A stretch of DNA of 64,000 bases, taken from an uncultured Alphaproteobacteria bacterium. GTDB taxonomy: Bacteria > Pseudomonadota > Alphaproteobacteria > Puniceispirillales > Marisalimonadaceae. The notes beneath the pieces were generated by a model. That model searched no databases. It was not told the DNA's origin and worked only from the letters and a program-made list of their open reading frames with translations. Location of the stretch: assembly GCA_937142855.1 (NCBI GenBank), contig CAKZQZ010000055.1:1-64000 (forward strand), given 5' to 3'. Positions within the stretch are counted from its first letter, which is position 1; each line of letters starts with the position of its first letter. The position numbers and the translations under genes are program-made. Shown here one piece after another: positions 1 through 64,000 of this stretch.

Positions 1-138
1 TGAAGTTGATCCTGAACTTGAGGCAGATCCACTACTGGAGGATGTTGCAGCTGAACCACTAACAACCTTTTGTGATGCTGTTTCACATGCTGAGAGCAAA
101 GCTAAGGTTCCTAACATGGCAAATATTTTTTTAGTCAT
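1..138 (-). CDS. pal: Pal, peptidoglycan-associated lipoprotein (N-terminal fragment, runs off the left edge)
   Basis: The first 46 codons of a lipoprotein are visible on the minus strand, starting at an ATG behind a good AAGGAG Shine-Dalgarno. The product begins with two lysines and a hydrophobic stretch ending in a lipobox (LLSAC), so it should be cleaved by LspA and lipidated on the cysteine. A serine-, alanine- and glycine-rich linker follows. The OmpA-like peptidoglycan-binding domain would lie outside the window. Identity as Pal is inferred from its place directly downstream of tolB and the tolQRA genes, where Pal is the outer-membrane anchor of the Tol system. It is too short for the ORF track. 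Confidence 0.82.
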   Translation of the reverse strand, partial: MTKKIFAMLGTLALLSACETASQKVVSGSAATSSSSGSASSSGSTS

Positions 139-231
139 TACAAACTCCTTAAATGAATCTTCCTAATTCTTATCGGTTGCACAATATATTAATTAATTCC
201 TAAATTCAACCTATTTTAGTCCTCTAATTAT

Positions 232-1572
232 TTAGTTGGGTAACAGGGGTGACCAAGCGGGGTCTGAGCCATCACTTGGAGTAATTATCCTTGTCTCCCT
301 AAAACCTGTTATATCTATTTTATACAGATTCACATTTGTACTCTTCCCATCATCTATAGGTTTGTCTTGTTTAAAATACATTAATACTCTGCCATTAGGT
401 GCCCATGTTGGTCCCTCAACCAAGTATCCTTGAGCTAACAATCTTTCACCTGAACCGTCTGGAGCCATGACTCCAATATAAAATTTATTCTTATGCATTT
501 TTGTAAATGCGATTAACTCCCCCTTAGGTGCCCACACTGGAGTAGCATATCTTCCATTTCCAAAAGAAATTCTTTTAATGTTTTTACCATTTGAGTCCAT
601 TATATAAATTTGTTGCGATCCACCACGGTCAGAATTAAAAATTATTTGCTTACCATCTGGAGAATAACTTGGAGAGGTGTCAATAGCAGAACTATTAGTT
701 AATCTTTTAACTTCCTGATTATTTAAATTCATAGTGTAAATGTCTGTTATACCCTTTTGAGCTAAACTCATAATTATTTTATCACCTGCAGGTGAGAATC
801 TAGGGGCAAATGTCATGCCTGGGAAGGAACCTAAAAGCTCTTGTTGGCCAGTTTCTAGATTAAAAATATATACTCTTGGTTCATTTTTAAAGTAAGCTAA
901 ATAAGTAATTTCTTGACTTGTTGGAGAAAATCGTGGGGTTAATACTAAAAAACTCCCATCAGTTAAGTATTGATGATTTTCTCCATCTTGATCCATTATC
1001 GCAAGTCTTTTTAGACGCTTATTTTGAGGGCCAGATTCCGAAACATAAACAATTCTTGTATCAAAATAACCGCTGTCACCAGACAATCTTTCAAAAATTT
1101 CATCCGAAATAATATGAGCAACTCTACGCCAAGCTTTTGAGGCCACAGTAAGTCTTAAACCAATTAAGTCCGTTTCAGCTACCACATCCCATAATCTAAA
1201 TTCTACTTCTATTTCATCATTATTTATATTTTTTACTGAACCGGTAACTAGTGCTTTAATCCCCAAGGGTGACCAATCCAAAAAATTTGGCCTTACGGAT
1301 GGGCTAGTTGGTGGAGCAATAAAAGCTGCACTTTCTATAGCTTTAAATTGTCCAGAACCTACCAAGTTATTTGATATAACCTCTGAAATTTGACGACCTA
1401 TTTGATTTGATTTACCCTCTTTACCAGTAAAATCTGCGATAGCTACTGGCAGAGGTTCTATTTGGCCAGAATTAATTTTAATCTTTATATCATCAGCAAA
1501 AGCTTTAGAAATCATAAGACAAAAAGTTATTATAAATAACCTTGAGCAAATATGATGCAAACTTTTATTCAA
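232..1572 (-). CDS. tolB: TolB, periplasmic beta-propeller protein of the Tol-Pal system
   Basis: A 446-residue protein with an N-terminal signal peptide ending near AFADD, an anticodon-binding-like N-terminal domain and a C-terminal six-bladed propeller with repeated FSP/YSPDGK/WAP motifs from about residue 210. TolB works in the periplasm, binding Pal and linking it to TolA during outer-membrane constriction. The start is a TTG with GAGG upstream at good spacing; no better ATG exists. It sits between pal and tolA in the standard order, 92 bases from tolA. The length is normal for the family. Confidence 0.95.
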
Positions 1573-1664
1573 AACGAAACCTCAAAGAAAAAACTTATTT
1601 CTTAATATTTATCTTTAATTACTTTTATGAGGCAGGATTATGGCAACATATCAAAAAAATTCAA

Positions 1665-2585
1665 TTAATAACTGTTAATTCTAGATGTATCAAAGTCGAA
1701 TACAATATTTCTAAACAATTTTTCTTTACCCTTTGGCAATGGTAAGGGTGAACTATCAAGAACGGCCCTTCTAGCTGCATCTGCTGTTGCCCTATAAAAT
1801 TTATCTTTAAGGTATTTAGATTTTTCAATAATATTTACACTTTTTACAGTACCATCGAGGTCAGTGATTATTTTTAATGGTATCATTTTGTTAACTTCGA
1901 GTGCTGCATAAGACATATTAAAAAATTTACTGACATGACTTCTAATTCTGTCAATATCAGTTTGACTATAACTTAATGATGTTTCTTTAACCCGTCTATT
2001 TGAGTTACCAGCCAACTTTTTAATTGTTTTTAAAATATCTTCTTTCTTAGATTTTTCTTTTTTCACTTCATCATTCTTAATTTTTGCTTCTGCCAGAGTA
2101 TTAAGAAGGCCTTTTGCTAAATTTTCTTTTTGCTTATTTTTAATTTTTTCTGGTTTGACAATGGCTTTAGGCGTAATTTGATTTTTAATTCTTTTTGGTT
2201 TAGCAACAACTTTAGGAACATCTTTTTTTTTGTTAATATTTAGCTTTGGCTTTTTTTTAATAATCTCTGCTATTTCTTTTAAATCTTTTTGCTTTTTTAA
2301 TTCATTATTTTTTTTATCTATAATTTCTCTACTAGGTACGGGCGGAGGCGGAGGGACTGACTTTTTAATTTTCTTTTCTTTTACTTCCACTTTTTTATCA
2401 TTAATCTCTTTTTTTTCTTTTACAGATCCTAATTTTAAAGATGTTTGAGAACTAATTGGGGTATCTTCAACTATATCAATTGGTTGTTCAATAGGTTCTC
2501 TGATTTTCAAACTAGGCATGCCAAAATAAGCAATGATAATTATAGAAACATGTAATCCTATAGAAATAAAAGTTGAACTCACCAT
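1665..2585 (-). CDS. tolA: TolA, inner-membrane to outer-membrane linker
   Basis: A 306-residue protein with one N-terminal membrane segment (about residues 5-23), a proline run (PPPPPVP, near residue 80), a long lysine-rich helical middle and a C-terminal TonB/TolA-like domain of about 95 residues. TolA carries proton-motive energy from TolQR to TolB-Pal. The lysine- and proline-rich central region is the usual periplasm-spanning part; its very high lysine content reflects the AT-rich codon bias. It starts 7 bases after tolR and is probably translated from the same transcript. Confidence 0.9.
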   Translation of the reverse strand: MVSSTFISIGLHVSIIIIAYFGMPSLKIREPIEQPIDIVEDTPISSQTSLKLGSVKEKKEINDKKVEVKEKKIKKSVPPPPPVPSREIIDKKNNELKKQKDLKEIAEIIKKKPKLNINKKKDVPKVVAKPKRIKNQITPKAIVKPEKIKNKQKENLAKGLLNTLAEAKIKNDEVKKEKSKKEDILKTIKKLAGNSNRRVKETSLSYSQTDIDRIRSHVSKFFNMSYAALEVNKMIPLKIITDLDGTVKSVNIIEKSKYLKDKFYRATADAARRAVLDSSPLPLPKGKEKLFRNIVFDFDTSRINSY

Positions 2586-2592
2586 AATTTCA

Positions 2593-3018
2593 CTAATCTT
2601 CTAACTTTGCTACTAGCGCGACCTTCTTAAAACCAGAGCTTTTAATTCTTGCAATAGTCTCTAAAACTATGCCATACGGAACGCTCTTATCTCCACGAAC
2701 ATAAATTCTAAGGTTTTTATTACCCGATGATATTGCCTTTAACCGGGGTAACAATTGAGTAACTTCAATTGCCCTTTCCTGAATATATAATTCCCCATTT
2801 TGTTTAATGCTAATTATAATTGGATCTCCTTTTGAATTGAGTTGTGCTGCTTTTGTTTTTGGCAAATCAACGGACACACCTACAGTCAAAAGTGGCGCTG
2901 TAATCATAAACACAATCAGTAAAACAAGCATCACATCTACAAATGGGGTGACATTAATCTGACTAATGGCTTTATTCTTTTTACGCGAATTTCTTACAAG
3001 AAATTTTTGGTTATACAT
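2593..3018 (-). CDS. tolR: TolR, proton-channel subunit (ExbD/TolR family)
   Basis: A 141-residue protein with a basic N terminus, then the family signature INVTPFVDVMLVLLIVFMI (about residues 21-39), whose aspartate (VDVML) is the proton-carrying residue, and a periplasmic domain. TolR pairs with TolQ to convert proton flow into movement of TolA. The gene overlaps the end of tolQ by 8 bases, which suggests coupled translation. Length and architecture are typical. Confidence 0.95.
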   Translation of the reverse strand: MYNQKFLVRNSRKKNKAISQINVTPFVDVMLVLLIVFMITAPLLTVGVSVDLPKTKAAQLNSKGDPIIISIKQNGELYIQERAIEVTQLLPRLKAISSGNKNLRIYVRGDKSVPYGIVLETIARIKSSGFKKVALVAKLED

Positions 3019-3766
3019 TAAATTTTCTTTCCAATTCTATAGTTTTTTTGGAAGTAAATTCAAAAATAAAATATTCTAAATTATTTGAAATTTTTTCTAA
3101 ATCATTGGAGTATTTATTATAAGCGGCAACTGCCGGTATAGCAGCTAGTAAACCAAGAGCTGTTGCAAATAGTGCTTCAGCAATACCTGGAGCGACTACT
3201 GCTAAACTTGTATTATTTGTTATAGCAATAGATTGAAAAGCATTTACAATCCCCCATACAGTTCCTAGTAATCCTATAAATGGTGCAACAGAACCAATGG
3301 ATGCTAAAAAACTCATACCTTGTTCTAATTTTTCTATTTCTCTGTTAACTATAATTTGTAAAGTTAATTGAACTCTTTCAACCAGTTCACTTAAATGGTT
3401 TTTGCCTACAGAATGAGAAGAGGTTGTATGAATTTTGTTAAATTCTAACATGGCTTTAATGAAGACGTTAACTTGGGCATTCTTCTCATTTTGAGAATTA
3501 TTATTGTAAAAATCTAGCAAAGTATCATCATCAACTTCGTTACTATCATAATATTCTTGAAATAATTTTGATATTTTCTTCTCTCTTCTAAACAATCTTG
3601 ATTTATTTATAATGATTGTCCAACACCAAATAGAAGACAACAAAAGTAATAACATGATTATTTGAACAAAAAAATCAGCCTCATAAATTAGCCCCAAAAG
3701 CGAAAGATCTGTTTGTTCAGAAACTGTTTCAACTTCAACATTTGGGGTTTTAATTTCTTCATCCAT
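3011..3766 (-). CDS. tolQ: TolQ, proton-channel subunit (MotA/TolQ/ExbB family)
   Basis: About 251 residues with three membrane helices: residues near 30-50, then after a cytoplasmic loop the pair containing GSVAPFIGLLGTVWGI and the conserved alanine/proline-rich third helix. The ORF track starts at a TTG two codons earlier; I prefer the ATG at 3766, which has AAGGG seven bases upstream. TolQ forms the stator with TolR. The window's second MotA/ExbB-like protein at 12.1 kb is a different branch, since it lies in another operon and has an extra membrane segment and a long C-terminal tail. Confidence 0.93.
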   Translation of the reverse strand: MDEEIKTPNVEVETVSEQTDLSLLGLIYEADFFVQIIMLLLLLSSIWCWTIIINKSRLFRREKKISKLFQEYYDSNEVDDDTLLDFYNNNSQNEKNAQVNVFIKAMLEFNKIHTTSSHSVGKNHLSELVERVQLTLQIIVNREIEKLEQGMSFLASIGSVAPFIGLLGTVWGIVNAFQSIAITNNTSLAVVAPGIAEALFATALGLLAAIPAVAAYNKYSNDLEKISNNLEYFIFEFTSKKTIELERKFNV

Positions 3767-3787
3767 TTTCAAGCCCTTTTAAAATTT

Positions 3788-4243
3788 TTATTTATTATTT
3801 GTAAAAAACATATCCTGTAAAATATTTTTTATTCGCCTTACTTTAAAATTACTGTCAACTGCTACTATTTGGAACTCACCAGTTACTAACACACTATTTA
3901 GGTTCTGATTATTTATAAAAGCTTTCTGCTCTAGAGTTATACTAGAGTTTTTGGCATATTTAAGGCATGTCTCTATTAACAGAGTATCATTTAATTTTGC
4001 TGGTTTGTTCCAGGTTATATCTGCCTTCCTAACTACTAATATTATATCATCTTGTTTCTTTATGTTTAATTGATCTATTTTAAGTAAATTTAATAATGAG
4101 GTTCGAGCTCTTTCAAAAAATTTAAGATAATTACTATGATAAACTATGCCTCCAGCATCTGTGTCTTCGTAAAATATTTTAACAGGGTAATAATGCTTAT
4201 TATTAATTATTTTACCGTCTAGGTTGTTAAAATTAATTAGCAT
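3788..4243 (-). CDS. ybgC: YbgC-type acyl-CoA thioesterase (hotdog fold)
   Basis: A 151-residue single-domain protein with the 4-hydroxybenzoyl-CoA thioesterase signature DTDAGGIVYHSNYLKFFERAR near residues 27-47; the first aspartate in that motif is the catalytic residue in the family. YbgC hydrolyses acyl-CoA or acyl-ACP thioesters, and its gene opens the tol operon in many Proteobacteria. Here it lies 15-20 bases upstream of tolQ and 23 bases downstream of ruvB, so the ruv and tol genes may be one long transcript. Confidence 0.92.
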   Translation of the reverse strand: MLINFNNLDGKIINNKHYYPVKIFYEDTDAGGIVYHSNYLKFFERARTSLLNLLKIDQLNIKKQDDIILVVRKADITWNKPAKLNDTLLIETCLKYAKNSSITLEQKAFINNQNLNSVLVTGEFQIVAVDSNFKVRRIKNILQDMFFTNNK

Positions 4244-4266
4244 AAAGTTAAATAAGATCCTGGATT

Positions 4267-5325
4267 TTAATTTTTTGAGGCGTCCATCATATCAGATTGT
4301 TCTTCTGCATTTTTTGGGGGAGTTAAGCCTAGATGTCTCCAACCAGAAGCTGAGACAAATCTTCCTCTTGAAGATCTCTGAATTAAACCACGTTGTAATA
4401 GATAAGGCTCTATAACTTCCTCTATCATATCCTTCTGTTCAGATAAAATAGCTGATAATGTATCAAGCCCCACTGGGCCACCTTGATATTTTTCTATAAT
4501 TACATTCAGATATTTTCTATCTACTGCATCTAAACCAGATTTATCTACATCTAATTGCGAAAGAGCTTTGTCTGCGAATTTGTTATCAATCACTCTTAAA
4601 TTAGATACAGAAAGAATATCTCTTACTCGTCTAAGCAATCTTCCGGCGACTCTTGGTGTTCCACGGGAACGTTTAGCAATTTCATGCGCTCCACCTTCAT
4701 CAAGGTTAACATTTAGCTTTTCAGCTAGCTTTAGCAAAATTCTTACTAAATCAGTCGAGTTATAGAACTCCATTCTAATTTGAATACCAAATCTATCTCT
4801 AAGAGGAGTTGTTAATAGCCCTGATCTTGTTGTTGCTCCCACAAGTGTAAATGGCGGTAAATCAATTTTTATTGTTCTTGCAGATGGACCCTCACCAATA
4901 ATTAAGTCTAATTGAAGATCCTCCATAGCTGGATATAGGATTTCTTCAATATTAGGGGCGAGGCGATGAATTTCATCAATAAATAACACATCTTTCGGTT
5001 GTAAGTTAGTAAGCAAAGCAGCTAAATCACCAGCTTTATTTATAATTGGGCCAGAAGTTGACCTGAAACCAACACCTAATTCATAAGAAATAATTTGAGC
5101 AAGCGTTGTTTTTCCAAGTCCAGGCGGCCCAAATAGTAAAGCATGATCCATAGCCTCTTTTCTTGAACTAGCTGCTGATATAAAAGTTGAGAGGTTTTTT
5201 TGAACTTGCGGCTGACCAATAAATTCGCTTAATCTCTTAGGTCTCAAGCTCAACTCAAAATTTTCTGATTGTTCTGTAGCCTCAGTATTTATTAGTCTAT
5301 CAATATTTTTTGGTTGATCGCTCAT
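4267..5325 (-). CDS. ruvB: RuvB, Holliday junction branch-migration ATPase
   Basis: A 352-residue AAA+ motor with Walker [10 protein letters not shown] (residues 66-74), Walker B FIDEIHRL, sensor/arginine-finger region with GATTRSGLL and a C-terminal winged helix. It drives branch migration with RuvA and hands junctions to RuvC. The start ATG overlaps the ruvA stop (ATGA), indicating translational coupling. All three ruv genes are adjacent here. Confidence 0.97.
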
Positions 5326-6002
5326 TTCACCACCTTTGACAACTCTTTAAGAGCTAGAGGTATTATAGCATTAACGGTAAAATCTAAATTGATTTTTTTA
5401 AGATTAAAGTCCTTTTTAATAGCCATAACTACTGAAAAAACTTCACTACGCGTATAACCTAAATTTATTAAGGCAGAAATAGTATCTTCAACAACATCGA
5501 AAAATTGGTCTTCTTCATTCAGAAAATTAGATTTTAAAACATTAGAGTTTTTTTCCTGAGAATTTTTACTGATGTCATTGTTTCCAAAATTCAAGTGCAT
5601 ATTTGAAACTTTTTCTGATAATTCAGCAGTAACCCTTGCGGCAACTTTAGGCCCTACACCTTCAGCCCGTGAGATCATTGCCTTGTCTCCTGATGTTATA
5701 GCTAAAATCAATTCATTTATGGTTAAAGCAGAAAGGATGGAAAGAGCGGCCTTGGGGCCAATACCTTGAACTGATTGTAACAACCTAAAAAAACTTTGCT
5801 CATTAGATGTAGCAAAGCCATACATCAATATTTTATCATCTTTGATTTGCAAATCAGTAAAAACTGATAGCTTTGATCCAATTTCACCTAAAGAAGATAC
5901 TAATTTTGACGAAACATTTAATAGATACCCAACTCCATTAACTTCTAGAATTATTTCAGATTTACCTATTGAAGCTAAATTACCTGTAAGAGAGGCTATC
6001 AT
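5322..6002 (-). CDS. ruvA: RuvA, Holliday junction DNA-binding subunit
   Basis: A 226-residue protein with the N-terminal OB fold, the paired helix-hairpin-helix motifs ([13 protein letters not shown] and [10 protein letters not shown], about residues 74-120) and a C-terminal RuvB-binding domain (about residues 170-225) joined by a polar linker. It tetramerises on four-way junctions and loads RuvB. The C-terminal linker is asparagine- and lysine-rich, as expected for this base composition. Followed without a gap by ruvB. Confidence 0.95.
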
Positions 6003-6033
6003 CTGTTCTCATCTCATTAAATTTTTTAAATTA

Positions 6034-6582
6034 TTATACATTTTGATCTTTTAATAAAGCTTTTGCGATAGCTAAATCTAATCCACTTTGTTTATTTTCT
6101 AGGTTGGAAGATATTTCCTTATATCCAATATGTTGGGCAGAAATTGCAACTGCTAAAGCATCTGAACTATCTTCATTTTTGGGCTCAATTCCCAATAGTT
6201 TTGTAACCATTGCCTTTATTTGTGATTTTGAAGCTGAACCATAACCTGTAACAGTTTTTTTTACTAATTTTGGCGGTAGCTCTTTAATTTTTAAACTTGC
6301 TTCTGCTAAAACTAAAATTGAAACACCTCTGGCCATTCCAAGCTTAAGACTCGATCCCATTCCATACCCTACAAATATTTGTTCTACAGCTGAAATACTG
6401 GGGTTATAATTATCAACAATTTCTTTCAATTTATTTCTAATTATAAGAAGACGATCACCTTCATCTAAATTTGTTGACGGAGAAATTCTTCCATCATCAA
6501 TATGGAGTAATCTATTATTTTTTAGTTCAATTATTCCCCACCCAGTATGCCTTAATCCAGGATCTAATCCAATTATACGCAA
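6034..6582 (-). CDS. ruvC: RuvC, Holliday junction resolvase
   Basis: A 182-residue RNase H-fold endonuclease that cuts four-way junctions symmetrically. All four metal-binding acids are visible at the Escherichia coli positions: D7 (GLDPG), E67 (AVEQIFVG), D138 and D141 (EDSSDALAVA). The start is TTG with AGGG upstream at about 8 bases; no in-frame ATG precedes GLDPG. It is followed by ruvA after 31 bases and preceded by yebC, a frequent alphaproteobacterial order. Confidence 0.95.
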   Translation of the reverse strand: MRIIGLDPGLRHTGWGIIELKNNRLLHIDDGRISPSTNLDEGDRLLIIRNKLKEIVDNYNPSISAVEQIFVGYGMGSSLKLGMARGVSILVLAEASLKIKELPPKLVKKTVTGYGSASKSQIKAMVTKLLGIEPKNEDSSDALAVAISAQHIGYKEISSNLENKQSGLDLAIAKALLKDQNV

Positions 6583-6602
6583 AACAATCGCCCTATAAAA
6601 AC

Positions 6603-7343
6603 TTAAATTAACTTTAAAATATCTTCATTAATTTCAAAATTACCATATACGCCTTGAACATCGTCACAATTATCTAAAGTATCAATTAACTTCAAAATAG
6701 AAGTAGCCCTTTGTTCATCATCAATTTGTATATAATTTTCAGGTTGCCAAACCAGTTCCGCCTGCTCTGGTGTCCCCAAGAGATCGTCAAGCTTCTCTCT
6801 TACATTATTAAATTCAGTAATGGACGTGATTATTTCATGGGTATTTGCATCAGAGTTGACATCGTCAGCACCAATATCAACCGCAATCTCTAAGATTTCT
6901 TCATCATTTTTATTATCATTTTTATAAACAATATACCCTATATTACTAAACATAAAGGAAACTGATCCTGTCTCTCCTAAATTACCTCCGAACTTAGCAA
7001 AAGCAGATCTTACCTCAGCAGCTGTTCTATTACGGTTATCTGTAACCGCTTCAACAATTAGAGCAACTCCACCAGGCGCATAACCTTCGTACCTTATTTC
7101 TTCTAAATTTGAGTTTTCACCAGACTCAGCTTTTTTAATAACTCTTTCTATATTATCTTTTGGCATATTTACCGCTCTACAAGCCGCAAGAGCAGATCTC
7201 AACCTAGGATTACTTGAAGGATCAACTCCATTTCGAGCTGCCACTTGTAATTCTTTAGTCAATCTAGCAAATTTTTTAGCTCTTTTTGCGTCTTGAGCGC
7301 CTTTACGATGCATTATATTTTTAAATTTTGAATGACCAGCCAT
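6603..7343 (-). CDS. yebC: YebC/PmpR-family transcriptional regulator (TACO1-like)
   Basis: A 246-residue protein beginning MAGHSKFKNIMHRKGAQDAKR, the family's hallmark N terminus, with the central GGVALIVEAVTDNRNRT motif near residues 89-105. Members bind DNA, and some are reported to bind ribosomes and relieve stalling in proline-rich stretches; which role applies here cannot be decided. It lies 20 bases upstream of ruvC, the usual position. Length is standard. Confidence 0.96.
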   Translation of the reverse strand: MAGHSKFKNIMHRKGAQDAKRAKKFARLTKELQVAARNGVDPSSNPRLRSALAACRAVNMPKDNIERVIKKAESGENSNLEEIRYEGYAPGGVALIVEAVTDNRNRTAAEVRSAFAKFGGNLGETGSVSFMFSNIGYIVYKNDNKNDEEILEIAVDIGADDVNSDANTHEIITSITEFNNVREKLDDLLGTPEQAELVWQPENYIQIDDEQRATSILKLIDTLDNCDDVQGVYGNFEINEDILKLI

Positions 7344-7380
7344 TTCATTTACCCTGAATACAGTTTATGAATTAATACAA

Positions 7381-8187
7381 CTATAATATAGTTTGTTCTA
7401 GTCTGCCACCTAACCTAAGAGGTTTTATTGATTTACTCAAACCATTTGAGAGAGTGTCGATGATTACCCCACACATAGTAGGTTCACCTAAGGAAACTTC
7501 AAGTTTAGATTTTTTGTTATTTGGAAACATGAACCTATTTAAAGCATCCTGCTTGTTCATGCCTATTATTGAGTTGTAATCTCCACTCATACCAACATCA
7601 GTTATGTAAGCAGTTCCTTTTTCTAAAATTTGATAATCTGCAGTAGGAACATGTGTGTGAGTACCAACAACTGCAGATACATTTCCATCAAGAGCATACC
7701 CGATAGCCATTTTTTCTGACGATGCTTCTCCATGAACATCTACCAGGGCAAAGTCAACGTTTTCAGTTAATTTAAAACTATTTATTATCTCTGGAACCTT
7801 ATTGAATACAGGGTCAGTTCTTGACATAAATAGATTTGTCATAATGTTAGCTACACCAATAGTACCTGTATTTATTTTAATCGAAGTTATCCCTATACCT
7901 GGCGTACCATCGATCATATTCATTGGTCGAAGAAGTCTCTCATTTTTAGAAATATAAGAAATTATTTCTCTTTTGTCCCAAACATGGTTACCCGTTGTAA
8001 GTATATCTGCTCCAGCATTGAAAAAATCATCACATATAGCTGGTGTTACTCCAAAACCACCAGCAGCATTTTCAACATTTATAATGATAGCATCAAGCTG
8101 CAATTTTAATTTTAAATCTACAATTTGTTTTTGAACAAAGTTCCTTGCATTCCTTCCAACAATGTCACCAACAAATAAAACTTTCAT
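7381..8187 (-). CDS. YmdB-type (TIGR00282) metallophosphoesterase
   Basis: A 268-residue protein starting MKVLFVGDIVGRNAR, with the calcineurin-like metal motifs GDIVG, ENAAGG, TGNHVWD and GTHTHVPTAD. Relatives (YmdB in Bacillus) hydrolyse 2',3'-cyclic nucleotides or other phosphodiesters. Between the cyclo-ligase gene and yebC it has the position common in Alphaproteobacteria. The physiological substrate is not known for this lineage. Confidence 0.92.
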   Translation of the reverse strand: MKVLFVGDIVGRNARNFVQKQIVDLKLKLQLDAIIINVENAAGGFGVTPAICDDFFNAGADILTTGNHVWDKREIISYISKNERLLRPMNMIDGTPGIGITSIKINTGTIGVANIMTNLFMSRTDPVFNKVPEIINSFKLTENVDFALVDVHGEASSEKMAIGYALDGNVSAVVGTHTHVPTADYQILEKGTAYITDVGMSGDYNSIIGMNKQDALNRFMFPNNKKSKLEVSLGEPTMCGVIIDTLSNGLSKSIKPLRLGGRLEQTIL

Positions 8188-8200
8188 GATTTTCTTCTTT

Positions 8201-8796
8201 TTAATTAGATATAATTTTTTTAGACCACAGCTCTTTTTCAGTAACTATAAAATCTAATTTCATATCATGACTTTCATGAGGCAAAAGATCAGTTTCTTGT
8301 GAACTATGTGCAAGCCCAATGGTAATAAAGGGCTTTTCTTTTTTTTTAAAGCATTTTTTGTGTTTTTTTATTGATTTATCATAAAAACCACCACCATAAC
8401 CTAACCTAAATAAACATTTATCAAACATTAATAAAGGAACAACCATAATTTGAGGAAATATAAGTCTTTTAGTTTTTAGAGGTTCCATATTTCCTAAAGG
8501 ACCTTTTATTAATTTATCCTCATGAGACCACTCTTTAAAAACTATAGAATTACTAAACCTTTCAACAACTGGTAAGGAAATTACAATTTTTTTTCTCTCA
8601 AAATATTTTATGAATATATCCGGAGAAACTTCATTATGAACGGGATAATATAAGCTAGCAGTTTTAAAATTAGGATAAGATTTAAAAATTTTATCTAAAC
8701 AAATTTTAACAATTTGGTCGATTTTAAAGTAAAAATTTGGGTCAAAGACTATCTTTGATCTTTTTTTTTTGCAGTTTGCCTAAGCTTGTTTTTCAT
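8201..8796 (-). CDS. ygfA: 5-formyltetrahydrofolate cyclo-ligase, interrupted by a frameshift in a ten-A tract
   Basis: The ORF track lists only the last 95 codons, but similarity runs further upstream. From the ATG at 8796 (behind GAAGAG) the frame reads MKNKLRQTAKKK and then stops at TAG just after a run of ten A (T at 8761-8770). Adding one A, or slipping back one base, joins it to an open frame that continues as RSKIVFDPNF, through SLYYPVHNEVS, and into the listed part with RLGYGGGFYDK, the ATP/folate-site signature. The joined product is 198 residues, the normal length. The enzyme turns 5-formyl-THF into 5,10-methenyl-THF. No ATG, GTG or TTG exists in the downstream frame before residue 104. 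Homopolymer sequencing error, programmed slippage or a young pseudogene are all possible. Confidence 0.8.
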
Positions 8797-8799
8797 CAA

Positions 8800-8968
8800 T
8801 AACTCTTCAGTTAATACGAAAGCCAAATAGACGTCGGATAAGTTATCCTCTGTTGCCTGTTATACAGGTGGGCACCATATACTTTAACCACGATTAAAGA
8901 AGTGACAGTTCCCTAGGAATACTTATGGCCCCAGGGATTAAAATTCCTAACGTACTACTCAGCTATCG
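8800..8968 (-). ncRNA. ssrS: 6S RNA (regulator of sigma-70 RNA polymerase)
   Basis: The 180-base gap between zapA and the cyclo-ligase gene is where 6S RNA lies in Proteobacteria. It is relatively GC-rich for this genome and can fold into a long imperfect hairpin: TGAGTAGTACG near the 5' end pairs with CGTATTAACTGA near the 3' end, and the interior carries a GGTGCCCACC segment of the kind I recall from alphaproteobacterial 6S RNAs. A promoter-like TTGCAA-17-TAAATT sits upstream inside the zapA end. Ends are estimates from the terminal helix and promoter. Identification rests on synteny plus folding by eye, not a covariance search. Confidence 0.75.
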
Positions 8969-8978
8969 TAATATTAAT

Positions 8979-9299
8979 TTATTTGTTTTCTAGTAGTTTT
9001 GCAACCTTATTCATTCTTGTGGTAGTTTTGCTAAACCAATCAATAAAGTCTCTGATTTCTGTAATATTAAGCTGTAATTCACTAGGGTTTTTGTTATCTA
9101 TTAATTTATCTGCTAATATTAATGAAGTCATTGCTAGCAATCTAGTTTCTCCAACCATTCCAGAAACTGAGCTAAGATCTTCAATAACTTTATTTACTTC
9201 GTTTGATGATTCAATAAGCCTATCTTCTTCACCCTCATTACATGTGACAGGATAAGTAGTTCCATTTATTGTTATTTTAACAGTTGTTTGACCTGACAT
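8979..9299 (-). CDS. zapA: ZapA, FtsZ-ring-associated cell division protein
   Basis: About 106 residues. It begins MSGQTTVKITINGTTYPVTC, the usual beta-hairpin start of ZapA, followed by a helix with the EEDRLIESSNEVN region and a C-terminal coiled coil. The ORF track adds 13 residues that overlap the upstream gene; I chose the ATG at 9299, which lies just after that gene's stop. ZapA bundles FtsZ filaments at midcell. It is preceded by a coiled-coil protein gene and followed by 6S RNA, a conserved alphaproteobacterial arrangement. Confidence 0.88.
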   Translation of the reverse strand: MSGQTTVKITINGTTYPVTCNEGEEDRLIESSNEVNKVIEDLSSVSGMVGETRLLAMTSLILADKLIDNKNPSELQLNITEIRDFIDWFSKTTTRMNKVAKLLENK

Positions 9300-9312
9300 A
9301 GAATACCTAATC

Positions 9313-9549
9313 TCATTCGGTGTGTGTTTTATTTTCAAAGTCTATTGAATTTTTTAAATCGTCAAGATGATTTAACGCCTGATTAAATCTTTTATTAGCT
9401 TCAAGTAAATCATTTTTTATTACTGCAAGCTCATTTTTGTTCGCAATACTCTCTGCTACATGTCTTTCTAATATTTTCATACTTTCTTCAAAGGAAATTT
9501 GTATCTCTTGTAATTTTTTAAAGTTAATTTTTTGATCGTTTATTTCCAT
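9313..9549 (-). CDS. Small coiled-coil protein upstream of zapA (DUF4164-like)
   Basis: A 78-residue (ATG at 9549) or 82-residue (GTG at 9561) protein that is almost entirely helical, with heptad-like spacing of leucine and isoleucine through KKLQEIQISFEESMKIL and onwards. Proteins of this size and type, often placed in DUF4164, sit directly upstream of zapA in Alphaproteobacteria, so a role linked to ZapA or division is reasonable but unproven. Its stop is 14 bases from the zapA start. Assignment is by position and shape more than by distinctive motifs. Confidence 0.65.
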   Translation of the reverse strand: MEINDQKINFKKLQEIQISFEESMKILERHVAESIANKNELAVIKNDLLEANKRFNQALNHLDDLKNSIDFENKTHTE

Positions 9550-9698
9550 AAAGTTTTTCACTTATAATTTTAAAAAAATATAAAAGTTAATTAAAAAACT
9601 GTTCAATTTTTTAATAGATATTTTATTGTAATTAATCATATTTAAATTTATACATATCCTAAAGTAAAGTTTAATTTTTTTTATGAGGTATTTAATTC

Positions 9699-10625
9699 AT
9701 GAGAATAACTAGAAATGTAAAAAAAATACTTAATTATTACGAAAGTGATAATCCAGGTGTTAAAGCAAATTTAGCTAGAATTTTAATGTCTGGCAGATTA
9801 GCTGGAACTGGTAAATTAGTTATTCTGCCTGTAGATCAAGGCTTTGAGCATGGGCCTGCTAGATCTTTTGCTAAAAACGAAATTGCCTATGACCCTCATT
9901 ATCACTTTAAACTAGCTATAGACGCAGGCCTCTCAGCGTATGCAGCTCCTTTAGGTATGCTAGAAGCCGGAGCAAATACCTTTGCAGGACAAATACCACT
10001 GATAATGAAAATTAACAGCTCTAACTCTCTTTCTCGTGAAAAAGATGCACCTTCTCAAGCTATCACAGGTTCCGTCTCTGAGGCAGTAAGGTTAGGATGC
10101 TCCGCAGTTGGGTTCACAATTTATCCAGGATCGGATGATGCATTAAATATGATTTCTGAAATTCAAGAAATAGCTCTTGAAGCAAAGGATTCTGGCCTTG
10201 CTGTGGTTGTTTGGAGTTATCCAAGAGGAGGCAATATTAGCAAGAATGGAGAAACTGCTATTGATATAGTTTCATACGCTGCACATATGGCAGCCTTAGT
10301 TGGAGCTCATATAATCAAGGTCAAACCCCCAACTTCACATATTGAACTAGAAGAAGCTAAAAAAGTCTATATATCAGAGAATATACCGATTGAGAAACTT
10401 AGTGATAGAATAAGACATGTAGTTCAATCATGTTTTCAAGGAAGAAGACTTGTGGTTTTTTCAGGAGGCACTTCAAAGGATGAAGAAAGTCTTCTCAAAG
10501 AGATAAAAGATTTATATATGGGTGGTGCAAGCGGTTCTATTATAGGCAGAAATTCATTTCAAAGAGAATATAATGACGCTCTATCTTTATTAAATAAAAT
10601 AACAACTATTTATAAAGGTAAATGA
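9699..10625 (+). CDS. fbaB: Class I fructose-bisphosphate aldolase (DhnA/FbaB type)
   Basis: A 308-residue TIM-barrel aldolase that cleaves fructose 1,6-bisphosphate in glycolysis or joins trioses in gluconeogenesis. The N-terminal VILPVDQGFEHGP motif and the Schiff-base lysine in IIKVKPP (about residue 204) are present, as is the phosphate-binding GRNSFQR end. GAGG lies 10 bases before the ATG. It is the first gene of a plus-strand group and ends one base before the efp start, so they are likely co-transcribed. Divergent from the zapA group across 137-150 bases. Confidence 0.93.
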   Translation: MRITRNVKKILNYYESDNPGVKANLARILMSGRLAGTGKLVILPVDQGFEHGPARSFAKNEIAYDPHYHFKLAIDAGLSAYAAPLGMLEAGANTFAGQIPLIMKINSSNSLSREKDAPSQAITGSVSEAVRLGCSAVGFTIYPGSDDALNMISEIQEIALEAKDSGLAVVVWSYPRGGNISKNGETAIDIVSYAAHMAALVGAHIIKVKPPTSHIELEEAKKVYISENIPIEKLSDRIRHVVQSCFQGRRLVVFSGGTSKDEESLLKEIKDLYMGGASGSIIGRNSFQREYNDALSLLNKITTIYKGK

Positions 10626-10626
10626 T

Positions 10627-11193
10627 TTGAAAGTTAATGGTAACACCATCAAACCAGGTAATGTAATCGAGCATAAAGGTGGCTTGTGGGTTGCGACTAA
10701 AACCAGTCATGTCAAGCCTGGGAAAGGTGGAGCATTTGCCCAAATAGAACTAAGAAACTTAAAGGATGGCACTAAACTTAATGAGCGCTTTCGTTCATCA
10801 GAAAATATTGAAAAAGTAATATTAGAAGAAACACCTCATGTATTTTTATACAAAGAAGGTGAAAATTTGATCTTCATGAATAATGAAAATTATGAGCAGA
10901 TAAATATAGATATTAATTTAATAGGTGATCAGTCTGCATTTTTACAAGACGGTATGAACGTTATAATTAATATGTATAATGATGACCCAGTCTCGGTCAT
11001 TATGCCTGAAACATGCGTTGAAGAAGTAGTAGAAGCTGATGCCGTAATAAAAGGGCAAACAGTTTCTTCTTCGTTTAAACCAGCGGTTTTAAAAAATGGA
11101 ATAAAAGTGATGGTTCCTGGACATATCGAGACTGGAACCAAAATTGTAGTTAGACCCTCAGATTGTACATATATAGAAAAAGCTAAAAACTAG
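10627..11193 (+). CDS. efp: Elongation factor P
   Basis: A 188-residue protein of three beta-barrel domains that eases peptide-bond formation at polyproline. KPGKGGAFAQ (residues about 30-39) carries the lysine at the loop tip that is modified in many bacteria; here it is K-G-G, as in other alphaproteobacterial EF-P. The start is TTG with AAAGGT at 10614-10619 inside the end of fbaB; the reading MKVNGNTIKPGNVIEHKGG matches the family. No epmA/epmB-type modification gene is seen in the window. Confidence 0.96.
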   Translation: MKVNGNTIKPGNVIEHKGGLWVATKTSHVKPGKGGAFAQIELRNLKDGTKLNERFRSSENIEKVILEETPHVFLYKEGENLIFMNNENYEQINIDINLIGDQSAFLQDGMNVIINMYNDDPVSVIMPETCVEEVVEADAVIKGQTVSSSFKPAVLKNGIKVMVPGHIETGTKIVVRPSDCTYIEKAKN

Positions 11194-11227
11194 AATTATT
11201 AAAAGCATATCTTTTTGCGGGATAACA

Positions 11228-12022
11228 ATGAGTAATAAATCACCCCTTCTAAACATTATGTCTCAATCTCTAAACAAAGTAACTAGAAACATTGTTAGAG
11301 ACTTTGGCGAAATTGAAAACTTACAAATTGCATCTTCATCAATAAATGATTTTGTCTCTAAGACTGAAAAAAAAATCTATGAATCCTTATCTTATGATTT
11401 AACAAAATCTAGACCTGAATGGGGTATAAAAATTAATAAAAATTTTACAGGTGATAAAGATAAGTATTATTGGGTAGTTGAAACATTAAATGGAAAATAT
11501 AATTTTTTACATGGATTACCATATTTTTGTATAACTATTTCAGTTGAATACAATAATGAGATTATTGCTACAATTATTCTAGATCCATTAAGAGATGAAA
11601 CTTTCTTTGCAGAAAAAGGAAAAGGTTCCTTTGTCAATGATAGAAGAATTAGGGTTACAAAAAGAGCTTCTCTGAACTCTTGTATTTTCTCCATTTATAA
11701 TGATAAGAAGAGTAATAAAATTCAAAAAATTAACTGTAATACTATTAGGTCATTAGCAATTAATTACTCAAGTTTAACGAGAGAGTTTGGGTCGTCAGCA
11801 CTAAGCTTTGCTTGGTTAGCATGTGGAAAGATAGATTGTTTGTTTATTGATAATTTAGATAAAAATCAAATTGCCTGTGGTTCTCTTCTAATTAAAGAAG
11901 CTGGGGGATATTTAACTAATACAAAATACATAGATGCTTATAAGTCTCCAAATGAATTTATAATTGGTGCAAATCCAACTTTACATAAAGAAATATTAAA
12001 AAAATTAAATAATATGAATTAA
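11228..12022 (+). CDS. suhB: SuhB / inositol monophosphatase-family protein with lost catalytic residues
   Basis: A 264-residue protein with the IMPase fold along its length and the expected position after efp. Every metal-binding motif is changed. The usual EE(S/G)G segment reads IKINKN (residues 67-72), DPLDGTTNF reads ETLNGKYNF (85-93), and PWDxAAG reads DKNQIACG (211-218). Flanking family positions such as NFLHGLPYF, FVNDRRIRV and EAGG remain. I therefore expect no phosphatase activity. E. coli SuhB is known to act with NusA in rRNA antitermination without needing catalysis, so a structural role could be what is kept here; that is inference. Confidence 0.9.
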   Translation: MSNKSPLLNIMSQSLNKVTRNIVRDFGEIENLQIASSSINDFVSKTEKKIYESLSYDLTKSRPEWGIKINKNFTGDKDKYYWVVETLNGKYNFLHGLPYFCITISVEYNNEIIATIILDPLRDETFFAEKGKGSFVNDRRIRVTKRASLNSCIFSIYNDKKSNKIQKINCNTIRSLAINYSSLTREFGSSALSFAWLACGKIDCLFIDNLDKNQIACGSLLIKEAGGYLTNTKYIDAYKSPNEFIIGANPTLHKEILKKLNNMN

Positions 12023-12105
12023 ATTTTGATTAATTAAATTTAAAGTTTATGACATCAAAAAGTCATTTTTTAATGTTTTAGATTATAATTATTTAAGGAA
12101 AAACT

Positions 12106-13158
12106 ATGACAGACCCTAATAAATATGCACTTAGAATGTTGTTTCTGTTAATAATAGTAGCCTGTTTAATATTCTTTTTATTTGAGCCATTAAAAAACGC
12201 ATTTGAAGGTAACACGATTTTAAATAGTGTTATAATAAGCACCTTCATTTTAGGAGCTATATTTGCCTTTCGTCAAACTTATAGATTAAGTAACGAGGCC
12301 AAATGGCTCAAATTTATTAAAAAAAAGAATAGTCTAATGCCAGCCAACATTGCTTTAAAAATAAAACCTATTCTTTTAGCACCTGTCGCAGCAGTTCTTT
12401 CTGAAGATAGGAAAGATAATCCATCATTATCAGCTAATTCTTTAAGTACTATCTTAGATGGGGTGTCATCAAGATTAGACGAGAGTAGAGAAATTTTAAG
12501 GTATATGATTGGATTGCTTGTTTTCCTAGGTCTACTTGGAACGTTTTGGGGGCTTTTACAAACAATTTCATCTGTGTCGGGGGTTATAAATACAATTGAC
12601 CTTAACATTAATAATGGCGCAGAAGAAGGGAATGCCTTGTTTATGGATATTCAAAAAGGACTAAGTGCTCCGCTAGATGGTATGTCAACAGCATTTTCAT
12701 CTTCACTCTTTGGGTTAGCAGCTTCATTGATACTTGGGTTTTTGGACCTTCAGGTTGGTCAGGCAAGTAATAGATTTTTTAATGAATTAGAAGATTGGCT
12801 TTCACAAATGGCAATTTTTACTACAAATGAAAATGGAAATGCTGGCCTTAGTGAGGCCTCTATAGAGAGTCTGGCAATTGTTGCCAAAAGAGCAAATCAG
12901 AATGAAAATGAGAAAATTAGAATAAATGAAAATATTAATGAATTAACTATTGTCCTAAATAGATTAGTTGAAAAACTTGATGAGGATAGAAGCGTCAAAG
13001 ATCATTTGATTGGGATATCATCAATTTTAAAAAATTTGGGTGAACAAAATATTGATAAATTTTCAGAAGTTCAAAATAATTTAACAATTGAATTAAGAGC
13101 AATTTCTAAACAGCTATCTAAAGCTGAAAAATCTGAAAATAAATTTGATCATAAATAA
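12106..13158 (+). CDS. MotA/TolQ/ExbB-family membrane protein, non-flagellar
   Basis: A 350-residue protein with four predicted membrane segments (about residues 10-27, 38-55, 132-152, 190-212). The third carries GLLGTFWGLLQTI, the TolQ/MotA-type proton-channel helix. A cytoplasmic helical tail of about 120 residues follows. The next gene encodes a MotB-like partner 28 bases downstream, so the two probably form a proton-driven stator. No flagellar genes are visible. This pair is widespread in Alphaproteobacteria after efp-suhB, but I know of no settled function. Confidence 0.85.
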   Translation: MTDPNKYALRMLFLLIIVACLIFFLFEPLKNAFEGNTILNSVIISTFILGAIFAFRQTYRLSNEAKWLKFIKKKNSLMPANIALKIKPILLAPVAAVLSEDRKDNPSLSANSLSTILDGVSSRLDESREILRYMIGLLVFLGLLGTFWGLLQTISSVSGVINTIDLNINNGAEEGNALFMDIQKGLSAPLDGMSTAFSSSLFGLAASLILGFLDLQVGQASNRFFNELEDWLSQMAIFTTNENGNAGLSEASIESLAIVAKRANQNENEKIRINENINELTIVLNRLVEKLDEDRSVKDHLIGISSILKNLGEQNIDKFSEVQNNLTIELRAISKQLSKAEKSENKFDHK

Positions 13159-13186
13159 TTTTTATAAATTTTTGTAGAGATTTGAA

Positions 13187-14332
13187 ATGATAGTTAGCAA
13201 AATAAGAAAAAGGCAAGTTGATTACACATGGCCAGGATTTGTAGACGCTTTATCAAGTCTTTTGATGGTAATTATATTTGTTTTAATGATTTTTGTTTTA
13301 TCTCAGTTTTTTCTTTCTCAAAAGATGAGTGGACAAGATGAAGCTTTAATCAATTTAAGGAATAGTTTAGCTGAATTAGGAGAGCTCCTTTCTCTTGAGA
13401 GGGACACTACAACTGAACTAACATCACAATTATCAATTCTAGAAACAAAAATTACGAAATTTAAAAACGAACTTGAAGATGAAAAAAAACTTTCATCTGA
13501 ATTTAGAGAAAAGCTTGAGTCAAAAAACGATATAATAAGCTCAAATCAAAGTAAAATTTTAGAATTACAAAATGAAATTGATGATAAAATTCAAAATACT
13601 CTTCTTCTTCAAAATAATATAAATAATTTGAACAAAAGAATTGATTCAAGTCAATTAGAGTTAAATCAAAAAAATGACGAAATTAGCGCAAGTCAAAAAG
13701 AGATTAACACATTAATCTCAGCATCTTTAAAATTAAGAAACAAACTTTCACAATTACAAACATTGTTATCTGCATATAAAGCTAAAGATAAAAAAGAAAA
13801 AGTTAAAACCATTAATGTTGGAAAAGGTTTAAATAGTGCACTCGCTAGAAGAGTTGAAGAACTTCAAAAATTTAGGTCAGATTTTTTTGGGAGAGTAAGA
13901 GAGCTTATAAAAGGTAGAAAAGAAATACGAATTGTAGGAGATAGGTTTGTTTTTCAATCAGAAGTTCTTTTTGGACTTGGTTCTGATGAATTAGGTACTG
14001 CAGGTAAAATAGAAATGAAAAAACTGGCCACAACATTAATGGAAATAGAAAAATCGCTTCCAACAGATATTGACTGGATTCTTCAAATAGAAGGACATAC
14101 TGATAGCCTACCAGTGAAAAGAGGACAAAGTTATGCAGATAATTGGGAATTATCAACAAAAAGAGCGCTCTCTGTACTAAGGTTTTTAATTAAAGAAGGT
14201 ATTAATCCACAAAAGTTATCTGCATCTGGTTTTGGAAGTTATCAGCCTATTGATGCTAAAAATACTGACGAAGCAAGAATGAAAAACAGAAGAATAGAAA
14301 TGAAAATCACTCAAAGTACAATATCAAAATAA
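13187..14332 (+). CDS. MotB/OmpA-like peptidoglycan-binding stator partner
   Basis: A 381-residue protein with a short cytoplasmic start, one membrane helix (residues about 20-42) beginning at WPGFVDALSSLL, a long coiled coil (about 50-200) and a C-terminal OmpA/MotB peptidoglycan-binding domain (EGHTDSLP, NWELSTKRAL, NRRIEMKI). The aspartate in FVDA is a candidate proton carrier, as in MotB. The coiled coil is much longer than in flagellar MotB, implying a wide reach across the periplasm. Partner of the upstream MotA-like protein. Confidence 0.85.
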   Translation: MIVSKIRKRQVDYTWPGFVDALSSLLMVIIFVLMIFVLSQFFLSQKMSGQDEALINLRNSLAELGELLSLERDTTTELTSQLSILETKITKFKNELEDEKKLSSEFREKLESKNDIISSNQSKILELQNEIDDKIQNTLLLQNNINNLNKRIDSSQLELNQKNDEISASQKEINTLISASLKLRNKLSQLQTLLSAYKAKDKKEKVKTINVGKGLNSALARRVEELQKFRSDFFGRVRELIKGRKEIRIVGDRFVFQSEVLFGLGSDELGTAGKIEMKKLATTLMEIEKSLPTDIDWILQIEGHTDSLPVKRGQSYADNWELSTKRALSVLRFLIKEGINPQKLSASGFGSYQPIDAKNTDEARMKNRRIEMKITQSTISK

Positions 14333-14341
14333 AGTTATAAA

Positions 14342-14638
14342 ATGATAGAACAACTAATTAAAAAATTTGAAGCAAACTCTTTAAAACACCTTATATTAAT
14401 TTTTACTATCTTTGCTTTAAGTGGCTCGGGCTCTTTACTAGTTTCTTCTCCCATTATGATAGCTATCGATTTAAAAAGTTTTGTAACTTCCTATCCATTG
14501 TATATTTTGATAAGAATTTTAATTATTATTCCTATTTATCAACTCATGTTAATTATCATTGCTACAATCTTTGGAGAGTTTAAATATTTTTGGCGATTTG
14601 AAAAAAAATTTTTACAACGTCTACGAATAATAAAATAA
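14342..14638 (+). CDS. Small two-helix membrane protein (DUF6787-like)
   Basis: A 98-residue protein with two hydrophobic segments (about residues 17-38 and 53-76) and a conserved-looking C terminus, FGEFKYFWRFEKKFLQRL. The ending resembles the DUF6787 type of small membrane protein known mainly from Bacteroidota; I am not certain of that match. It starts 9 bases after the MotB-like gene, so it may belong to that operon. No function can be assigned. Confidence 0.6.
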   Translation: MIEQLIKKFEANSLKHLILIFTIFALSGSGSLLVSSPIMIAIDLKSFVTSYPLYILIRILIIIPIYQLMLIIIATIFGEFKYFWRFEKKFLQRLRIIK

Positions 14639-14707
14639 TTGAAATTGCTTGTACTTAAACTATTTTAATTGTAAGTATTGTAAAAATTCTAACACTCGAG
14701 ATACACT

Positions 14708-14935
14708 ATGAAAAAAGATATACATCCAGACTATCATGAAATTACCGTAATTATGACTGACGGTACTGAATATAAGACTAGATCTACTATGGGGAAAGCT
14801 GGTGATACTCTTAAACTTGATATAGACCCTAAATCACATCCAGCTTGGACAGGACAACATAGGATTTTAGACTCTGGTGGCCAAGTTGCACGTTTTAACA
14901 AACGTTTCTCAGGATTAGGTGTAAAAACTGATTAA
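14708..14935 (+). CDS. rpmE: 50S ribosomal protein L31
   Basis: A 75-residue protein reading [19 protein letters not shown], with HPAWTGQ and FNKRFSGLG near the end. It lacks the zinc-binding cysteines of the C+ type, so it is the zinc-independent form usual in Alphaproteobacteria. A 69-base spacer separates it from the previous gene. Its TAA stop overlaps the glyS stop on the other strand by sharing TTAA. Confidence 0.96.
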
Positions 14936-17025
14936 ACTAAAATAAGATTAAATTTAAAAAATTTATTTATATTATCCGATAGCTCATTTAACAAAGATAA
15001 TCTATTAAATTTAACTCTTTCATTATTATCGTTAACAATAACTTTTTCAAAAAATGCCTCGATTATATGATCTAATTTTAAGAATTGATTAATAATTAAA
15101 TTTTGACTATTGATATCGAATTCAAATTTATTTATTTGATCTTCTAACATATTTACCATTTTAAATAATTCTCGCTCTTCATCTATCTTAAACAAAGTTT
15201 CATTAACTTTATTTAGTCTAAATTTTGAAATATCTGAATGATTCAAGACATTATGAACTCTTTTAAAACCTATTAAAAAGGTTTTAAACTCTGCATCATT
15301 TTTTTGGTTTTCTAGTAAGTTTATCCTTCGAATAAGTATTGGTATCGGAATATTAAAGCTATTTTTTAAAGACATAACTGAATCTATAATATCAAGACTT
15401 ATGTTTTGTTGATTTAAAACAAATTTAATTTTGTCAATTATAAAGTCATTTAAACTTTTGTGGGTTGATTCTGAATAGCTACCGAATGATTTAAAAGCTT
15501 CAACAAAAATATCATTAATTGAAATATTTAAATTATGATTTATTAATATTTGAACAATAGCAAAGCCTGTTCTTCTTAAGGCAAATGGATCTTTTGAGCC
15601 AGTTGGTTGTTTATTAATAATAAAAAAACCAGTTAAAGTGTCAATCTTATCAATAATTGATAACAAACAACCTAGCTTTGTTCTCGGAATAGTATCTAAC
15701 AAACCTTTAGGTTTGTAATGATCAAAAATTGCGTCTGAAACTTCTTTAGGTTGACCTTGTAATTGAGAATAATATCCTCCCATAATTCCTTGCAGTTCAG
15801 GGAATTCTCCAACCATTTCAGAAATTAGATCGGCTTTAGATAATAAAGAAGCTTGTTTTGCGAAATCCTGATTTACATCAAATACCTTAGAGAAAAAAAC
15901 TGAAGTTTTTGACATTCTTTTTGTTTTTTCCTTGAGGGAACCTAAACCTTCATGAAATTGAACGTTTTTTAATTTTTCATTCAATTCTTCTAAATTGTTT
16001 TCTTTATCAGAGTTCCAAAAAAATTTTGCATCTGACAGCCTTGCTTTAAGAACTCTTTCATTACCCTTAATAATATTACTGTCTCTTACTTTGTCTGGTA
16101 AACTATTTGATATAAATAAAAATTTTGGTAGTAAATTATTATTTTTATCAATAATAGAAAAATATTTTTGATGAACTCTCATGGCTGTCGATAAAACTTC
16201 ACGTGGCAAGCTCATAAACTCTTCACTTATTGAGCCTTCTAATACACTAGGAAATTCTGCCAACCCCAAAACTTCATTTAATAAAATTTCATCTTCAAGA
16301 ATTTTAGTTTCTTTGTTTTTTATTAATGCACCGATATCATGTAAAATTTTCTGTTTTCTTTTTTTTCTATCTAACAATACATGATTTTTTTTGAGTAAAA
16401 TCTCATAGTCACGGATACTTTTGAGAATAATTTTTTTGTTATTATACCTATGACCAAAAGTAAAATTATTAAAAGTTAAAAAACAATCATTACCTAAATC
16501 AAATTTACCCTTAACCACTTCATCATTTAATAATAATAATATATTTCTAAGAGGTCTTGCCCATTTAAAGGTTGTGTTAGACCACCTTTGACTTTTGGGC
16601 CAAACAAACTTTTTTAAAATTTCTTCTATAACAACTGGTAAAACTTGAGATGTTTTTTTTCCCTTTTCAATATCTGAAAAGAAATAGAAATCACCATTTT
16701 TTGTTTTTTTTATAAATGTATCAGAAATATTAATTTTTTTAGATTTTAAGAACCCTGTTAAAGCTTTTTCATTTGAACCAACTCTTGGGCCTCTTATTTC
16801 AATATTTTTATCCTTCTGTGTTAATTCGATATTATTAATTATTAAAGATAAATGCCTTGGTCCACTATAGGTAAAACATTCTTCATAGCCTATACCCCTG
16901 GAAGAAAGAGAAGATTTAAATAAACGTTCTAATTGCTTTTCTGATTCTAATTGCATTCTTGCAGGAATTTCTTCAGAAAAAATTTCAAACAATAAGTTTC
17001 CACTGTTATTATCGAAATTATTCAT
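14932..17025 (-). CDS. glyS: Glycine-tRNA ligase beta subunit
   Basis: A 697-residue subunit of the heterotetrameric bacterial GlyRS, starting [16 protein letters not shown], with the HD-like central domain and a C-terminal anticodon-binding-like domain (DALR region). It binds the tRNA, while GlyQ carries the adenylation site. The start ATG overlaps the glyQ end by 8 bases. Length is normal and no break is seen. Transcription ends against rpmE with a four-base overlap. Confidence 0.96.
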
Positions 17026-17905
17026 GCAATTTACCCATCCAAGCTAGACAACATGATCTTGCCATATCTCTTACCCTTAAAATATATGACTGTCTTTCAG
17101 ATACAGATATAACACCTCTTGCATCCATAAGGTTAAAAATATGACTTGCCTTAATACATTGATGGTATGCAGGTATAGAAAGTGGTTTGCTCGGGCTGCT
17201 TAGAAGGTTATTACACTCATTTTCAGCATCATTAAAATGGTCAAACAAAGAAGAAGCATCTGATCTTTCAAAATTATATTCAGAAAATTCTTTTTCCTGC
17301 TTTAAAAAAATATCTCCATAAGTTTTACCTCCGTCAATTTTGGGGATGCCATCCCAATCAATATCATATACATTTTCAATTTTTTGTATAAACATCGCCA
17401 GTCTTTCTAACCCATATGTTATTTCGCTAGCAACAGGCTTAACTTCTATACCACCAACTTGTTGAAAATAAGTAAATTGGCTAATTTCCATACCATCACA
17501 CCAAATTTCCCATCCTAATCCTGATGCGCCAAGGGTCGGGCTTTCCCAATCATCTTCAACAAATCTAATATCATGATTTTTGGGATTTAAACCAATTGCT
17601 TTTAAACTCTCTAGATACAATTCTTGAATGTTTTCTGGTGATGGTTGAATTACAACTTGAAATTGGAAATAATGTTGAAGTCTGTTTGGATTTTCTCCAT
17701 ATCTTCCATCTGTGGGTCTTCTACAAGGTTGAACATAGGCAGCCTTCCAAATTGGATCTGGACCTAAAACTCTTAACACAGTAGCTGGATGAAATGTACC
17801 AGCACCTACTTCTAAATCATATGGTTGTAAGAGAACACATCCTTGATTCATCCAATAAGTTTGAAGATTCATTATTATATTTTGAAAAGAAGATTTTTTG
17901 CTCAT
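17018..17905 (-). CDS. glyQ: Glycine-tRNA ligase alpha subunit
   Basis: A 295-residue class II aminoacyl-tRNA synthetase subunit that activates glycine. Motifs include [34 protein letters not shown] (motif 2 region) and [16 protein letters not shown] (motif 3). I start it at the ATG at 17905; the ORF track begins five codons earlier at a TTG. It is the first gene of the glyQS pair and lies downstream of the zinc-ribbon membrane protein and sppA. Confidence 0.96.
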
Positions 17906-17971
17906 TGTATTAGTTTTCAATAAATTGATGCGTTAATATTAGTTTTGCTGTGTGTTAAGTAGGAATATGAG

Positions 17972-18184
17972 TTAAATACATTCTTTATTATTACATTTAT
18001 CTCCTGTGCTCCATAAACCACATTTTTCACATTTATAAGCATCTATACCTTTTTTATTTTTATTATCATTATTCGGTTGATTATTTCTTGAATTAATTTT
18101 TCTTTTTTCAATAATTTTAAATACATACCATACACATAATAAAATTATAACTAACCAAAAAATTTTACCTATAGAAAGCATCAT
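17972..18184 (-). CDS. Small membrane protein with C-terminal zinc ribbon
   Basis: About 70 residues: one N-terminal membrane helix (GKIFWLVIILLCVWYVF), a polar asparagine-rich linker and a C-terminal four-cysteine ribbon of the form C-x2-C-x8-C-x4-C. The ORF track start at 18220 runs into sppA; I chose the ATG at 18184, one base after the sppA stop. Similar membrane-anchored zinc ribbons sit between sppA and glyQ in other Alphaproteobacteria. The function is unknown; coupling to sppA suggests an envelope role. Confidence 0.68.
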   Translation of the reverse strand: MMLSIGKIFWLVIILLCVWYVFKIIEKRKINSRNNQPNNDNKNKKGIDAYKCEKCGLWSTGDKCNNKECI

Positions 18185-18185
18185 T

Positions 18186-18995
18186 TTATAATCCAAATCT
18201 CTTAAACAGACTTCTTTCATCGATTTTATAAATAAGCATGTCTAATGATCCAGATAATAAATTAGCAAAACCAAAAAATTTTTTCTTTGGTGAAAACTCC
18301 TTTGTCTTGACATTATCGCCAAACCTTTCCTTAAGAATAGTTTTCATCTCTCCAAATCCATCTATTAGACCGATCTCTATGCTTTCTTCACCCGACCAAA
18401 AAGCCCCCGTAAAGACTTCTTTATTTTTATCATCAATTTTACTACCTCTTCTTGACTTAACGAAGGAAATAAACTGTTGATGAAGTTGCTTTTGAATGTC
18501 TTTTAACCTTTTTACTTCATCCTTTTTTTCTGGCATAAACGGATCTAAGATAGCTTTATTATCACCTGAAGTATAAAGGCGGCGGTCAACTCCAATTTTT
18601 TCTATTGCTTTATCAAATCCAAATCCAGAAGAAACAACACCTATTGAACCAACTATCGAAGCTCTACTGGCAAAAATTTCATCTGCTGCACATGCAAGCC
18701 AATAACCACCAGAAGCAGCTACATCTTCTACAAAGGCTAACACTGGGATGTTATTTTTTTCAGATAATTCCCTAATACGTTTTGCAATCATCTCTGACTG
18801 AACTGGTGATCCACCTGGTGAATTTATTTGTAATGCTACAGCTTTTAAATTTTTCAAAGAAAAGGCCTCTTCAATATTTTTATCAATTTCATGTAAATTC
18901 AAACCTTTTCTTCTACCCATGTTTGGAGAGATAACTCCATTGAGCGGTATTATTGATACGTTTTGTGACTTTCTGAAAATAGAAAGGAAACCCAT
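18186..18995 (-). CDS. sppA: S49-family signal peptide peptidase (SppA/SohB type)
   Basis: A 269-residue short-form S49 serine protease with a Ser-Lys dyad. The nucleophile serine is in VAASGGYWLACAADEI (about residue 113) and the general-base lysine in IVGSIGV and downstream elements of the family is consistent, with the substrate-groove motif INSPGGSP near residue 59. It degrades signal peptides in or at the inner membrane. There is no clear N-terminal membrane helix, only a hydrophobic start (MGFLSIF). It is followed one base later by the zinc-ribbon gene. Confidence 0.9.
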   Translation of the reverse strand: MGFLSIFRKSQNVSIIPLNGVISPNMGRRKGLNLHEIDKNIEEAFSLKNLKAVALQINSPGGSPVQSEMIAKRIRELSEKNNIPVLAFVEDVAASGGYWLACAADEIFASRASIVGSIGVVSSGFGFDKAIEKIGVDRRLYTSGDNKAILDPFMPEKKDEVKRLKDIQKQLHQQFISFVKSRRGSKIDDKNKEVFTGAFWSGEESIEIGLIDGFGEMKTILKERFGDNVKTKEFSPKKKFFGFANLLSGSLDMLIYKIDERSLFKRFGL

Positions 18996-19070
18996 GTATA
19001 TGTCCTTTTCTTAAATAGGCTGAGATTAAAAATTAATATTGTTATTTAAATACTACAATTATTTATTTTC

Positions 19071-19832
19071 TTAAATAAATTGTTTATAAAACTTAAAAAC
19101 ACCATCTTCACTAATTAATTTTGCTTTTTTTGTCATTTTACCTTGCTGATTATATAAAACTAAACCTGGCATTAATTCTGTGGGTCCATTACCACCTTTT
19201 CTGGCAAAAACTATTACTCTTTTAGAAAGCTTTTTATTATTTGGCCATATTGGAAAAATTTTAAAAGAACCAGATTTTGAGCTCAAATAATTTAAGGTTT
19301 CATCCAAAATATCCGTTGAAATAATTAAAAAAATTTTACCTTCATCCTTTAATAACTTTAACGAACTTTCTAACCATTTTTTTAAATTAACGATCCTTTT
19401 GGCGCTATCTTCTAAAATATTCTTTGATCTATTATTTTCTTTTTTATGAAAAGGAGGATTGGATACTACTAAATCAAAACTATTTTTTAAATTATTATCA
19501 AAATTAAAAACATCATTATCTATCGTTTCGATTTTATCTTGAAAATTATTTATTTTTATATTTTCTTCAGCAAGAATTAAATATTCTCTTTTATTATCAA
19601 TTGCTAAAATTTTGGAATTGGGGTTTCTAAAAGCTATAATCAAACTTACGGTTCCAACCCCAGAACCAACATCAGCAATATAGAATTTTCTGTTCTTCTT
19701 TGTTTCTATAAAACCATTAACAAATGAAGCTAAAAAAACCGCATCTGATCCGAATCTAAAACCCTTTTTATACTGAATGACTGATAGACTTCCATTTAGA
19801 ATATTATCATGGGTTTTTTGGTTAAAAGACAT
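19071..19832 (-). CDS. trmN: tRNA1(Val) adenine-N6 methyltransferase-like (TrmN6/YfiC)
   Basis: About 253 residues with the class I SAM fold: motif I IADVGSGVGTVSL and the N6-adenine catalytic motif NPPFH. The N terminus (GFRFGSDAVFLASFV) matches the TrmN family, which methylates A37 of tRNA-Val. I chose the ATG at 19832 because GAGAGAAG precedes it; the track uses an ATG five codons earlier. It is divergent from ispB, a common alphaproteobacterial arrangement. Exact substrate is inferred. Confidence 0.85.
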   Translation of the reverse strand: MSFNQKTHDNILNGSLSVIQYKKGFRFGSDAVFLASFVNGFIETKKNRKFYIADVGSGVGTVSLIIAFRNPNSKILAIDNKREYLILAEENIKINNFQDKIETIDNDVFNFDNNLKNSFDLVVSNPPFHKKENNRSKNILEDSAKRIVNLKKWLESSLKLLKDEGKIFLIISTDILDETLNYLSSKSGSFKIFPIWPNNKKLSKRVIVFARKGGNGPTELMPGLVLYNQQGKMTKKAKLISEDGVFKFYKQFI

Positions 19833-19920
19833 TAAATCTTCTCTCATTTTTATAACATAAATGTTTAATATAATTTATTACCAAGTTATATTAAATGATA
19901 TGAAATAATTGGAAACATAA

Positions 19921-20925
19921 ATGAAAAAATCAAATAAGATTAACACAACATCAAGCGTGGTTAATCTAAAGAATTCTCTAAAAAAAAGTTTAAAGGCCGT
20001 AGATGAAGAAATAATATATAGGCTTGATAAATCAATACCCTTAATAAATGATATAGGTCAACATTTAATCAATGCTTCTGGGAAAAGAATTCGTCCTTTA
20101 CTTACCTTGGCTATGGCAGCACACTTAAATGATATTTCTCGAAAACCAATAATATTAGCCGCAGCTGTTGAATTTATTCATACAGCAACCCTTTTACATG
20201 ACGATGTTGTTGATGAATCAAATTTAAGAAGAGGGAAAAAAACAGCAAATATTATATGGGGAAATGAATTTAGTGTTTTAGCGGGTGACTTTCTATTTGC
20301 TCAATCTTTTGAGTTAATGGTTGAAACAGAATCTCTAGAGGCTTTATCTAGTTTAGCAACTGCATCTTGTAAAATAACCCAAGGGGAATTTCAACAAATG
20401 CAAATTGCAAACAAACCCGATACTAGCATTAAAGATTACTTTGATGTAATTGGCAAAAAAACTGCTGAGTTATTTGGTGCTTCTTGTGAAAGTGGTATTA
20501 TAGTAGCAGGAGGGAATAAAAATTTACAAAAAGCTGCATATGACTATGGTTATAACCTTGGCCTAGCATTTCAAGTTATTGATGACTTAATGGATTTTTC
20601 TCAAGATTCCAATAAAATGGGGAAAAATTTAGGTGATGACTTCAAATTAGGTAAAACTACCCTTCCAATAATTTTAGTATGGGAAAAAAGTAATAAAAAA
20701 GAAAAACAGTTTTGGGATAGAACCCTAAAAGAATTAAATCAAAACTCTTCTGATTTGAACACAGCCTTGGAAATTTTTAATAAATATAATATTTTTGTTG
20801 AGTGCAAGAAAATAGCTGCAGAATTTATAATTAAATCTATAAAATCACTAGAAGATTTTTCAAATAGTAAATTTAAAGATTATTTGATCGGATTAGCCAA
20901 CGAGAGCATTGATAGATCTAAATGA
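19921..20925 (+). CDS. ispB: Polyprenyl diphosphate synthase (octaprenyl/decaprenyl type)
   Basis: A 334-residue trans-prenyltransferase that builds the quinone side chain. First aspartate-rich motif LLHDDVVDESNLRRG (about residues 91-105), second FQVIDDLMDF (about 218-227), plus GKRIRP and the GKK.AELF helix. Supplies ubiquinone synthesis, consistent with ubiK and cytochrome bc1 elsewhere in the window. First gene of a four-gene plus-strand group, followed after 10 bases by an HTH protein. Confidence 0.94.
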   Translation: MKKSNKINTTSSVVNLKNSLKKSLKAVDEEIIYRLDKSIPLINDIGQHLINASGKRIRPLLTLAMAAHLNDISRKPIILAAAVEFIHTATLLHDDVVDESNLRRGKKTANIIWGNEFSVLAGDFLFAQSFELMVETESLEALSSLATASCKITQGEFQQMQIANKPDTSIKDYFDVIGKKTAELFGASCESGIIVAGGNKNLQKAAYDYGYNLGLAFQVIDDLMDFSQDSNKMGKNLGDDFKLGKTTLPIILVWEKSNKKEKQFWDRTLKELNQNSSDLNTALEIFNKYNIFVECKKIAAEFIIKSIKSLEDFSNSKFKDYLIGLANESIDRSK

Positions 20926-20935
20926 GTTTTAATAA

Positions 20936-21589
20936 ATGAATAATATAATATCTAAAAATTCAAATGATGAAAAAGAAATAGCTATTAGAAAAGCACGAGA
21001 GAAACTAAAAAATATAATAAAAGAAAATGATAAATTTAATCTAAGAGATCTATCAAGAATTCTTAAAAAAAATGATGCCTACTTACAACAATATCTTTTT
21101 AGAGGAACTCCAAGAATTCTTCCTGAAGAATATCGTTATAGGTTAGCACAAACACTTGAAATTAATATAAATGAAATAACACCAAACTGGTATGCTCAAA
21201 ACTTAGTTGAAAATAAAATAATTACATTTGAAAATATCGAAAAAAAATATAGTTCATCACCAAGAAAAATAAGCCTTTCTGAAGAGTTATTATCAGATAT
21301 ACTCCCTACAAACTTGGAAAAATTATTTTATTTTCAAACTCATACACATGATTACAAAATAACTACTATCGTGGATACTAACGTAAATGAATATATAGGA
21401 CCAAATCTTTATTTATTAAATGATAAAGATACTTTTTTTTTAGCATATGTTAAGGAAAGCGAACTTAAAGATAATAGAATGAATGTAAAACCATTTTTAA
21501 AAACATTTCATTCTTTTCATATAGCATCGAAGCTTTTAAAAATAAGCGCAAAAGTTTTATGGCAAAGCTCTAAAATAATTTATGAATAA
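20936..21589 (+). CDS. HTH regulator with a degenerate S24/LexA-like C-terminal region
   Basis: A 217-residue protein. Residues about 30-80 form an Xre-type helix-turn-helix with the alphaproteobacterial pattern LSRILKKNDAYLQQYLFRGTPR. In relatives this is followed by a LexA/S24-like domain whose GDSMEPT segment carries the nucleophile serine. Here the matching place reads TIVDTNVNEYIGPN, with no serine in that motif and no obvious lysine partner, so self-cleavage seems unlikely. It overlaps the next methyltransferase gene by 8 bases. Targets are unknown. Confidence 0.72.
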   Translation: MNNIISKNSNDEKEIAIRKAREKLKNIIKENDKFNLRDLSRILKKNDAYLQQYLFRGTPRILPEEYRYRLAQTLEININEITPNWYAQNLVENKIITFENIEKKYSSSPRKISLSEELLSDILPTNLEKLFYFQTHTHDYKITTIVDTNVNEYIGPNLYLLNDKDTFFLAYVKESELKDNRMNVKPFLKTFHSFHIASKLLKISAKVLWQSSKIIYE

Positions 21590-22928
21590 AAAGAAAAAAA
21601 AATTATCAAGTAATTTCAGCCCTATTTCTCTAGATATCACAGACGTTGGGTATAAAGGAGAAGGCATAGCAAAATTAATTACAGAATTAAATTTTGAAAA
21701 AAAAGATTATAATTTTTTTGTACCATTTGCATTACCTAATGAAAAGATTATAGCAAAACCTACTCAACTATTTTCAAAAAATGTTAGAGCTGAGTTAGTT
21801 GAAATTATAAAGCCTTCGCCTGAGCGAGTTAACCCTCAATGTGAACACTTTTTTAAATGTGGAGGATGTATGCTCCAACATTGGCGGTTTGAACACTATA
21901 ATAATTGGAAAATGAATAGAATAACCTCTTCGATTTATCAAATATCCTCAAATACCATAATTAAAAAAATGGTAAGTTCCTCTCAAAACTCAAGAAGACA
22001 CGCTAAATTCACAGCCAAAAGAAATAAATCAAAGCTAATAATTGGGTTTTATGAACATAAAAGTCATTTTGTAACTGAAATTACCGAATGCCTTATACTA
22101 GAAAAATCTCTCATTAGGTTAATTCAAGATTTACGAAAGCCCCTTGAAGAAATTATAAAAATTGGTGATATAATTCATATTCACGCTAACTTACTTGATA
22201 ATGGGATTGATCTATTAATAGATGGATTAGCTGATATTTCTTTTAAAAAATTTTCTGAACTTAATAAGAAACTGATAGAAAATAAAGTCATTAGGGTACA
22301 TCGAAGACTAAATAATAAAATTTTGGATTTAATTTATATTACTGACAGAACAAGTTTATCAAATAATGTCTTCTCATCTGTAATATATCCTCCCCCAGGT
22401 GGTTTTTTACAAGCGACTGTAAGTGGTGAAAATACAATTATCAAATGTGTTATGGAAGCATTAGAGAATTATAATAAAAAAACATATATTTGTGAATTAT
22501 TTTGCGGATCTGGAACTATTACTTTACCGCTTCTTTTACAAAATTTTAGAATTAACGCATTTGAACTAAATACTGAATCTCTACATTCAATAGATTTATC
22601 CTCAAAAGGAAAACCATTTAATAACAATATAAAAACATATACTAGAAACTTAAAATCTAAACCTTTAACAATCAAAGAATTAGAGAATTATGGAGCAATT
22701 ATTATTGACCCTCCAAGATCTGGTGCTCATACACAATTTTTAAATATTGCAAAATCAAAGGTACCATTAGTGATAAGTGTTTCGTGTGATATAAACACAT
22801 TTGTTAGGGATTCAAAAATTTTAATAGAAAATAATTATAATTTAAAATGGGTTCAACCAATTGATCAATTTCTTTATTCAGCTCATATTGAAGTAGTTGG
22901 TTTTTTTGAACTTAACAAGGCAAGTTAA
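21582..22928 (+). CDS. rlmD: RNA 5-methyluridine methyltransferase (RlmD/TrmA family)
   Basis: A 448-residue protein with an N-terminal TRAM-like domain, the iron-sulfur cysteine pattern CEHFFKCGGC (about residues 85-94) with a later TECLIL cysteine, and a class I SAM domain: ELFCGSGTITLPL, DPPRSGA and the catalytic cysteine in SVSCDINTFVRD. It methylates uridine in 23S rRNA or tRNA; which site cannot be told. Stop and next gene's ATG are adjacent (TAAATG). Confidence 0.9.
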   Translation: MNKKKKKLSSNFSPISLDITDVGYKGEGIAKLITELNFEKKDYNFFVPFALPNEKIIAKPTQLFSKNVRAELVEIIKPSPERVNPQCEHFFKCGGCMLQHWRFEHYNNWKMNRITSSIYQISSNTIIKKMVSSSQNSRRHAKFTAKRNKSKLIIGFYEHKSHFVTEITECLILEKSLIRLIQDLRKPLEEIIKIGDIIHIHANLLDNGIDLLIDGLADISFKKFSELNKKLIENKVIRVHRRLNNKILDLIYITDRTSLSNNVFSSVIYPPPGGFLQATVSGENTIIKCVMEALENYNKKTYICELFCGSGTITLPLLLQNFRINAFELNTESLHSIDLSSKGKPFNNNIKTYTRNLKSKPLTIKELENYGAIIIDPPRSGAHTQFLNIAKSKVPLVISVSCDINTFVRDSKILIENNYNLKWVQPIDQFLYSAHIEVVGFFELNKAS

Positions 22929-23138
22929 ATGTTGATAAAAAGATCAATCACTTTAAAAAAGCATAGAACTTCATTGTCATTAGAAAAAGAATTTTGGGAT
23001 TCACTTGATCTCATCGCTAAAAACAAGAACTGTTCTCTTCAAAAATTAATATCAGACATTGATGTTAAACGAAAATCATCTTTAGCATCTTCAACAAGAG
23101 TTTTTGTAATAGAAAATTTAAAAAAGTTTAACCTGTAA
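22929..23138 (+). CDS. Ribbon-helix-helix protein (RHH_4 type)
   Basis: A 69-residue protein with the pattern KRSITLKKHRTSLSLEKEFWDSL, then a helix with CSLQKLISDID and a conserved end SSTRVFVIENLKK. This is the small RHH_4 family common in Alphaproteobacteria, presumed DNA-binding. It directly follows the methyltransferase gene with no gap and its end overlaps the uxaA-like gene on the opposite strand by 11 bases. Role unknown. Confidence 0.8.
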   Translation: MLIKRSITLKKHRTSLSLEKEFWDSLDLIAKNKNCSLQKLISDIDVKRKSSLASSTRVFVIENLKKFNL

Positions 23139-24672
23139 TTCCAATTTGCCAGGGTGCAAACTCATGTCTTCCTAAATTTAATATTTCACTTTTAGTTTTT
23201 TTACCAGATGCAAATGAAATAAATTCTTCAAATATTTCAGCCCCCATCTCATCGATATTTTTAGCACCATCTATAACTAAACCACAATTAATATCCATAT
23301 CTTCTGTCATTTTATTATATAAGTTTGAGTTAGTTGCAAGCTTAATAGAAGGGGCGGGCTTAGCTCCAAAGCATGAACCTCTTCCAGTAGTGAATGCAAT
23401 CAAATTAGCACCTCCTGCAATCTGCCCGGTTGCTGAAACAGGATCAAAACCAGGTGTATCCATAAAAACAAACCCTTTTTCAGTGACCTTTTCTGCATAA
23501 TTATAAACTTCCATTAACCCAGTTGAACCACCTTTCATGGCTGAACCCAAGGATTTTTCTAATATATTTGCCAATCCACCTTTTTGATTACCTGGACTGA
23601 CCGTTCCATTAATCTGAACATCTCTTCCTACAGAGTATACATTTTTCCACCAATTTACTTTATTCATCAATTTATCAGCCACAGATACACTGACAGCTCT
23701 AGCCGTTAAGCTATTTTCTACTCCATAGATTTCAGGTGTCTCTGATAAAATAGCTGTCCCTCCGTGAGTTACTAAAATATCAACCGCTTTACCTAAGGAA
23801 GGGTTAGCGGATAAAGAAGAAAATGAGTCTGAACCTCCACATTGAAGACCAACAGTCAAATTAGATAAAGAAACCTCTTCTCTTTTAATATCATTAGCCT
23901 TTTTAAGCATATCTTCTATACACTTTATTCCTGCTTTGATTGTTGCTGACGTACCCCCGTTTTCTTGCATAACTAAAGTTTTTAAATTCTGATTTTCTAC
24001 TATACCTTGATATTGAAACAGCCCTCCTACCTGGCACCTTTCACACCCTAAACCTACAACTAAAGAAGAAGCTACATTGGGATGATCTATGTATCCTCCA
24101 AGCGTTCTATAAAGTAAATTCATTGGTTCCCCAGATAATTCCATGCCACATCCAGTTGAGTGACTGAATGCAGCAACACCATCTACATTGGGATAGTCTT
24201 TTAATTTTTCTGGCGTAAAATATGAAGCAATTTCATGGACAACAGTTGCAGAGCAATTAACAGTTGAAACTACAGCAATAAAATTTCTAGTACCAACACG
24301 GCCATCTTTTCTTCTGAATCCCATAAAAGTTCTTTGAGTTGAGGAATTAGCAAACATTGTAGGCTTGTACTTAGAACAATAATCATGTTCTCTGCTAAAT
24401 TCCTTAAATTTAATGTTTGAATTGATTAATACTTGTCCTTTACAAATATCAGAATCTGCAAAACCAATTATTGTTCCATATTTGTATATTGGTGCATCTT
24501 TTGGAATATCAACGTTAGCAATTTTTTGACCTGACAAGATCGGTGCATCTATTTTTAAATCGTGATCTTTTAAATAATCACCGGCATTCATATTATTTAA
24601 GGCGATGACAATATTATCTGTTTTATTTAAAATTATTGCCTTTGGTTTTGAACTCATTTGTTTATCTACCAT
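23128..24672 (-). CDS. uxaA: UxaA/GarD-family sugar-acid dehydratase (altronate dehydratase-like)
   Basis: A 514-residue protein with an N-terminal SAF-like domain (about residues 18-90) and the large galactarate/altronate dehydratase domain starting MGFRRKDGRVGTRNF. Cysteines and histidines in FSHSTGCGM and GLGCERCQVGG and in TGRGSCFG are those expected around the iron site. Members dehydrate D-altronate or D-galactarate to 2-keto-3-deoxy acids. It is last in a three-gene cluster with an RraA-type protein and an arabonate-dehydratase-like protein, 19 bases apart. Exact substrate unknown. Confidence 0.85.
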   Translation of the reverse strand: MVDKQMSSKPKAIILNKTDNIVIALNNMNAGDYLKDHDLKIDAPILSGQKIANVDIPKDAPIYKYGTIIGFADSDICKGQVLINSNIKFKEFSREHDYCSKYKPTMFANSSTQRTFMGFRRKDGRVGTRNFIAVVSTVNCSATVVHEIASYFTPEKLKDYPNVDGVAAFSHSTGCGMELSGEPMNLLYRTLGGYIDHPNVASSLVVGLGCERCQVGGLFQYQGIVENQNLKTLVMQENGGTSATIKAGIKCIEDMLKKANDIKREEVSLSNLTVGLQCGGSDSFSSLSANPSLGKAVDILVTHGGTAILSETPEIYGVENSLTARAVSVSVADKLMNKVNWWKNVYSVGRDVQINGTVSPGNQKGGLANILEKSLGSAMKGGSTGLMEVYNYAEKVTEKGFVFMDTPGFDPVSATGQIAGGANLIAFTTGRGSCFGAKPAPSIKLATNSNLYNKMTEDMDINCGLVIDGAKNIDEMGAEIFEEFISFASGKKTKSEILNLGRHEFAPWQIGITG

Positions 24673-24691
24673 TTTCTAATCCTAAATTTAA

Positions 24692-25411
24692 TTATTTTGA
24701 GTCAGATTTTGAATTTATCCAACTTTCAAATAAATTTTTTTGTTTTTCATCTGTCAAGGGGTACAATCCTCTAATACTTGATCCATTCTGGACCTTATCT
24801 ATTACGTAGTCTTCATAGACTGTCATTGATTTAACTTCTTCAGATATTTCTTCTATAATTTTATTTGGAATTACAATAACACCTTCTTGGTCACCCACTA
24901 TCAAATCGTTTGGCCATACTGCAACATCACCACAACCAATAGGTACATTAATATCAATTGCTTGATGAAGAGTAAGATTAGTTGGAGACGACGGCCTATG
25001 GTGATACGCGGGAAATTCTAATTTTTTTATTTCAGAAGAATCTCTAAATCCTCCATCTGTGACTACGCCTGCACATCCTCTTACCATTAACCTTGTTATT
25101 AGAATAGCACCTGCTGATGCTGCCCTTGCATCCTTACGACTATCAAAAATTAAAACGTGATTTTTAGGACATTTTTCAATTGCTACACGTTGAGGATGTT
25201 CTGGGTTTCTAAAAACATCAAGAGTATTTAAATCTTCTCTTGCTGGAATATACCTAACAGTAAAAGCATAACCAACCATATTTGATAAATTTGGATTAAG
25301 TGGACTTACTCCTTGTATAAATTGATTTCTTAAACCTCTCTTAAACAAAGCTGTAGAAATAGTAGCAACGCTTGATTTTAAAAAAATATTTTTAATTTTT
25401 CCTGTCAACAT
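24692..25411 (-). CDS. RraA-family protein, probably a 2-oxo-acid aldolase or decarboxylase
   Basis: A 239-residue protein with the RraA/HMG-aldolase fold. GVVTDGGFRDSSEI (about residues 137-150) holds the conserved arginine-aspartate pair that binds oxo-acid and metal, and GCGDVAVWPNDLIVGDQEGVIVIP is the second family signature. In catabolic clusters such proteins cleave or decarboxylate keto acids; it is unlikely to be the RNase E inhibitor. It lies between two dehydratase genes, so it probably handles their product. Reaction not certain. Confidence 0.8.
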   Translation of the reverse strand: MLTGKIKNIFLKSSVATISTALFKRGLRNQFIQGVSPLNPNLSNMVGYAFTVRYIPAREDLNTLDVFRNPEHPQRVAIEKCPKNHVLIFDSRKDARAASAGAILITRLMVRGCAGVVTDGGFRDSSEIKKLEFPAYHHRPSSPTNLTLHQAIDINVPIGCGDVAVWPNDLIVGDQEGVIVIPNKIIEEISEEVKSMTVYEDYVIDKVQNGSSIRGLYPLTDEKQKNLFESWINSKSDSK

Positions 25412-25420
25412 AATTAATCT

Positions 25421-27154
25421 CTAATAAATATCTGGTTCTTCTGCTGATTTTCCAAAGTCGGTTTCTAAAAAATCGAAATCACAACCTTCATTTGCTTGCT
25501 TTACATGTTGGCTAAACATCCAAAGCCAACCCCTACCAGCTTTTGGTTGCTTTGGCTGTATCATTTTTTTTCTGGCAGATAACGTTTTATCATCCACTAG
25601 CATATTAATTTTTCTTAAATTTACATCAAGCTCAATAATATCTCCTGTTTTGAGAAGAGACAACGGGCCACCAATAAAACTTTCAGGAGCAACGTGTAAA
25701 ATGCAAGCACCATAACTAGTACCGCTCATTCTAGCATCAGATATTCTAACCATATCTCTGACCCCTTTTTTAAGAAGTTTTTTGGGTATAGGCATCATTC
25801 CCCATTCAGGCATACCTGGCCCTCCTACAGGACCAACATTTCTTAATACCAAAACATGATTTTCAGAAACATCCAAATCATCACTATCTATAATATCTTT
25901 CATTTCCTGATAACTATCAAAAACAATTGCAGGTCCTTTATGTTTCATGAATTTCTTATCACAAGCAGCTGGTTTGATGACACATCCATCCGGTGCTAAA
26001 TTTCCCTTTAAAACAGCTAATGAACCTTCTTCATATATTGGGTTATCTAAGCTTCTAATGACATCATTATTAATTGTTTCTTTTTTTGATATTATTTCTT
26101 TTAACCTAAGCCCGGAAACTGTTATTTCCTCCAAATTAAGTTTTTCAGCAAGTGAAAACATTAAAGACAAAATACCTCCAGCATAATAAAAATCTTCCAT
26201 TAGGTATTCCACGCCTGATGGCCTAATATTTGCTATCAGAGGAATTTCCCTTCCTTTTTTATCCAAGTCATCAATTGTCAAATGAATACCAGCTCTTCTT
26301 GCCATAGCTATTAAATGAATAATAGCATTTGTTGAACAGCCCATAGCCATAGCTACAGTAACAGCATTATCAATAGATTTTTCAGTGATTATTTTAGATG
26401 GCTTTAGATCTTCCCAAACCATATCAACTATTCTTTTACCAACATTCGTAGACATTCTGATATGATTTGAATCAGCTGCAGGTATCGAACTTGCTCCAGG
26501 CAAACACAATCCAATAGCCTCTGCTATTGCTGTCATTGTACTTGCTGTACCCATCGTCATACAATGACCATAAGATCTAGCAATACCAGACTCCACTTCT
26601 GCCCAGTCATTTTCCGTTATATTACCTGCCCTTAATTCATCCCAATATTTCCAACCATCAGAACCACTCCCCAAATACTTTCCTTTATAATTTCCTCTTA
26701 ACATTGGACCAGCAGGTAAGAATATCATTGGTAAATCTAGACTAATTGCTCCCATTGTAAGGGCTGGAGTAGTTTTGTCACACCCTCCCATAAGCACGAC
26801 CCCATCAATAGGATGTGACCTTATTAACTCTTCAACTTCCATAGAAAGCATATTTCTATACAACATAGTTGTCGGTTTCACATACATTTCTGCCAAGGAA
26901 ATTGCTGGAAGTTCTATTGGTAATCCACCAGATTGGTAAACGCCCTTTTTAACATCCTCAACTCTTTGTTTGAAGTGTTGGTGACATGGTTGTATTTCTG
27001 ACCAGGTGTTTATTATTCCTATAATAGGTTTATTTTCCCAGTCATCTTTTCCTAAACCCATTTGCATTGCTCTAGATCTATGACCAAAAGATCTTACATC
27101 GTTAGGAGAAAACCATCTTGAACTTCTTAAATCTTTATATTGTTTTTTTTGCAT
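25421..27154 (-). CDS. IlvD/Edd-family dehydratase, closest in sequence to L-arabonate dehydratase
   Basis: A 577-residue [2Fe-2S] dehydratase. The N terminus RSSRWFSPNDVRSFGHRSRAM strongly recalls sugar-acid (L-arabonate) dehydratases rather than IlvD of branched-chain synthesis. Cluster cysteines are visible in IQPCHQH, MGGCDKTTP and MGCSTNA, and the C-terminal SDARMSGTSYG motif is present. It would convert a sugar acid to a 2-keto-3-deoxy acid. First gene of the cluster with the RraA-like and UxaA-like genes; no transporter or regulator adjoins it. Confidence 0.88.
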   Translation of the reverse strand: MQKKQYKDLRSSRWFSPNDVRSFGHRSRAMQMGLGKDDWENKPIIGIINTWSEIQPCHQHFKQRVEDVKKGVYQSGGLPIELPAISLAEMYVKPTTMLYRNMLSMEVEELIRSHPIDGVVLMGGCDKTTPALTMGAISLDLPMIFLPAGPMLRGNYKGKYLGSGSDGWKYWDELRAGNITENDWAEVESGIARSYGHCMTMGTASTMTAIAEAIGLCLPGASSIPAADSNHIRMSTNVGKRIVDMVWEDLKPSKIITEKSIDNAVTVAMAMGCSTNAIIHLIAMARRAGIHLTIDDLDKKGREIPLIANIRPSGVEYLMEDFYYAGGILSLMFSLAEKLNLEEITVSGLRLKEIISKKETINNDVIRSLDNPIYEEGSLAVLKGNLAPDGCVIKPAACDKKFMKHKGPAIVFDSYQEMKDIIDSDDLDVSENHVLVLRNVGPVGGPGMPEWGMMPIPKKLLKKGVRDMVRISDARMSGTSYGACILHVAPESFIGGPLSLLKTGDIIELDVNLRKINMLVDDKTLSARKKMIQPKQPKAGRGWLWMFSQHVKQANEGCDFDFLETDFGKSAEEPDIY

Positions 27155-27233
27155 TTCATTTCTAATTTTTTATTAATTAAGTTTAGACCTTAATTAAAAC
27201 TTGAGAAAATACATAATAAAAAAATATTTATTT

Positions 27234-27310
27234 TGGTAGGCCTGGAGGGACTTGAACCCCCAACCACTCCGTTATGAGCGGAGGGCTCTAACCAGTTGAG
27301 CTACAGGCCT
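27234..27310 (-). tRNA. tRNA with CAT anticodon, probably tRNA-Ile2 (lysidine type)
   Basis: A complete 77-base cloverleaf including encoded CCA. The 7-bp acceptor stem is AGGCCTG/CAGGCCT with discriminator A, the D arm GCTC/GAGC, the anticodon stem CTCCG/CGGAG with loop CTCATAA, and T arm GGGGGTTCAAGTCCCTC. It is not initiator Met, because the first acceptor pair is A-U and the anticodon stem lacks three G-C pairs. Between elongator Met and Ile2, the A1-U72 pair and GGTTGGGGGTTC look more like alphaproteobacterial Ile2, but this is a judgement. Confidence 0.92.
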
Positions 27311-27335
27311 ATTATAGAGATGTTCTAATTTTCAA

Positions 27336-27364
27336 CTTATACAAGTACATTTTAAGTATGTAAA
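27336..27364 (-). promoter_or_regulatory. Candidate sigma-70 promoter for the tRNA gene
   Basis: Read on the minus strand, TTTACA and TATAAG are separated by 17 bases and lie between the rpoD stop and the tRNA. The predicted start would give a 5' leader of about 19 bases for RNase P removal. In an AT-rich genome chance matches are common, so this is tentative. Confidence 0.4.
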
Positions 27365-27386
27365 GTGGAAGTATTAAGAATAGATT

Positions 27387-29372
27387 TTAATTTTCTAAAA
27401 AAGATCTCAATTTTCTTGATCTAGTTGGATGCTTTAGTTTTCTGAGAGCTTTGGCTTCTATTTGCCTTATTCTTTCTCTAGTTACACTAAATTGTTGCCC
27501 GACTTCTTCAAGTGTATGATCGGTATTCATACCTATTCCAAATCGCATCCTAAGAACTCTCTCTTCTCTAGGAGTTAAGCTAGCTAAAATCCTTGTAGTT
27601 GTTTCTCGTAAATTCGCATGTATCGCAGCTTCAAGTGGCTGCACAGCCATTTTATCCTCAATAAAATCACCTAAATGACTATCGTCTTCATCTCCTACTG
27701 GGGTTTCTAATGAAATTGGTTCTTTAGCTATTTTAAGCACTTTTCTAACTTTGTCTAAGGGCATAGAAATTTTTTCAGACAGTTCTTCCGGTGTTGGCTC
27801 TCGTCCAATTTCGTGTAGCATCTGCCTCGATGATCTCACTAATTTATTAATAGTCTCAATCATATGAACAGGTATTCTAATCGTTCTTGCTTGATCCGCA
27901 ATAGATCGGGTTATAGCTTGTCTTATCCACCATGTTGCATATGTTGAAAATTTGTAACCTCTTCTATATTCGAATTTATCAACAGCTTTCATTAAACCTA
28001 TGTTTCCTTCTTGAATAAGGTCCAAAAACTGAAGTCCTCTATTTGTGTATTTTTTTGCTATGGATATAACCAATCTTAAATTAGCCTCAACCATCTCTTT
28101 TTTTGCTCTAGCTGCCTCCCGTTCACCTCTTTGAATTATCTGAATGAGTTTTTTATATTCTTGAACAGGCATACTTGTGTTATTAACAAAATCAAATACT
28201 TGATCGCAGATTCTTACTATTTCATCATTATTCTCGGAAGTGAATTTCTCCCAATTTTTTGCTTTTACTGGCTTTAAAACCCAATTATGATTAATTTCAT
28301 TACCTACCCAACTATTAATAAAATCTTTTCTATTTACACCAGAGTTTTCAGCTAATCTTAATAATGAACCTTCTATATTTGTTATCTGCCTATTGAGGCC
28401 ATACATTTGGTCTATTAACTCTTCTTGTCTATTATTATTTAAATAAATTTTTTCCATTTGCTCTATTAGAAGAATTCTTAGTTCAGAAAGTCTGTTTTCT
28501 GATCTTAAAACTAAAGTTTCACCCTTTCTTAATCTAGCTATTCTTCTTTCGCTAAGTGTTAAAATTTCTTTAAATGTATTTGCAACCTCATCAATCATTG
28601 ACAAAATTTGATCTTTTATTTCTGATTCCATTGCCACTAAGGAAAGATTAATATCTTCATCTTCACTTTCGTCTTCACTGTCTTTTTCTTCTTCGGTTTC
28701 TTCGTCATTATTTTCCAAATCATTTTCTTTTTTTGATTCGTCTACAGAGGCTTTTGGTATAACAACGTTTAAATTATCAAATTTTATTTTATCAATATTA
28801 TCATTAGCAATTTCTGGTTCATTGGCTCCACCATTAATGCGAGCATAAGTAGTTTCTAGGTCTATGATATCTCTCAATAACATTGTCCCATCATCTACCT
28901 CATCTCTCCATTTTAAAAAAGCTCTCATAGCAAGAGGAGATTCGTATATTCCGCCAATCATCAACTCTCTTCCAGCTTCAATTCTTTTTGCAATAGATAT
29001 TTCGCCTTCTCTCGACAACAACTCAACGGACCCCATTTCTTTAAGGTACATTCTTACAGGATCATCTGACCTTGCACCTTCGTCGTCACTTAAGTTTCCT
29101 GCGTTTTTCTCCTCGACCTCTTCATGTGATGACTCTTCTTGTTGATCAATTATATTCAAACCCATATCGTTAATTGCTGCGTGAATATCTTCTATTTGCT
29201 CAGAAGAGTATTCACCTGGAGGGAGTGCAGAGTTAAGCTCATCTAAAGTAACAAAGCCATTAGCTTTACCTTTTTTTATGAGAGATTTAATTGCTGAATT
29301 ATTAAGGTCTAATATTGGGCTGTCATTCCCAGATTTGCTTTTGATTTGTTTGTTTTCTGTGTTTGCCAGCAT
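27387..29372 (-). CDS. rpoD: RpoD, primary sigma factor
   Basis: About 661 residues. Region 1.1 is followed by region 1.2 ([16 protein letters not shown]), a long acidic non-conserved region containing a run rich in glutamate and aspartate, region 2 with the 2.3-2.4 helix ([17 protein letters not shown]), region 3 (IRIPVHM) and region 4 with the helix-turn-helix [22 protein letters not shown] chose the ATG at 29372 with AAGTGAG upstream over the GTG four codons earlier. It follows dnaG after about 58 bases in the yqeY-dnaG-rpoD arrangement, the local form of the macromolecular-synthesis operon. Confidence 0.97.
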
Positions 29373-29430
29373 ATCATATCTCACTTAAAATTTTATTATG
29401 ACTACGTATATTTTGTTCTTAATACAAAGA

Positions 29431-31089
29431 CTATATTTTTTTTAAAGAAACTAAACTTAAGAGTTCTTCAAAAACATTACATAAATAATTATAATTATTG
29501 TTAAGGTTAAGCCTTGAAGAATAGTTAGTTTCCAAAATTTTTTTTATTTGAACTGTGAAACCCTCACTTATCAAAGTTTCTTGTAATATTTGAGCGTTTA
29601 TATCTGATTGTTTACTAACTTGCAAAAGAATCGATTCCTTTAATTCATTTAATCCCTTATTTTGAAAGCTCAACAAAGATATTTTTTCATCAAATTTTAA
29701 GCATAATTCAGGAAACGTTAACATCATATAAATAATTGCTCCAATTTTTATTTCAACTCCGGTCTTTGGAAGAAATTTATTTTGAGCTAAATAATGAGAT
29801 CCTAACCTTTTTGAAAAACTTGTTTTTTGAATCAAGCCTCTGTTCTTATCTCTAAAAATCTTTATTCTTTTTTCAATTTCATCCTTATATGCTAATTTAA
29901 TATTTTTGTCTTCAATCTTGTTCACCATGTTTCTCAAATAACTCCAAAAAAGAGCTTTGGTCTCTGGTTCATTTTCTCTGATCATTTTTAAACCTTGTAA
30001 CCAGATCATATCGAGAGCGCTAAGAGCTTTATCTAGAAGTTTCTCAAACTCATTAATACCTTTTTGATTAATAAATTCCTCTGGATCTAAATTATTTGGA
30101 AGGAATACAAACTTGAGTTTTTTGTTAAATTTTAATTTAGGTAAATACTTTTCATAAACTTTAAGGGTTGCATTTTTACCTGCAATATCACCATCAAAAA
30201 CTAAAAAAGCTTCATCAGCAACATTAAATATTTTATTTATTTGTTCATCAGTTAAAGCCGTTCCAAGGGATGCTAAAGCAGGGTAGCCATATTTATGCAA
30301 AGATATTACATCCATATAACCTTCACAAATTATTAACCTTTTTTCGTTTAATAATTTTTTTGCATTTGTTACTCCAAATAACTGTTTACCCTTTTGAAAC
30401 AAATTTGTTTCAGGAGAATTGATATATTTAGGGTTTCCATTTTCTATAACTCTACCTCCAAATGCAATAATTTTGGCGGCATTATCTAGTATTGGAATCA
30501 TAATTCTTTGTTGAAAATAGAAGATTAGCTCTTTCTTATAATTTCGTTTTACTAGACCAACTTCGATTATTTCATCTAGTGAAAAACCTTCCTTGATTAA
30601 ACATGATACTAAATATTGATTAGATTTTAAATTACCAGAATAACCAATCATAAAATCTTTTATAATTGTTTTATCAATACCACGAGAATAAAGATAATTT
30701 CTTGCCCCCTCTCCCAATGGCGCATTTAAATTTTGAATATAAGAATCAGAGATACGTCTGAGAAGGCTAATACTTTTTTTTATCTTTGGGTTTCCTGTGA
30801 AATTATAGTTTGTATTTTGCAAACCAGCTTCTTCGGCAAGTTTTTTCAAAGCCTCAAGAAAAGTCTTATTCTCCATTTCCATAATATAGTCGAAAATGTC
30901 ACCGTGTTTTCCGCAACCAAAACAGTGATAAAATCCTTTCTCGTCAGAAATGTTAAAAGAAGGAGTTTTTTCTTTATGAAATGGACAAAGAGCAATAAAA
31001 TTAGATTTATCACGTCTCTTCAAAGATAAATTTTTACCCACAACATGAGAAAGCTTGATAGAATTTTTTATTTCTTCTTTTAAGTCCAT
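29431..31089 (-). CDS. dnaG: DnaG primase
   Basis: A 552-residue primase with the N-terminal CHC2 zinc ribbon (CPFHKEKTPSF ... YHCFGCG, about residues 35-62), the primase core, the TOPRIM acidic motifs (LIICEGYMDVI and FDGDIAGKNA) and a C-terminal helical region that would contact DnaB. It makes RNA primers at the replication fork. It lies between yqeY (27 bases upstream) and rpoD. Confidence 0.96.
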   Translation of the reverse strand: MDLKEEIKNSIKLSHVVGKNLSLKRRDKSNFIALCPFHKEKTPSFNISDEKGFYHCFGCGKHGDIFDYIMEMENKTFLEALKKLAEEAGLQNTNYNFTGNPKIKKSISLLRRISDSYIQNLNAPLGEGARNYLYSRGIDKTIIKDFMIGYSGNLKSNQYLVSCLIKEGFSLDEIIEVGLVKRNYKKELIFYFQQRIMIPILDNAAKIIAFGGRVIENGNPKYINSPETNLFQKGKQLFGVTNAKKLLNEKRLIICEGYMDVISLHKYGYPALASLGTALTDEQINKIFNVADEAFLVFDGDIAGKNATLKVYEKYLPKLKFNKKLKFVFLPNNLDPEEFINQKGINEFEKLLDKALSALDMIWLQGLKMIRENEPETKALFWSYLRNMVNKIEDKNIKLAYKDEIEKRIKIFRDKNRGLIQKTSFSKRLGSHYLAQNKFLPKTGVEIKIGAIIYMMLTFPELCLKFDEKISLLSFQNKGLNELKESILLQVSKQSDINAQILQETLISEGFTVQIKKILETNYSSRLNLNNNYNYLCNVFEELLSLVSLKKI

Positions 31090-31116
31090 TTTATTTCAAT
31101 AAGAAATTATTCTAAA

Positions 31117-31578
31117 TTAAATTTGAGAGAGTTTTTCTTTAATTAGTTTGCTTGCGACTCCAAAATCGATTTTTCCATCATATTTTTCTTTCATCAAGTT
31201 TATTACTTTACCTATATCTCTAATGGAATTAGCACCAGAAGATGTAATTGTTTTATTTATGATAATTTCAATTTCTTTTGAAGATAATTGCTTAGGCAAA
31301 AAATTTGAAATAATCTCAATTTCGGTTTCTTCTTTTTTTGCCAAATCTTCTCTTTTTCCATTCAAATACATATCAACAGATACTTTTCTTTGCTTAATCA
31401 TACTCTGAAGAACTGAAATTATCTCTTGATCACTAATATCACTTTTTCCATTCCCTTTTGCAATAATATCCTTGTCTTTAATTGATGCTTTTATTAATCT
31501 TAGTGTGTTTAGTAAATCCCCATCTTTTCGAATCATGGCTTCTTTTAGTTTATTAGTAATTTCTTCCCTAATGCTCAT
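31117..31578 (-). CDS. yqeY: GatB/YqeY domain protein
   Basis: About 153 residues, all helical, reading SIREEITNKLKEAM at the start and ending with the GKIDFGVASKLIKEKL motif of the YqeY family, which resembles the tail domain of GatB. It may act with tRNA or amidotransferase complexes but the role is not established. The ATG at 31578 has AGGAA in front; the track start is eight codons earlier. It is upstream of dnaG, as in most Alphaproteobacteria. Confidence 0.9.
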   Translation of the reverse strand: MSIREEITNKLKEAMIRKDGDLLNTLRLIKASIKDKDIIAKGNGKSDISDQEIISVLQSMIKQRKVSVDMYLNGKREDLAKKEETEIEIISNFLPKQLSSKEIEIIINKTITSSGANSIRDIGKVINLMKEKYDGKIDFGVASKLIKEKLSQI

Positions 31579-31809
31579 TTTATTCCTACTATGTTTAATC
31601 ATTAAATATTTAAAGTTTTATATCTAAAAATAACAAAACTAAAATATTAAATTAATTTTCTTAAATTTGATTGACGAATATTGTAATACATTCTAAGTAA
31701 CTTCTTGATGAAAAATATTGTTAAAATTCCTCTTTTTTTTAATCCTAAAATTATTTTAAATTTCATATTTCTATTACTTTAAGTAATTTGAAAATCATTA
31801 AGGTATATA

Positions 31810-33039
31810 ATGAAAGAAGTAAATTTTAAAAACGAACAAGAAGATGCTTATATTCCCTTTAGCATAAATAGCGTTGATCAAGAAATTATATCAGATAGTG
31901 TCCTGATGTTGGAAGATGGAACATGCTTTTTGGGTAAGTCATTTGGTTCAAAACAAACAAAAATTGGAGAAATCTGCTTTAACACCTCAATGACTGGTTA
32001 CCAAGAAATTATTACTGATCCTTCATACGCTGGACAAATCATATCTTTTACTTTTCCTCATATAGGAAATATAGGCACAAATAATTTTGACAATGAAGGT
32101 GAAACTAAATCTATAGCTGGTATTGTTGTTAGGCAAGTTCCTACCAATCCATCAAATTGGAGATCTGACCAAAAATTTAATGATTGGCTTAAGCTAAACG
32201 ATATCCCTGGAATTTCAGGGATAGACACTCGGATGCTAACCAAAATTATTCGTAAATATAAAAGTTGCAATGCCATAATGTCATATAATGAATTGGGGGA
32301 ATTTAATTTTGACGAATTAAAGAATAAATTAAGACATTATCCTAAAATGGATGGCTTGAATCTCTCATCATCAGTAACTACTGAGAAAAATTATGATTAT
32401 AAAGAAAGTCCTCATAAATTAATTTTGTCAACTCCAAGTACTATTCGTAAATTTAAACCTAAGATAGTGGTAATTGATTTTGGTGTTAAAATGAATATTT
32501 TAAGACACCTTGTGAACCTTAACGCTGACGTGACTGTACTATCCGAAAATACAATAATTGAAGATATAAACAAAATTAAACCAGACGGCATTTTTCTCTC
32601 AAATGGTCCTGGGGATCCCTCTGCAACCGAAAAAAAGTGTAAAGATCTTTTACAAGCAATTCTTAGTTTAGGGATACCAGTTTTTGGAATATGTATTGGT
32701 CATCAATTAATAGGTCTTTCATTAGGAGCTAAAACTATTAAAATGTCTCAAGGTCACCGCGGAGCTAATCATCCTGTTAAAAATTTATCTAATAATAAAG
32801 TTGAAATCACAAGCCAAAACCACGGCTATATGATAGATAAAGACACACTTCCTGAATGCCTTGAGATCACACACCTTTCTTTATTTGATGGTTCTATAGA
32901 AGGGTTTAAACATAAATCTTTACCAATTTTTTCTGTACAGTATCATCCTGAAGCGTCTCCAGGTCCCACAGAATCATCATATTTATTTCAAGAATTCTTA
33001 AATCTAATAGAAGTTTCAGATAATGCCAAAACGAAGTGA
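31810..33039 (+). CDS. carA: Carbamoyl-phosphate synthase small subunit
   Basis: A 409-residue glutamine amidotransferase subunit. The N-terminal CarA domain starts about residue 30 ([13 protein letters not shown]) and the class I GATase carries the nucleophile in GICIGHQL with the catalytic histidine in [10 protein letters not shown]. It supplies ammonia to CarB for arginine and pyrimidine synthesis. TAAGG before the ATG supports this start, which leaves an unusual 30-residue polar N-terminal extension. Overlaps carB by 17 bases. Confidence 0.95.
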
Positions 33040-36000
33040 TATAAAGTCTGTTCTTATCATTGGAGCTGGGCCCATTATAATTGGTCAAGCTTGTGAATTT
33101 GATTATTCAGGAGCCCAAGCATGTAAGGCCTTAAAGGAAGAGGGTATAAGAGTTATTTTAATTAATTCAAATCCCGCAACTATTATGACTGATCCAATGA
33201 TGGCTGATGCAACATATATTGAGCCTATTGAGAAAAATACTATAGAAAAAATTATAGAAATTGAAAAACCTGACGCAGTTCTTCCAACAATGGGTGGACA
33301 AACCGCTTTAAATGCTACTTTAGAGTTATTCCATTCAGGAATTTTAAAAAAACATAATATTGAAATAATAGGAGCTAAACCGGACTCCATTAACAAAGCA
33401 GAAGATAGAGAGTTATTTAAGCAAAGCATGACTAAAATTGGATTAGAGTCAGCTAGAGCTAAAATAGCCAAGAATATTGATGAAGCTTTATTGGCTCTTG
33501 ATTCAGTAGGATTGCCAGCGATTATAAGGCCTTCTTTTACCTTAGGCGGAGAAGGTGGAGGCATAGCATATAATAATGATGAATTCTTAGATATTGTGTT
33601 AAATGGACTAAAGTTATCTCCTACCTCTGAAGTACTTATTGAAGAGTCTCTCCTTGGCTGGAAAGAATATGAAATGGAGGTTGTTCGAGACAACACCGAC
33701 AATTGTATAATAATTTGTTCAATTGAAAATGTAGATCCAATGGGAGTTCACACAGGTGACTCAATAACAGTAGCTCCAGCTTTAACACTTACAGACAAAG
33801 AATATCAAAGAATGCGCAATGCAAGTATTGCGGTTTTAAGAGAAATTGGAGTAGATACTGGAGGATCGAACGTTCAATTTGCACTAAATCCTATTGATGG
33901 AAGACTAATTGTAATAGAAATGAACCCACGAGTTAGTAGATCTTCAGCACTTGCTTCAAAGGCTACAGGTTTTCCAATAGCTAAAATTGCGGCTAAACTA
34001 GCAATTGGTTACACTTTAGATGAATTAAAAAATGATATAACAAAATCTACACCAGCCAGCTTTGAACCAACAATTGATTATGTGGTAACTAAAATACCTA
34101 GGTTTACATTTGAAAAATTTCCTGGAAGCGAAAGTTTATTAACTACGTCTATGAAATCTGTTGGAGAAGCAATGGCAATTGGAAGGTCTTTTCAAGAATC
34201 TCTTCAAAAAGCGCTTCGTTCATTAGAGACAGGTCTATCAGGCTTAAATGATGTTTCTTATCCATTTGAAAAAGAAATGTTTAAAGATAAAGATAAAATT
34301 TCAGGCTGGTTGGCTGAACAAGTTCCTGAACGCATATTGAGAATTGCAACAGCAATAAGAAATAGTATTTCGCTTGAAGAAATTTCCAGGATTACTGGAT
34401 GGGACAAGTGGTTTCTACAACAAATATCAGGTATTATCAAAATTGAAGACACAATAAAGAATTATGATTTATCAGTTAATCCAAAATTTTTGAGAAATAT
34501 TAAATCTATGGGTTTTTCTGATAAACGTATCTCAGAATTAACAGGCATAAGTACAGACAAAATTCAAAACCTAAGGTATGATTTTAAAATTTTTCCATCA
34601 TATAAAAGAGTTGATACATGTGCAGCTGAATTTTATTCTGAAACGGCTTATTTATATAGCTCTTATGAGCAAAATGAAGTTAATGAGTGCGAGGTTTATC
34701 CATCTCAAAAAAAGAAAGTGATTATTCTTGGCGGAGGACCAAATAGAATTGGGCAAGGAATAGAATTTGATTACTGTTGTGTTCATGCAGCTTATAGCTT
34801 ATCAGAAGCAGGCTTTGAAACGATAATGATTAATTGTAATCCCGAGACTGTTTCAACTGATTATGATACTTCTGATAAACTATATTTTGAACCATTAACC
34901 CATGAAGATGTTTTATCTATTATAAACAAAGAAAGTCAAAATGGAGAGGTTTTGGGTGTTATCGTTCAATTAGGCGGCCAAACTCCTTTAAAAATCTCAG
35001 AAAGCTTAAATCAAGCTGGCATCAAAATTCTAGGAACCTCCGTGGATGCCATTGATTTGGCTGAAGATAGAGAAAGATTCAAAGAGTTACTTCAAAAAAT
35101 TGACTTAAGACAACCAGAAAATGGAATTGCGAGTAGTAAACAAGAGGCAATCGAAATTACTAAAAAAATAGGTTTTCCAGTTGTTATAAGACCAAGTTAT
35201 GTACTTGGGGGAAGGGCTATGGAGATTGTTCATAATGAAGAGCAACTTCAAAAATATATTAATGAAGCCGTAAGTGTTTCTGGCGATAGTCCTGTCCTAA
35301 TTGATAGTTTTTTAAGAAACGCGGTTGAAGTAGATGTAGACGCAATATCAGATGGTAATGAAACGTTTATCGCTGGTATTATGGAACATATTGAAGAAGC
35401 AGGCATTCATTCAGGAGATTCTGCGTGTGCACTACCTCCCCAAACACTAAAAAAAGATATAATTAAAGATATTATAGACCACACAAATAAACTTGCTAAA
35501 GAATTAAATGTTATTGGTTTTATTAATATACAATTTGCTATACAAGACGAAAATATTTTCATTTTAGAAGTAAACCCTAGAGGCAGTAGAACTATACCTT
35601 TTGTTGCTAAATCTATCGGGATACCTCTTGTGAAGATAGCAGCTTTGATAATGACAGGGAAAAAATTATCTGATTTCAAACTCAACACTTTTAAAATGGA
35701 ACATATATCAGTAAAAGAAGCCGTTTTTCCATTTGCTAGATTCCCTGGAACAGACGTCATACTTGGTCCAGAAATGAAATCAACCGGTGAAGTTATGGGT
35801 ATTGGATCAACATTTGGTGAAGCTTTTGCAAAAAGCCAACTAGGAGCTAATGTCAATTTACCATTAAGTGGTCAAGTTTTTATATCTATAAAGGATGGCG
35901 ATAAAAGAAATATTATACCTATCGCCAAAAAATTCTCTGAATTAGGATTTTCTATATGTGCTACTTTCGGAACAGCTAAAGCATTAAATGATAATAATAT

Positions 36001-36262
36001 CGAAACTAAATATATAAAAAAAGTTATAGAAGGTAGACCAAATGCAGTTGATGCAATGTTATCTGATGAGATTCAAATAGTAATTAATACAGCTGAAGGA
36101 ACTAATTCAATTAAAGATAGTTTTTCTTTAAGACAAACCGCTCTTTTAAATAAAATTCCATATTATACTACTCTTCAAGGTGCTAATGCAGCTACTTTAG
36201 GCATAAAAGCTATGAAAAACAAGAAATTGGATGTGAAATCAATCCAATCATATTTTGAATAA
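33023..36262 (+). CDS. carB: Carbamoyl-phosphate synthase large subunit
   Basis: A 1079-residue synthase with the two homologous ATP-grasp halves (starting [21 protein letters not shown] and [20 protein letters not shown]), an oligomerisation domain between them and a C-terminal MGS-like allosteric domain from about residue 940. It makes carbamoyl phosphate from bicarbonate, ammonia and two ATP. Full length with no break. The start lies inside the carA end, a coupled arrangement, and greA follows after 53 bases. Confidence 0.97.
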
Positions 36263-36315
36263 TTTATATATATATATTATAATTTTAATTTGAATTAACT
36301 ATCGAAAGTAAGGAT

Positions 36316-36792
36316 ATGGATAAAATACCTTTTACATCCTCTGGGCTTGAAATAATAAAGTTAGAATTAAATAATCTAAAAAAAAATGAACGTCCTCAAA
36401 TAATACAAGCTATATCTTCGGCAAGGGAACATGGTGATCTTAAAGAAAATGCAGAATATCACGCTGCAAAAGATAAACAGGCATTCGTAGAAGGAAGAAT
36501 AACTGAGCTAGAAGATGTGATTAGTAGAGCTAATGTTATAGATTTAAGTAAACTTTCCGGTAAAACCATAACCTTTGGTGCTAAAGTTAAAATTTTAGAT
36601 GAAGATACAAATCAAGAAACTGATTATCATATTGTAGGTCCATATGAAGCAAATTTGGAAGCGGGCCTAATATCAATTGCCTCTCCTATAGCTAAGGCTT
36701 TGATTGGTAAAGAAGAAAATATGTCTGTGGAAGTAAGAACACCAAGTGGGATAAAAAATTATGAGATTGTTTCAATAACAATACCTAAATAA
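36316..36792 (+). CDS. greA: Transcript cleavage factor GreA
   Basis: A 158-residue factor with the N-terminal coiled coil whose tip holds the acidic residues (AREHGDLKENAEYHAAK, about residues 36-52) and the C-terminal FKBP-like domain. It rescues backtracked RNA polymerase by stimulating transcript cleavage. An AAGGAT precedes the ATG. It follows carB, as in many Alphaproteobacteria, and ends 6 bases from the opposing Lrp-type gene. Confidence 0.97.
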   Translation: MDKIPFTSSGLEIIKLELNNLKKNERPQIIQAISSAREHGDLKENAEYHAAKDKQAFVEGRITELEDVISRANVIDLSKLSGKTITFGAKVKILDEDTNQETDYHIVGPYEANLEAGLISIASPIAKALIGKEENMSVEVRTPSGIKNYEIVSITIPK

Positions 36793-36798
36793 TATTTT

Positions 36799-37272
36799 TT
36801 AAAGAGGAACACCCGGCAAGCTTTTAGTACTCCTGATATTAAGTGAAGTTTTTACATTGCTAACTTTAGGAGCCTGAGTTAAATTCTGTGTCAAAAATTT
36901 TTGAAAATGATCCCAGTCTTCTGCAACAATTTTAAGAAGAAAATCTACCTCTCCAACTAACATATGGCACTCTCGAACTTCTGGAAATAGTGAAATATAT
37001 TTTTCGAATATTTGAAGATCACTCTCAACCTGACTTTCCAAGCCAACGTAAGCAAACACTGTAACCTTAAAACCTAAAAGCTCTGAATTTAAAATGGCAT
37101 TATAACCACGTATATAACCGCTTTCCTCAAGAGATTTCACGCGTCTTAAACAAGAAGGTGGAGAAATATTAACAATTCTTGCTAAATCAACATTGCTAAT
37201 TTTACCATCATTTTGTAATTCATTTAATAATTTAATATCTATATGATCAAGCTTGGTTTTCTCATTTTTCAT
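36799..37272 (-). CDS. Lrp/AsnC-family transcriptional regulator
   Basis: A 157-residue regulator with an N-terminal winged HTH (DHIDIKLLNELQNDGKISNVDLARIVNISPPSCLRR) and a C-terminal RAM/ASNC effector domain (GFKVTVFAYVGL ... VRECHMLVGEVDFLLKIV). Such proteins form octamers and respond to amino acids. Divergent from the ELM1-like gene across about 145 bases, so it could control that gene and itself. Ligand not predictable. Confidence 0.92.
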   Translation of the reverse strand: MKNEKTKLDHIDIKLLNELQNDGKISNVDLARIVNISPPSCLRRVKSLEESGYIRGYNAILNSELLGFKVTVFAYVGLESQVESDLQIFEKYISLFPEVRECHMLVGEVDFLLKIVAEDWDHFQKFLTQNLTQAPKVSNVKTSLNIRSTKSLPGVPL

Positions 37273-37416
37273 TTAATATTTTTTCTGTTTTTACAATAAA
37301 TTAGCATTTAATTTAAATATCATTATTAAATATATAGTGTAATTTTATTTCATAAAGTAAATTTAAAATAAAAGATAATTATTCTCATAATAATATTTGT
37401 TAAGGAGCTAATTATA

Positions 37417-38349
37417 ATTAATACATGGATCATTAGTGATGGAACGGTAGGAATGGAAAAACAATCTATCGCACTAGCAAATTTATTAAAGCAAAAATAT
37501 GAAATAATAAATTATACCCCCCCATATTTTCTTAAAAAATTACCATTATTAGGAAAATTTTATTTCTCAAATATTTTAAAAAAAATTTTATTAAACAGAA
37601 AATCTCCTACATATATTATTACTTGTGGGAAAAGAATGGCTGGTATCTCAATTTTTATAAAGTCAAAGCTAAACGATAAGATTAAGACAATCCACATTCA
37701 AAACCCAGGGGTTTCAATAAAACACTTTGATTTATTAATAATCCCTGAACATGATCAGGTTACTGGATCGAACATTATACAAACGAAAGGAGCTCTAAAC
37801 TTCTTTGACTATAGCGAATTAGAAAATAAGTATGAATATTTAAGACAAAATAATGAAAAAACAATTTTATTGATGGTTGGTGGTAAAAATAAAAGGTATA
37901 CCCCACAAAGTATAGATTATCTTGATTTGAGCATGAAAGTTATTAGTACAATAAAAAATACTAATGGAAAACTTCTATTATCAGTTTCAAGAAGGACCCC
38001 TCAAAAAGCAATCAGAATTTTGGATAAATTATTTTCTAAATCTCTTAACAATTATGAAATTTTATATACATCGAAAAATAATCCATACCCAGATATTTTG
38101 AAATCTATCGACTATGGTATCGTAACAAGTGATAGTGTTAATATGATTTCAGAAATAGCGACCACACCAATTCCAGTATTTATTTATAAATTTCCAAAAG
38201 AATCAGGGAAAATTTTAGATTTTTTAGATGATTTAGAGAGTTTAGGAATTATAAAAATTCTTGATAATAAATTATTTACATATAAAAAAACAAAACTGAA
38301 TACAAATAAAGATACTGCTTTAAAAATTAACAAGTTTCTGGGAATTTAA
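37417..38349 (+). CDS. ELM1-like family protein, apparently starting at AUU
   Basis: A 310-residue protein of the mitochondrial-fission-ELM1 family, a GT-B-like fold found across Alphaproteobacteria near lipid or envelope genes. The ORF track starts at ATG 37453, but the family N terminus (here NTWIISDGTVG) lies upstream in the same frame. A strong AAGGAG at 37402-37407 is followed by ATT at 37417 (9 bases away) and ATA at 37414; there is no ATG, GTG or TTG. AUU is the best start. Later motifs include KNRKSPTYIITCGKRMAG, HIQNPG and VTSDSVNMISE. The 3' end overlaps selO by 30 bases. Function unknown. Confidence 0.78.
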   Translation: MNTWIISDGTVGMEKQSIALANLLKQKYEIINYTPPYFLKKLPLLGKFYFSNILKKILLNRKSPTYIITCGKRMAGISIFIKSKLNDKIKTIHIQNPGVSIKHFDLLIIPEHDQVTGSNIIQTKGALNFFDYSELENKYEYLRQNNEKTILLMVGGKNKRYTPQSIDYLDLSMKVISTIKNTNGKLLLSVSRRTPQKAIRILDKLFSKSLNNYEILYTSKNNPYPDILKSIDYGIVTSDSVNMISEIATTPIPVFIYKFPKESGKILDFLDDLESLGIIKILDNKLFTYKKTKLNTNKDTALKINKFLGI

Positions 38350-39747
38350 TAACTTTCCTAAATTTCTTAATTTTTTAACTTTTCGATTAAGCAACTCCCA
38401 ATTATCAAACTTTTCTATTTGTTGCCAAATTTTTTCGACCTCTGATATGAGCATATTTTCTTTATTCTCTTTTATTGATACAATTTTTTCTTGATTAAAT
38501 TCGTTTGCAATTGTGTCTTGGAGTATTTCAGTTATTTGTGTGAAATTACCAGATTTGTATTTATTTCCATAATTACTATTTAAACAATCATTAACTGAGT
38601 CTTTGCCCCCATAAAAATCATGAAAAAAGGAAACAAAATCAATTTTATAATTTTCACTATCATTAAATAAAATTTTTATAATTAAATTTAAATTTTTTGG
38701 GTCTATTTCTTTTATCCCCATTCTCCAACAAAAATGTTTGTTAAGTGAAGTATTAAAGTGAGCTGAAAATAGATTTAAAATTTCAAGAATTTTTTTTTCA
38801 GGAATAAATTCTTTTAAACTTTTACCTAGTTGGGTTAAGGCCCACAAAGCAGCATCAGGTTGTCTACCAAATGAGTATCTACCATTATAATCAAAATATG
38901 CTGCTGTGAAATTTGGGTTTGCAAACTCTACAAAACGCCAAGGGCCATAATCAAAGACCTCTCCAGTTACATTGAAATTATCTGTATTTAATACCCCATG
39001 GACAAAGCCAGCTATAATTATTTTACCCATTGTGTCAGCAATTTTTTTTACAGTTTCTAAAAAAATATCTTCTGCTAAAATTTCAATTTTAGATTTACTA
39101 TTAATATTTAAGAAATAATTCTTAGCTAAATGATATAATAAAATTTCTATGTTTTCTTTTTGATTTAAATACGCAAGTCTTTGGAAGGTACCAATTCTAA
39201 TATGTCCGTTACAACGTCTTACCAGCACTGCAGATCTTGTAGGTGATGGCTCATCACTTCTGTCAAGCTTTTCAAAAGTTTCTATGATGGAAAGTGTTTG
39301 ACTAGTATTTACCCCTAATGCAGACAAAAACTCAGTAGCTAATAATTCACGAACAGCGCCTTTTAGTGTTAACCTCCCATCGCCGTTCCTACTATACTTT
39401 GTCTGTCCAGAACCTTTTGTACCTAAATCCCAAAGAATATTATTTTTAGCTAAAATTTGACATAACAAAAAACCTCTTCCATCTCCAAGATCTGGATTAT
39501 ATTGTCCAAATTGATGTCCATGATATTTTAAAACTAAAGGTTTATGACAAACTTTAGGAAACTTTAAAAACTTTCCAAAATGATCTATCCATTGATTATT
39601 AGTTAATTGATCCAAACCAATTAATTTACTTGCCCTATTATTTCTAAACCTTAGTTTATGATCAGGAAATATTGCCGGGACACCTAAATCAAAAAAACTA
39701 TCACCCAAACTATAATGTTTATCTATGAATATTGGATGATTTTTCAT
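38320..39747 (-). CDS. selO: SelO/YdiU protein adenylyltransferase (AMPylase)
   Basis: A 475-residue pseudokinase-fold enzyme that transfers AMP to proteins and is linked to oxidative stress. Family motifs are present: LGTKGSGQTKYSRNGDGR (with the lysine-containing nucleotide loop), AVRELLATEFLSALGV, RIGTFQ, HGVLNTDN and DYGPWRFVE with its metal-binding aspartate. Length is typical of the bacterial form. It is 20 bases downstream of msrP; together they suggest a redox-protection group. Confidence 0.93.
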   Translation of the reverse strand: MKNHPIFIDKHYSLGDSFFDLGVPAIFPDHKLRFRNNRASKLIGLDQLTNNQWIDHFGKFLKFPKVCHKPLVLKYHGHQFGQYNPDLGDGRGFLLCQILAKNNILWDLGTKGSGQTKYSRNGDGRLTLKGAVRELLATEFLSALGVNTSQTLSIIETFEKLDRSDEPSPTRSAVLVRRCNGHIRIGTFQRLAYLNQKENIEILLYHLAKNYFLNINSKSKIEILAEDIFLETVKKIADTMGKIIIAGFVHGVLNTDNFNVTGEVFDYGPWRFVEFANPNFTAAYFDYNGRYSFGRQPDAALWALTQLGKSLKEFIPEKKILEILNLFSAHFNTSLNKHFCWRMGIKEIDPKNLNLIIKILFNDSENYKIDFVSFFHDFYGGKDSVNDCLNSNYGNKYKSGNFTQITEILQDTIANEFNQEKIVSIKENKENMLISEVEKIWQQIEKFDNWELLNRKVKKLRNLGKLLNSQKLVNF

Positions 39748-39766
39748 TAATTATAAAAACCTAACT

Positions 39767-40738
39767 TTATCTAAAAAGCTTGTCTTTCAATTTATTTTGC
39801 AGATTATCATAAAGATCTGATACTTGTTCAGCGTATCCATTGTAAATAATTGTTGGAATTCTTTCTTCTTTACCTAATTGTTGCTCTGTTGCCTGAGACC
39901 ACCTAGGGTGTGAAACATTAGGGTTAACATTTGCCCAAAAACCGTATTCTTTAGGAGCAAGTTTTTCCCACATGCCAATAGGCCTTTCTTTAACAAAACT
40001 GATTTTTACTATAGATTTTATTGACTTAAATCCATATTTCCATGGAAGAACTAACCTAAAAGGAGCTCCATTTTGATTTGGTAATTCTTTACCGTATATT
40101 CCTGTTGCCATGAAACTAAGTTCATTGGTTGCTTCTTCTATCGTGATAGCTTCTTGATATGGCCAAGGATACCATTTTTGTTTTTGTCCAGGTGCTACAT
40201 CTGGATTATAGAAAGTTTCGAATTTTACAAACCTAGCGTCAGAATTTGGTTCAACAAGAGATATGATTTTATTTAATGGAAAACCTGCCCAAGGGACCGT
40301 CATAGACCATGCTTCTACACACCTAAAACGGTAAACTCGTTCTTCTATCCCACCTATCTTTTTAATTAAATCATTTATATCTATTTTTAGAGGTTTATTA
40401 ACCAAACCATCGATGCTTAACAACCAAGGCTTAGTTTTCAGTTTAGACGCTTTTCTCCAAATATTTTTATTAGATCCAAACTCATAAAAATTTGTATAAG
40501 TAGTTGCATATTTCTCTTTTGTTAATTCTCTATTAACATTATAAATTTTATTTACTGGCGGAGGGTAGAAAGAGTTGGCTGAACCATATACAGAATAGGG
40601 CAAAAAACTTGACCCTGCAAAAACTAAAGAGCTACTTGCTAATTTCTTAAGAATTTCTCTTCTTTTTATAAATTCTCTTTCACCAGTAATATCATTTTGA
40701 CTTAAAGACCATGCCTTTTTTATATGAATGAATGACAA
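39767..40738 (-). CDS. msrP: MsrP, periplasmic methionine-sulfoxide reductase catalytic subunit
   Basis: A 323-residue molybdenum-cofactor enzyme (YedY) that repairs oxidised periplasmic proteins. A Tat signal with KRREILKKLASSSLVF occurs near residues 26-41. The molybdenum-ligand cysteine is in RFRCVEAWSMTVPW, and WYPWPYQEAITIEEA is characteristic. The start is TTG with GGGAG six bases upstream. The haem partner MsrQ is not next to it or elsewhere in the window. Moco supply is consistent with moaD and moaE at 46.7 kb. Confidence 0.92.
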   Translation of the reverse strand: MSFIHIKKAWSLSQNDITGEREFIKRREILKKLASSSLVFAGSSFLPYSVYGSANSFYPPPVNKIYNVNRELTKEKYATTYTNFYEFGSNKNIWRKASKLKTKPWLLSIDGLVNKPLKIDINDLIKKIGGIEERVYRFRCVEAWSMTVPWAGFPLNKIISLVEPNSDARFVKFETFYNPDVAPGQKQKWYPWPYQEAITIEEATNELSFMATGIYGKELPNQNGAPFRLVLPWKYGFKSIKSIVKISFVKERPIGMWEKLAPKEYGFWANVNPNVSHPRWSQATEQQLGKEERIPTIIYNGYAEQVSDLYDNLQNKLKDKLFR

Positions 40739-40756
40739 ATAAAACTCCCAAATTTG

Positions 40757-41959
40757 TTAAGATAAACTTAAAACTGCTCTTTCAATTCTATCCATGGCCT
40801 CTTTGAGTAAATCTAAACTTGTCGCGTAAGAAACTCTAAAATAAGGCTCTAAACCAAATGCGGCTCCAGGAACTGCAGCAACTTCGGCTTCATCTAAAAG
40901 CCATTCAACAACTTCGGAGTCATTATTTAAAATTTTTCCATCTTTTGTTTTTTTTCCTAACAAACCTTCAACATTTGGATAAGCATAAAAGGCTCCTTTA
41001 GGCATTATACAATTTATTCCAGGGATGGAGTTAAGTTTATTAACTACGAAATGTCTTCTTTCGTCAAACGCATCAAGACATGGTTTCAGAAAGTCTTTAC
41101 TTCCTCCAATACCAGCCATTGCAGCATGTTGTGAAATTGAAGAAGGGTTAGAAGTTGACTGCCCTTGAATTTTAATCATAGCTTTAATTAGTTTCTCAGG
41201 ACCAGCAGCATATCCAATCCGCCATCCTGTCATACAATAGCTTTTTGAAACACCGTTGACAGTTAATGTCCTGTACTTAAGGTCAGGTGCAACTTGTGCA
41301 AAAGTAAAAAATTTATAATTATCGTATACAATATACTCATAAATATCATCAGTCATGACGTGTAAGTTTTCATGTTTTCTAACAACACTAGCTATATTCT
41401 CTAGCTCTTCTTTACTATAACAAGATCCCGTTGGGTTAGATGGACTATTTAAAATTAACCATTTACTATTTTTTGTTACAACTTTTTCTAAAGCTTCTGC
41501 AGTTAATTTAAAATCTGTTTTAGATGAACAATTAACTATTATTGGTTTTCCGCCTGCAAGCAATGTCATATCTGGGTATGAAACCCAATATGGTGCTGGA
41601 ATAATGACTTCGTCAATTTCATTTAAAGAGCTAACTAAAGCATTATATAAAATTTGCTTTCCTCCAGTTCCAACAATAATGTCATTAATGGTATAATTTA
41701 AATCGTTGTCTTTCTTAAATTTATCAACAATACATTGCCTAAGTTCAGGAGTACCTTCAATATTTGTATATTTTGTATAACCTTTATTAATAGCATCTAT
41801 AGCCGCGTCTTTAACGTGCTTAGGAGTATCAAAATCAGGTTCTCCAGAAGAGAGCCCTATTACTTTTTTTCCTTCTCTTTTAAGCTGTGCTGCTTTGGCA
41901 GTAATGACCATTGTCGCAGATGGCTTTATTCTTTTCAAATTTTCGGAAATAAACGACAT
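40757..41959 (-). CDS. aspC: Class I aspartate aminotransferase
   Basis: A 400-residue PLP enzyme of fold type I, subgroup Ib, reading MSFISENLKRIKPSATMVI at the start. The Schiff-base lysine is in GVSKSYCMTGWRIGYAAGP (about residue 235) and NSPSNPTGSCYS carries the cofactor-contacting asparagine. It interconverts aspartate and oxaloacetate. Related aminotransferases accept prephenate or other acids, so specificity is by family only. Divergent from uvrB. Confidence 0.92.
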   Translation of the reverse strand: MSFISENLKRIKPSATMVITAKAAQLKREGKKVIGLSSGEPDFDTPKHVKDAAIDAINKGYTKYTNIEGTPELRQCIVDKFKKDNDLNYTINDIIVGTGGKQILYNALVSSLNEIDEVIIPAPYWVSYPDMTLLAGGKPIIVNCSSKTDFKLTAEALEKVVTKNSKWLILNSPSNPTGSCYSKEELENIASVVRKHENLHVMTDDIYEYIVYDNYKFFTFAQVAPDLKYRTLTVNGVSKSYCMTGWRIGYAAGPEKLIKAMIKIQGQSTSNPSSISQHAAMAGIGGSKDFLKPCLDAFDERRHFVVNKLNSIPGINCIMPKGAFYAYPNVEGLLGKKTKDGKILNNDSEVVEWLLDEAEVAAVPGAAFGLEPYFRVSYATSLDLLKEAMDRIERAVLSLS

Positions 41960-42090
41960 AACCTAACTCCATATATTTTTTATTTCCTAGATCTACTACA
42001 AAACAAAATGTTTAAAAATCTTTTTTGTTAATAATTAAGTTATTTTTTGGTATAGGATAAATTTTAATCTTTCTGTAAAACATGTAAAAT

Positions 42091-44136
42091 ATGAATAACT
42101 TAGAAAATTTAGTTTATAAGAATGTTACTAATTCTAGTTTTTCATTAGAATCTAATTTTATACCTACTGGAGATCAACCAAAAGCAATTGAAGAACTAAT
42201 TACAGGAATAAAAAACAAAGAGAAAGATCAGGTTCTTCTTGGGGTAACCGGATCAGGTAAAACTTTTACTATGGCTCATGTAATTAATTCCTTAAATAGA
42301 CCCTCCTTAATTATGGCTCCCAACAAGACACTTGCAGCACAACTATATGGAGAAATGAAGGATTTTTTTCCTAACAATGCTGTTGAATATTTTGTTTCGT
42401 ATTATGACTATTATCAACCAGAGGCCTACGTTCCTCGATCAGATACATATATAGAAAAGGAATCGAGTATCAACGATCAAATTGATAGAATGCGACACTC
42501 TGCAACCAGAGCTCTTCTTGAGAGGCAAGATGTTATTATAATTGCTTCTGTATCATGTATTTATGGTATTGGGTCAGTCGAAACATACTCTAAAATGATC
42601 GTAAATTTAAAAATAGGTGAAGAAGTTTCTCGTCAAAAATTACTACGACAATTTACAGAACTTCAATACACGCGAAATGACATGTCTTTTGTTAGAGGCA
42701 CATTTAGAGTTAGAGGCGATAGCATTGAGATTTTTCCAGCTCATTTAGAATCCATTGCTTGGCGAATAACATTATTCGGCGATGAAATAGAAGAAATTTA
42801 TGAGGTTGATGCTTTAACAGGTGAAAAATTAGCAAAATTGAAGACTGTAAAAATATATGCAAATTCTCATTATGTTACTCCAAGACCCACCTTAAACGAA
42901 GCTATAAAATCAATAAAAGAAGAATTAAAAGTTCATTTAGAAATTCTTTATAAAAATAACAAATTAGTTGAAGCACAAAGATTAGAACAAAGAACTAACT
43001 TTGATATAGAAATGATGTTAGCTGCCGGTACTTGTCCGGGTATTGAAAACTACAGTAGATATTTATCAGGAAGAAACCCAGGAGAGCCACCCCCTACTCT
43101 TTTTGAATATTTGCCAGATAATGCATTAGTTTTTACAGATGAAAGCCATATCACTGTGAGTCAAATAGGTGCAATGTACAAAGGCGATTTTCGAAGAAAA
43201 TCAACATTATCAGAATATGGATTTAGATTACCTTCATGTTTAGATAATAGACCTCTGAAATTTGAAGAATGGGAGGCTTTTAGGCCACAGACAATTCACG
43301 TCTCAGCCACACCAGGAGATTGGGAGTTAAATAAAACTAATGGTGTTTTCATTGAACAAGCCCTGAGGCCAACAGGTTTGGTAGATCCAGAAATAATAAT
43401 TAGACCAACTAAAACACAGGTAGATGACCTTATTTATGAAACAAAAGAACAATCAAAAAAAGGAAATAGGGTTTTAATTACAACACTTACAAAAAAAATG
43501 GCCGAGGCATTGAGTGAGTATATGTTTGAGGCAGGCTTAAAAGTTAGATATATCCACTCTGATGTAGATACACTTGAACGTATCGAAATAATAAGAGATT
43601 TAAGACTAGGAGTGTTTGACGCTTTAATTGGTATTAACCTTCTTCGCGAAGGCCTTGATATACCAGAATGTGCACTAGTTGCTATCCTTGATGCTGATAA
43701 AGAAGGCTACTTGCGTTCAAAAACATCACTTATCCAAACTATTGGGAGAGCTGCAAGGCATGTGGAAGGCAAAGTGGTACTCTATGCTGATACAATTACT
43801 GGATCTATGAAGTACGCAATTGATGAAACTGAAAGAAGAAGAAGAAAACAAATTGAATATAATAAAACAAATAACATAACTCCCAAAACTGTAATAAGTA
43901 AAATCTCAGATATCCTTGCTGAGTTGAACAATAATGAAGAAAATCAAAAAAATAAAAAATCTAATCAGACAGGAAAAACTATAAAACAATCTATAGAAGA
44001 ACTTGAAATAGAAATGGATAAAGCAGCCAGCAACCTTGAATTTGAGGAAGCTGCTAAGATAAGAGATGAAATTAAAAAGTTAAAGCAAAAAGAATTAGGC
44101 TTAATGATTGTTCCAAAAGAAAATAATAGAAAATAA
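42091..44136 (+). CDS. uvrB: UvrB, excision nuclease subunit
   Basis: A 681-residue helicase-fold protein. Walker A GVTGSGKT (residues about 51-58), the beta-hairpin [20 protein letters not shown] that clamps damaged DNA, DEAD-like TDESH, motif [11 protein letters not shown] and a C-terminal UVR domain ([25 protein letters not shown]) that binds UvrC. It verifies lesions in nucleotide excision repair. uvrC follows directly, an uncommon but sensible pairing that may give matched expression. Confidence 0.97.
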
Positions 44137-44195
44137 TTTAAATTTATTAAGTAAACTTGATATCACTATATAAATTCAAATACGAAGTAAATTAT

Positions 44196-46070
44196 ATGAT
44201 CAATAAAAGCAAATCTCTTAGTAATGGAATTCAAGTAATTAAAGATGAGTTATTAACCATCCCTAGTAAGCCTGGTGTTTATCAAATGATAGGTGCTAAT
44301 GAAGAAAACCTATATATTGGTAAAGCTAAAAATCTTAAAAATAGAATAGTTTTTTATACCCAGCCCAAAAGATTAAATTCAAGATTGACTTACATGGTAT
44401 CTAATACCATGAAGATGGAAATAATTATTACTGCTTCTGAAATGGAAGCTTTGTTATTAGAATCTAATTTAATTAAAAAATATGAGCCAACATTCAACAT
44501 ATTACTTAAAGATGATAAAAGTTTTAGCTCAATTTTTTTTAATTTAACTCATCCATTTCCGCAAATCTCTTCTCATCGTGGTGTTAGAAAAATTAAAGGT
44601 GATTACTTTGGTCCATTTGTTTCTAAAACAACAGTTCAAAAAACAATAGAAACACTTCAAAAAACATTTTTACTAAGGACATGTAATGATAATATTTTTA
44701 AAACAAGAAAAAGACCTTGTTTACAATTCCAAATCAAACGCTGTAGTGCACCATGTGTTAATTTGATATCAAAAAAAAATTATAATGAAAGCATATTGGA
44801 AGCAAAAAGATTTTTAACTGGTGATTCAAATAAAATAAAACAAAAATTAATTGAACAAATGTATGATGCTTCAGATAAGCAAAACTTTGAGGCAGCCTCT
44901 ATTTTCAGAAATAGAATAAAAGCTTTAACAGAAGTAACAGCCACTCAAAATATTAATATACAAAACCTTAAAAACGTTGATTTACTGGCTTTAAAAAAAT
45001 TAGACAATAAGGTGGTTATTCAAATGTCTATTATAAGAAATGGTCATCATTATGGTTCAAAGTCATATTTCCCAAATATAGGAAAGAATGGCATTGATGT
45101 AAATGAAGACGAAATTATGCAAGCTTTTATTTGTCAGTTTTTTGATAAAAATATTCCAGCTGAAAATATTCTAGTTAACCAGAATCCTAAAGAAAGAAAA
45201 TTAATTGAAGAATTATTATTTAGAAAACATAATTTTAAAATAAGTATTCAAGTTCCACAAAGAGGTAAAAAATTAGATTTAATAAATTCAGTAGTAAAAA
45301 ATGCTGAAGAAAACCTTAACAGGAAAATTTATGAAAAATCTTCTAATCGAGAAAATCTTATAAAATTAAAAACAATCTTCAACTTAAAAAAACAAATAAA
45401 AAAAATTGAGGTATATGATAACTCTCATCATCAAGGCAAAGCTCCTATAGGTGCAATGATAGCCTTTAATGAAGATGGTTTTATGAAATCAATGTATAGA
45501 CGTTATAATATAAATTCTAATTATAATAAAAAAACTGCAGCTAAACAAAACGAATTTCAAAATAATAACGATTATTTAATGATGGACGAGGTTCTTAGAA
45601 GAAGACTTATAGGGAAAAACTCTTCTAATTATCCAGATCTAATAATTATAGATGGTGGAAAAGGGCATCTAAATATAGCCTTATCAGTTCTTGAAAATTT
45701 GAAAATCGATAACATTGAAGTTCTAGCAATTTCTAAAGGAATAAAAAGAGATAGTGGAAGAGAAAATTTTTATACTCAAGGCATAGATAAATTTAGTTTT
45801 GATAAAAATAACGCTACATTATTCTTTCTCCAAAAATTAAGAGATGAAGTACATAGGTTTGCGATAGCAGGACATAGATTAAAAAGTAAAAAAATAATTT
45901 TTAAAAACCCACTAGACGAAATAGAAGGTATTGGTTCAAAAAGGAAGAGAGCACTACTTAATGAATTTGGTTCTGCAAAAGCAGTTAAAACAGCTAGCCT
46001 CAGAGACTTGAGTAAGGTTGAAGGGATTAATGAGTCAATCGCAAAAAAAATATTTAATTTTTTTAACTAA
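44196..46070 (+). CDS. uvrC: UvrC, excision nuclease subunit
   Basis: About 624 residues. N-terminal GIY-YIG nuclease (GVYQM ... LYIGKAKNLKNR) for the 3' cut, a cysteine-containing region (CLQFQIKRCSAPCV), UVR motif, the RNase H-like 5' nuclease (EVYDNSHHQGK, LIIIDGGKGHL) and two C-terminal helix-hairpin-helices (DEIEGIGSKRKRALL, SKVEGINESIAKKI). I prefer the ATG at 44196; the track uses a TTG 13 codons earlier, and neither has a strong Shine-Dalgarno. Lies 60 bases after uvrB. Confidence 0.95.
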   Translation: MINKSKSLSNGIQVIKDELLTIPSKPGVYQMIGANEENLYIGKAKNLKNRIVFYTQPKRLNSRLTYMVSNTMKMEIIITASEMEALLLESNLIKKYEPTFNILLKDDKSFSSIFFNLTHPFPQISSHRGVRKIKGDYFGPFVSKTTVQKTIETLQKTFLLRTCNDNIFKTRKRPCLQFQIKRCSAPCVNLISKKNYNESILEAKRFLTGDSNKIKQKLIEQMYDASDKQNFEAASIFRNRIKALTEVTATQNINIQNLKNVDLLALKKLDNKVVIQMSIIRNGHHYGSKSYFPNIGKNGIDVNEDEIMQAFICQFFDKNIPAENILVNQNPKERKLIEELLFRKHNFKISIQVPQRGKKLDLINSVVKNAEENLNRKIYEKSSNRENLIKLKTIFNLKKQIKKIEVYDNSHHQGKAPIGAMIAFNEDGFMKSMYRRYNINSNYNKKTAAKQNEFQNNNDYLMMDEVLRRRLIGKNSSNYPDLIIIDGGKGHLNIALSVLENLKIDNIEVLAISKGIKRDSGRENFYTQGIDKFSFDKNNATLFFLQKLRDEVHRFAIAGHRLKSKKIIFKNPLDEIEGIGSKRKRALLNEFGSAKAVKTASLRDLSKVEGINESIAKKIFNFFN

Positions 46071-46134
46071 TCATAAATACTTAAATACAATTTAATTTTC
46101 TCTTGTATAATGAAAAATAAATCAAGGCTTATAA

Positions 46135-46731
46135 ATGTCCAATAATAATATAAAAAAAGCTATACCAAATGGACTAACTTTATTCAGATGTTTAACTTCA
46201 ATTTTATTACCAGTTCTTATCATATATGGAGGAGAAACTGGTGCAATAATTGCGGCTCCTTTACTTATTGTTGCAGGCTTAAGTGATTATTTTGATGGCT
46301 TTTATGCTAGAAAATATAATGTAATATCTGTTTTAGGACAAATTTTAGATCCTGTAGCTGATAAACTTTTGGTAATAGGTGTTATATTGGCTCTAGCAAG
46401 TGAAAACCTATTAGATTTTTATTTTGGATTTATTCCTGCTTTAATAATTGTTTTGAGAGAAATTTTAATAACTGGCATTAGAGAAAGCACATCCTCTTAT
46501 AATTTTTCTTTAAAAGTTTCACTATTAGCAAAGTGGAAAACCACTATTCAATTATTTGCTTGCGGAAGCTTCTTAGTTTGGAGAATGAATGAATTTTTTT
46601 ATAACATCGACTTTTTAGGAATCATTTCGTATACTTTACTTTGGTTAGCCGCCATTATTACCCTCATAACGGGGTTTCAATATATTATGAGCGTGATCAT
46701 GTTTTTTAAAAAAAGTAATGAGAATTTGTAA
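46135..46731 (+). CDS. pgsA: CDP-diacylglycerol-glycerol-3-phosphate 3-phosphatidyltransferase
   Basis: A 198-residue integral membrane enzyme with the CDP-alcohol phosphotransferase signature D-G-x2-A-R-x8-G-x3-D-x3-D, read as DGFYARKYNVISVLGQILDPVAD (residues about 54-76). It makes phosphatidylglycerol phosphate in the inner membrane. Several hydrophobic helices fit. It follows uvrC, as in many Proteobacteria, and its TAA overlaps the moaD ATG by one base. Confidence 0.95.
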   Translation: MSNNNIKKAIPNGLTLFRCLTSILLPVLIIYGGETGAIIAAPLLIVAGLSDYFDGFYARKYNVISVLGQILDPVADKLLVIGVILALASENLLDFYFGFIPALIIVLREILITGIRESTSSYNFSLKVSLLAKWKTTIQLFACGSFLVWRMNEFFYNIDFLGIISYTLLWLAAIITLITGFQYIMSVIMFFKKSNENL

Positions 46732-46982
46732 TGGTTATAAAGTATTTTTCGTGGATAAAAGAACATATTGGTAAATCTGAAGAAAGAATAGAACTTCCAG
46801 TTAATGTATCAACTATAGAAGAATTGATGTTATATCTAGAAAACTTGAATGATAAATATAAGTTAGCATTCAAAAAAAAAGATCTTATCAAAATTGCAAT
46901 CAATAAATCTTATTCGTCTATTGATGACAAAATAAATAACAATGATGAGATAGCATTTTTCCCACCAGTTACTGGTGGATAA
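46731..46982 (+). CDS. moaD: MoaD, molybdopterin synthase small subunit
   Basis: An 83-residue ubiquitin-like sulfur carrier ending in VTGG; the terminal glycine is thiocarboxylated and donates sulfur to precursor Z. The stop is immediately followed by the moaE start. The pgsA-moaD-moaE order is standard for Alphaproteobacteria. Serves Moco synthesis, needed here at least by MsrP. Confidence 0.94.
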   Translation: MVIKYFSWIKEHIGKSEERIELPVNVSTIEELMLYLENLNDKYKLAFKKKDLIKIAINKSYSSIDDKINNNDEIAFFPPVTGG

Positions 46983-47456
46983 ATGAATAAAAAATTTCCC
47001 AAAGTTTATATAAAAATTCAGTATGAAGACTTTGATGTTTCAAAAGAGACCCAAAAACTTCATCACAATCTAACTGGTGCAATAGTTAACTTTGTAGGTT
47101 TAGTTAGAGGTCATAATGAAAATGATAGTGAGCAAATAAGCTCAATGACACTTGAACATTATCCTGGAATGACGGAAGCTGAAATAGATAAAATTGTTCA
47201 AAAAAGTATTAAAAAATGGGATCTTACAGGTATTACGGTAATTCATAGAGTAGGTAAACTATTTGTCTCTGATCAAATTGTTTTTGTAGGGGTATCGTCA
47301 ATGCATAGGCAAAATGCTTTTGATGCATGTAATTTTATTATGGATTGGTTAAAAACTAAAGCACCATTTTGGAAGGTTGAGGAGAACAATAATCATAGAA
47401 GCTGGGTTTCATCCAGACAATCTGATCAGGAAGCAACTAAAAAATGGGAAAGTTAA
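46983..47456 (+). CDS. moaE: MoaE, molybdopterin synthase catalytic subunit
   Basis: A 157-residue protein that with MoaD converts precursor Z to molybdopterin. Visible family motifs are GAIVNFVGLVRGHN, LEHYPGMTEAEI, VIHRVGKLFVSD and the lysine-containing WLKTKAPFWKVEE. It begins directly after the moaD stop. The 3' end lies 7 bases from the opposing ilvE gene. Confidence 0.95.
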   Translation: MNKKFPKVYIKIQYEDFDVSKETQKLHHNLTGAIVNFVGLVRGHNENDSEQISSMTLEHYPGMTEAEIDKIVQKSIKKWDLTGITVIHRVGKLFVSDQIVFVGVSSMHRQNAFDACNFIMDWLKTKAPFWKVEENNNHRSWVSSRQSDQEATKKWES

Positions 47457-47463
47457 ATTTCTC

Positions 47464-48342
47464 TTAATGATTATTAACTAACTCAGAATAAGCTCTTGTT
47501 AGTTTAAAACAGATATCTCCAGGTTTGAACTTATAGTCTCCAATTGATTGAACGGGTGTAACCTCTGCTGCTGTTCCTGTTAAAAAACATTCTTCTGCAT
47601 CAGCCATTTCTTCAGGCATTATTTTTCTTTCAACAATGTCAACACCATGATCTTTAGCAATTTTCATAACAGTCCTTCTTGTTATTCCATCAAGAAAACA
47701 ATCGGCTAAAGGAGTATGGAGTTTGCCATCAGGCATTTTAAAAAATATATTTGCACCAGTTGCTTCTGCAATCTGACCTCTATAATCAAGCATAAGGGCA
47801 TCACTATACCCTTTCGCTTCTGCCTCATGCTTAGAAAGTGTACAGATCATATAAAGCCCTGCTGCTTTAGCGTGTACTGGTCCACATTCAGGACTAGGCC
47901 TTCTCCATTTAGCAATATCGAGTTTAATCCCTTGCATTTTTTGATCAGGATCAAAATAACTTGGCCATTCCCAAACAGCAATTGCTACATTAATTTTTGT
48001 AGACTGAGCAGATACAGCCATCATCTCACTCCCCCTCCAAACAACGGGCCTTACATAAGCGTCTGAAAGAGAGTTTTTTTTCAAAAGAGTGTTTTTTGCT
48101 TCTAATATTTCTTTTTGTGAGAATGGTATTTGCATATCAAGTGACTTAGCTGAATAAAACAATCTCTCAGTATGTTTTTCACTCTCAAAGATTTTGCCAT
48201 TATAGGCTCTTTCACCTTCAAAAACACAACTTGCATAATGTAATCCATGATTTAACACATGAACTCCAGCATCTTTCCAATCTACATAATCACCGTTGTG
48301 CCAAACGTACCCATCACGGTTATCGAATGATAAGCTAACCAA
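47464..48342 (-). CDS. ilvE: Branched-chain amino acid aminotransferase
   Basis: A 292-residue fold-type IV PLP enzyme. The N terminus SLSFDNRDGYVWHNGDYVDW and HVLNHGLHYASCVFEGERAY match the alphaproteobacterial BCAT; the Schiff-base lysine is expected in VHAKAAGLY and EATGANIFF, EECFLTGTAAEVTPV are substrate-site motifs. I start it at TTG 48342, which has GGAGG 8 bases upstream; the track's start adds 14 residues without a Shine-Dalgarno. It catalyses the last step of Val, Leu and Ile synthesis. Confidence 0.94.
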   Translation of the reverse strand: MVSLSFDNRDGYVWHNGDYVDWKDAGVHVLNHGLHYASCVFEGERAYNGKIFESEKHTERLFYSAKSLDMQIPFSQKEILEAKNTLLKKNSLSDAYVRPVVWRGSEMMAVSAQSTKINVAIAVWEWPSYFDPDQKMQGIKLDIAKWRRPSPECGPVHAKAAGLYMICTLSKHEAEAKGYSDALMLDYRGQIAEATGANIFFKMPDGKLHTPLADCFLDGITRRTVMKIAKDHGVDIVERKIMPEEMADAEECFLTGTAAEVTPVQSIGDYKFKPGDICFKLTRAYSELVNNH

Positions 48343-48511
48343 TAAGTTTTCCTCCAATATTTTTATATATTTTATAATCCACATTATTATTAAATAATCA
48401 AATACTAAGAAATAAGTTTTGTATTTAATAAAGTAATTTAGTAATTTGATATTTATAAAATTTAATTAATGATTAACATTTTAACTAGGGTAAATGCCTT
48501 ATATTTACTAA

Positions 48512-49246
48512 ATGAATAATTTAGACCTTAAAAAATTTAACTTTCATCTTCTGATCATTGATGATGATCAAAAAATTAGATTATTGTTAAAAAAATTTTT
48601 AGAAAATAATGGATTTAGAGTTTCTGATGCTGAAAACACAGATGAAGCAAAAAAAATCATGGAAAGCTTAATCTTTGATTTGCTGGTAGTTGATATTATG
48701 ATGCCAGGACAAAATGGTTTAGATTTCTTAAAAGAAATAAGGCAAACAAGTGAAATCCCAATACTTATGCTAACTGCAATGTCAGATCCAGAAGATAGGC
48801 TTGATGGCCTTGAAATTGGCGCTGATGATTATATGACAAAACCATTTGAACCAAGAGAGCTTTTACTTAGAATACAAAATATTCTAAAAAGATTTACATC
48901 CAATGCTATTGAAAGAGCTAATAATGATGAAACTAATTTTGGTCCTTTTTCTTTTAATTTAAAATCTTCTAACTTGTATAAAAATAAAATTCCTGTCCAT
49001 TTAACAACATCCGAACAAAAATTGTTGAACTGTTTTTGCAAGGCACCTAATAAACCTTTTTCAAGAGAAGATATTAAAAATGAACTTGGAGGAAATATAG
49101 AAAATAGATCAATTGACGTGGCTATTGCAAGAATAAGACGCAAAATAGAAATTGATCAGAGATATCCAATATATTTGCAAACTGTTAGAGGTATAGGTTG
49201 GATGCTACAAACGCATAGTGAAAAGATTAATCAATATAATTTATAA
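48512..49246 (+). CDS. OmpR-family response regulator
   Basis: A 244-residue regulator: receiver domain with acidic pair IIDDDQ, phospho-acceptor aspartate in LLVVDIMMPGQNG (about residue 64), the lysine in YMTKPFEPREL, and a C-terminal winged helix (TSEQKLLNCF ... RSIDVAIARIRRKIE ... TVRGIGWML). It is followed after 13 bases by a cognate histidine kinase. This pair next to ilvE is familiar in Alphaproteobacteria; regulated genes are not evident. Confidence 0.93.
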   Translation: MNNLDLKKFNFHLLIIDDDQKIRLLLKKFLENNGFRVSDAENTDEAKKIMESLIFDLLVVDIMMPGQNGLDFLKEIRQTSEIPILMLTAMSDPEDRLDGLEIGADDYMTKPFEPRELLLRIQNILKRFTSNAIERANNDETNFGPFSFNLKSSNLYKNKIPVHLTTSEQKLLNCFCKAPNKPFSREDIKNELGGNIENRSIDVAIARIRRKIEIDQRYPIYLQTVRGIGWMLQTHSEKINQYNL

Positions 49247-49259
49247 AGAAGTATAAAGC

Positions 49260-50570
49260 ATGAGATTAAGAGACATAACGCCCAAAAGTCTTTTTGGAAG
49301 AATGTTAGCAATAATACTCGTGCCAATAATCCTTGTTCAAATTATATCTGTATCAATATTTTATGAAAGACATTGGGACTGGGTATCCAGACACATGTCA
49401 AAGAATTTGGCAAAAGATTTAGGATTATTAATTGATGAACTTGGGAATGAACCTTCTAAGGACCAAAGAGCATTGTCAGCAATTAGAGCAAGACAATATT
49501 TTGATATAATATTTTATTGGTTAGAAGGAGGGATCTTACAACCTAATCAAATAATTGAACCTCAATTTAAAAACTTTCGAAATTCCTTACAAGCCAGAAT
49601 TAAAGAGCCTTTCTATCTTTCAACAATAGAGAATTCTAGACAGTTTTACGTGGATATACAATTAGGTAACGGAATAGTTAGAATGAATATAGATAATAAA
49701 AGGTTATTCGTTCCTACTGGTATAACTTTTATTATGTGGTCTATTGGTGCTTCGGTAATACTTTTCTCTATTGCAATCATATTTTTAAGAGGTCAAGTTA
49801 GGCCTATATTAAGATTAGCAAATGCTGCTAGGCAAATTGGCTTTGGAAGAGATGTAGATAGTTTTAGTATAGAAGGAGCTACTGAAATTAGAATTGCTGG
49901 AAGAGCTTTTCAAGCAATGAGACATAGAATAAACAAACAAATTTCTGAAAGAACCTCACTCTTAGCAGGTGTTAGCCATGATTTAAAAACTCCATTAACA
50001 AGAATGAGGTTACAACTTGCCGTTATAGAAATAGAAGATGATACTAAAATTGAATTTGAAAAGGAATTATTAGAACTAGAAGAAATGATCGATGGTTATT
50101 TAGAGTTTGCGAGGGATGATAGAGAAGAACAAATGGTTGATGCAAGTCTTTTCAAATTATTACAGCAAGCATCAATAACATCAGATCCAAGTGGTGATAA
50201 AATAAATATACTTCCACCAAATGATAATATTCCTATTTTCCCTATTCAGGTACAATCAATCAGAAGAGCATTAACAAACCTATTAACCAATGCGATAAGA
50301 TACGCAGGTAAAGCAACAGCTCAGATACAAATATTTGATGATCACAGCGAGATAATAATTGATGACAATGGGCCAGGCATACCTAGAGACAAAAGAGCAG
50401 AAGTTATATTGCCATTCACTAGATTAGAAAATTCAAGAAATAGTAAAACAGGAGGTACAGGACTTGGATTATCAATAGCAAAAAATTCTGCTTTGAATCA
50501 TGGTGGGGAATTAATACTCGAAGACAGCCCACTTGGAGGGTTGAGAGTGCGTTTGCTTCTTCCTTTATGA
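49260..50570 (+). CDS. EnvZ-like sensor histidine kinase
   Basis: A 436-residue kinase with two membrane helices (about residues 16-36 and 155-177) bounding a periplasmic sensor of about 120 residues, a HAMP domain, the H-box LAGVSHDLKTPLTRMRL with the phosphorylated histidine (about 240), and the ATPase motifs NLLTNAIRYAG, DDNGPGIP and GGTGLGLSIAK. Partner of the OmpR-type regulator just upstream. Its 3' end overlaps the TetR-like gene on the opposite strand by 6 bases. Signal unknown. Confidence 0.93.
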   Translation: MRLRDITPKSLFGRMLAIILVPIILVQIISVSIFYERHWDWVSRHMSKNLAKDLGLLIDELGNEPSKDQRALSAIRARQYFDIIFYWLEGGILQPNQIIEPQFKNFRNSLQARIKEPFYLSTIENSRQFYVDIQLGNGIVRMNIDNKRLFVPTGITFIMWSIGASVILFSIAIIFLRGQVRPILRLANAARQIGFGRDVDSFSIEGATEIRIAGRAFQAMRHRINKQISERTSLLAGVSHDLKTPLTRMRLQLAVIEIEDDTKIEFEKELLELEEMIDGYLEFARDDREEQMVDASLFKLLQQASITSDPSGDKINILPPNDNIPIFPIQVQSIRRALTNLLTNAIRYAGKATAQIQIFDDHSEIIIDDNGPGIPRDKRAEVILPFTRLENSRNSKTGGTGLGLSIAKNSALNHGGELILEDSPLGGLRVRLLLPL

Positions 50571-51176
50571 CTCTTTTTTTAAAAACCCTATCAAAAATCC
50601 AAAATCTTCAATTTCAGTAAGATGTTTATCAATAAACCTAACAGTAGTATCAACATCCTGGGCTTCATCTTCTAGAAATTTTTCAAGTCCTTTTATGAAA
50701 ACAAAATTTAAAGCTACAGATTTAATATTCTGCAAAAAACAATTCTGATTTTCTTCTACTAATTTCAATAGATTAATCATAAAAGAATAATTTTCTTTTA
50801 AAAGTTTAAAAAAAATATTTATTCTCTTATCTAAATCGTGGCTTAGGATTTGTATAGCAGTCTTGTTTTTTAAAAATTTTTCAAATCTTAATGTAATACC
50901 TTCTAAAATTTTATCGTAAATAGTTGAAACATCATCATCTTGAATTTCATTTTTAAGTTCCTCCAAGACTTCACTATCAACCTTTAAAATGAAAAGTTTT
51001 AAAAAGAAAAAATCTTCATTGAAATTGGTAGGTATAATTTTTTTTGCTTTTTCATAAGAGATTTTACTAGCTGCACATAATTCATCTAAAGTAATATTGT
51101 GTGTAGATGTTTTACTTAGAACTGAAAAATATGTTTCACATAATTTTAACTCTATTTCTTTATCATTTAATTCCAT
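50565..51176 (-). CDS. TetR-like regulator (weakly conserved)
   Basis: A roughly 203-residue all-helical protein. Residues about 20-50 resemble a TetR helix-turn-helix (ITLDELCAASKISYEKAKKI), and the rest looks like a TetR C-terminal ligand domain without clear motifs. The ATG at 51176 follows the proC stop; the track's GTG start overlaps proC. A TetR-type gene after proC is common in Alphaproteobacteria, which supports the assignment more than the sequence does. Ligand and targets unknown. Confidence 0.65.
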   Translation of the reverse strand: MELNDKEIELKLCETYFSVLSKTSTHNITLDELCAASKISYEKAKKIIPTNFNEDFFFLKLFILKVDSEVLEELKNEIQDDDVSTIYDKILEGITLRFEKFLKNKTAIQILSHDLDKRINIFFKLLKENYSFMINLLKLVEENQNCFLQNIKSVALNFVFIKGLEKFLEDEAQDVDTTVRFIDKHLTEIEDFGFLIGFLKKES

Positions 51177-51183
51177 AACATTT

Positions 51184-52008
51184 TTAACCACTTTTATTTA
51201 AAGCTAGAGCTCTTTTTTTTGCATTTTTAATAGTGGAGTTCAATAATGGATACAATCCAATTTCCATAGATTCAAGAATTTCAAGTCCCGCTTCAGTCGT
51301 CCCACCAGGGCTAGTTACATTTTTTTTAAGTTTTTCAGGGTCTATATTTGATACTTCAAGAAGTCTAGATGAACCTATTAGAGTTTCTAGTGCTAAAGTC
51401 CTAGCATCTTGCTCTTGTAATCCATTTTCTTTACCAATTTTAGACAAAACTTCTACCAAGTAAAATATATAAGCTGGACCTGAACCAGAAATTGCAGTTA
51501 CAACATCCATTAAATCTTCTGAAGAAAGATAAATTACTTTTCCAAAAGCCCTTAGTAAGTCATTGGTATTTTCAACATCATTCTCTGAAAGATTATTTGT
51601 TTTACTATATGCAGTAATCCCAAATCCGATAGACGCAGGTAAATTTGGCATCGTTCTTACCATCTTTATATTTCTACCAATTTGGGATTGAAACCAAGAA
51701 AGTGATAAACCTGCTGCAATAGAAATGAAAAGAATATTGTTAATATTAAATTTAAAAAAAGAGTCAATTGTTTCTTTCATTTGTTGTGGTTTTACAGCTA
51801 AAAAAAAGATGTCACCACTCTTAATCTCAACTAATTCATTTAACTTATTTATATTTTCAAAGGCTTTAAAACCATCATCACCAGCCACTTTTCTTAAAGA
51901 GGAAACTTTTTCAATTACAAAAAAGTTAAAATTTAATTTTTTTAACATCCACCCTTTTGCAATTGATGAACCCATTTTTCCATATCCAAAAAGGATGATA
52001 TTCTTCAT
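51184..52008 (-). CDS. proC: Pyrroline-5-carboxylate reductase
   Basis: A 274-residue NAD(P)H-dependent enzyme making proline. Rossmann start IILFGYGKMGSSIAKGW, then FLAVKPQQM, RTMPNLPASIGFG, and the C-terminal signature SGSGPAYIFYLVEVL plus VTSPGGTTEAGLEIL. Full length. Placed between ybjN (42 bases upstream) and the TetR-like gene. Confidence 0.96.
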   Translation of the reverse strand: MKNIILFGYGKMGSSIAKGWMLKKLNFNFFVIEKVSSLRKVAGDDGFKAFENINKLNELVEIKSGDIFFLAVKPQQMKETIDSFFKFNINNILFISIAAGLSLSWFQSQIGRNIKMVRTMPNLPASIGFGITAYSKTNNLSENDVENTNDLLRAFGKVIYLSSEDLMDVVTAISGSGPAYIFYLVEVLSKIGKENGLQEQDARTLALETLIGSSRLLEVSNIDPEKLKKNVTSPGGTTEAGLEILESMEIGLYPLLNSTIKNAKKRALALNKSG

Positions 52009-52050
52009 AATTTTTATTACCTTATTTTATCCAATCTCTACTATGTATGT

Positions 52051-52542
52051 TTAAGCATTTCCTTCAATATTTAAAAACAAAAGCTCAAAAGCATTTTCTT
52101 TCATTCTTTCTCCATATATCAAATTATGAATAGCCAAAGAAAATTTATGAAACAACTGATTTGTTTGAGATAAATTATAATCACAAAAATATATTAAACA
52201 GTTTTTAGTAGGTTTTTTTTCTGAAAAAGTTTGAATAGTTTTAAATTTAATTTTTTTATCTAAAAAATCATAAAAAAAATAACCGTTTTGAGAAATTTTA
52301 TTAATATAATTTATTATTTCATACAAATCATAGGTTTTGTTTTCTGGTAATTGAAAATCTAAAATATAAACAAAATTGATTAATTTATCACTCACATTTA
52401 ATTTCAAATAATAATCAGCTATTTCACCTTTAAAGCAGAAATCATAGTTATGCATATTACTTCGATTTTGAAACCAACTATATTTTAAAAAAATATTACT
52501 AATGTCTTCGGAAAAGATTATACTTTTTAAATTTTGAGTCAT
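52051..52542 (-). CDS. YbjN-domain protein
   Basis: A 163-residue protein resembling the YbjN/type III secretion chaperone-like fold. It has the family's alternating beta strands (YDFCFKGEIADYYLKL, KLINFVYILDFQLP) and a C-terminal helix set. YbjN proteins are small cytosolic factors that affect stress and motility in enterobacteria. The position between ubiK and proC is the alphaproteobacterial norm and adds weight. Its start region overlaps an imperfect inverted repeat (see below); no clear Shine-Dalgarno is visible. Confidence 0.72.
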   Translation of the reverse strand: MTQNLKSIIFSEDISNIFLKYSWFQNRSNMHNYDFCFKGEIADYYLKLNVSDKLINFVYILDFQLPENKTYDLYEIINYINKISQNGYFFYDFLDKKIKFKTIQTFSEKKPTKNCLIYFCDYNLSQTNQLFHKFSLAIHNLIYGERMKENAFELLFLNIEGNA

Positions 52543-52545
52543 TTT

Positions 52546-52601
52546 ACAACATATAGTACAATAAATAGATATTTTAAATACTTTATACTATATATTGTTG
52601 T
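52546..52601. repeat. Imperfect inverted repeat filling the ubiK-ybjN gap
   Basis: ACAACATATAGTA at 52546-52558 is matched by its reverse complement at 52586-52601, interrupted only by a three-base insertion. The arms bracket a 27-base AT-rich spacer. On the minus-strand transcript this would fold just upstream of the ybjN ATG and could act as an attenuator, processing site or operator. It has no terminal T-run, so it is not a standard terminator. Confidence 0.5.
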
Positions 52602-52615
52602 ACTTAAACTAATAC

Positions 52616-52864
52616 TTACTTACTAGTTTTTGTTTTTTTTCTTTCTAATTTTGCTTTTAAAAGATTGAATTCAGCATTTAATTTTTCATGCCTATCAAGC
52701 AAGGCTTCAAAATCTTCTCTACTTACAATACCTTGAGTATTTATAAATTTCTCAAACCTACTTTTTATTATATTATCAATCTCATTTTTTAGATCTGAGA
52801 ACGTCGATAAAGCACCATTAATAATAGACGCCGTATCTTTTAAAAAAAAATTGTTTCTTTTCAT
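52616..52864 (-). CDS. ubiK: UbiK, ubiquinone biosynthesis accessory factor (BMFP family)
   Basis: An 82-residue protein with a helical N-terminal part (DTASIINGALSTFSDLKNEID) and a C-terminal trimeric coiled coil starting VSREDFEALLDRHEKLNAEF, the signature of the BMFP/YqiC/UbiK family. It assists UbiJ-type lipid-binding in late ubiquinone synthesis. Divergent from lgt across about 100 bases. Fits with ispB and cytochrome bc1 in this window. Confidence 0.88.
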   Translation of the reverse strand: MKRNNFFLKDTASIINGALSTFSDLKNEIDNIIKSRFEKFINTQGIVSREDFEALLDRHEKLNAEFNLLKAKLERKKTKTSK

Positions 52865-52964
52865 TTATATTCCTCTAATGGATTTCGACTTATATTAAGG
52901 TATAATTAATAGTAAAATATGTATATCTTAAATTATTTAAATAAATTAAACAATATAGTAACCA

Positions 52965-53756
52965 ATGCTCGAATTTCCAAATATTAATCCGGTAGCTGTA
53001 GACCTAGGCATAATTAAAATACGATGGTATGCATTATCATATATTGTCGGCATCCTTCTAAGTTGGTTTTTAATTTTAAAAATAATAAAGATAAAAAAAA
53101 TTGATCTTAATTCCAAAGAAATAAGTGACTTAGTTAGCAATTGTATGATTGGAATAATAATTGGTGGTCGGTTAGGGTATGTGTTTTTCTATAATCCAGA
53201 GTATTATTCTAATAATTTATTAGAAATTTTTAAAATTTGGAACGGTGGTATGTCTTTCCATGGTGGGTTTATTGGAGTAATTTTTGCCGTTATTTACTCA
53301 AGTAAATTATTTAAAATACCTATTCTTACTTTTGCAGACTTAATTGCTATAGTTGCTCCTGTAGGTTTGTTTTTTGGTCGTTTAGCGAATTTCATCAATG
53401 GAGAACTTTTTGGAAGAACAACAAATCACTCCTTTGGTATTATTTTTCCAAATGGTGGTGATCTACCAAGACACCCTAGTCAACTTTATGAAGCTTTTTT
53501 CGAAGGAATAGTCCTATTTATTATTTTATGGGTCATGATGTATATATTTGACCTCTTAAAAAAACCAGGAATAATATCAAGTTTATTTATATTGTTATAT
53601 GGTTTATTTCGTTTTTTTATAGAATTTTTTAGAGAACCTGATCAACATATTGGACTATTGTATTTTGAGTTTTCAATGGGACAGATTTTATCTCTTCCTA
53701 TGATTTTAATAGGTTTGTATTTTTCAATTATTTTCTACAATAAAGGTAAATATTAA
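52965..53756 (+). CDS. lgt: Prolipoprotein diacylglyceryl transferase
   Basis: A 263-residue membrane enzyme with about seven helices that adds diacylglycerol to the lipobox cysteine. Signatures visible are GGRLGYVFFYN, WNGGMSFHGGFIG with the essential histidine, and the Lgt motif FGRLANFINGELFGR. Its substrates here include Pal. In other Alphaproteobacteria a MidA-type methyltransferase gene often lies between lgt and pgeF; that gene is absent here. Confidence 0.96.
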   Translation: MLEFPNINPVAVDLGIIKIRWYALSYIVGILLSWFLILKIIKIKKIDLNSKEISDLVSNCMIGIIIGGRLGYVFFYNPEYYSNNLLEIFKIWNGGMSFHGGFIGVIFAVIYSSKLFKIPILTFADLIAIVAPVGLFFGRLANFINGELFGRTTNHSFGIIFPNGGDLPRHPSQLYEAFFEGIVLFIILWVMMYIFDLLKKPGIISSLFILLYGLFRFFIEFFREPDQHIGLLYFEFSMGQILSLPMILIGLYFSIIFYNKGKY

Positions 53757-53791
53757 AAATTGAGATTTGTTATGTTTATTAAAGATTTTTT

Positions 53792-54577
53792 ATGGCTATA
53801 GATAGACTATTACACAAGCTTTTAGACCAAGATTGTCTCAAATACGGTTTTTTTACAAGAAATGGGGGGGTATCTGAGAGCCCTTTTAACTCACTAAATT
53901 GTAGTTTAAGAGTTAATGATAAATTAAATAATGTCCAAGAAAATTTGAGATTAATTAGCGAAGAGCTTAAATTAGATAAAATAATTAAATTAAACCAGAT
54001 ACACTCATCAGATGTCCATACTGTTATCCACCCAGACGATTATAGTAAATTGATACATGCAGATGGATTAGTAACTAATTTAAAAGGAATTGGCTTGTCA
54101 ATACTAGGAGCAGATTGTGCTCCTATTTTATTTTATGACAAAGTGTCTAAAACTATCGGAGCTTGTCATGCGGGCTGGCGAGGAGCAATAAATAATATTG
54201 TTGAAGCTACAATTTTATCTATGGAAAATATTGGAGCTAACAGAAAAAATATTATAAGTATTATTGGTCCTACAATACAAAGAAATTCATACATAGTAAA
54301 AGATGATGTTGCAAAAATTGTAAAGAAAACTCCTTTTTACCAGATCAATAATTCTGTTTTATTTTCGATTTCAAAAAATGAATATTTCTTTGATCTCCCT
54401 TTGCTCTTAAAAGAAAGTCTTAAACATGCAAAGGTAGAAGAAATTGGTGATATAAACATTGATACATACCAATCTTCTCATTTATTCTTTAGTCACAGGA
54501 GAACTTTTCATGAAAGGCTATCTTCACCACCTTCAACGGGACGACAAATTTCAGTTATAGGAATGCTAAAAGAGTAG
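53792..54577 (+). CDS. pgeF: PgeF, laccase-domain peptidoglycan editing factor
   Basis: A 261-residue YfiH/DUF152 protein. The three metal ligands are visible: histidine in LNQIHSSDVH, cysteine in GADCAPILF and histidine in ACHAGWRG. E. coli PgeF removes misplaced residues in peptidoglycan precursors, and relatives act on purine nucleosides. It begins 36 bases after lgt and is likely co-transcribed. Confidence 0.92.
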   Translation: MAIDRLLHKLLDQDCLKYGFFTRNGGVSESPFNSLNCSLRVNDKLNNVQENLRLISEELKLDKIIKLNQIHSSDVHTVIHPDDYSKLIHADGLVTNLKGIGLSILGADCAPILFYDKVSKTIGACHAGWRGAINNIVEATILSMENIGANRKNIISIIGPTIQRNSYIVKDDVAKIVKKTPFYQINNSVLFSISKNEYFFDLPLLLKESLKHAKVEEIGDINIDTYQSSHLFFSHRRTFHERLSSPPSTGRQISVIGMLKE

Positions 54578-54581
54578 TCAA

Positions 54582-54647
54582 ATGCCTCATCTAATTATTT
54601 TTTTTATAGTTATAATTTTAGGAATGTTTATTTTAATTTTTATTTAA
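54582..54647 (+). CDS. Possible 21-residue membrane microprotein
   Basis: ATG five bases after the pgeF stop opens 21 codons of almost pure hydrophobic residues (MPHLIIFFIVIILGMFILIFI) before TAA. This could be a single-helix microprotein or a chance ORF in AT-rich spacer. There is no convincing Shine-Dalgarno, only GAGTAG in the pgeF end. Kept at low confidence because the composition fits a membrane helix. Confidence 0.2.
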   Translation: MPHLIIFFIVIILGMFILIFI

Positions 54648-54730
54648 AATAAGATTATTTTTTCAAATTTATCTTGCTAAAAGTTAAACAAGACTGCTAT
54701 TAAATATTTTTAAATCTTAGGGTAAAAATT

Positions 54731-55663
54731 ATGAAAATACTCGCATGCAATTCTAATGTTGATCTTGCAAAAAGTATTTCTAAAAACCTAAATTCACAAC
54801 TCATTAAAGCTGAAGTTAAAAGATTTTCTGATATGGAAGTTTTTGTTGAAGTTCAGGAAAATGTTAGAGGCGAGGATATGTTTGTTATTCAGTCAACATC
54901 TTATCCTGCCAATGATAATCTTATGGAACTTCTAGTTTCCTTAGATGCTCTAAGAAGAGCTAGTGCCAGAAGAATTACAGCTGTGATTCCTTATTATGGA
55001 TATGCTAGACAAGACAGAAAATCAGGACCCAGAACCCCTATATCCGCAAAGTTAGTGGCTAACTTAATAACCAAAGCTGGTGCTGACAGAATCCTAACAA
55101 TGGATCTCCATGCAGGCCAGATACAAGGTTTTTTTGATATACCCACAGATAACTTATTTGCTGCTCCAGTTTTTGTTAAAGATATTGAAGAAAAATATGA
55201 AGGGAAACCATTAGTGATTGTTTCTCCAGATGTAGGTGGAGTTGTTAGAGCAAGAGCAATAGCAAGACGAATTAATGCAAACTTAGCAATAATAGATAAA
55301 AGGAGAGAAAAAGCGGGATCTTCTGAAGTTATGAATATTATAGGAGATGTTAAAAATCATCATTGTATAATTGTAGACGATATAATAGATTCAGGTGGTA
55401 CTATTTGTAATGCAGCACAAGCATTAATAGATGTTGGTGCTTTAAGCGTCGATTCCTATGTAACACATGGCGTATTATCGGGTTCAGCCGTAACTAATAT
55501 TAGCAACTCCCCTTTGAACTCTCTAGTAACAACAGATTCTATAAAAGCAACTGAAGCTGTAAAAATGACAAGTAATATTAGGCAAATTTCAATTGCACCA
55601 ATTATAGGTGAAGCCATACGTCGTGTTCATATGGAACAATCTGTTTCAAGTCTTTTTGAATAA
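54731..55663 (+). CDS. prs: Ribose-phosphate pyrophosphokinase
   Basis: A 310-residue PRPP synthase. Motifs present: [22 protein letters not shown] (ATP-binding flexible loop), [26 protein letters not shown] and the PRPP-binding [13 protein letters not shown]. It feeds purine, pyrimidine, histidine and NAD synthesis. An 84-base spacer (after the 21-codon ORF) separates it from pgeF and probably holds its promoter. L25 and Pth genes follow, a widespread order. Confidence 0.97.
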
Positions 55664-55762
55664 ATTTTATATTATTTTCTTTATATTTTTTAATTATGAG
55701 GTTATGTATTCTTTATTCTTTTGCACCCCTGGAGGCAAAGATTATTACAAGGAGAATATTTA

Positions 55763-56404
55763 ATGGAAACTATTGAATTTAAAGCAGAAGCTCGTAGTCA
55801 GGTTGGTAAGGGGTCTGCCAGAGCTGCTAGACGTGCAGGTTTAGTACCTGCAGTGATTTATGGGAACAAACAACCTGCAGTACCTATTACTATCAATGCA
55901 AACAAATGGCGGCAATTAATGAACAAGCCAGGCATTTTTAGTCAACTTATGAATATTGAAGTTAACAGTGAAAAATATTTTGTATTACCACGTGATATTC
56001 AACAACACCCTGTTTCAGAAGAGGCAGAACACGTAGATTTTTTAAGGGTTACTAATAATGCTACTGTTGCAGTTGGTATTAACGTTGAATTTATTAACGA
56101 GGATAAGTGTACAGGATTAAAACTAGGTGGCGTACTGAACGTGGTTAGAGCACAAGTGGAACTAAATTGCCCTGCAATTTCAATACCTGAAAAACTTACC
56201 GTTGATTTAGAAGGTCTAAATGTAGGTCATACTATTCATATTAGTGCAATAAAGCTTCCTGAAGGATGTACACCAACAATCACAGATAGAGACTTCACAG
56301 TAGCTACTATCGCTGCTCCTAGAGGTGGATTAGGTGACAGCGAAGAGGAAGATTCAACTGAAGAAGAAACAGAAGATAAAGAAGAAAATAAGAGTGATAG
56401 TTAG
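55763..56404 (+). CDS. rplY: 50S ribosomal protein L25 (CTC form)
   Basis: A 213-residue 5S-rRNA-binding protein of the longer CTC type: N-terminal L25 domain (GKGSARAARRAGLVPAVIYG) and a C-terminal beta domain, ending in an acidic tail of about 25 residues rich in glutamate. I use the ATG at 55763 with AAGGAG upstream; the track's TTG start adds 14 residues from the leader. The stop codon lies within a perfect 10-bp hairpin. Confidence 0.95.
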   Translation: METIEFKAEARSQVGKGSARAARRAGLVPAVIYGNKQPAVPITINANKWRQLMNKPGIFSQLMNIEVNSEKYFVLPRDIQQHPVSEEAEHVDFLRVTNNATVAVGINVEFINEDKCTGLKLGGVLNVVRAQVELNCPAISIPEKLTVDLEGLNVGHTIHISAIKLPEGCTPTITDRDFTVATIAAPRGGLGDSEEEDSTEEETEDKEENKSDS

Positions 56405-56417
56405 TAATAACTATCAC
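56394..56417 (+). promoter_or_regulatory. Perfect 10-bp hairpin over the rplY stop codon
   Basis: GTGATAGTTA and TAACTATCAC pair exactly around a GTAA loop, which is a GNRA-type tetraloop in RNA. The TAG stop of rplY is inside the loop-proximal stem. Seven A and then ATATTTT follow, not a T-run, so termination would be inefficient. It may protect the upstream mRNA or modulate pth, whose ATG is 24 bases downstream. Confidence 0.55.
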
Positions 56418-56440
56418 AAAAAAATATTTTAGCTTTCAAA

Positions 56441-57010
56441 ATGTTTCTAATTGTTGGCCTTGGTAATCCAGGAAAATCTTATATAAATAATAGACATAAT
56501 GTAGGGTATAAAGTTATTGATACACTAAGTGACTTATATCATTCGTCAGTGTTTTCAAAAAAATTTAAATCTGAGTTTTTAAAATTAGAAGTTAATAAAA
56601 ATATAATATTTTTGCAAAAACCTACAACTTATATGAATAACTCTGGTCTTGCCGTAAAGGAAATTAAAGATTTTTATAATATACCGCTTAGTAAAATATA
56701 TGTAATTCATGATGAAATTGACCTTGACCAAGGAAGAATAAAAGTAAAGGTTGGTGGAGGACATAATGGTCATAATGGTTTGAAGAGTATAGATCAATTT
56801 ATTGGTAAAGATTATAATAGAATAAGAGTTGGAATATCCAGACCTTCAAAACTTTACGAAAATAAAATTGAAGAGAATATTTCTGGATGGGTTTTATCAG
56901 ATTTCACCTCTAACGATAAAATTAGTTGGCTTAATGCAACATTAAAAAAATTAAGTAATGAAATTAATCTATTAATAACAAATGAAACAGAAAAATTGAA
57001 TTTTAACTAA
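56441..57010 (+). CDS. pth: Peptidyl-tRNA hydrolase
   Basis: A 189-residue enzyme that recycles peptidyl-tRNA dropped by ribosomes. VGLGNPGKSYINNRHNVGYKVID includes the catalytic histidine (NRHNVG, about residue 20); KPTTYMNNSG and GGGHNGHNGLKS are also conserved. Follows rplY, the widespread order, and precedes ychF after 10 bases. Confidence 0.96.
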   Translation: MFLIVGLGNPGKSYINNRHNVGYKVIDTLSDLYHSSVFSKKFKSEFLKLEVNKNIIFLQKPTTYMNNSGLAVKEIKDFYNIPLSKIYVIHDEIDLDQGRIKVKVGGGHNGHNGLKSIDQFIGKDYNRIRVGISRPSKLYENKIEENISGWVLSDFTSNDKISWLNATLKKLSNEINLLITNETEKLNFN

Positions 57011-57020
57011 GGAAATTCTT

Positions 57021-58118
57021 ATGGGATTTAAATGTGGAATAGTTGGTTTACCAAATGTAGGTAAATCTACATTGTTCAATGCTCTAACAGAAACAGCAAC
57101 AGCAGAAGCTGCAAATTATCCATTTTGTACAATTGAGCCTAATACCGGCATTGTAGCTGTACCAGACAAAAGATTAAAAAAATTATCTGAGTTAGCTAAT
57201 TCTCAAAAAGTAATTCCTGCACAAATGCAATTTGTAGATATTGCAGGTCTAGTTAGCGGTGCTAGTAAAGGAGAAGGTTTAGGAAATAAATTTCTATCAC
57301 ATATTCGTGAAGTTGATGCTATTATTCATGTTCTAAGATGTTTTGAAGATACTGAAATAACTCATGTAGAAAATACTATTGATCCTTTAAGAGACTCAGA
57401 AATAATTGAAACAGAGCTTATGTTAGCCGACTTAGATAGCTTAGACAAACAAATACAAAATCTTTCTAAAAAAGCCAAATCGAATGACCCAGATGCCAAA
57501 AAAGATTTGGCATTAATGCAAAATTTACATGTTTTATTATCAGATGGTAAACCTATTAGATCAGCTGACTTTGATAAAGATAAGTTAAAAAAAATTAAAA
57601 CATTTAACCTCTTAACATCAAAACCAGTTTTATATGTATGTAATGTTAGTGAAGAAGACGCTGTCTTAGGTAATAAATTTAGCAAAATAATTTTTGATAA
57701 AGCAATTCAAGAAAATTGTGTAAGCGTAATTATTTCAGGGGCTATTGAATCTGAAATTGCATTATTAAATGATGAAGAAAAAAATGAATTTCTTGCAGAT
57801 CTTAACCTCAAGGAATCCGGTTTAAATAGACTAATAAGAAAAGGTTTTGATTTACTTGGTTTACTAACATTTTTTACAATTGGACCAAAAGAAGCAAGAG
57901 CATGGACATTGAAAAAAGATTCAACTGCTCCTGAAGCAGCAGGTGCCATACATACAGATTTTCAAAAAGGTTTCATCAGAGCTGAGACCATTTCTTATGA
58001 TGACTATTTAAATTATAAGAGTGAGCAAGCAGTCAAGGATTCTGGTAGAATGAGAGTTGAAGGTTCTGACTATATAGTACAAGATGGAGATATTTTTCAT
58101 TTTAGATTCAATGTTTAG
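57021..58118 (+). CDS. ychF: YchF/Ola1 family ATPase
   Basis: A 365-residue Obg-superfamily protein that prefers ATP. P-loop GLPNVGKST (residues 9-17), switch [22 protein letters not shown], the altered G4 motif and the C-terminal TGS-like domain ([30 protein letters not shown]). Linked to ribosome and redox homeostasis. The order rplY-pth-ychF is typical of Proteobacteria. Confidence 0.97.
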
Positions 58119-58129
58119 ATGGAGGCAAA

Positions 58130-58795
58130 ATGAGTGAATTTTTAGAACTTAAATCGATAGATGACCATAAATTTTCTGCTTATCTTTCCCAACCAATAGA
58201 TAAACCAATAGGTGGCCTTGTAATTTTACAAGAAATTTTTGGCGTTAATACTCATATACAAGAAATAACTAATTTTTTTTCTGATAAAGGTTATTTAACT
58301 GTTGCTCCATCCTTATTTGATAGAAGTGAACGAAATGTCGCTCTTGGTTATGATGAAGATAGTATTAGCAAGGGCAGAAATTTAAAGAGTTTATGTGATA
58401 AGAATGCGCTTAAAGATATAGATGCAGCAATTTCTCTAGTTTCTTCTGCTGGCAAGGTAGGTGTTATAGGTTATTGTTGGGGAGGATCACTGTCATGGCG
58501 TATTGCTTGTAAAAACACTAATTTATCAGCAGCTGTTTGTTACTATGGGGGTGATATACCTAATCTAAAAGAACTGAAACCTAAATGTAATGTAATGACT
58601 CATTTTGGAGAGTTAGATCAAGGAATACCTATAGCTAATGTTAGAATTTTTAAAGAAGCAAACCCAGAAGTTCTTACATATACTTACCCTGCCGACCATG
58701 GATTTAATTGTAATCACAGAAGACAATATAATGAGGTAAGCTCGAAAGTTGCACTAGATAGAACGCTTAAGTTTTTGAAAAAAAATCTCTCTTAA
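58130..58795 (+). CDS. Dienelactone hydrolase-family alpha/beta hydrolase
   Basis: A 221-residue hydrolase with the cysteine nucleophile in VIGYCWGGSLSW (about residue 114), aspartate in FGELDQGIP and histidine in ADHGFNC, the Cys-Asp-His triad of the family. QEIFGVNTHIQEITNFF is the usual N-terminal motif. Natural substrates are unknown in this context. It starts 11 bases after ychF and ends with no gap against petC on the other strand. Confidence 0.88.
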   Translation: MSEFLELKSIDDHKFSAYLSQPIDKPIGGLVILQEIFGVNTHIQEITNFFSDKGYLTVAPSLFDRSERNVALGYDEDSISKGRNLKSLCDKNALKDIDAAISLVSSAGKVGVIGYCWGGSLSWRIACKNTNLSAAVCYYGGDIPNLKELKPKCNVMTHFGELDQGIPIANVRIFKEANPEVLTYTYPADHGFNCNHRRQYNEVSSKVALDRTLKFLKKNLS

Positions 58796-59587
58796 TTATT
58801 TATTTTTTATTGGGGCCCATATTTGTTTCATTGCGAAATATGATAACAAAGTAAGCAGTAATAAAAATAAAATAACAGAAATGCCTAGTCTTTTCCTATC
58901 TTCCATTTCTGGTTCAGATGCCCAAGCAAGAAAGGCTGTAACATCTTTTGCCATTTGTTCAGGAGTTGCTTTAGTACCATCAGCATATTCAACTCCATCA
59001 TCGTAAAGAGGTTGAGGCATTCCAATTAAATTTCCAGAATAATATTTATTATAATACATTCCATCTGGAACTTTTTTTTCTGCAGGTGCATCCACATATC
59101 CAGTCAAGAGTGCATGTAAATAATTCGCACCATCAGGTCGTGCCTTTACAATCAAGGATAAATCTGGAGGATAAGCACCTCCATTAGCTGCTCTTGCTGC
59201 CTTGTCATTTGGGTAAGGTGATACAAATCTATCACTAGGTCTAGCTGGTCTCTCAACAATCTCACCCTCATCATTAATGGTGTTAACGTTATTCTCTGAT
59301 GCAAAAGCTTTTATTTCATCATCATTGTATCCAATTGCTTTTAGATTTCTGTAAGCCAACAACCTTAACCCATGACATCCTGAACATACTTCTTTATATA
59401 CTTGAAGGCCTCTTTGTTGCGATGCACGATCAAAAGTGCCAGTTATACCCGAAAAAGACCATTTTTGTTTTGGATAATCTATTTTTTCACCAGCCGAAAA
59501 CGCAACAAAAGGAGTTAATAAAAAAACTATCAATAAAAATAATTTATAACTTATACTAGGAAATGATTTTAAGAATCGAATTAACAT
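58796..59587 (-). CDS. petC: Cytochrome c1 subunit of the bc1 complex
   Basis: A 263-residue protein with a signal peptide, a CxxCH haem site (CSGCHGLR, about residues 68-75), the distal methionine in GMPQPL and one C-terminal membrane anchor (ISVILFLLLLTLLSYF). It passes electrons from the Rieske centre to soluble cytochrome c. Third gene of petABC, with its start directly after the petB stop. Confidence 0.95.
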   Translation of the reverse strand: MLIRFLKSFPSISYKLFLLIVFLLTPFVAFSAGEKIDYPKQKWSFSGITGTFDRASQQRGLQVYKEVCSGCHGLRLLAYRNLKAIGYNDDEIKAFASENNVNTINDEGEIVERPARPSDRFVSPYPNDKAARAANGGAYPPDLSLIVKARPDGANYLHALLTGYVDAPAEKKVPDGMYYNKYYSGNLIGMPQPLYDDGVEYADGTKATPEQMAKDVTAFLAWASEPEMEDRKRLGISVILFLLLLTLLSYFAMKQIWAPIKNK

Positions 59588-60838
59588 CTATTTCTTCTCC
59601 CTAGCCGCAAATGCTGAGGCTGTCGACCCTCCACTTAAAACAGGTTCTGATATAGAAATTGGTAAAGGTTTAGTTTTTTCAATGTAAGGAAGTAAAGGAA
59701 ACAAAACTAAGAAATGGAAAAAATAATATGCCGTGGCTATTCTAGATAGCGTTACATAAATACCCTCTGCAGGCATAGCTCCTAAATAACCTAATAAAAT
59801 ACAATCTAGTAAAAGTATCCAGAAGAATATTTTAAATATTGGCCTGAATTGTGATGACCTTACTGGTGATCTATCTAGCCATGGCAAAACAAATAAAACG
59901 GCAATTGCACCAAACATAAAAAGCACTCCGCCAAGCTTATCAGGAATTGCTCTTAAAATAGCGTAAAAAGGTAGAAAATACCACTCAGGTACAATATGAG
60001 CAGGAGTAACCATTGGGTTAGCTTCAATATAGTTATCTGGATGCCCCATGAAATTAGGAAAGAAAAATACAGCTGCTGCAAAAAGTGATAAAAATACACT
60101 TAATCCAAACAAATCTTTAATCGTATAATAAGGGCTAAATGGAATGGTATCTTGAGTTCCTTTTACATCAATTCCAATTGGATTGTTTGAACCAAATCGA
60201 TGTAGCGCGACCAAGTGAAGAATTACAACACCAACTATTACAAAAGGTAAAACAAAATGAAGCGAAAAAAATCTATTTAAAGTTGAGTTATCAACAGAAA
60301 ATCCTCCCCATAACCATGTGACTATGCTTTCGCCAACAACCGGGATAGCTGAAAACAAGTTAGTAATAACAGTCGCACCCCAAAAACTCATTTGACCCCA
60401 TGGTAAAACGTATCCCATAAAAGCAGTTGCCATCATTAGTAGTAATATTAAAACCCCTAATATCCACAGCAATTCTCGTGGTGCTTTATATGATCCATAA
60501 TACAATCCTCTAAAAATATGTATGTAAACAACAATAAAGAAAAAGCTTGCTCCATTCATATGAATATATCTTATGAGCCAACCATGGTTAACGTCCCTCA
60601 TAATTCTTTCTACAGAATCGAATGCATAATCTACATGAGCTGTATAATTCATAGACAAAACAATTCCAGTTACAATCATAGTTACTAAAGCAAAACCAGC
60701 TAAAGAACCGAAGTTCCAAAAATAGTTTAAGTTTTTGGGTGTTGGGTAATGATTTAACTCATGATCCATAAATGAGAAAACAGGTAATCGGTGATCAATC
60801 CATTTTACTACTGGGTTTTTAAATTTAGACTTTGACAA
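59588..60838 (-). CDS. petB: Cytochrome b subunit of the bc1 complex
   Basis: A 416-residue membrane protein with eight helices. Four haem-ligating histidines are found in [29 protein letters not shown] and the [25 protein letters not shown] helix; the quinol-site PEWYF motif ([10 protein letters not shown]) is present. It oxidises ubiquinol and re-reduces quinone across the inner membrane. The start is TTG with AGGAG upstream at about six bases. Length is normal. Confidence 0.96.
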
Positions 60839-60859
60839 CTATAACTCCTAAAATAAAAT

Positions 60860-61405
60860 TTAACCGATTTTGATAATATTATCTGACAAGAACTCATATG
60901 AAGGAACCTCTAGGTTAGTTGGTGCCGGTCCTTTTCTAATTCTGCCAGAATGATCATAGTGAGATCCATGACAAGGACAGAACCATCCACCATACTGTCC
61001 TTTTACATCACCAGACTTTTGACCAAGTGGCACACAGCCCAGGTGAGTGCAAACGCCAACTAAAACAATAAATTTTTCGTTAGCAACCCTTTCTTCATCA
61101 GTTTCAGGATGTCTCATATCATCTAAAGAAACTTCTTTAGCTAGCTTGATTTCCTCAGGCGTTCTGTGACGTACAAATACAGGCTTACCTCTCCAGGTTA
61201 CTGTTATAGATTGACCTTCTTCAAGCGAGGATAAATCTACCTCTGTTGACGCTAACGCTAAAGTATCAGCTGCTGGATTCATTTGATCAATCAAGGGCCA
61301 AGCAACTGAAGCCGCACCAATACCTGCCATAGCATAGGTTGATACAATCAAAAAATCTCTTTTGCCCTCATTTTTACTACTTTGTGAATTTGATTTTGTA
61401 GACAT
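60860..61405 (-). CDS. petA: Rieske iron-sulfur subunit of the bc1 complex
   Basis: A 181-residue protein with one N-terminal membrane helix ([18 protein letters not shown]) acting as an uncleaved Tat-type anchor, and the [2Fe-2S] motifs CTHLGC and CPCHGSHYD. It transfers electrons from quinol to cytochrome c1. First gene of the petABC operon; AGGA precedes its ATG and a promoter-like element lies just upstream. Confidence 0.96.
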
Positions 61406-61422
61406 GAATATTCCTGTAGAAT

Positions 61423-61450
61423 GTTATAATTTATATAAACATTCTTTCAA
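61423..61450 (-). promoter_or_regulatory. Candidate sigma-70 promoter for petABC
   Basis: On the minus strand TTGAAA and TATAAC are spaced by 16 bases and lie 18-45 bases before the petA ATG. The predicted transcript would have a very short leader of about 10-12 bases that still includes the AGGA Shine-Dalgarno. The 136-base gap to hemF otherwise shows no feature. Confidence 0.45.
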
Positions 61451-61541
61451 AAAAATTCTAGTCTTTTTCTACTATAAATATATTTTTTTAAAAATTATAT
61501 GAATGACTAAATAGTTTTAATTTTTATAATATTTATTATTA

Positions 61542-62447
61542 TTACCAACTTACATTTGGAGGCAAACTCATTAGAACTGCTTCAGTATTTCCACCGGTTT
61601 TCAACCCAAATATTGTACCTCTATCATATAAAAGATTAAACTCAACGTACCTTCCTCTTTTTATTAACTGAGCTTGTCTGTCTTGAGCATTAAAATTAGT
61701 TTCAAAACGGTTTTTTATAATTTGAGAATATGATGACAAAAAGGCTTTGCCGACATCCTTAATAAAAGCAAAATCTTCATCCCAATTATCATTATACAAA
61801 TAGTCAAAAAAAATGCCACCAACACCCCTCGCTTCATCTCTGTGAGGCAAATAAAAATATTCATCACACCATTTTTTAAACTGAGGGTAATATGATTGAT
61901 GATATTTATCACAAGCATCTTTAAAGCTCTTGTGGAATAATTCTTTTGATTCTGTATCTTCAAAAATAGGTGTGAGATCTCCACCACCACCAAACCACAT
62001 TTTTTGATTTTTTCCTTCACCAGTTATAAGAAACCGTGTGTTCATATGAGCAGCAGGAACGTATGGATTAAACATATGAGATACAACAGAGATGCCTGAA
62101 GCCCAAAACTTCCCATCTTCTTCAGCGCCTGGTATTTGCCCTCTAAACTCTTCTGAAAACTCCCCATAAACTGTAGAAATATTGACACCTACTTTCTCAA
62201 AAACATTACCCTTCATGATAGAAATAACACCACCACCACCACCCTCTCTTTCCCATTCTTTTCTTGAAAAGGATATGTTATTATCTTTTGTGGGTGTATT
62301 TTCAATTATTTCAAATGATTTACATATTTCATCTCTAAGATGAACAAACCATCTTGTTGCCTCTTTTTTTTTAGAATTTATTTTTTCTGATGTATTGATA
62401 GATTTTTGTTTCTTCAATTTCTTGAGCATTTCTAATTTAACATTCAT
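61542..62447 (-). CDS. hemF: Oxygen-dependent coproporphyrinogen III oxidase
   Basis: A 301-residue haem-biosynthesis enzyme. Conserved motifs: EREGGGGGVISIMKGNVFEKVGVN, MNTRFL, WFGGGGDLTPIFE, GVGGIFFDYL and the C-terminal YVEFNLLYDRGTIFGLKTGGNTEAVLMSLPP. It needs oxygen, so the organism is aerobic. Placed two bases after the cca stop and before petABC, which needs haem. Confidence 0.97.
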   Translation of the reverse strand: MNVKLEMLKKLKKQKSINTSEKINSKKKEATRWFVHLRDEICKSFEIIENTPTKDNNISFSRKEWEREGGGGGVISIMKGNVFEKVGVNISTVYGEFSEEFRGQIPGAEEDGKFWASGISVVSHMFNPYVPAAHMNTRFLITGEGKNQKMWFGGGGDLTPIFEDTESKELFHKSFKDACDKYHQSYYPQFKKWCDEYFYLPHRDEARGVGGIFFDYLYNDNWDEDFAFIKDVGKAFLSSYSQIIKNRFETNFNAQDRQAQLIKRGRYVEFNLLYDRGTIFGLKTGGNTEAVLMSLPPNVSW

Positions 62448-62449
62448 AT

Positions 62450-63793
62450 CTAGTTATTTCTTCCAAGTAAGTTACTGGCAAAATTTAAAAGAGCCTGTTT
62501 TGAAAATTTGAAATTATGTTTAACCCAGAATTCTTCTGATTTATACAATAAATCATTTTGCTCTGAAATCCCAAGATTAGGTTCCATAAATTTTATTTCT
62601 TCTCTTTTTAATGGAAATGAAGGCCATGCTAAATCAACAAAATTTAATTTATCAAGGATTTCAATAGGCAAAATGTGAAACAAAGCTAATTTATACCAAT
62701 TGAAAGGTATTCTATCATTTTTAAAAAGAGATTTATTTCTAAAGTTTAAGTTAACCCTACAATCCCAAATTAATTGTAAGACTTTAATTTCTTTTTCCTT
62801 AGAAGATATTTTTTTTAAATACTTTTGGTCTATTAAAATATCATGGTTATGAATTTGTTTTATAAAATTTAAATACTTTATTTTCTGTTTACTTAATTCA
62901 AATCTATTAGCAATAATTTCAATTTTCTGGATATTATATAAATGAGGTATTAACACACAAATTAAATCAAGCTTTTCATCTTGAATTATATCTATTACCA
63001 ATGACTTAATATGCTTAATTTGACAAAAGCTATTAATTTTAAAGCCAGGGTGGATTTTTATTTCAGGAGTATTTTTAATATCAACAAATATATATTTATC
63101 TAGTTCTAAATCCTTCATTTTCGATAAAGAAAGATCAAAATTTTTCTCTAAAAGAATCTTTAAAAACTCATCTTTAACTCGTTTATTAGATAATATTTTT
63201 ATATTATTAACTAGTTTAATAACTTCATTATATGATCTTTGTAGATTATTAAATTTAGAGAATGTTCCAAAAAAACGACAATACCTAAAAATTCTTAGAT
63301 AATCTTCTTTAAGCCTTTCTATAGGACTCCCAATAAATTTTAGGTTTTTATCAATAATATCCTGATAACCATTATAGGGATCTATTAAATTTCCTTCATA
63401 ATCTAAATATAAAGCGTTAATTGTAAAATCTCTTCTTTTTGCATCAATATAAACTGAATCTACAAAATTAACATCCGCTGATCTTCCATAAGTTTTTAAG
63501 TCATTCCTTAAACTCGTTATTTGAAATTCATCATTATCGAGGAAAACTGAAATTGTGTGGTATTTTATGTTTTTCTGATTAACTCTAATTTTATTTTTAT
63601 TAATTTTTTCTATAAATGAGTTAATTTCAGTATTGATCACAAAATCTATGTCACTGATTGGCTGTTTTAATAAATAATCTCTAATTGCTCCTCCAACAAT
63701 CCATATTTTTACATCAAGACTACTTGCAATGTTAAAAATTTTTTTAACATTTTTCTTTTGAAGAAAAAAATTGATTATTTCTTGATGTATAAT
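62450..63793 (-). CDS. cca: CCA-adding enzyme / poly(A) polymerase family, apparently starting at AUU
   Basis: The ORF track starts at ATG 63640, but the same frame is open upstream and encodes the essential nucleotidyltransferase motif IWIVGGAIRDYLL and DIDFVI. The frame opens after a TAA at 63812-63814 and holds no ATG, GTG or TTG before that motif. ATT at 63793 has AGAAGG seven bases upstream, giving a 447-residue protein of normal length. Later parts include RRDFTINALYLD, RLKEDYLRIFRYCRFFG and a helical RNA-binding C terminus. E. coli pcnB, a relative, is known to start at AUU. A base error hiding an ATG at 63810 is the alternative. Confidence 0.82.
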   Translation of the reverse strand: MIHQEIINFFLQKKNVKKIFNIASSLDVKIWIVGGAIRDYLLKQPISDIDFVINTEINSFIEKINKNKIRVNQKNIKYHTISVFLDNDEFQITSLRNDLKTYGRSADVNFVDSVYIDAKRRDFTINALYLDYEGNLIDPYNGYQDIIDKNLKFIGSPIERLKEDYLRIFRYCRFFGTFSKFNNLQRSYNEVIKLVNNIKILSNKRVKDEFLKILLEKNFDLSLSKMKDLELDKYIFVDIKNTPEIKIHPGFKINSFCQIKHIKSLVIDIIQDEKLDLICVLIPHLYNIQKIEIIANRFELSKQKIKYLNFIKQIHNHDILIDQKYLKKISSKEKEIKVLQLIWDCRVNLNFRNKSLFKNDRIPFNWYKLALFHILPIEILDKLNFVDLAWPSFPLKREEIKFMEPNLGISEQNDLLYKSEEFWVKHNFKFSKQALLNFASNLLGRNN

Positions 63794-63811
63794 AAAAGAG
63801 CCTTCTTCATT

Positions 63812-63985
63812 TTATTTTGAAAAATTGCCGTCTCTAACCTTGCCATCTATAATTGATGGGGGGGTATACGAATAACTTGGATCAAAGGCATTTGATTCAA
63901 GGTACAAAAAACCAAAGAGAATAAATATACAAAAGCCTATTACGCTTGTTAACGATGCAAAAAATACTGAATTATTTACAGTCAT
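63812..63985 (-). CDS. Small membrane protein resembling the C-terminal half of DUF6111
   Basis: A 57-residue ORF missing from the track. One membrane helix (residues about 7-27) is followed by a short extracytoplasmic tail, YTPPSIIDGKVRDGNF, which resembles the ending of the alphaproteobacterial DUF6111 proteins found upstream of cca-type genes. Those proteins are longer and have more helices, so this one is shortened. AAGAAA precedes the ATG. Its TAA is in the same frame as the cca ORF. Function unknown. Confidence 0.6.
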   Translation of the reverse strand: MTVNNSVFFASLTSVIGFCIFILFGFLYLESNAFDPSYSYTPPSIIDGKVRDGNFSK

Positions 63986-64000
63986 TTTTCTTAAAATATA

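Follow-up and report, generated by a model that had tools for sequence, protein, structure and literature searches.

What is a SuhB protein kept for when the catalytic motifs of its inositol monophosphatase (IMPase) fold have been replaced? The question is raised by a gene in the window, by which we mean the whole stretch of 64,000 nucleotides that was analysed. The gene and its neighbors are arranged as follows.

9699..10625, plus strand: fba, class I fructose-bisphosphate aldolase, a neighbor conserved in several families
10627..11193, plus strand: efp, elongation factor P, the conserved neighbor upstream
11228..12022, plus strand: suhB orthologue, an IMPase fold without its active site (264 aa; ATG at 11228, stop codon at 12020-12022)
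12106..13158, plus strand: MotA/TolQ-type proton-channel protein, a conserved neighbor downstream
13187..14332, plus strand: OmpA/MotB-type protein, a conserved neighbor downstream

The open reading frame is a SuhB orthologue because it matches the Pfam family Inositol_P (PF00459; 95.2 bits with a cut-off of 27, covering profile positions 6-268 of 271), because its best sequence match in the PDB is the Bartonella henselae SuhB structure 3luz (E 1.5e-46), and because its gene order is common to ligand-intact relatives in the same order (SAR116). The gene starts 34 bp past efp within the local order fba-efp-suhB-motA-ompA, and the arrangement efp-suhB-motA-ompA also surrounds suhB of those relatives, which bears out the statement of a first-pass annotation of this DNA that the position after efp is kept. 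The annotation had also regarded the fold as intact, and the AlphaFold model (pLDDT 87.8) agrees. Foldseek ranks the SuhB structures of Bartonella and Pseudomonas first, with that of E. coli among the next, and 3luz is also the best structural match in the PDB (TM 0.83/0.92). The model matches the SuhB chains of 6tqn (an rrn antitermination complex) and 6ib8 (SuhB with NusA AR2) at a TM of about 0.85. The protein scores 104 bits and does not reach the cut-off of 332 for the NCBIfam equivalog PRK10757 (inositol-1-monophosphatase), a model that looks E. coli-centred and that was compared without the scores of ligand-intact alphaproteobacterial copies. This shortfall lowers confidence in the label "inositol-1-monophosphatase", not in the SuhB orthology of the protein. 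The window's lineage falls within the SAR116 clade; among the relatives found, SCGC AAA536-G10 is the nearest that has a name, and its SuhB is 70% identical.

Residues are numbered here from E. coli SuhB (L055), which was used as the alignment reference. Alignment to this protein locates the replaced active-site codons.

11366..11368, plus strand: E47, replacing catalytic D44
11435..11440, plus strand: N70-K71, replacing metal-ligand residues E67 and E68
11480..11497, plus strand: ETLNGK (E85-K90), replacing DPLDGT (D84, D87 and T89)
11864..11869, plus strand: N213-Q214, replacing W211-D212

Position by position, D44 is replaced by E47, E67 by N70, E68 by K71, D84 by E85, D87 by N88, T89 by K90, W211 by N213 and D212 by Q214, and the four metal ligands E67, D84, D87 and D212 thus read N, E, N and Q. 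The acid/base pair D44/T89, which we take to be equivalent to D47/T95 of the human enzyme, is replaced too (E and K), a point beyond the first-pass annotation. That annotation had reported changes at ligand positions in all three IMPase signatures, and the same losses are present in every congener read. E67, D87 and D212 are lost in 31 of 31 sequences from the window's genus and its sister genus; residue 87 is N in all 31, and residue 212 is Q in 94% of them and Glu in the sister genus. The annotation's further claim that every ligand is gone holds by residue identity, but the change of D84 to Glu is the mildest of the set and is peculiar to the window, D84 being retained in 97% of the 31 sequences. 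The Glu could still touch metal. The substitutions are not due to chance, because they recur in every congener read, and misassembly or contamination was rejected, because the sequences agree across dozens of congeners that were assembled separately from single cells and metagenomes. Judged by its residues, the window SuhB has very likely lost catalysis. A site that takes a different metal or substrate and is still catalytic would fit with the acidic residue kept at position 84, and with L86 and G88, which remain in the genus and sister genus. However, E67, D87, D212, D44 and T89 are all gone, their replacements differ between lineages, and no new conserved acidic set was seen, whereas one would expect a re-tooled site to show convergence. 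We therefore regard a changed enzyme as very improbable.

Another explanation is neutral decay, in which suhB is on its way out of a shrinking genome. This idea draws on the small size of many genomes in which SuhB is dead (a term used here for copies in which at least two of the four metal ligands are gone), the median being 1.5 Mb for those on the species tree described below, and on a constraint weaker than that of efp. However, dN/dS (Nei-Gojobori) for SuhB is 0.07-0.21 between closest pairs, and its median over 151 pairs is 0.146; efp gives 0.084 and motA 0.075. The constraint is strong but about half that of the neighbors (dN/dS about twice as high), and is somewhat relaxed in this sense. 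No frameshifts or internal stops were found in the SuhB orthologues read from the window's genus. In-frame stops in three g13 copies were considered as signs of decay and rejected; the matches and the open frame have nearly the same length, so each is read as a terminal stop. Dead copies are also conserved deeply, through all genera of the window's family, and occur in genomes of 3.6-5 Mb (G191, G310, and families f162 and f166). The first-pass annotation had proposed to look in relatives for purifying selection and the same substitutions, and both were found (dN/dS of about 0.15, with E67, D87 and D212 lost throughout the genus and sister genus); the neutral decay or stop codons that it envisaged as contrary evidence were not seen among these uninterrupted orthologues. 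Neutral decay is already refuted for the window's genus by the selection result, and we give it hardly any credence.

Within the order, dead SuhB is found in family f3 and throughout the window's family (f1), which has four genera. Families f2 and f4 have kept the ligands. The SuhB proteins of these two families, which are Puniceispirillaceae-type SAR116 copies, and the SuhB of Bartonella henselae (3luz, 3lv0) are 31-39% identical to the window SuhB and retain EE, DPLDGT and WDxAAG, which the window SuhB does not. The f2 and f4 genes have the same efp linkage as the window gene, and all of these proteins carry a closely similar version of the following motif.

11297..11326, plus strand: codons for RDFGEIENLQ (residues 24-33), a motif of alphaproteobacterial SuhB that both active and dead copies retain and that E. 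coli SuhB lacks

Families f1 and f3 group together on a tree of RpoB and RpoC with weak support (SH-aLRT 80), so their loss represents one or two events.

The first-pass annotation suggested that this lineage could be a natural separation of two SuhB roles. The lineage is not singular in this respect. Among 192 Alphaproteobacteria genomes searched, about 80 SuhB best matches or syntenic copies were read, mainly from the low-scoring end together with a sample of the rest. Dead SuhB is found in at least 25 of these genomes, which represent about 20 families and include that of Candidatus Endolissoclinum faulkneri L5. Since sampling favored weak matches, 25 of 192 gives a minimum number and no unbiased frequency. 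Most of the dead alphaproteobacterial copies are orthologues because they lie directly downstream of efp, and the orthology of the most diverged ones (G300, G244, G256 and G306) rests mainly on this linkage. A species tree was made from RpoB and RpoC (39 taxa, 2745 columns). It implies at least 14 changes of active or dead state, 12 of which are forced by strongly supported branches. Dead and active copies occur as pairs within single families (G314/G226 in f95, G191/G290 in f60, and G277/G170 in f39).

Dead SuhB is also found in Gammaproteobacteria, including E. coli's own family. Three genomes of 1.0-1.2 Mb in that family (G424, G514 and G435) encode SuhB proteins that are 60-65% identical to that of E. 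coli and have at least two ligands gone. In families f162, f166, f174 and f186, the SuhB adjoining trmJ, which is the E. coli-like position, is dead. Ligand-intact paralogues were read from f162, f166 and f174, and no trmJ lies beside them. Best-match logic alone was rejected as a guide to orthology, because in f162 and f166 the best match to E. coli SuhB is the intact paralogue, and the trmJ-linked orthologue is dead.

Some further observations concern individual gammaproteobacterial genes. L331, L332 and L333, from 1.0-1.2 Mb genomes of E. coli's family, all have E67K, plus D84N, D87N/S or D212N/E. The trmJ-linked SuhB proteins L351, L356, L357, L358 and L360 (f162, f166 and f174) are highly diverged and dead, and the intact paralogue in these families can be mistaken for SuhB by best match. 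G399 and G417 (f149) yielded nothing closer than a distant IMPase-fold protein, and the SuhB orthologue of other f149 members was not detected, which might reflect incomplete assembly or real loss.

The recurrence of active-site loss is the main new point of this work. We consider it probable that SuhB is a recurrent pseudoenzyme, whose syntenic orthologue has lost the phosphatase site many times independently in Alphaproteobacteria and Gammaproteobacteria, with the gene kept. If so, the phosphatase would be dispensable, and the selected function of SuhB would be non-catalytic. SuhB has two roles, as an inositol phosphatase and as an rRNA transcription factor; the question of which of them selection acts on has rested so far on E. 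coli mutants, and a dozen or more natural losses would answer it by evolution. The annotation "inositol-1-monophosphatase" would then be wrong for these genes in many genomes. No paper reporting recurrent SuhB active-site loss was found in the literature searched, whose coverage is incomplete, and a literature search for SuhB D87N found nothing.

A phosphatase need in these cells might be met by related proteins. The first-pass annotation had called for a search for a second, active IMPase, and a family search of the window's genome revealed three further PF00459 proteins, all with intact motifs. Two of the three are nearest to CysQ and HisN, scoring just under the cut-offs of those models, and the third does not clearly belong to one type. 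Going by these motifs, any phosphatase need of the window's genome can presumably be met by these proteins. The ligands are kept in 26 of 26 non-SuhB paralogues whose sequence was read, a control somewhat biased toward intact copies by being found through similarity to intact SuhB. Such intact paralogues share genomes with dead SuhB. However, some small genomes that carry dead SuhB yielded no other IMPase family member at the thresholds used; one example is G192 (0.9 Mb, 100% complete). A search of phages returned distant IMPase-like records only.

The residues that dead copies lose and keep were compared by using 27 dead copies spread over families and 85 reference positions, each of which is conserved in 75% or more of 62 active SuhB proteins from Alphaproteobacteria. 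The least-kept positions are D44, E68, W211, D212, E67, G70, D84, T89 and G156 (4-15%). At the six catalytic positions, 4-41% of the dead copies still have the conserved residue (4% at D44 and 15% at T89), whereas retention at the 79 other conserved positions averages 65%. This active-site-specific loss is not circular, because D44, E68, W211 and T89 played no part in defining the dead set. Best kept are N91, G132, E25, L55, R139, E222, D22, P119 and G198 (E. coli numbering). The motif R21-D22-F23-x-E25-x3-L29-Q30 (RDFGExxxLQ) hardly varies in alphaproteobacterial SuhB and, taken as a block, is retained at 81-96% in dead copies; its retention exceeds that of other conserved positions (Mann-Whitney P 0.002, for a motif chosen post hoc). 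We regard RDFGExxxLQ as a candidate class-specific partner surface. If SuhB is indeed a recurrent pseudoenzyme, the positions that dead copies retain (RDFGExxxLQ in alphaproteobacteria; N91, G132, R139/R141 and E222) would mark the surfaces and folding elements that the non-catalytic function needs.

A candidate for such a function comes from E. coli, in which SuhB binds NusA AR2 and an rRNA leader element and brings in NusB and S10. IMPase activity is dispensable for the cellular role of E. coli SuhB (PMC6614801, PMC4807359), in agreement with the first-pass annotation, which had held that the antitermination role needs no catalysis. On the simplest account, dead SuhB acts likewise: it would dimerise, bind NusA via its AR2 repeat together with the rRNA leader, and help NusB-S10 to join the complex, and the outcome would be support of rRNA transcription, folding and ribosome assembly. 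The NusA of the window's genome (G000:C90) has both C-terminal TIGR01954 repeats, which, with the E. coli precedent, makes a Nus role of the window SuhB likely. The window SuhB has both of the E. coli AR2-contact residues, K251 and L254, which 94% and 97% of the genus keep. Several observations speak against carrying the E. coli picture over unaltered. These two residues are poorly conserved across alphaproteobacterial SuhB at large, active or dead, and the E. coli-type contact signature was rejected as an uninformative class-wide test for this reason. No convincing C-terminal TIGR01954 repeat was found in NusA of two dead-SuhB lineages, G244 and G245, which may thus lack the AR2 contact of the E. 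coli type. A clear boxA-like element precedes 16S in two of the six dead-lineage leaders checked (G221 and G314). No 16S was found in the window's assembly, and in the one congener leader (G009) no boxA scored better than shuffles.

Dead SuhB might instead be kept for another non-catalytic job, unrelated to rRNA transcription, in EF-P function or translation, with the motA and ompA neighbors, or with an alphaproteobacterial partner on the RDFGExxxLQ surface. The adjacency of suhB to efp across Alphaproteobacteria suggests such a link, and the retention in dead copies of a motif that E. coli SuhB lacks implies that the partner could differ from that of E. coli. However, the same pattern is found in gammaproteobacteria, in which the neighbor is trmJ and not efp, and among the dead copies are those of E. 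coli's own family, close homologues of a protein whose Nus role is established. Another job is therefore unlikely, although less so than the other alternatives. In our judgment, the SuhB orthologue encoded in the window probably can no longer act as a Mg2+-dependent phosphatase and is retained for a structural role, which is most likely that of the SuhB subunit in the Nus/rRNA transcription complex. The first-pass proposal of a non-enzymatic job stands in that purifying selection maintains the protein although its catalytic site is gone; the part concerning NusA and rRNA is extrapolated from E. coli.

Known systems resemble the window SuhB in different respects. E. coli SuhB (NP_417028.1; PDB 2qfl, 6ib7, 6ib8 and 6tqn) has the same fold and length and belongs to the same orthologous family. 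In contrast, it is an active IMPase with a full metal-binding site, none of whose side chains is present in the window SuhB, and it has neither the RDFGExxxLQ motif nor the linkage to efp, both of which the window gene has. IMPase-defective laboratory variants of E. coli SuhB show no suhB growth defect, as cited in PMC4807359. They are active-site variants like the window SuhB, but the change in the window is natural, is fixed family-wide and replaces the entire site. Pseudoenzymes and pseudophosphatases (PMC5106787, PMC10211241) likewise keep an enzyme fold and lose its catalytic motifs. However, in the present case the orthologue itself is dead, through repeated independent loss, and is not a duplicate beside an active copy.

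A further case is that of the tunicate symbiont Candidatus Endolissoclinum faulkneri L5. Its SuhB (L151/L244/L263) has E67 changed to K, T89 to A and D212 to N, with D84 and D87 kept. This is a partial and perhaps recent loss, and the active relative G226 belongs to the same family.
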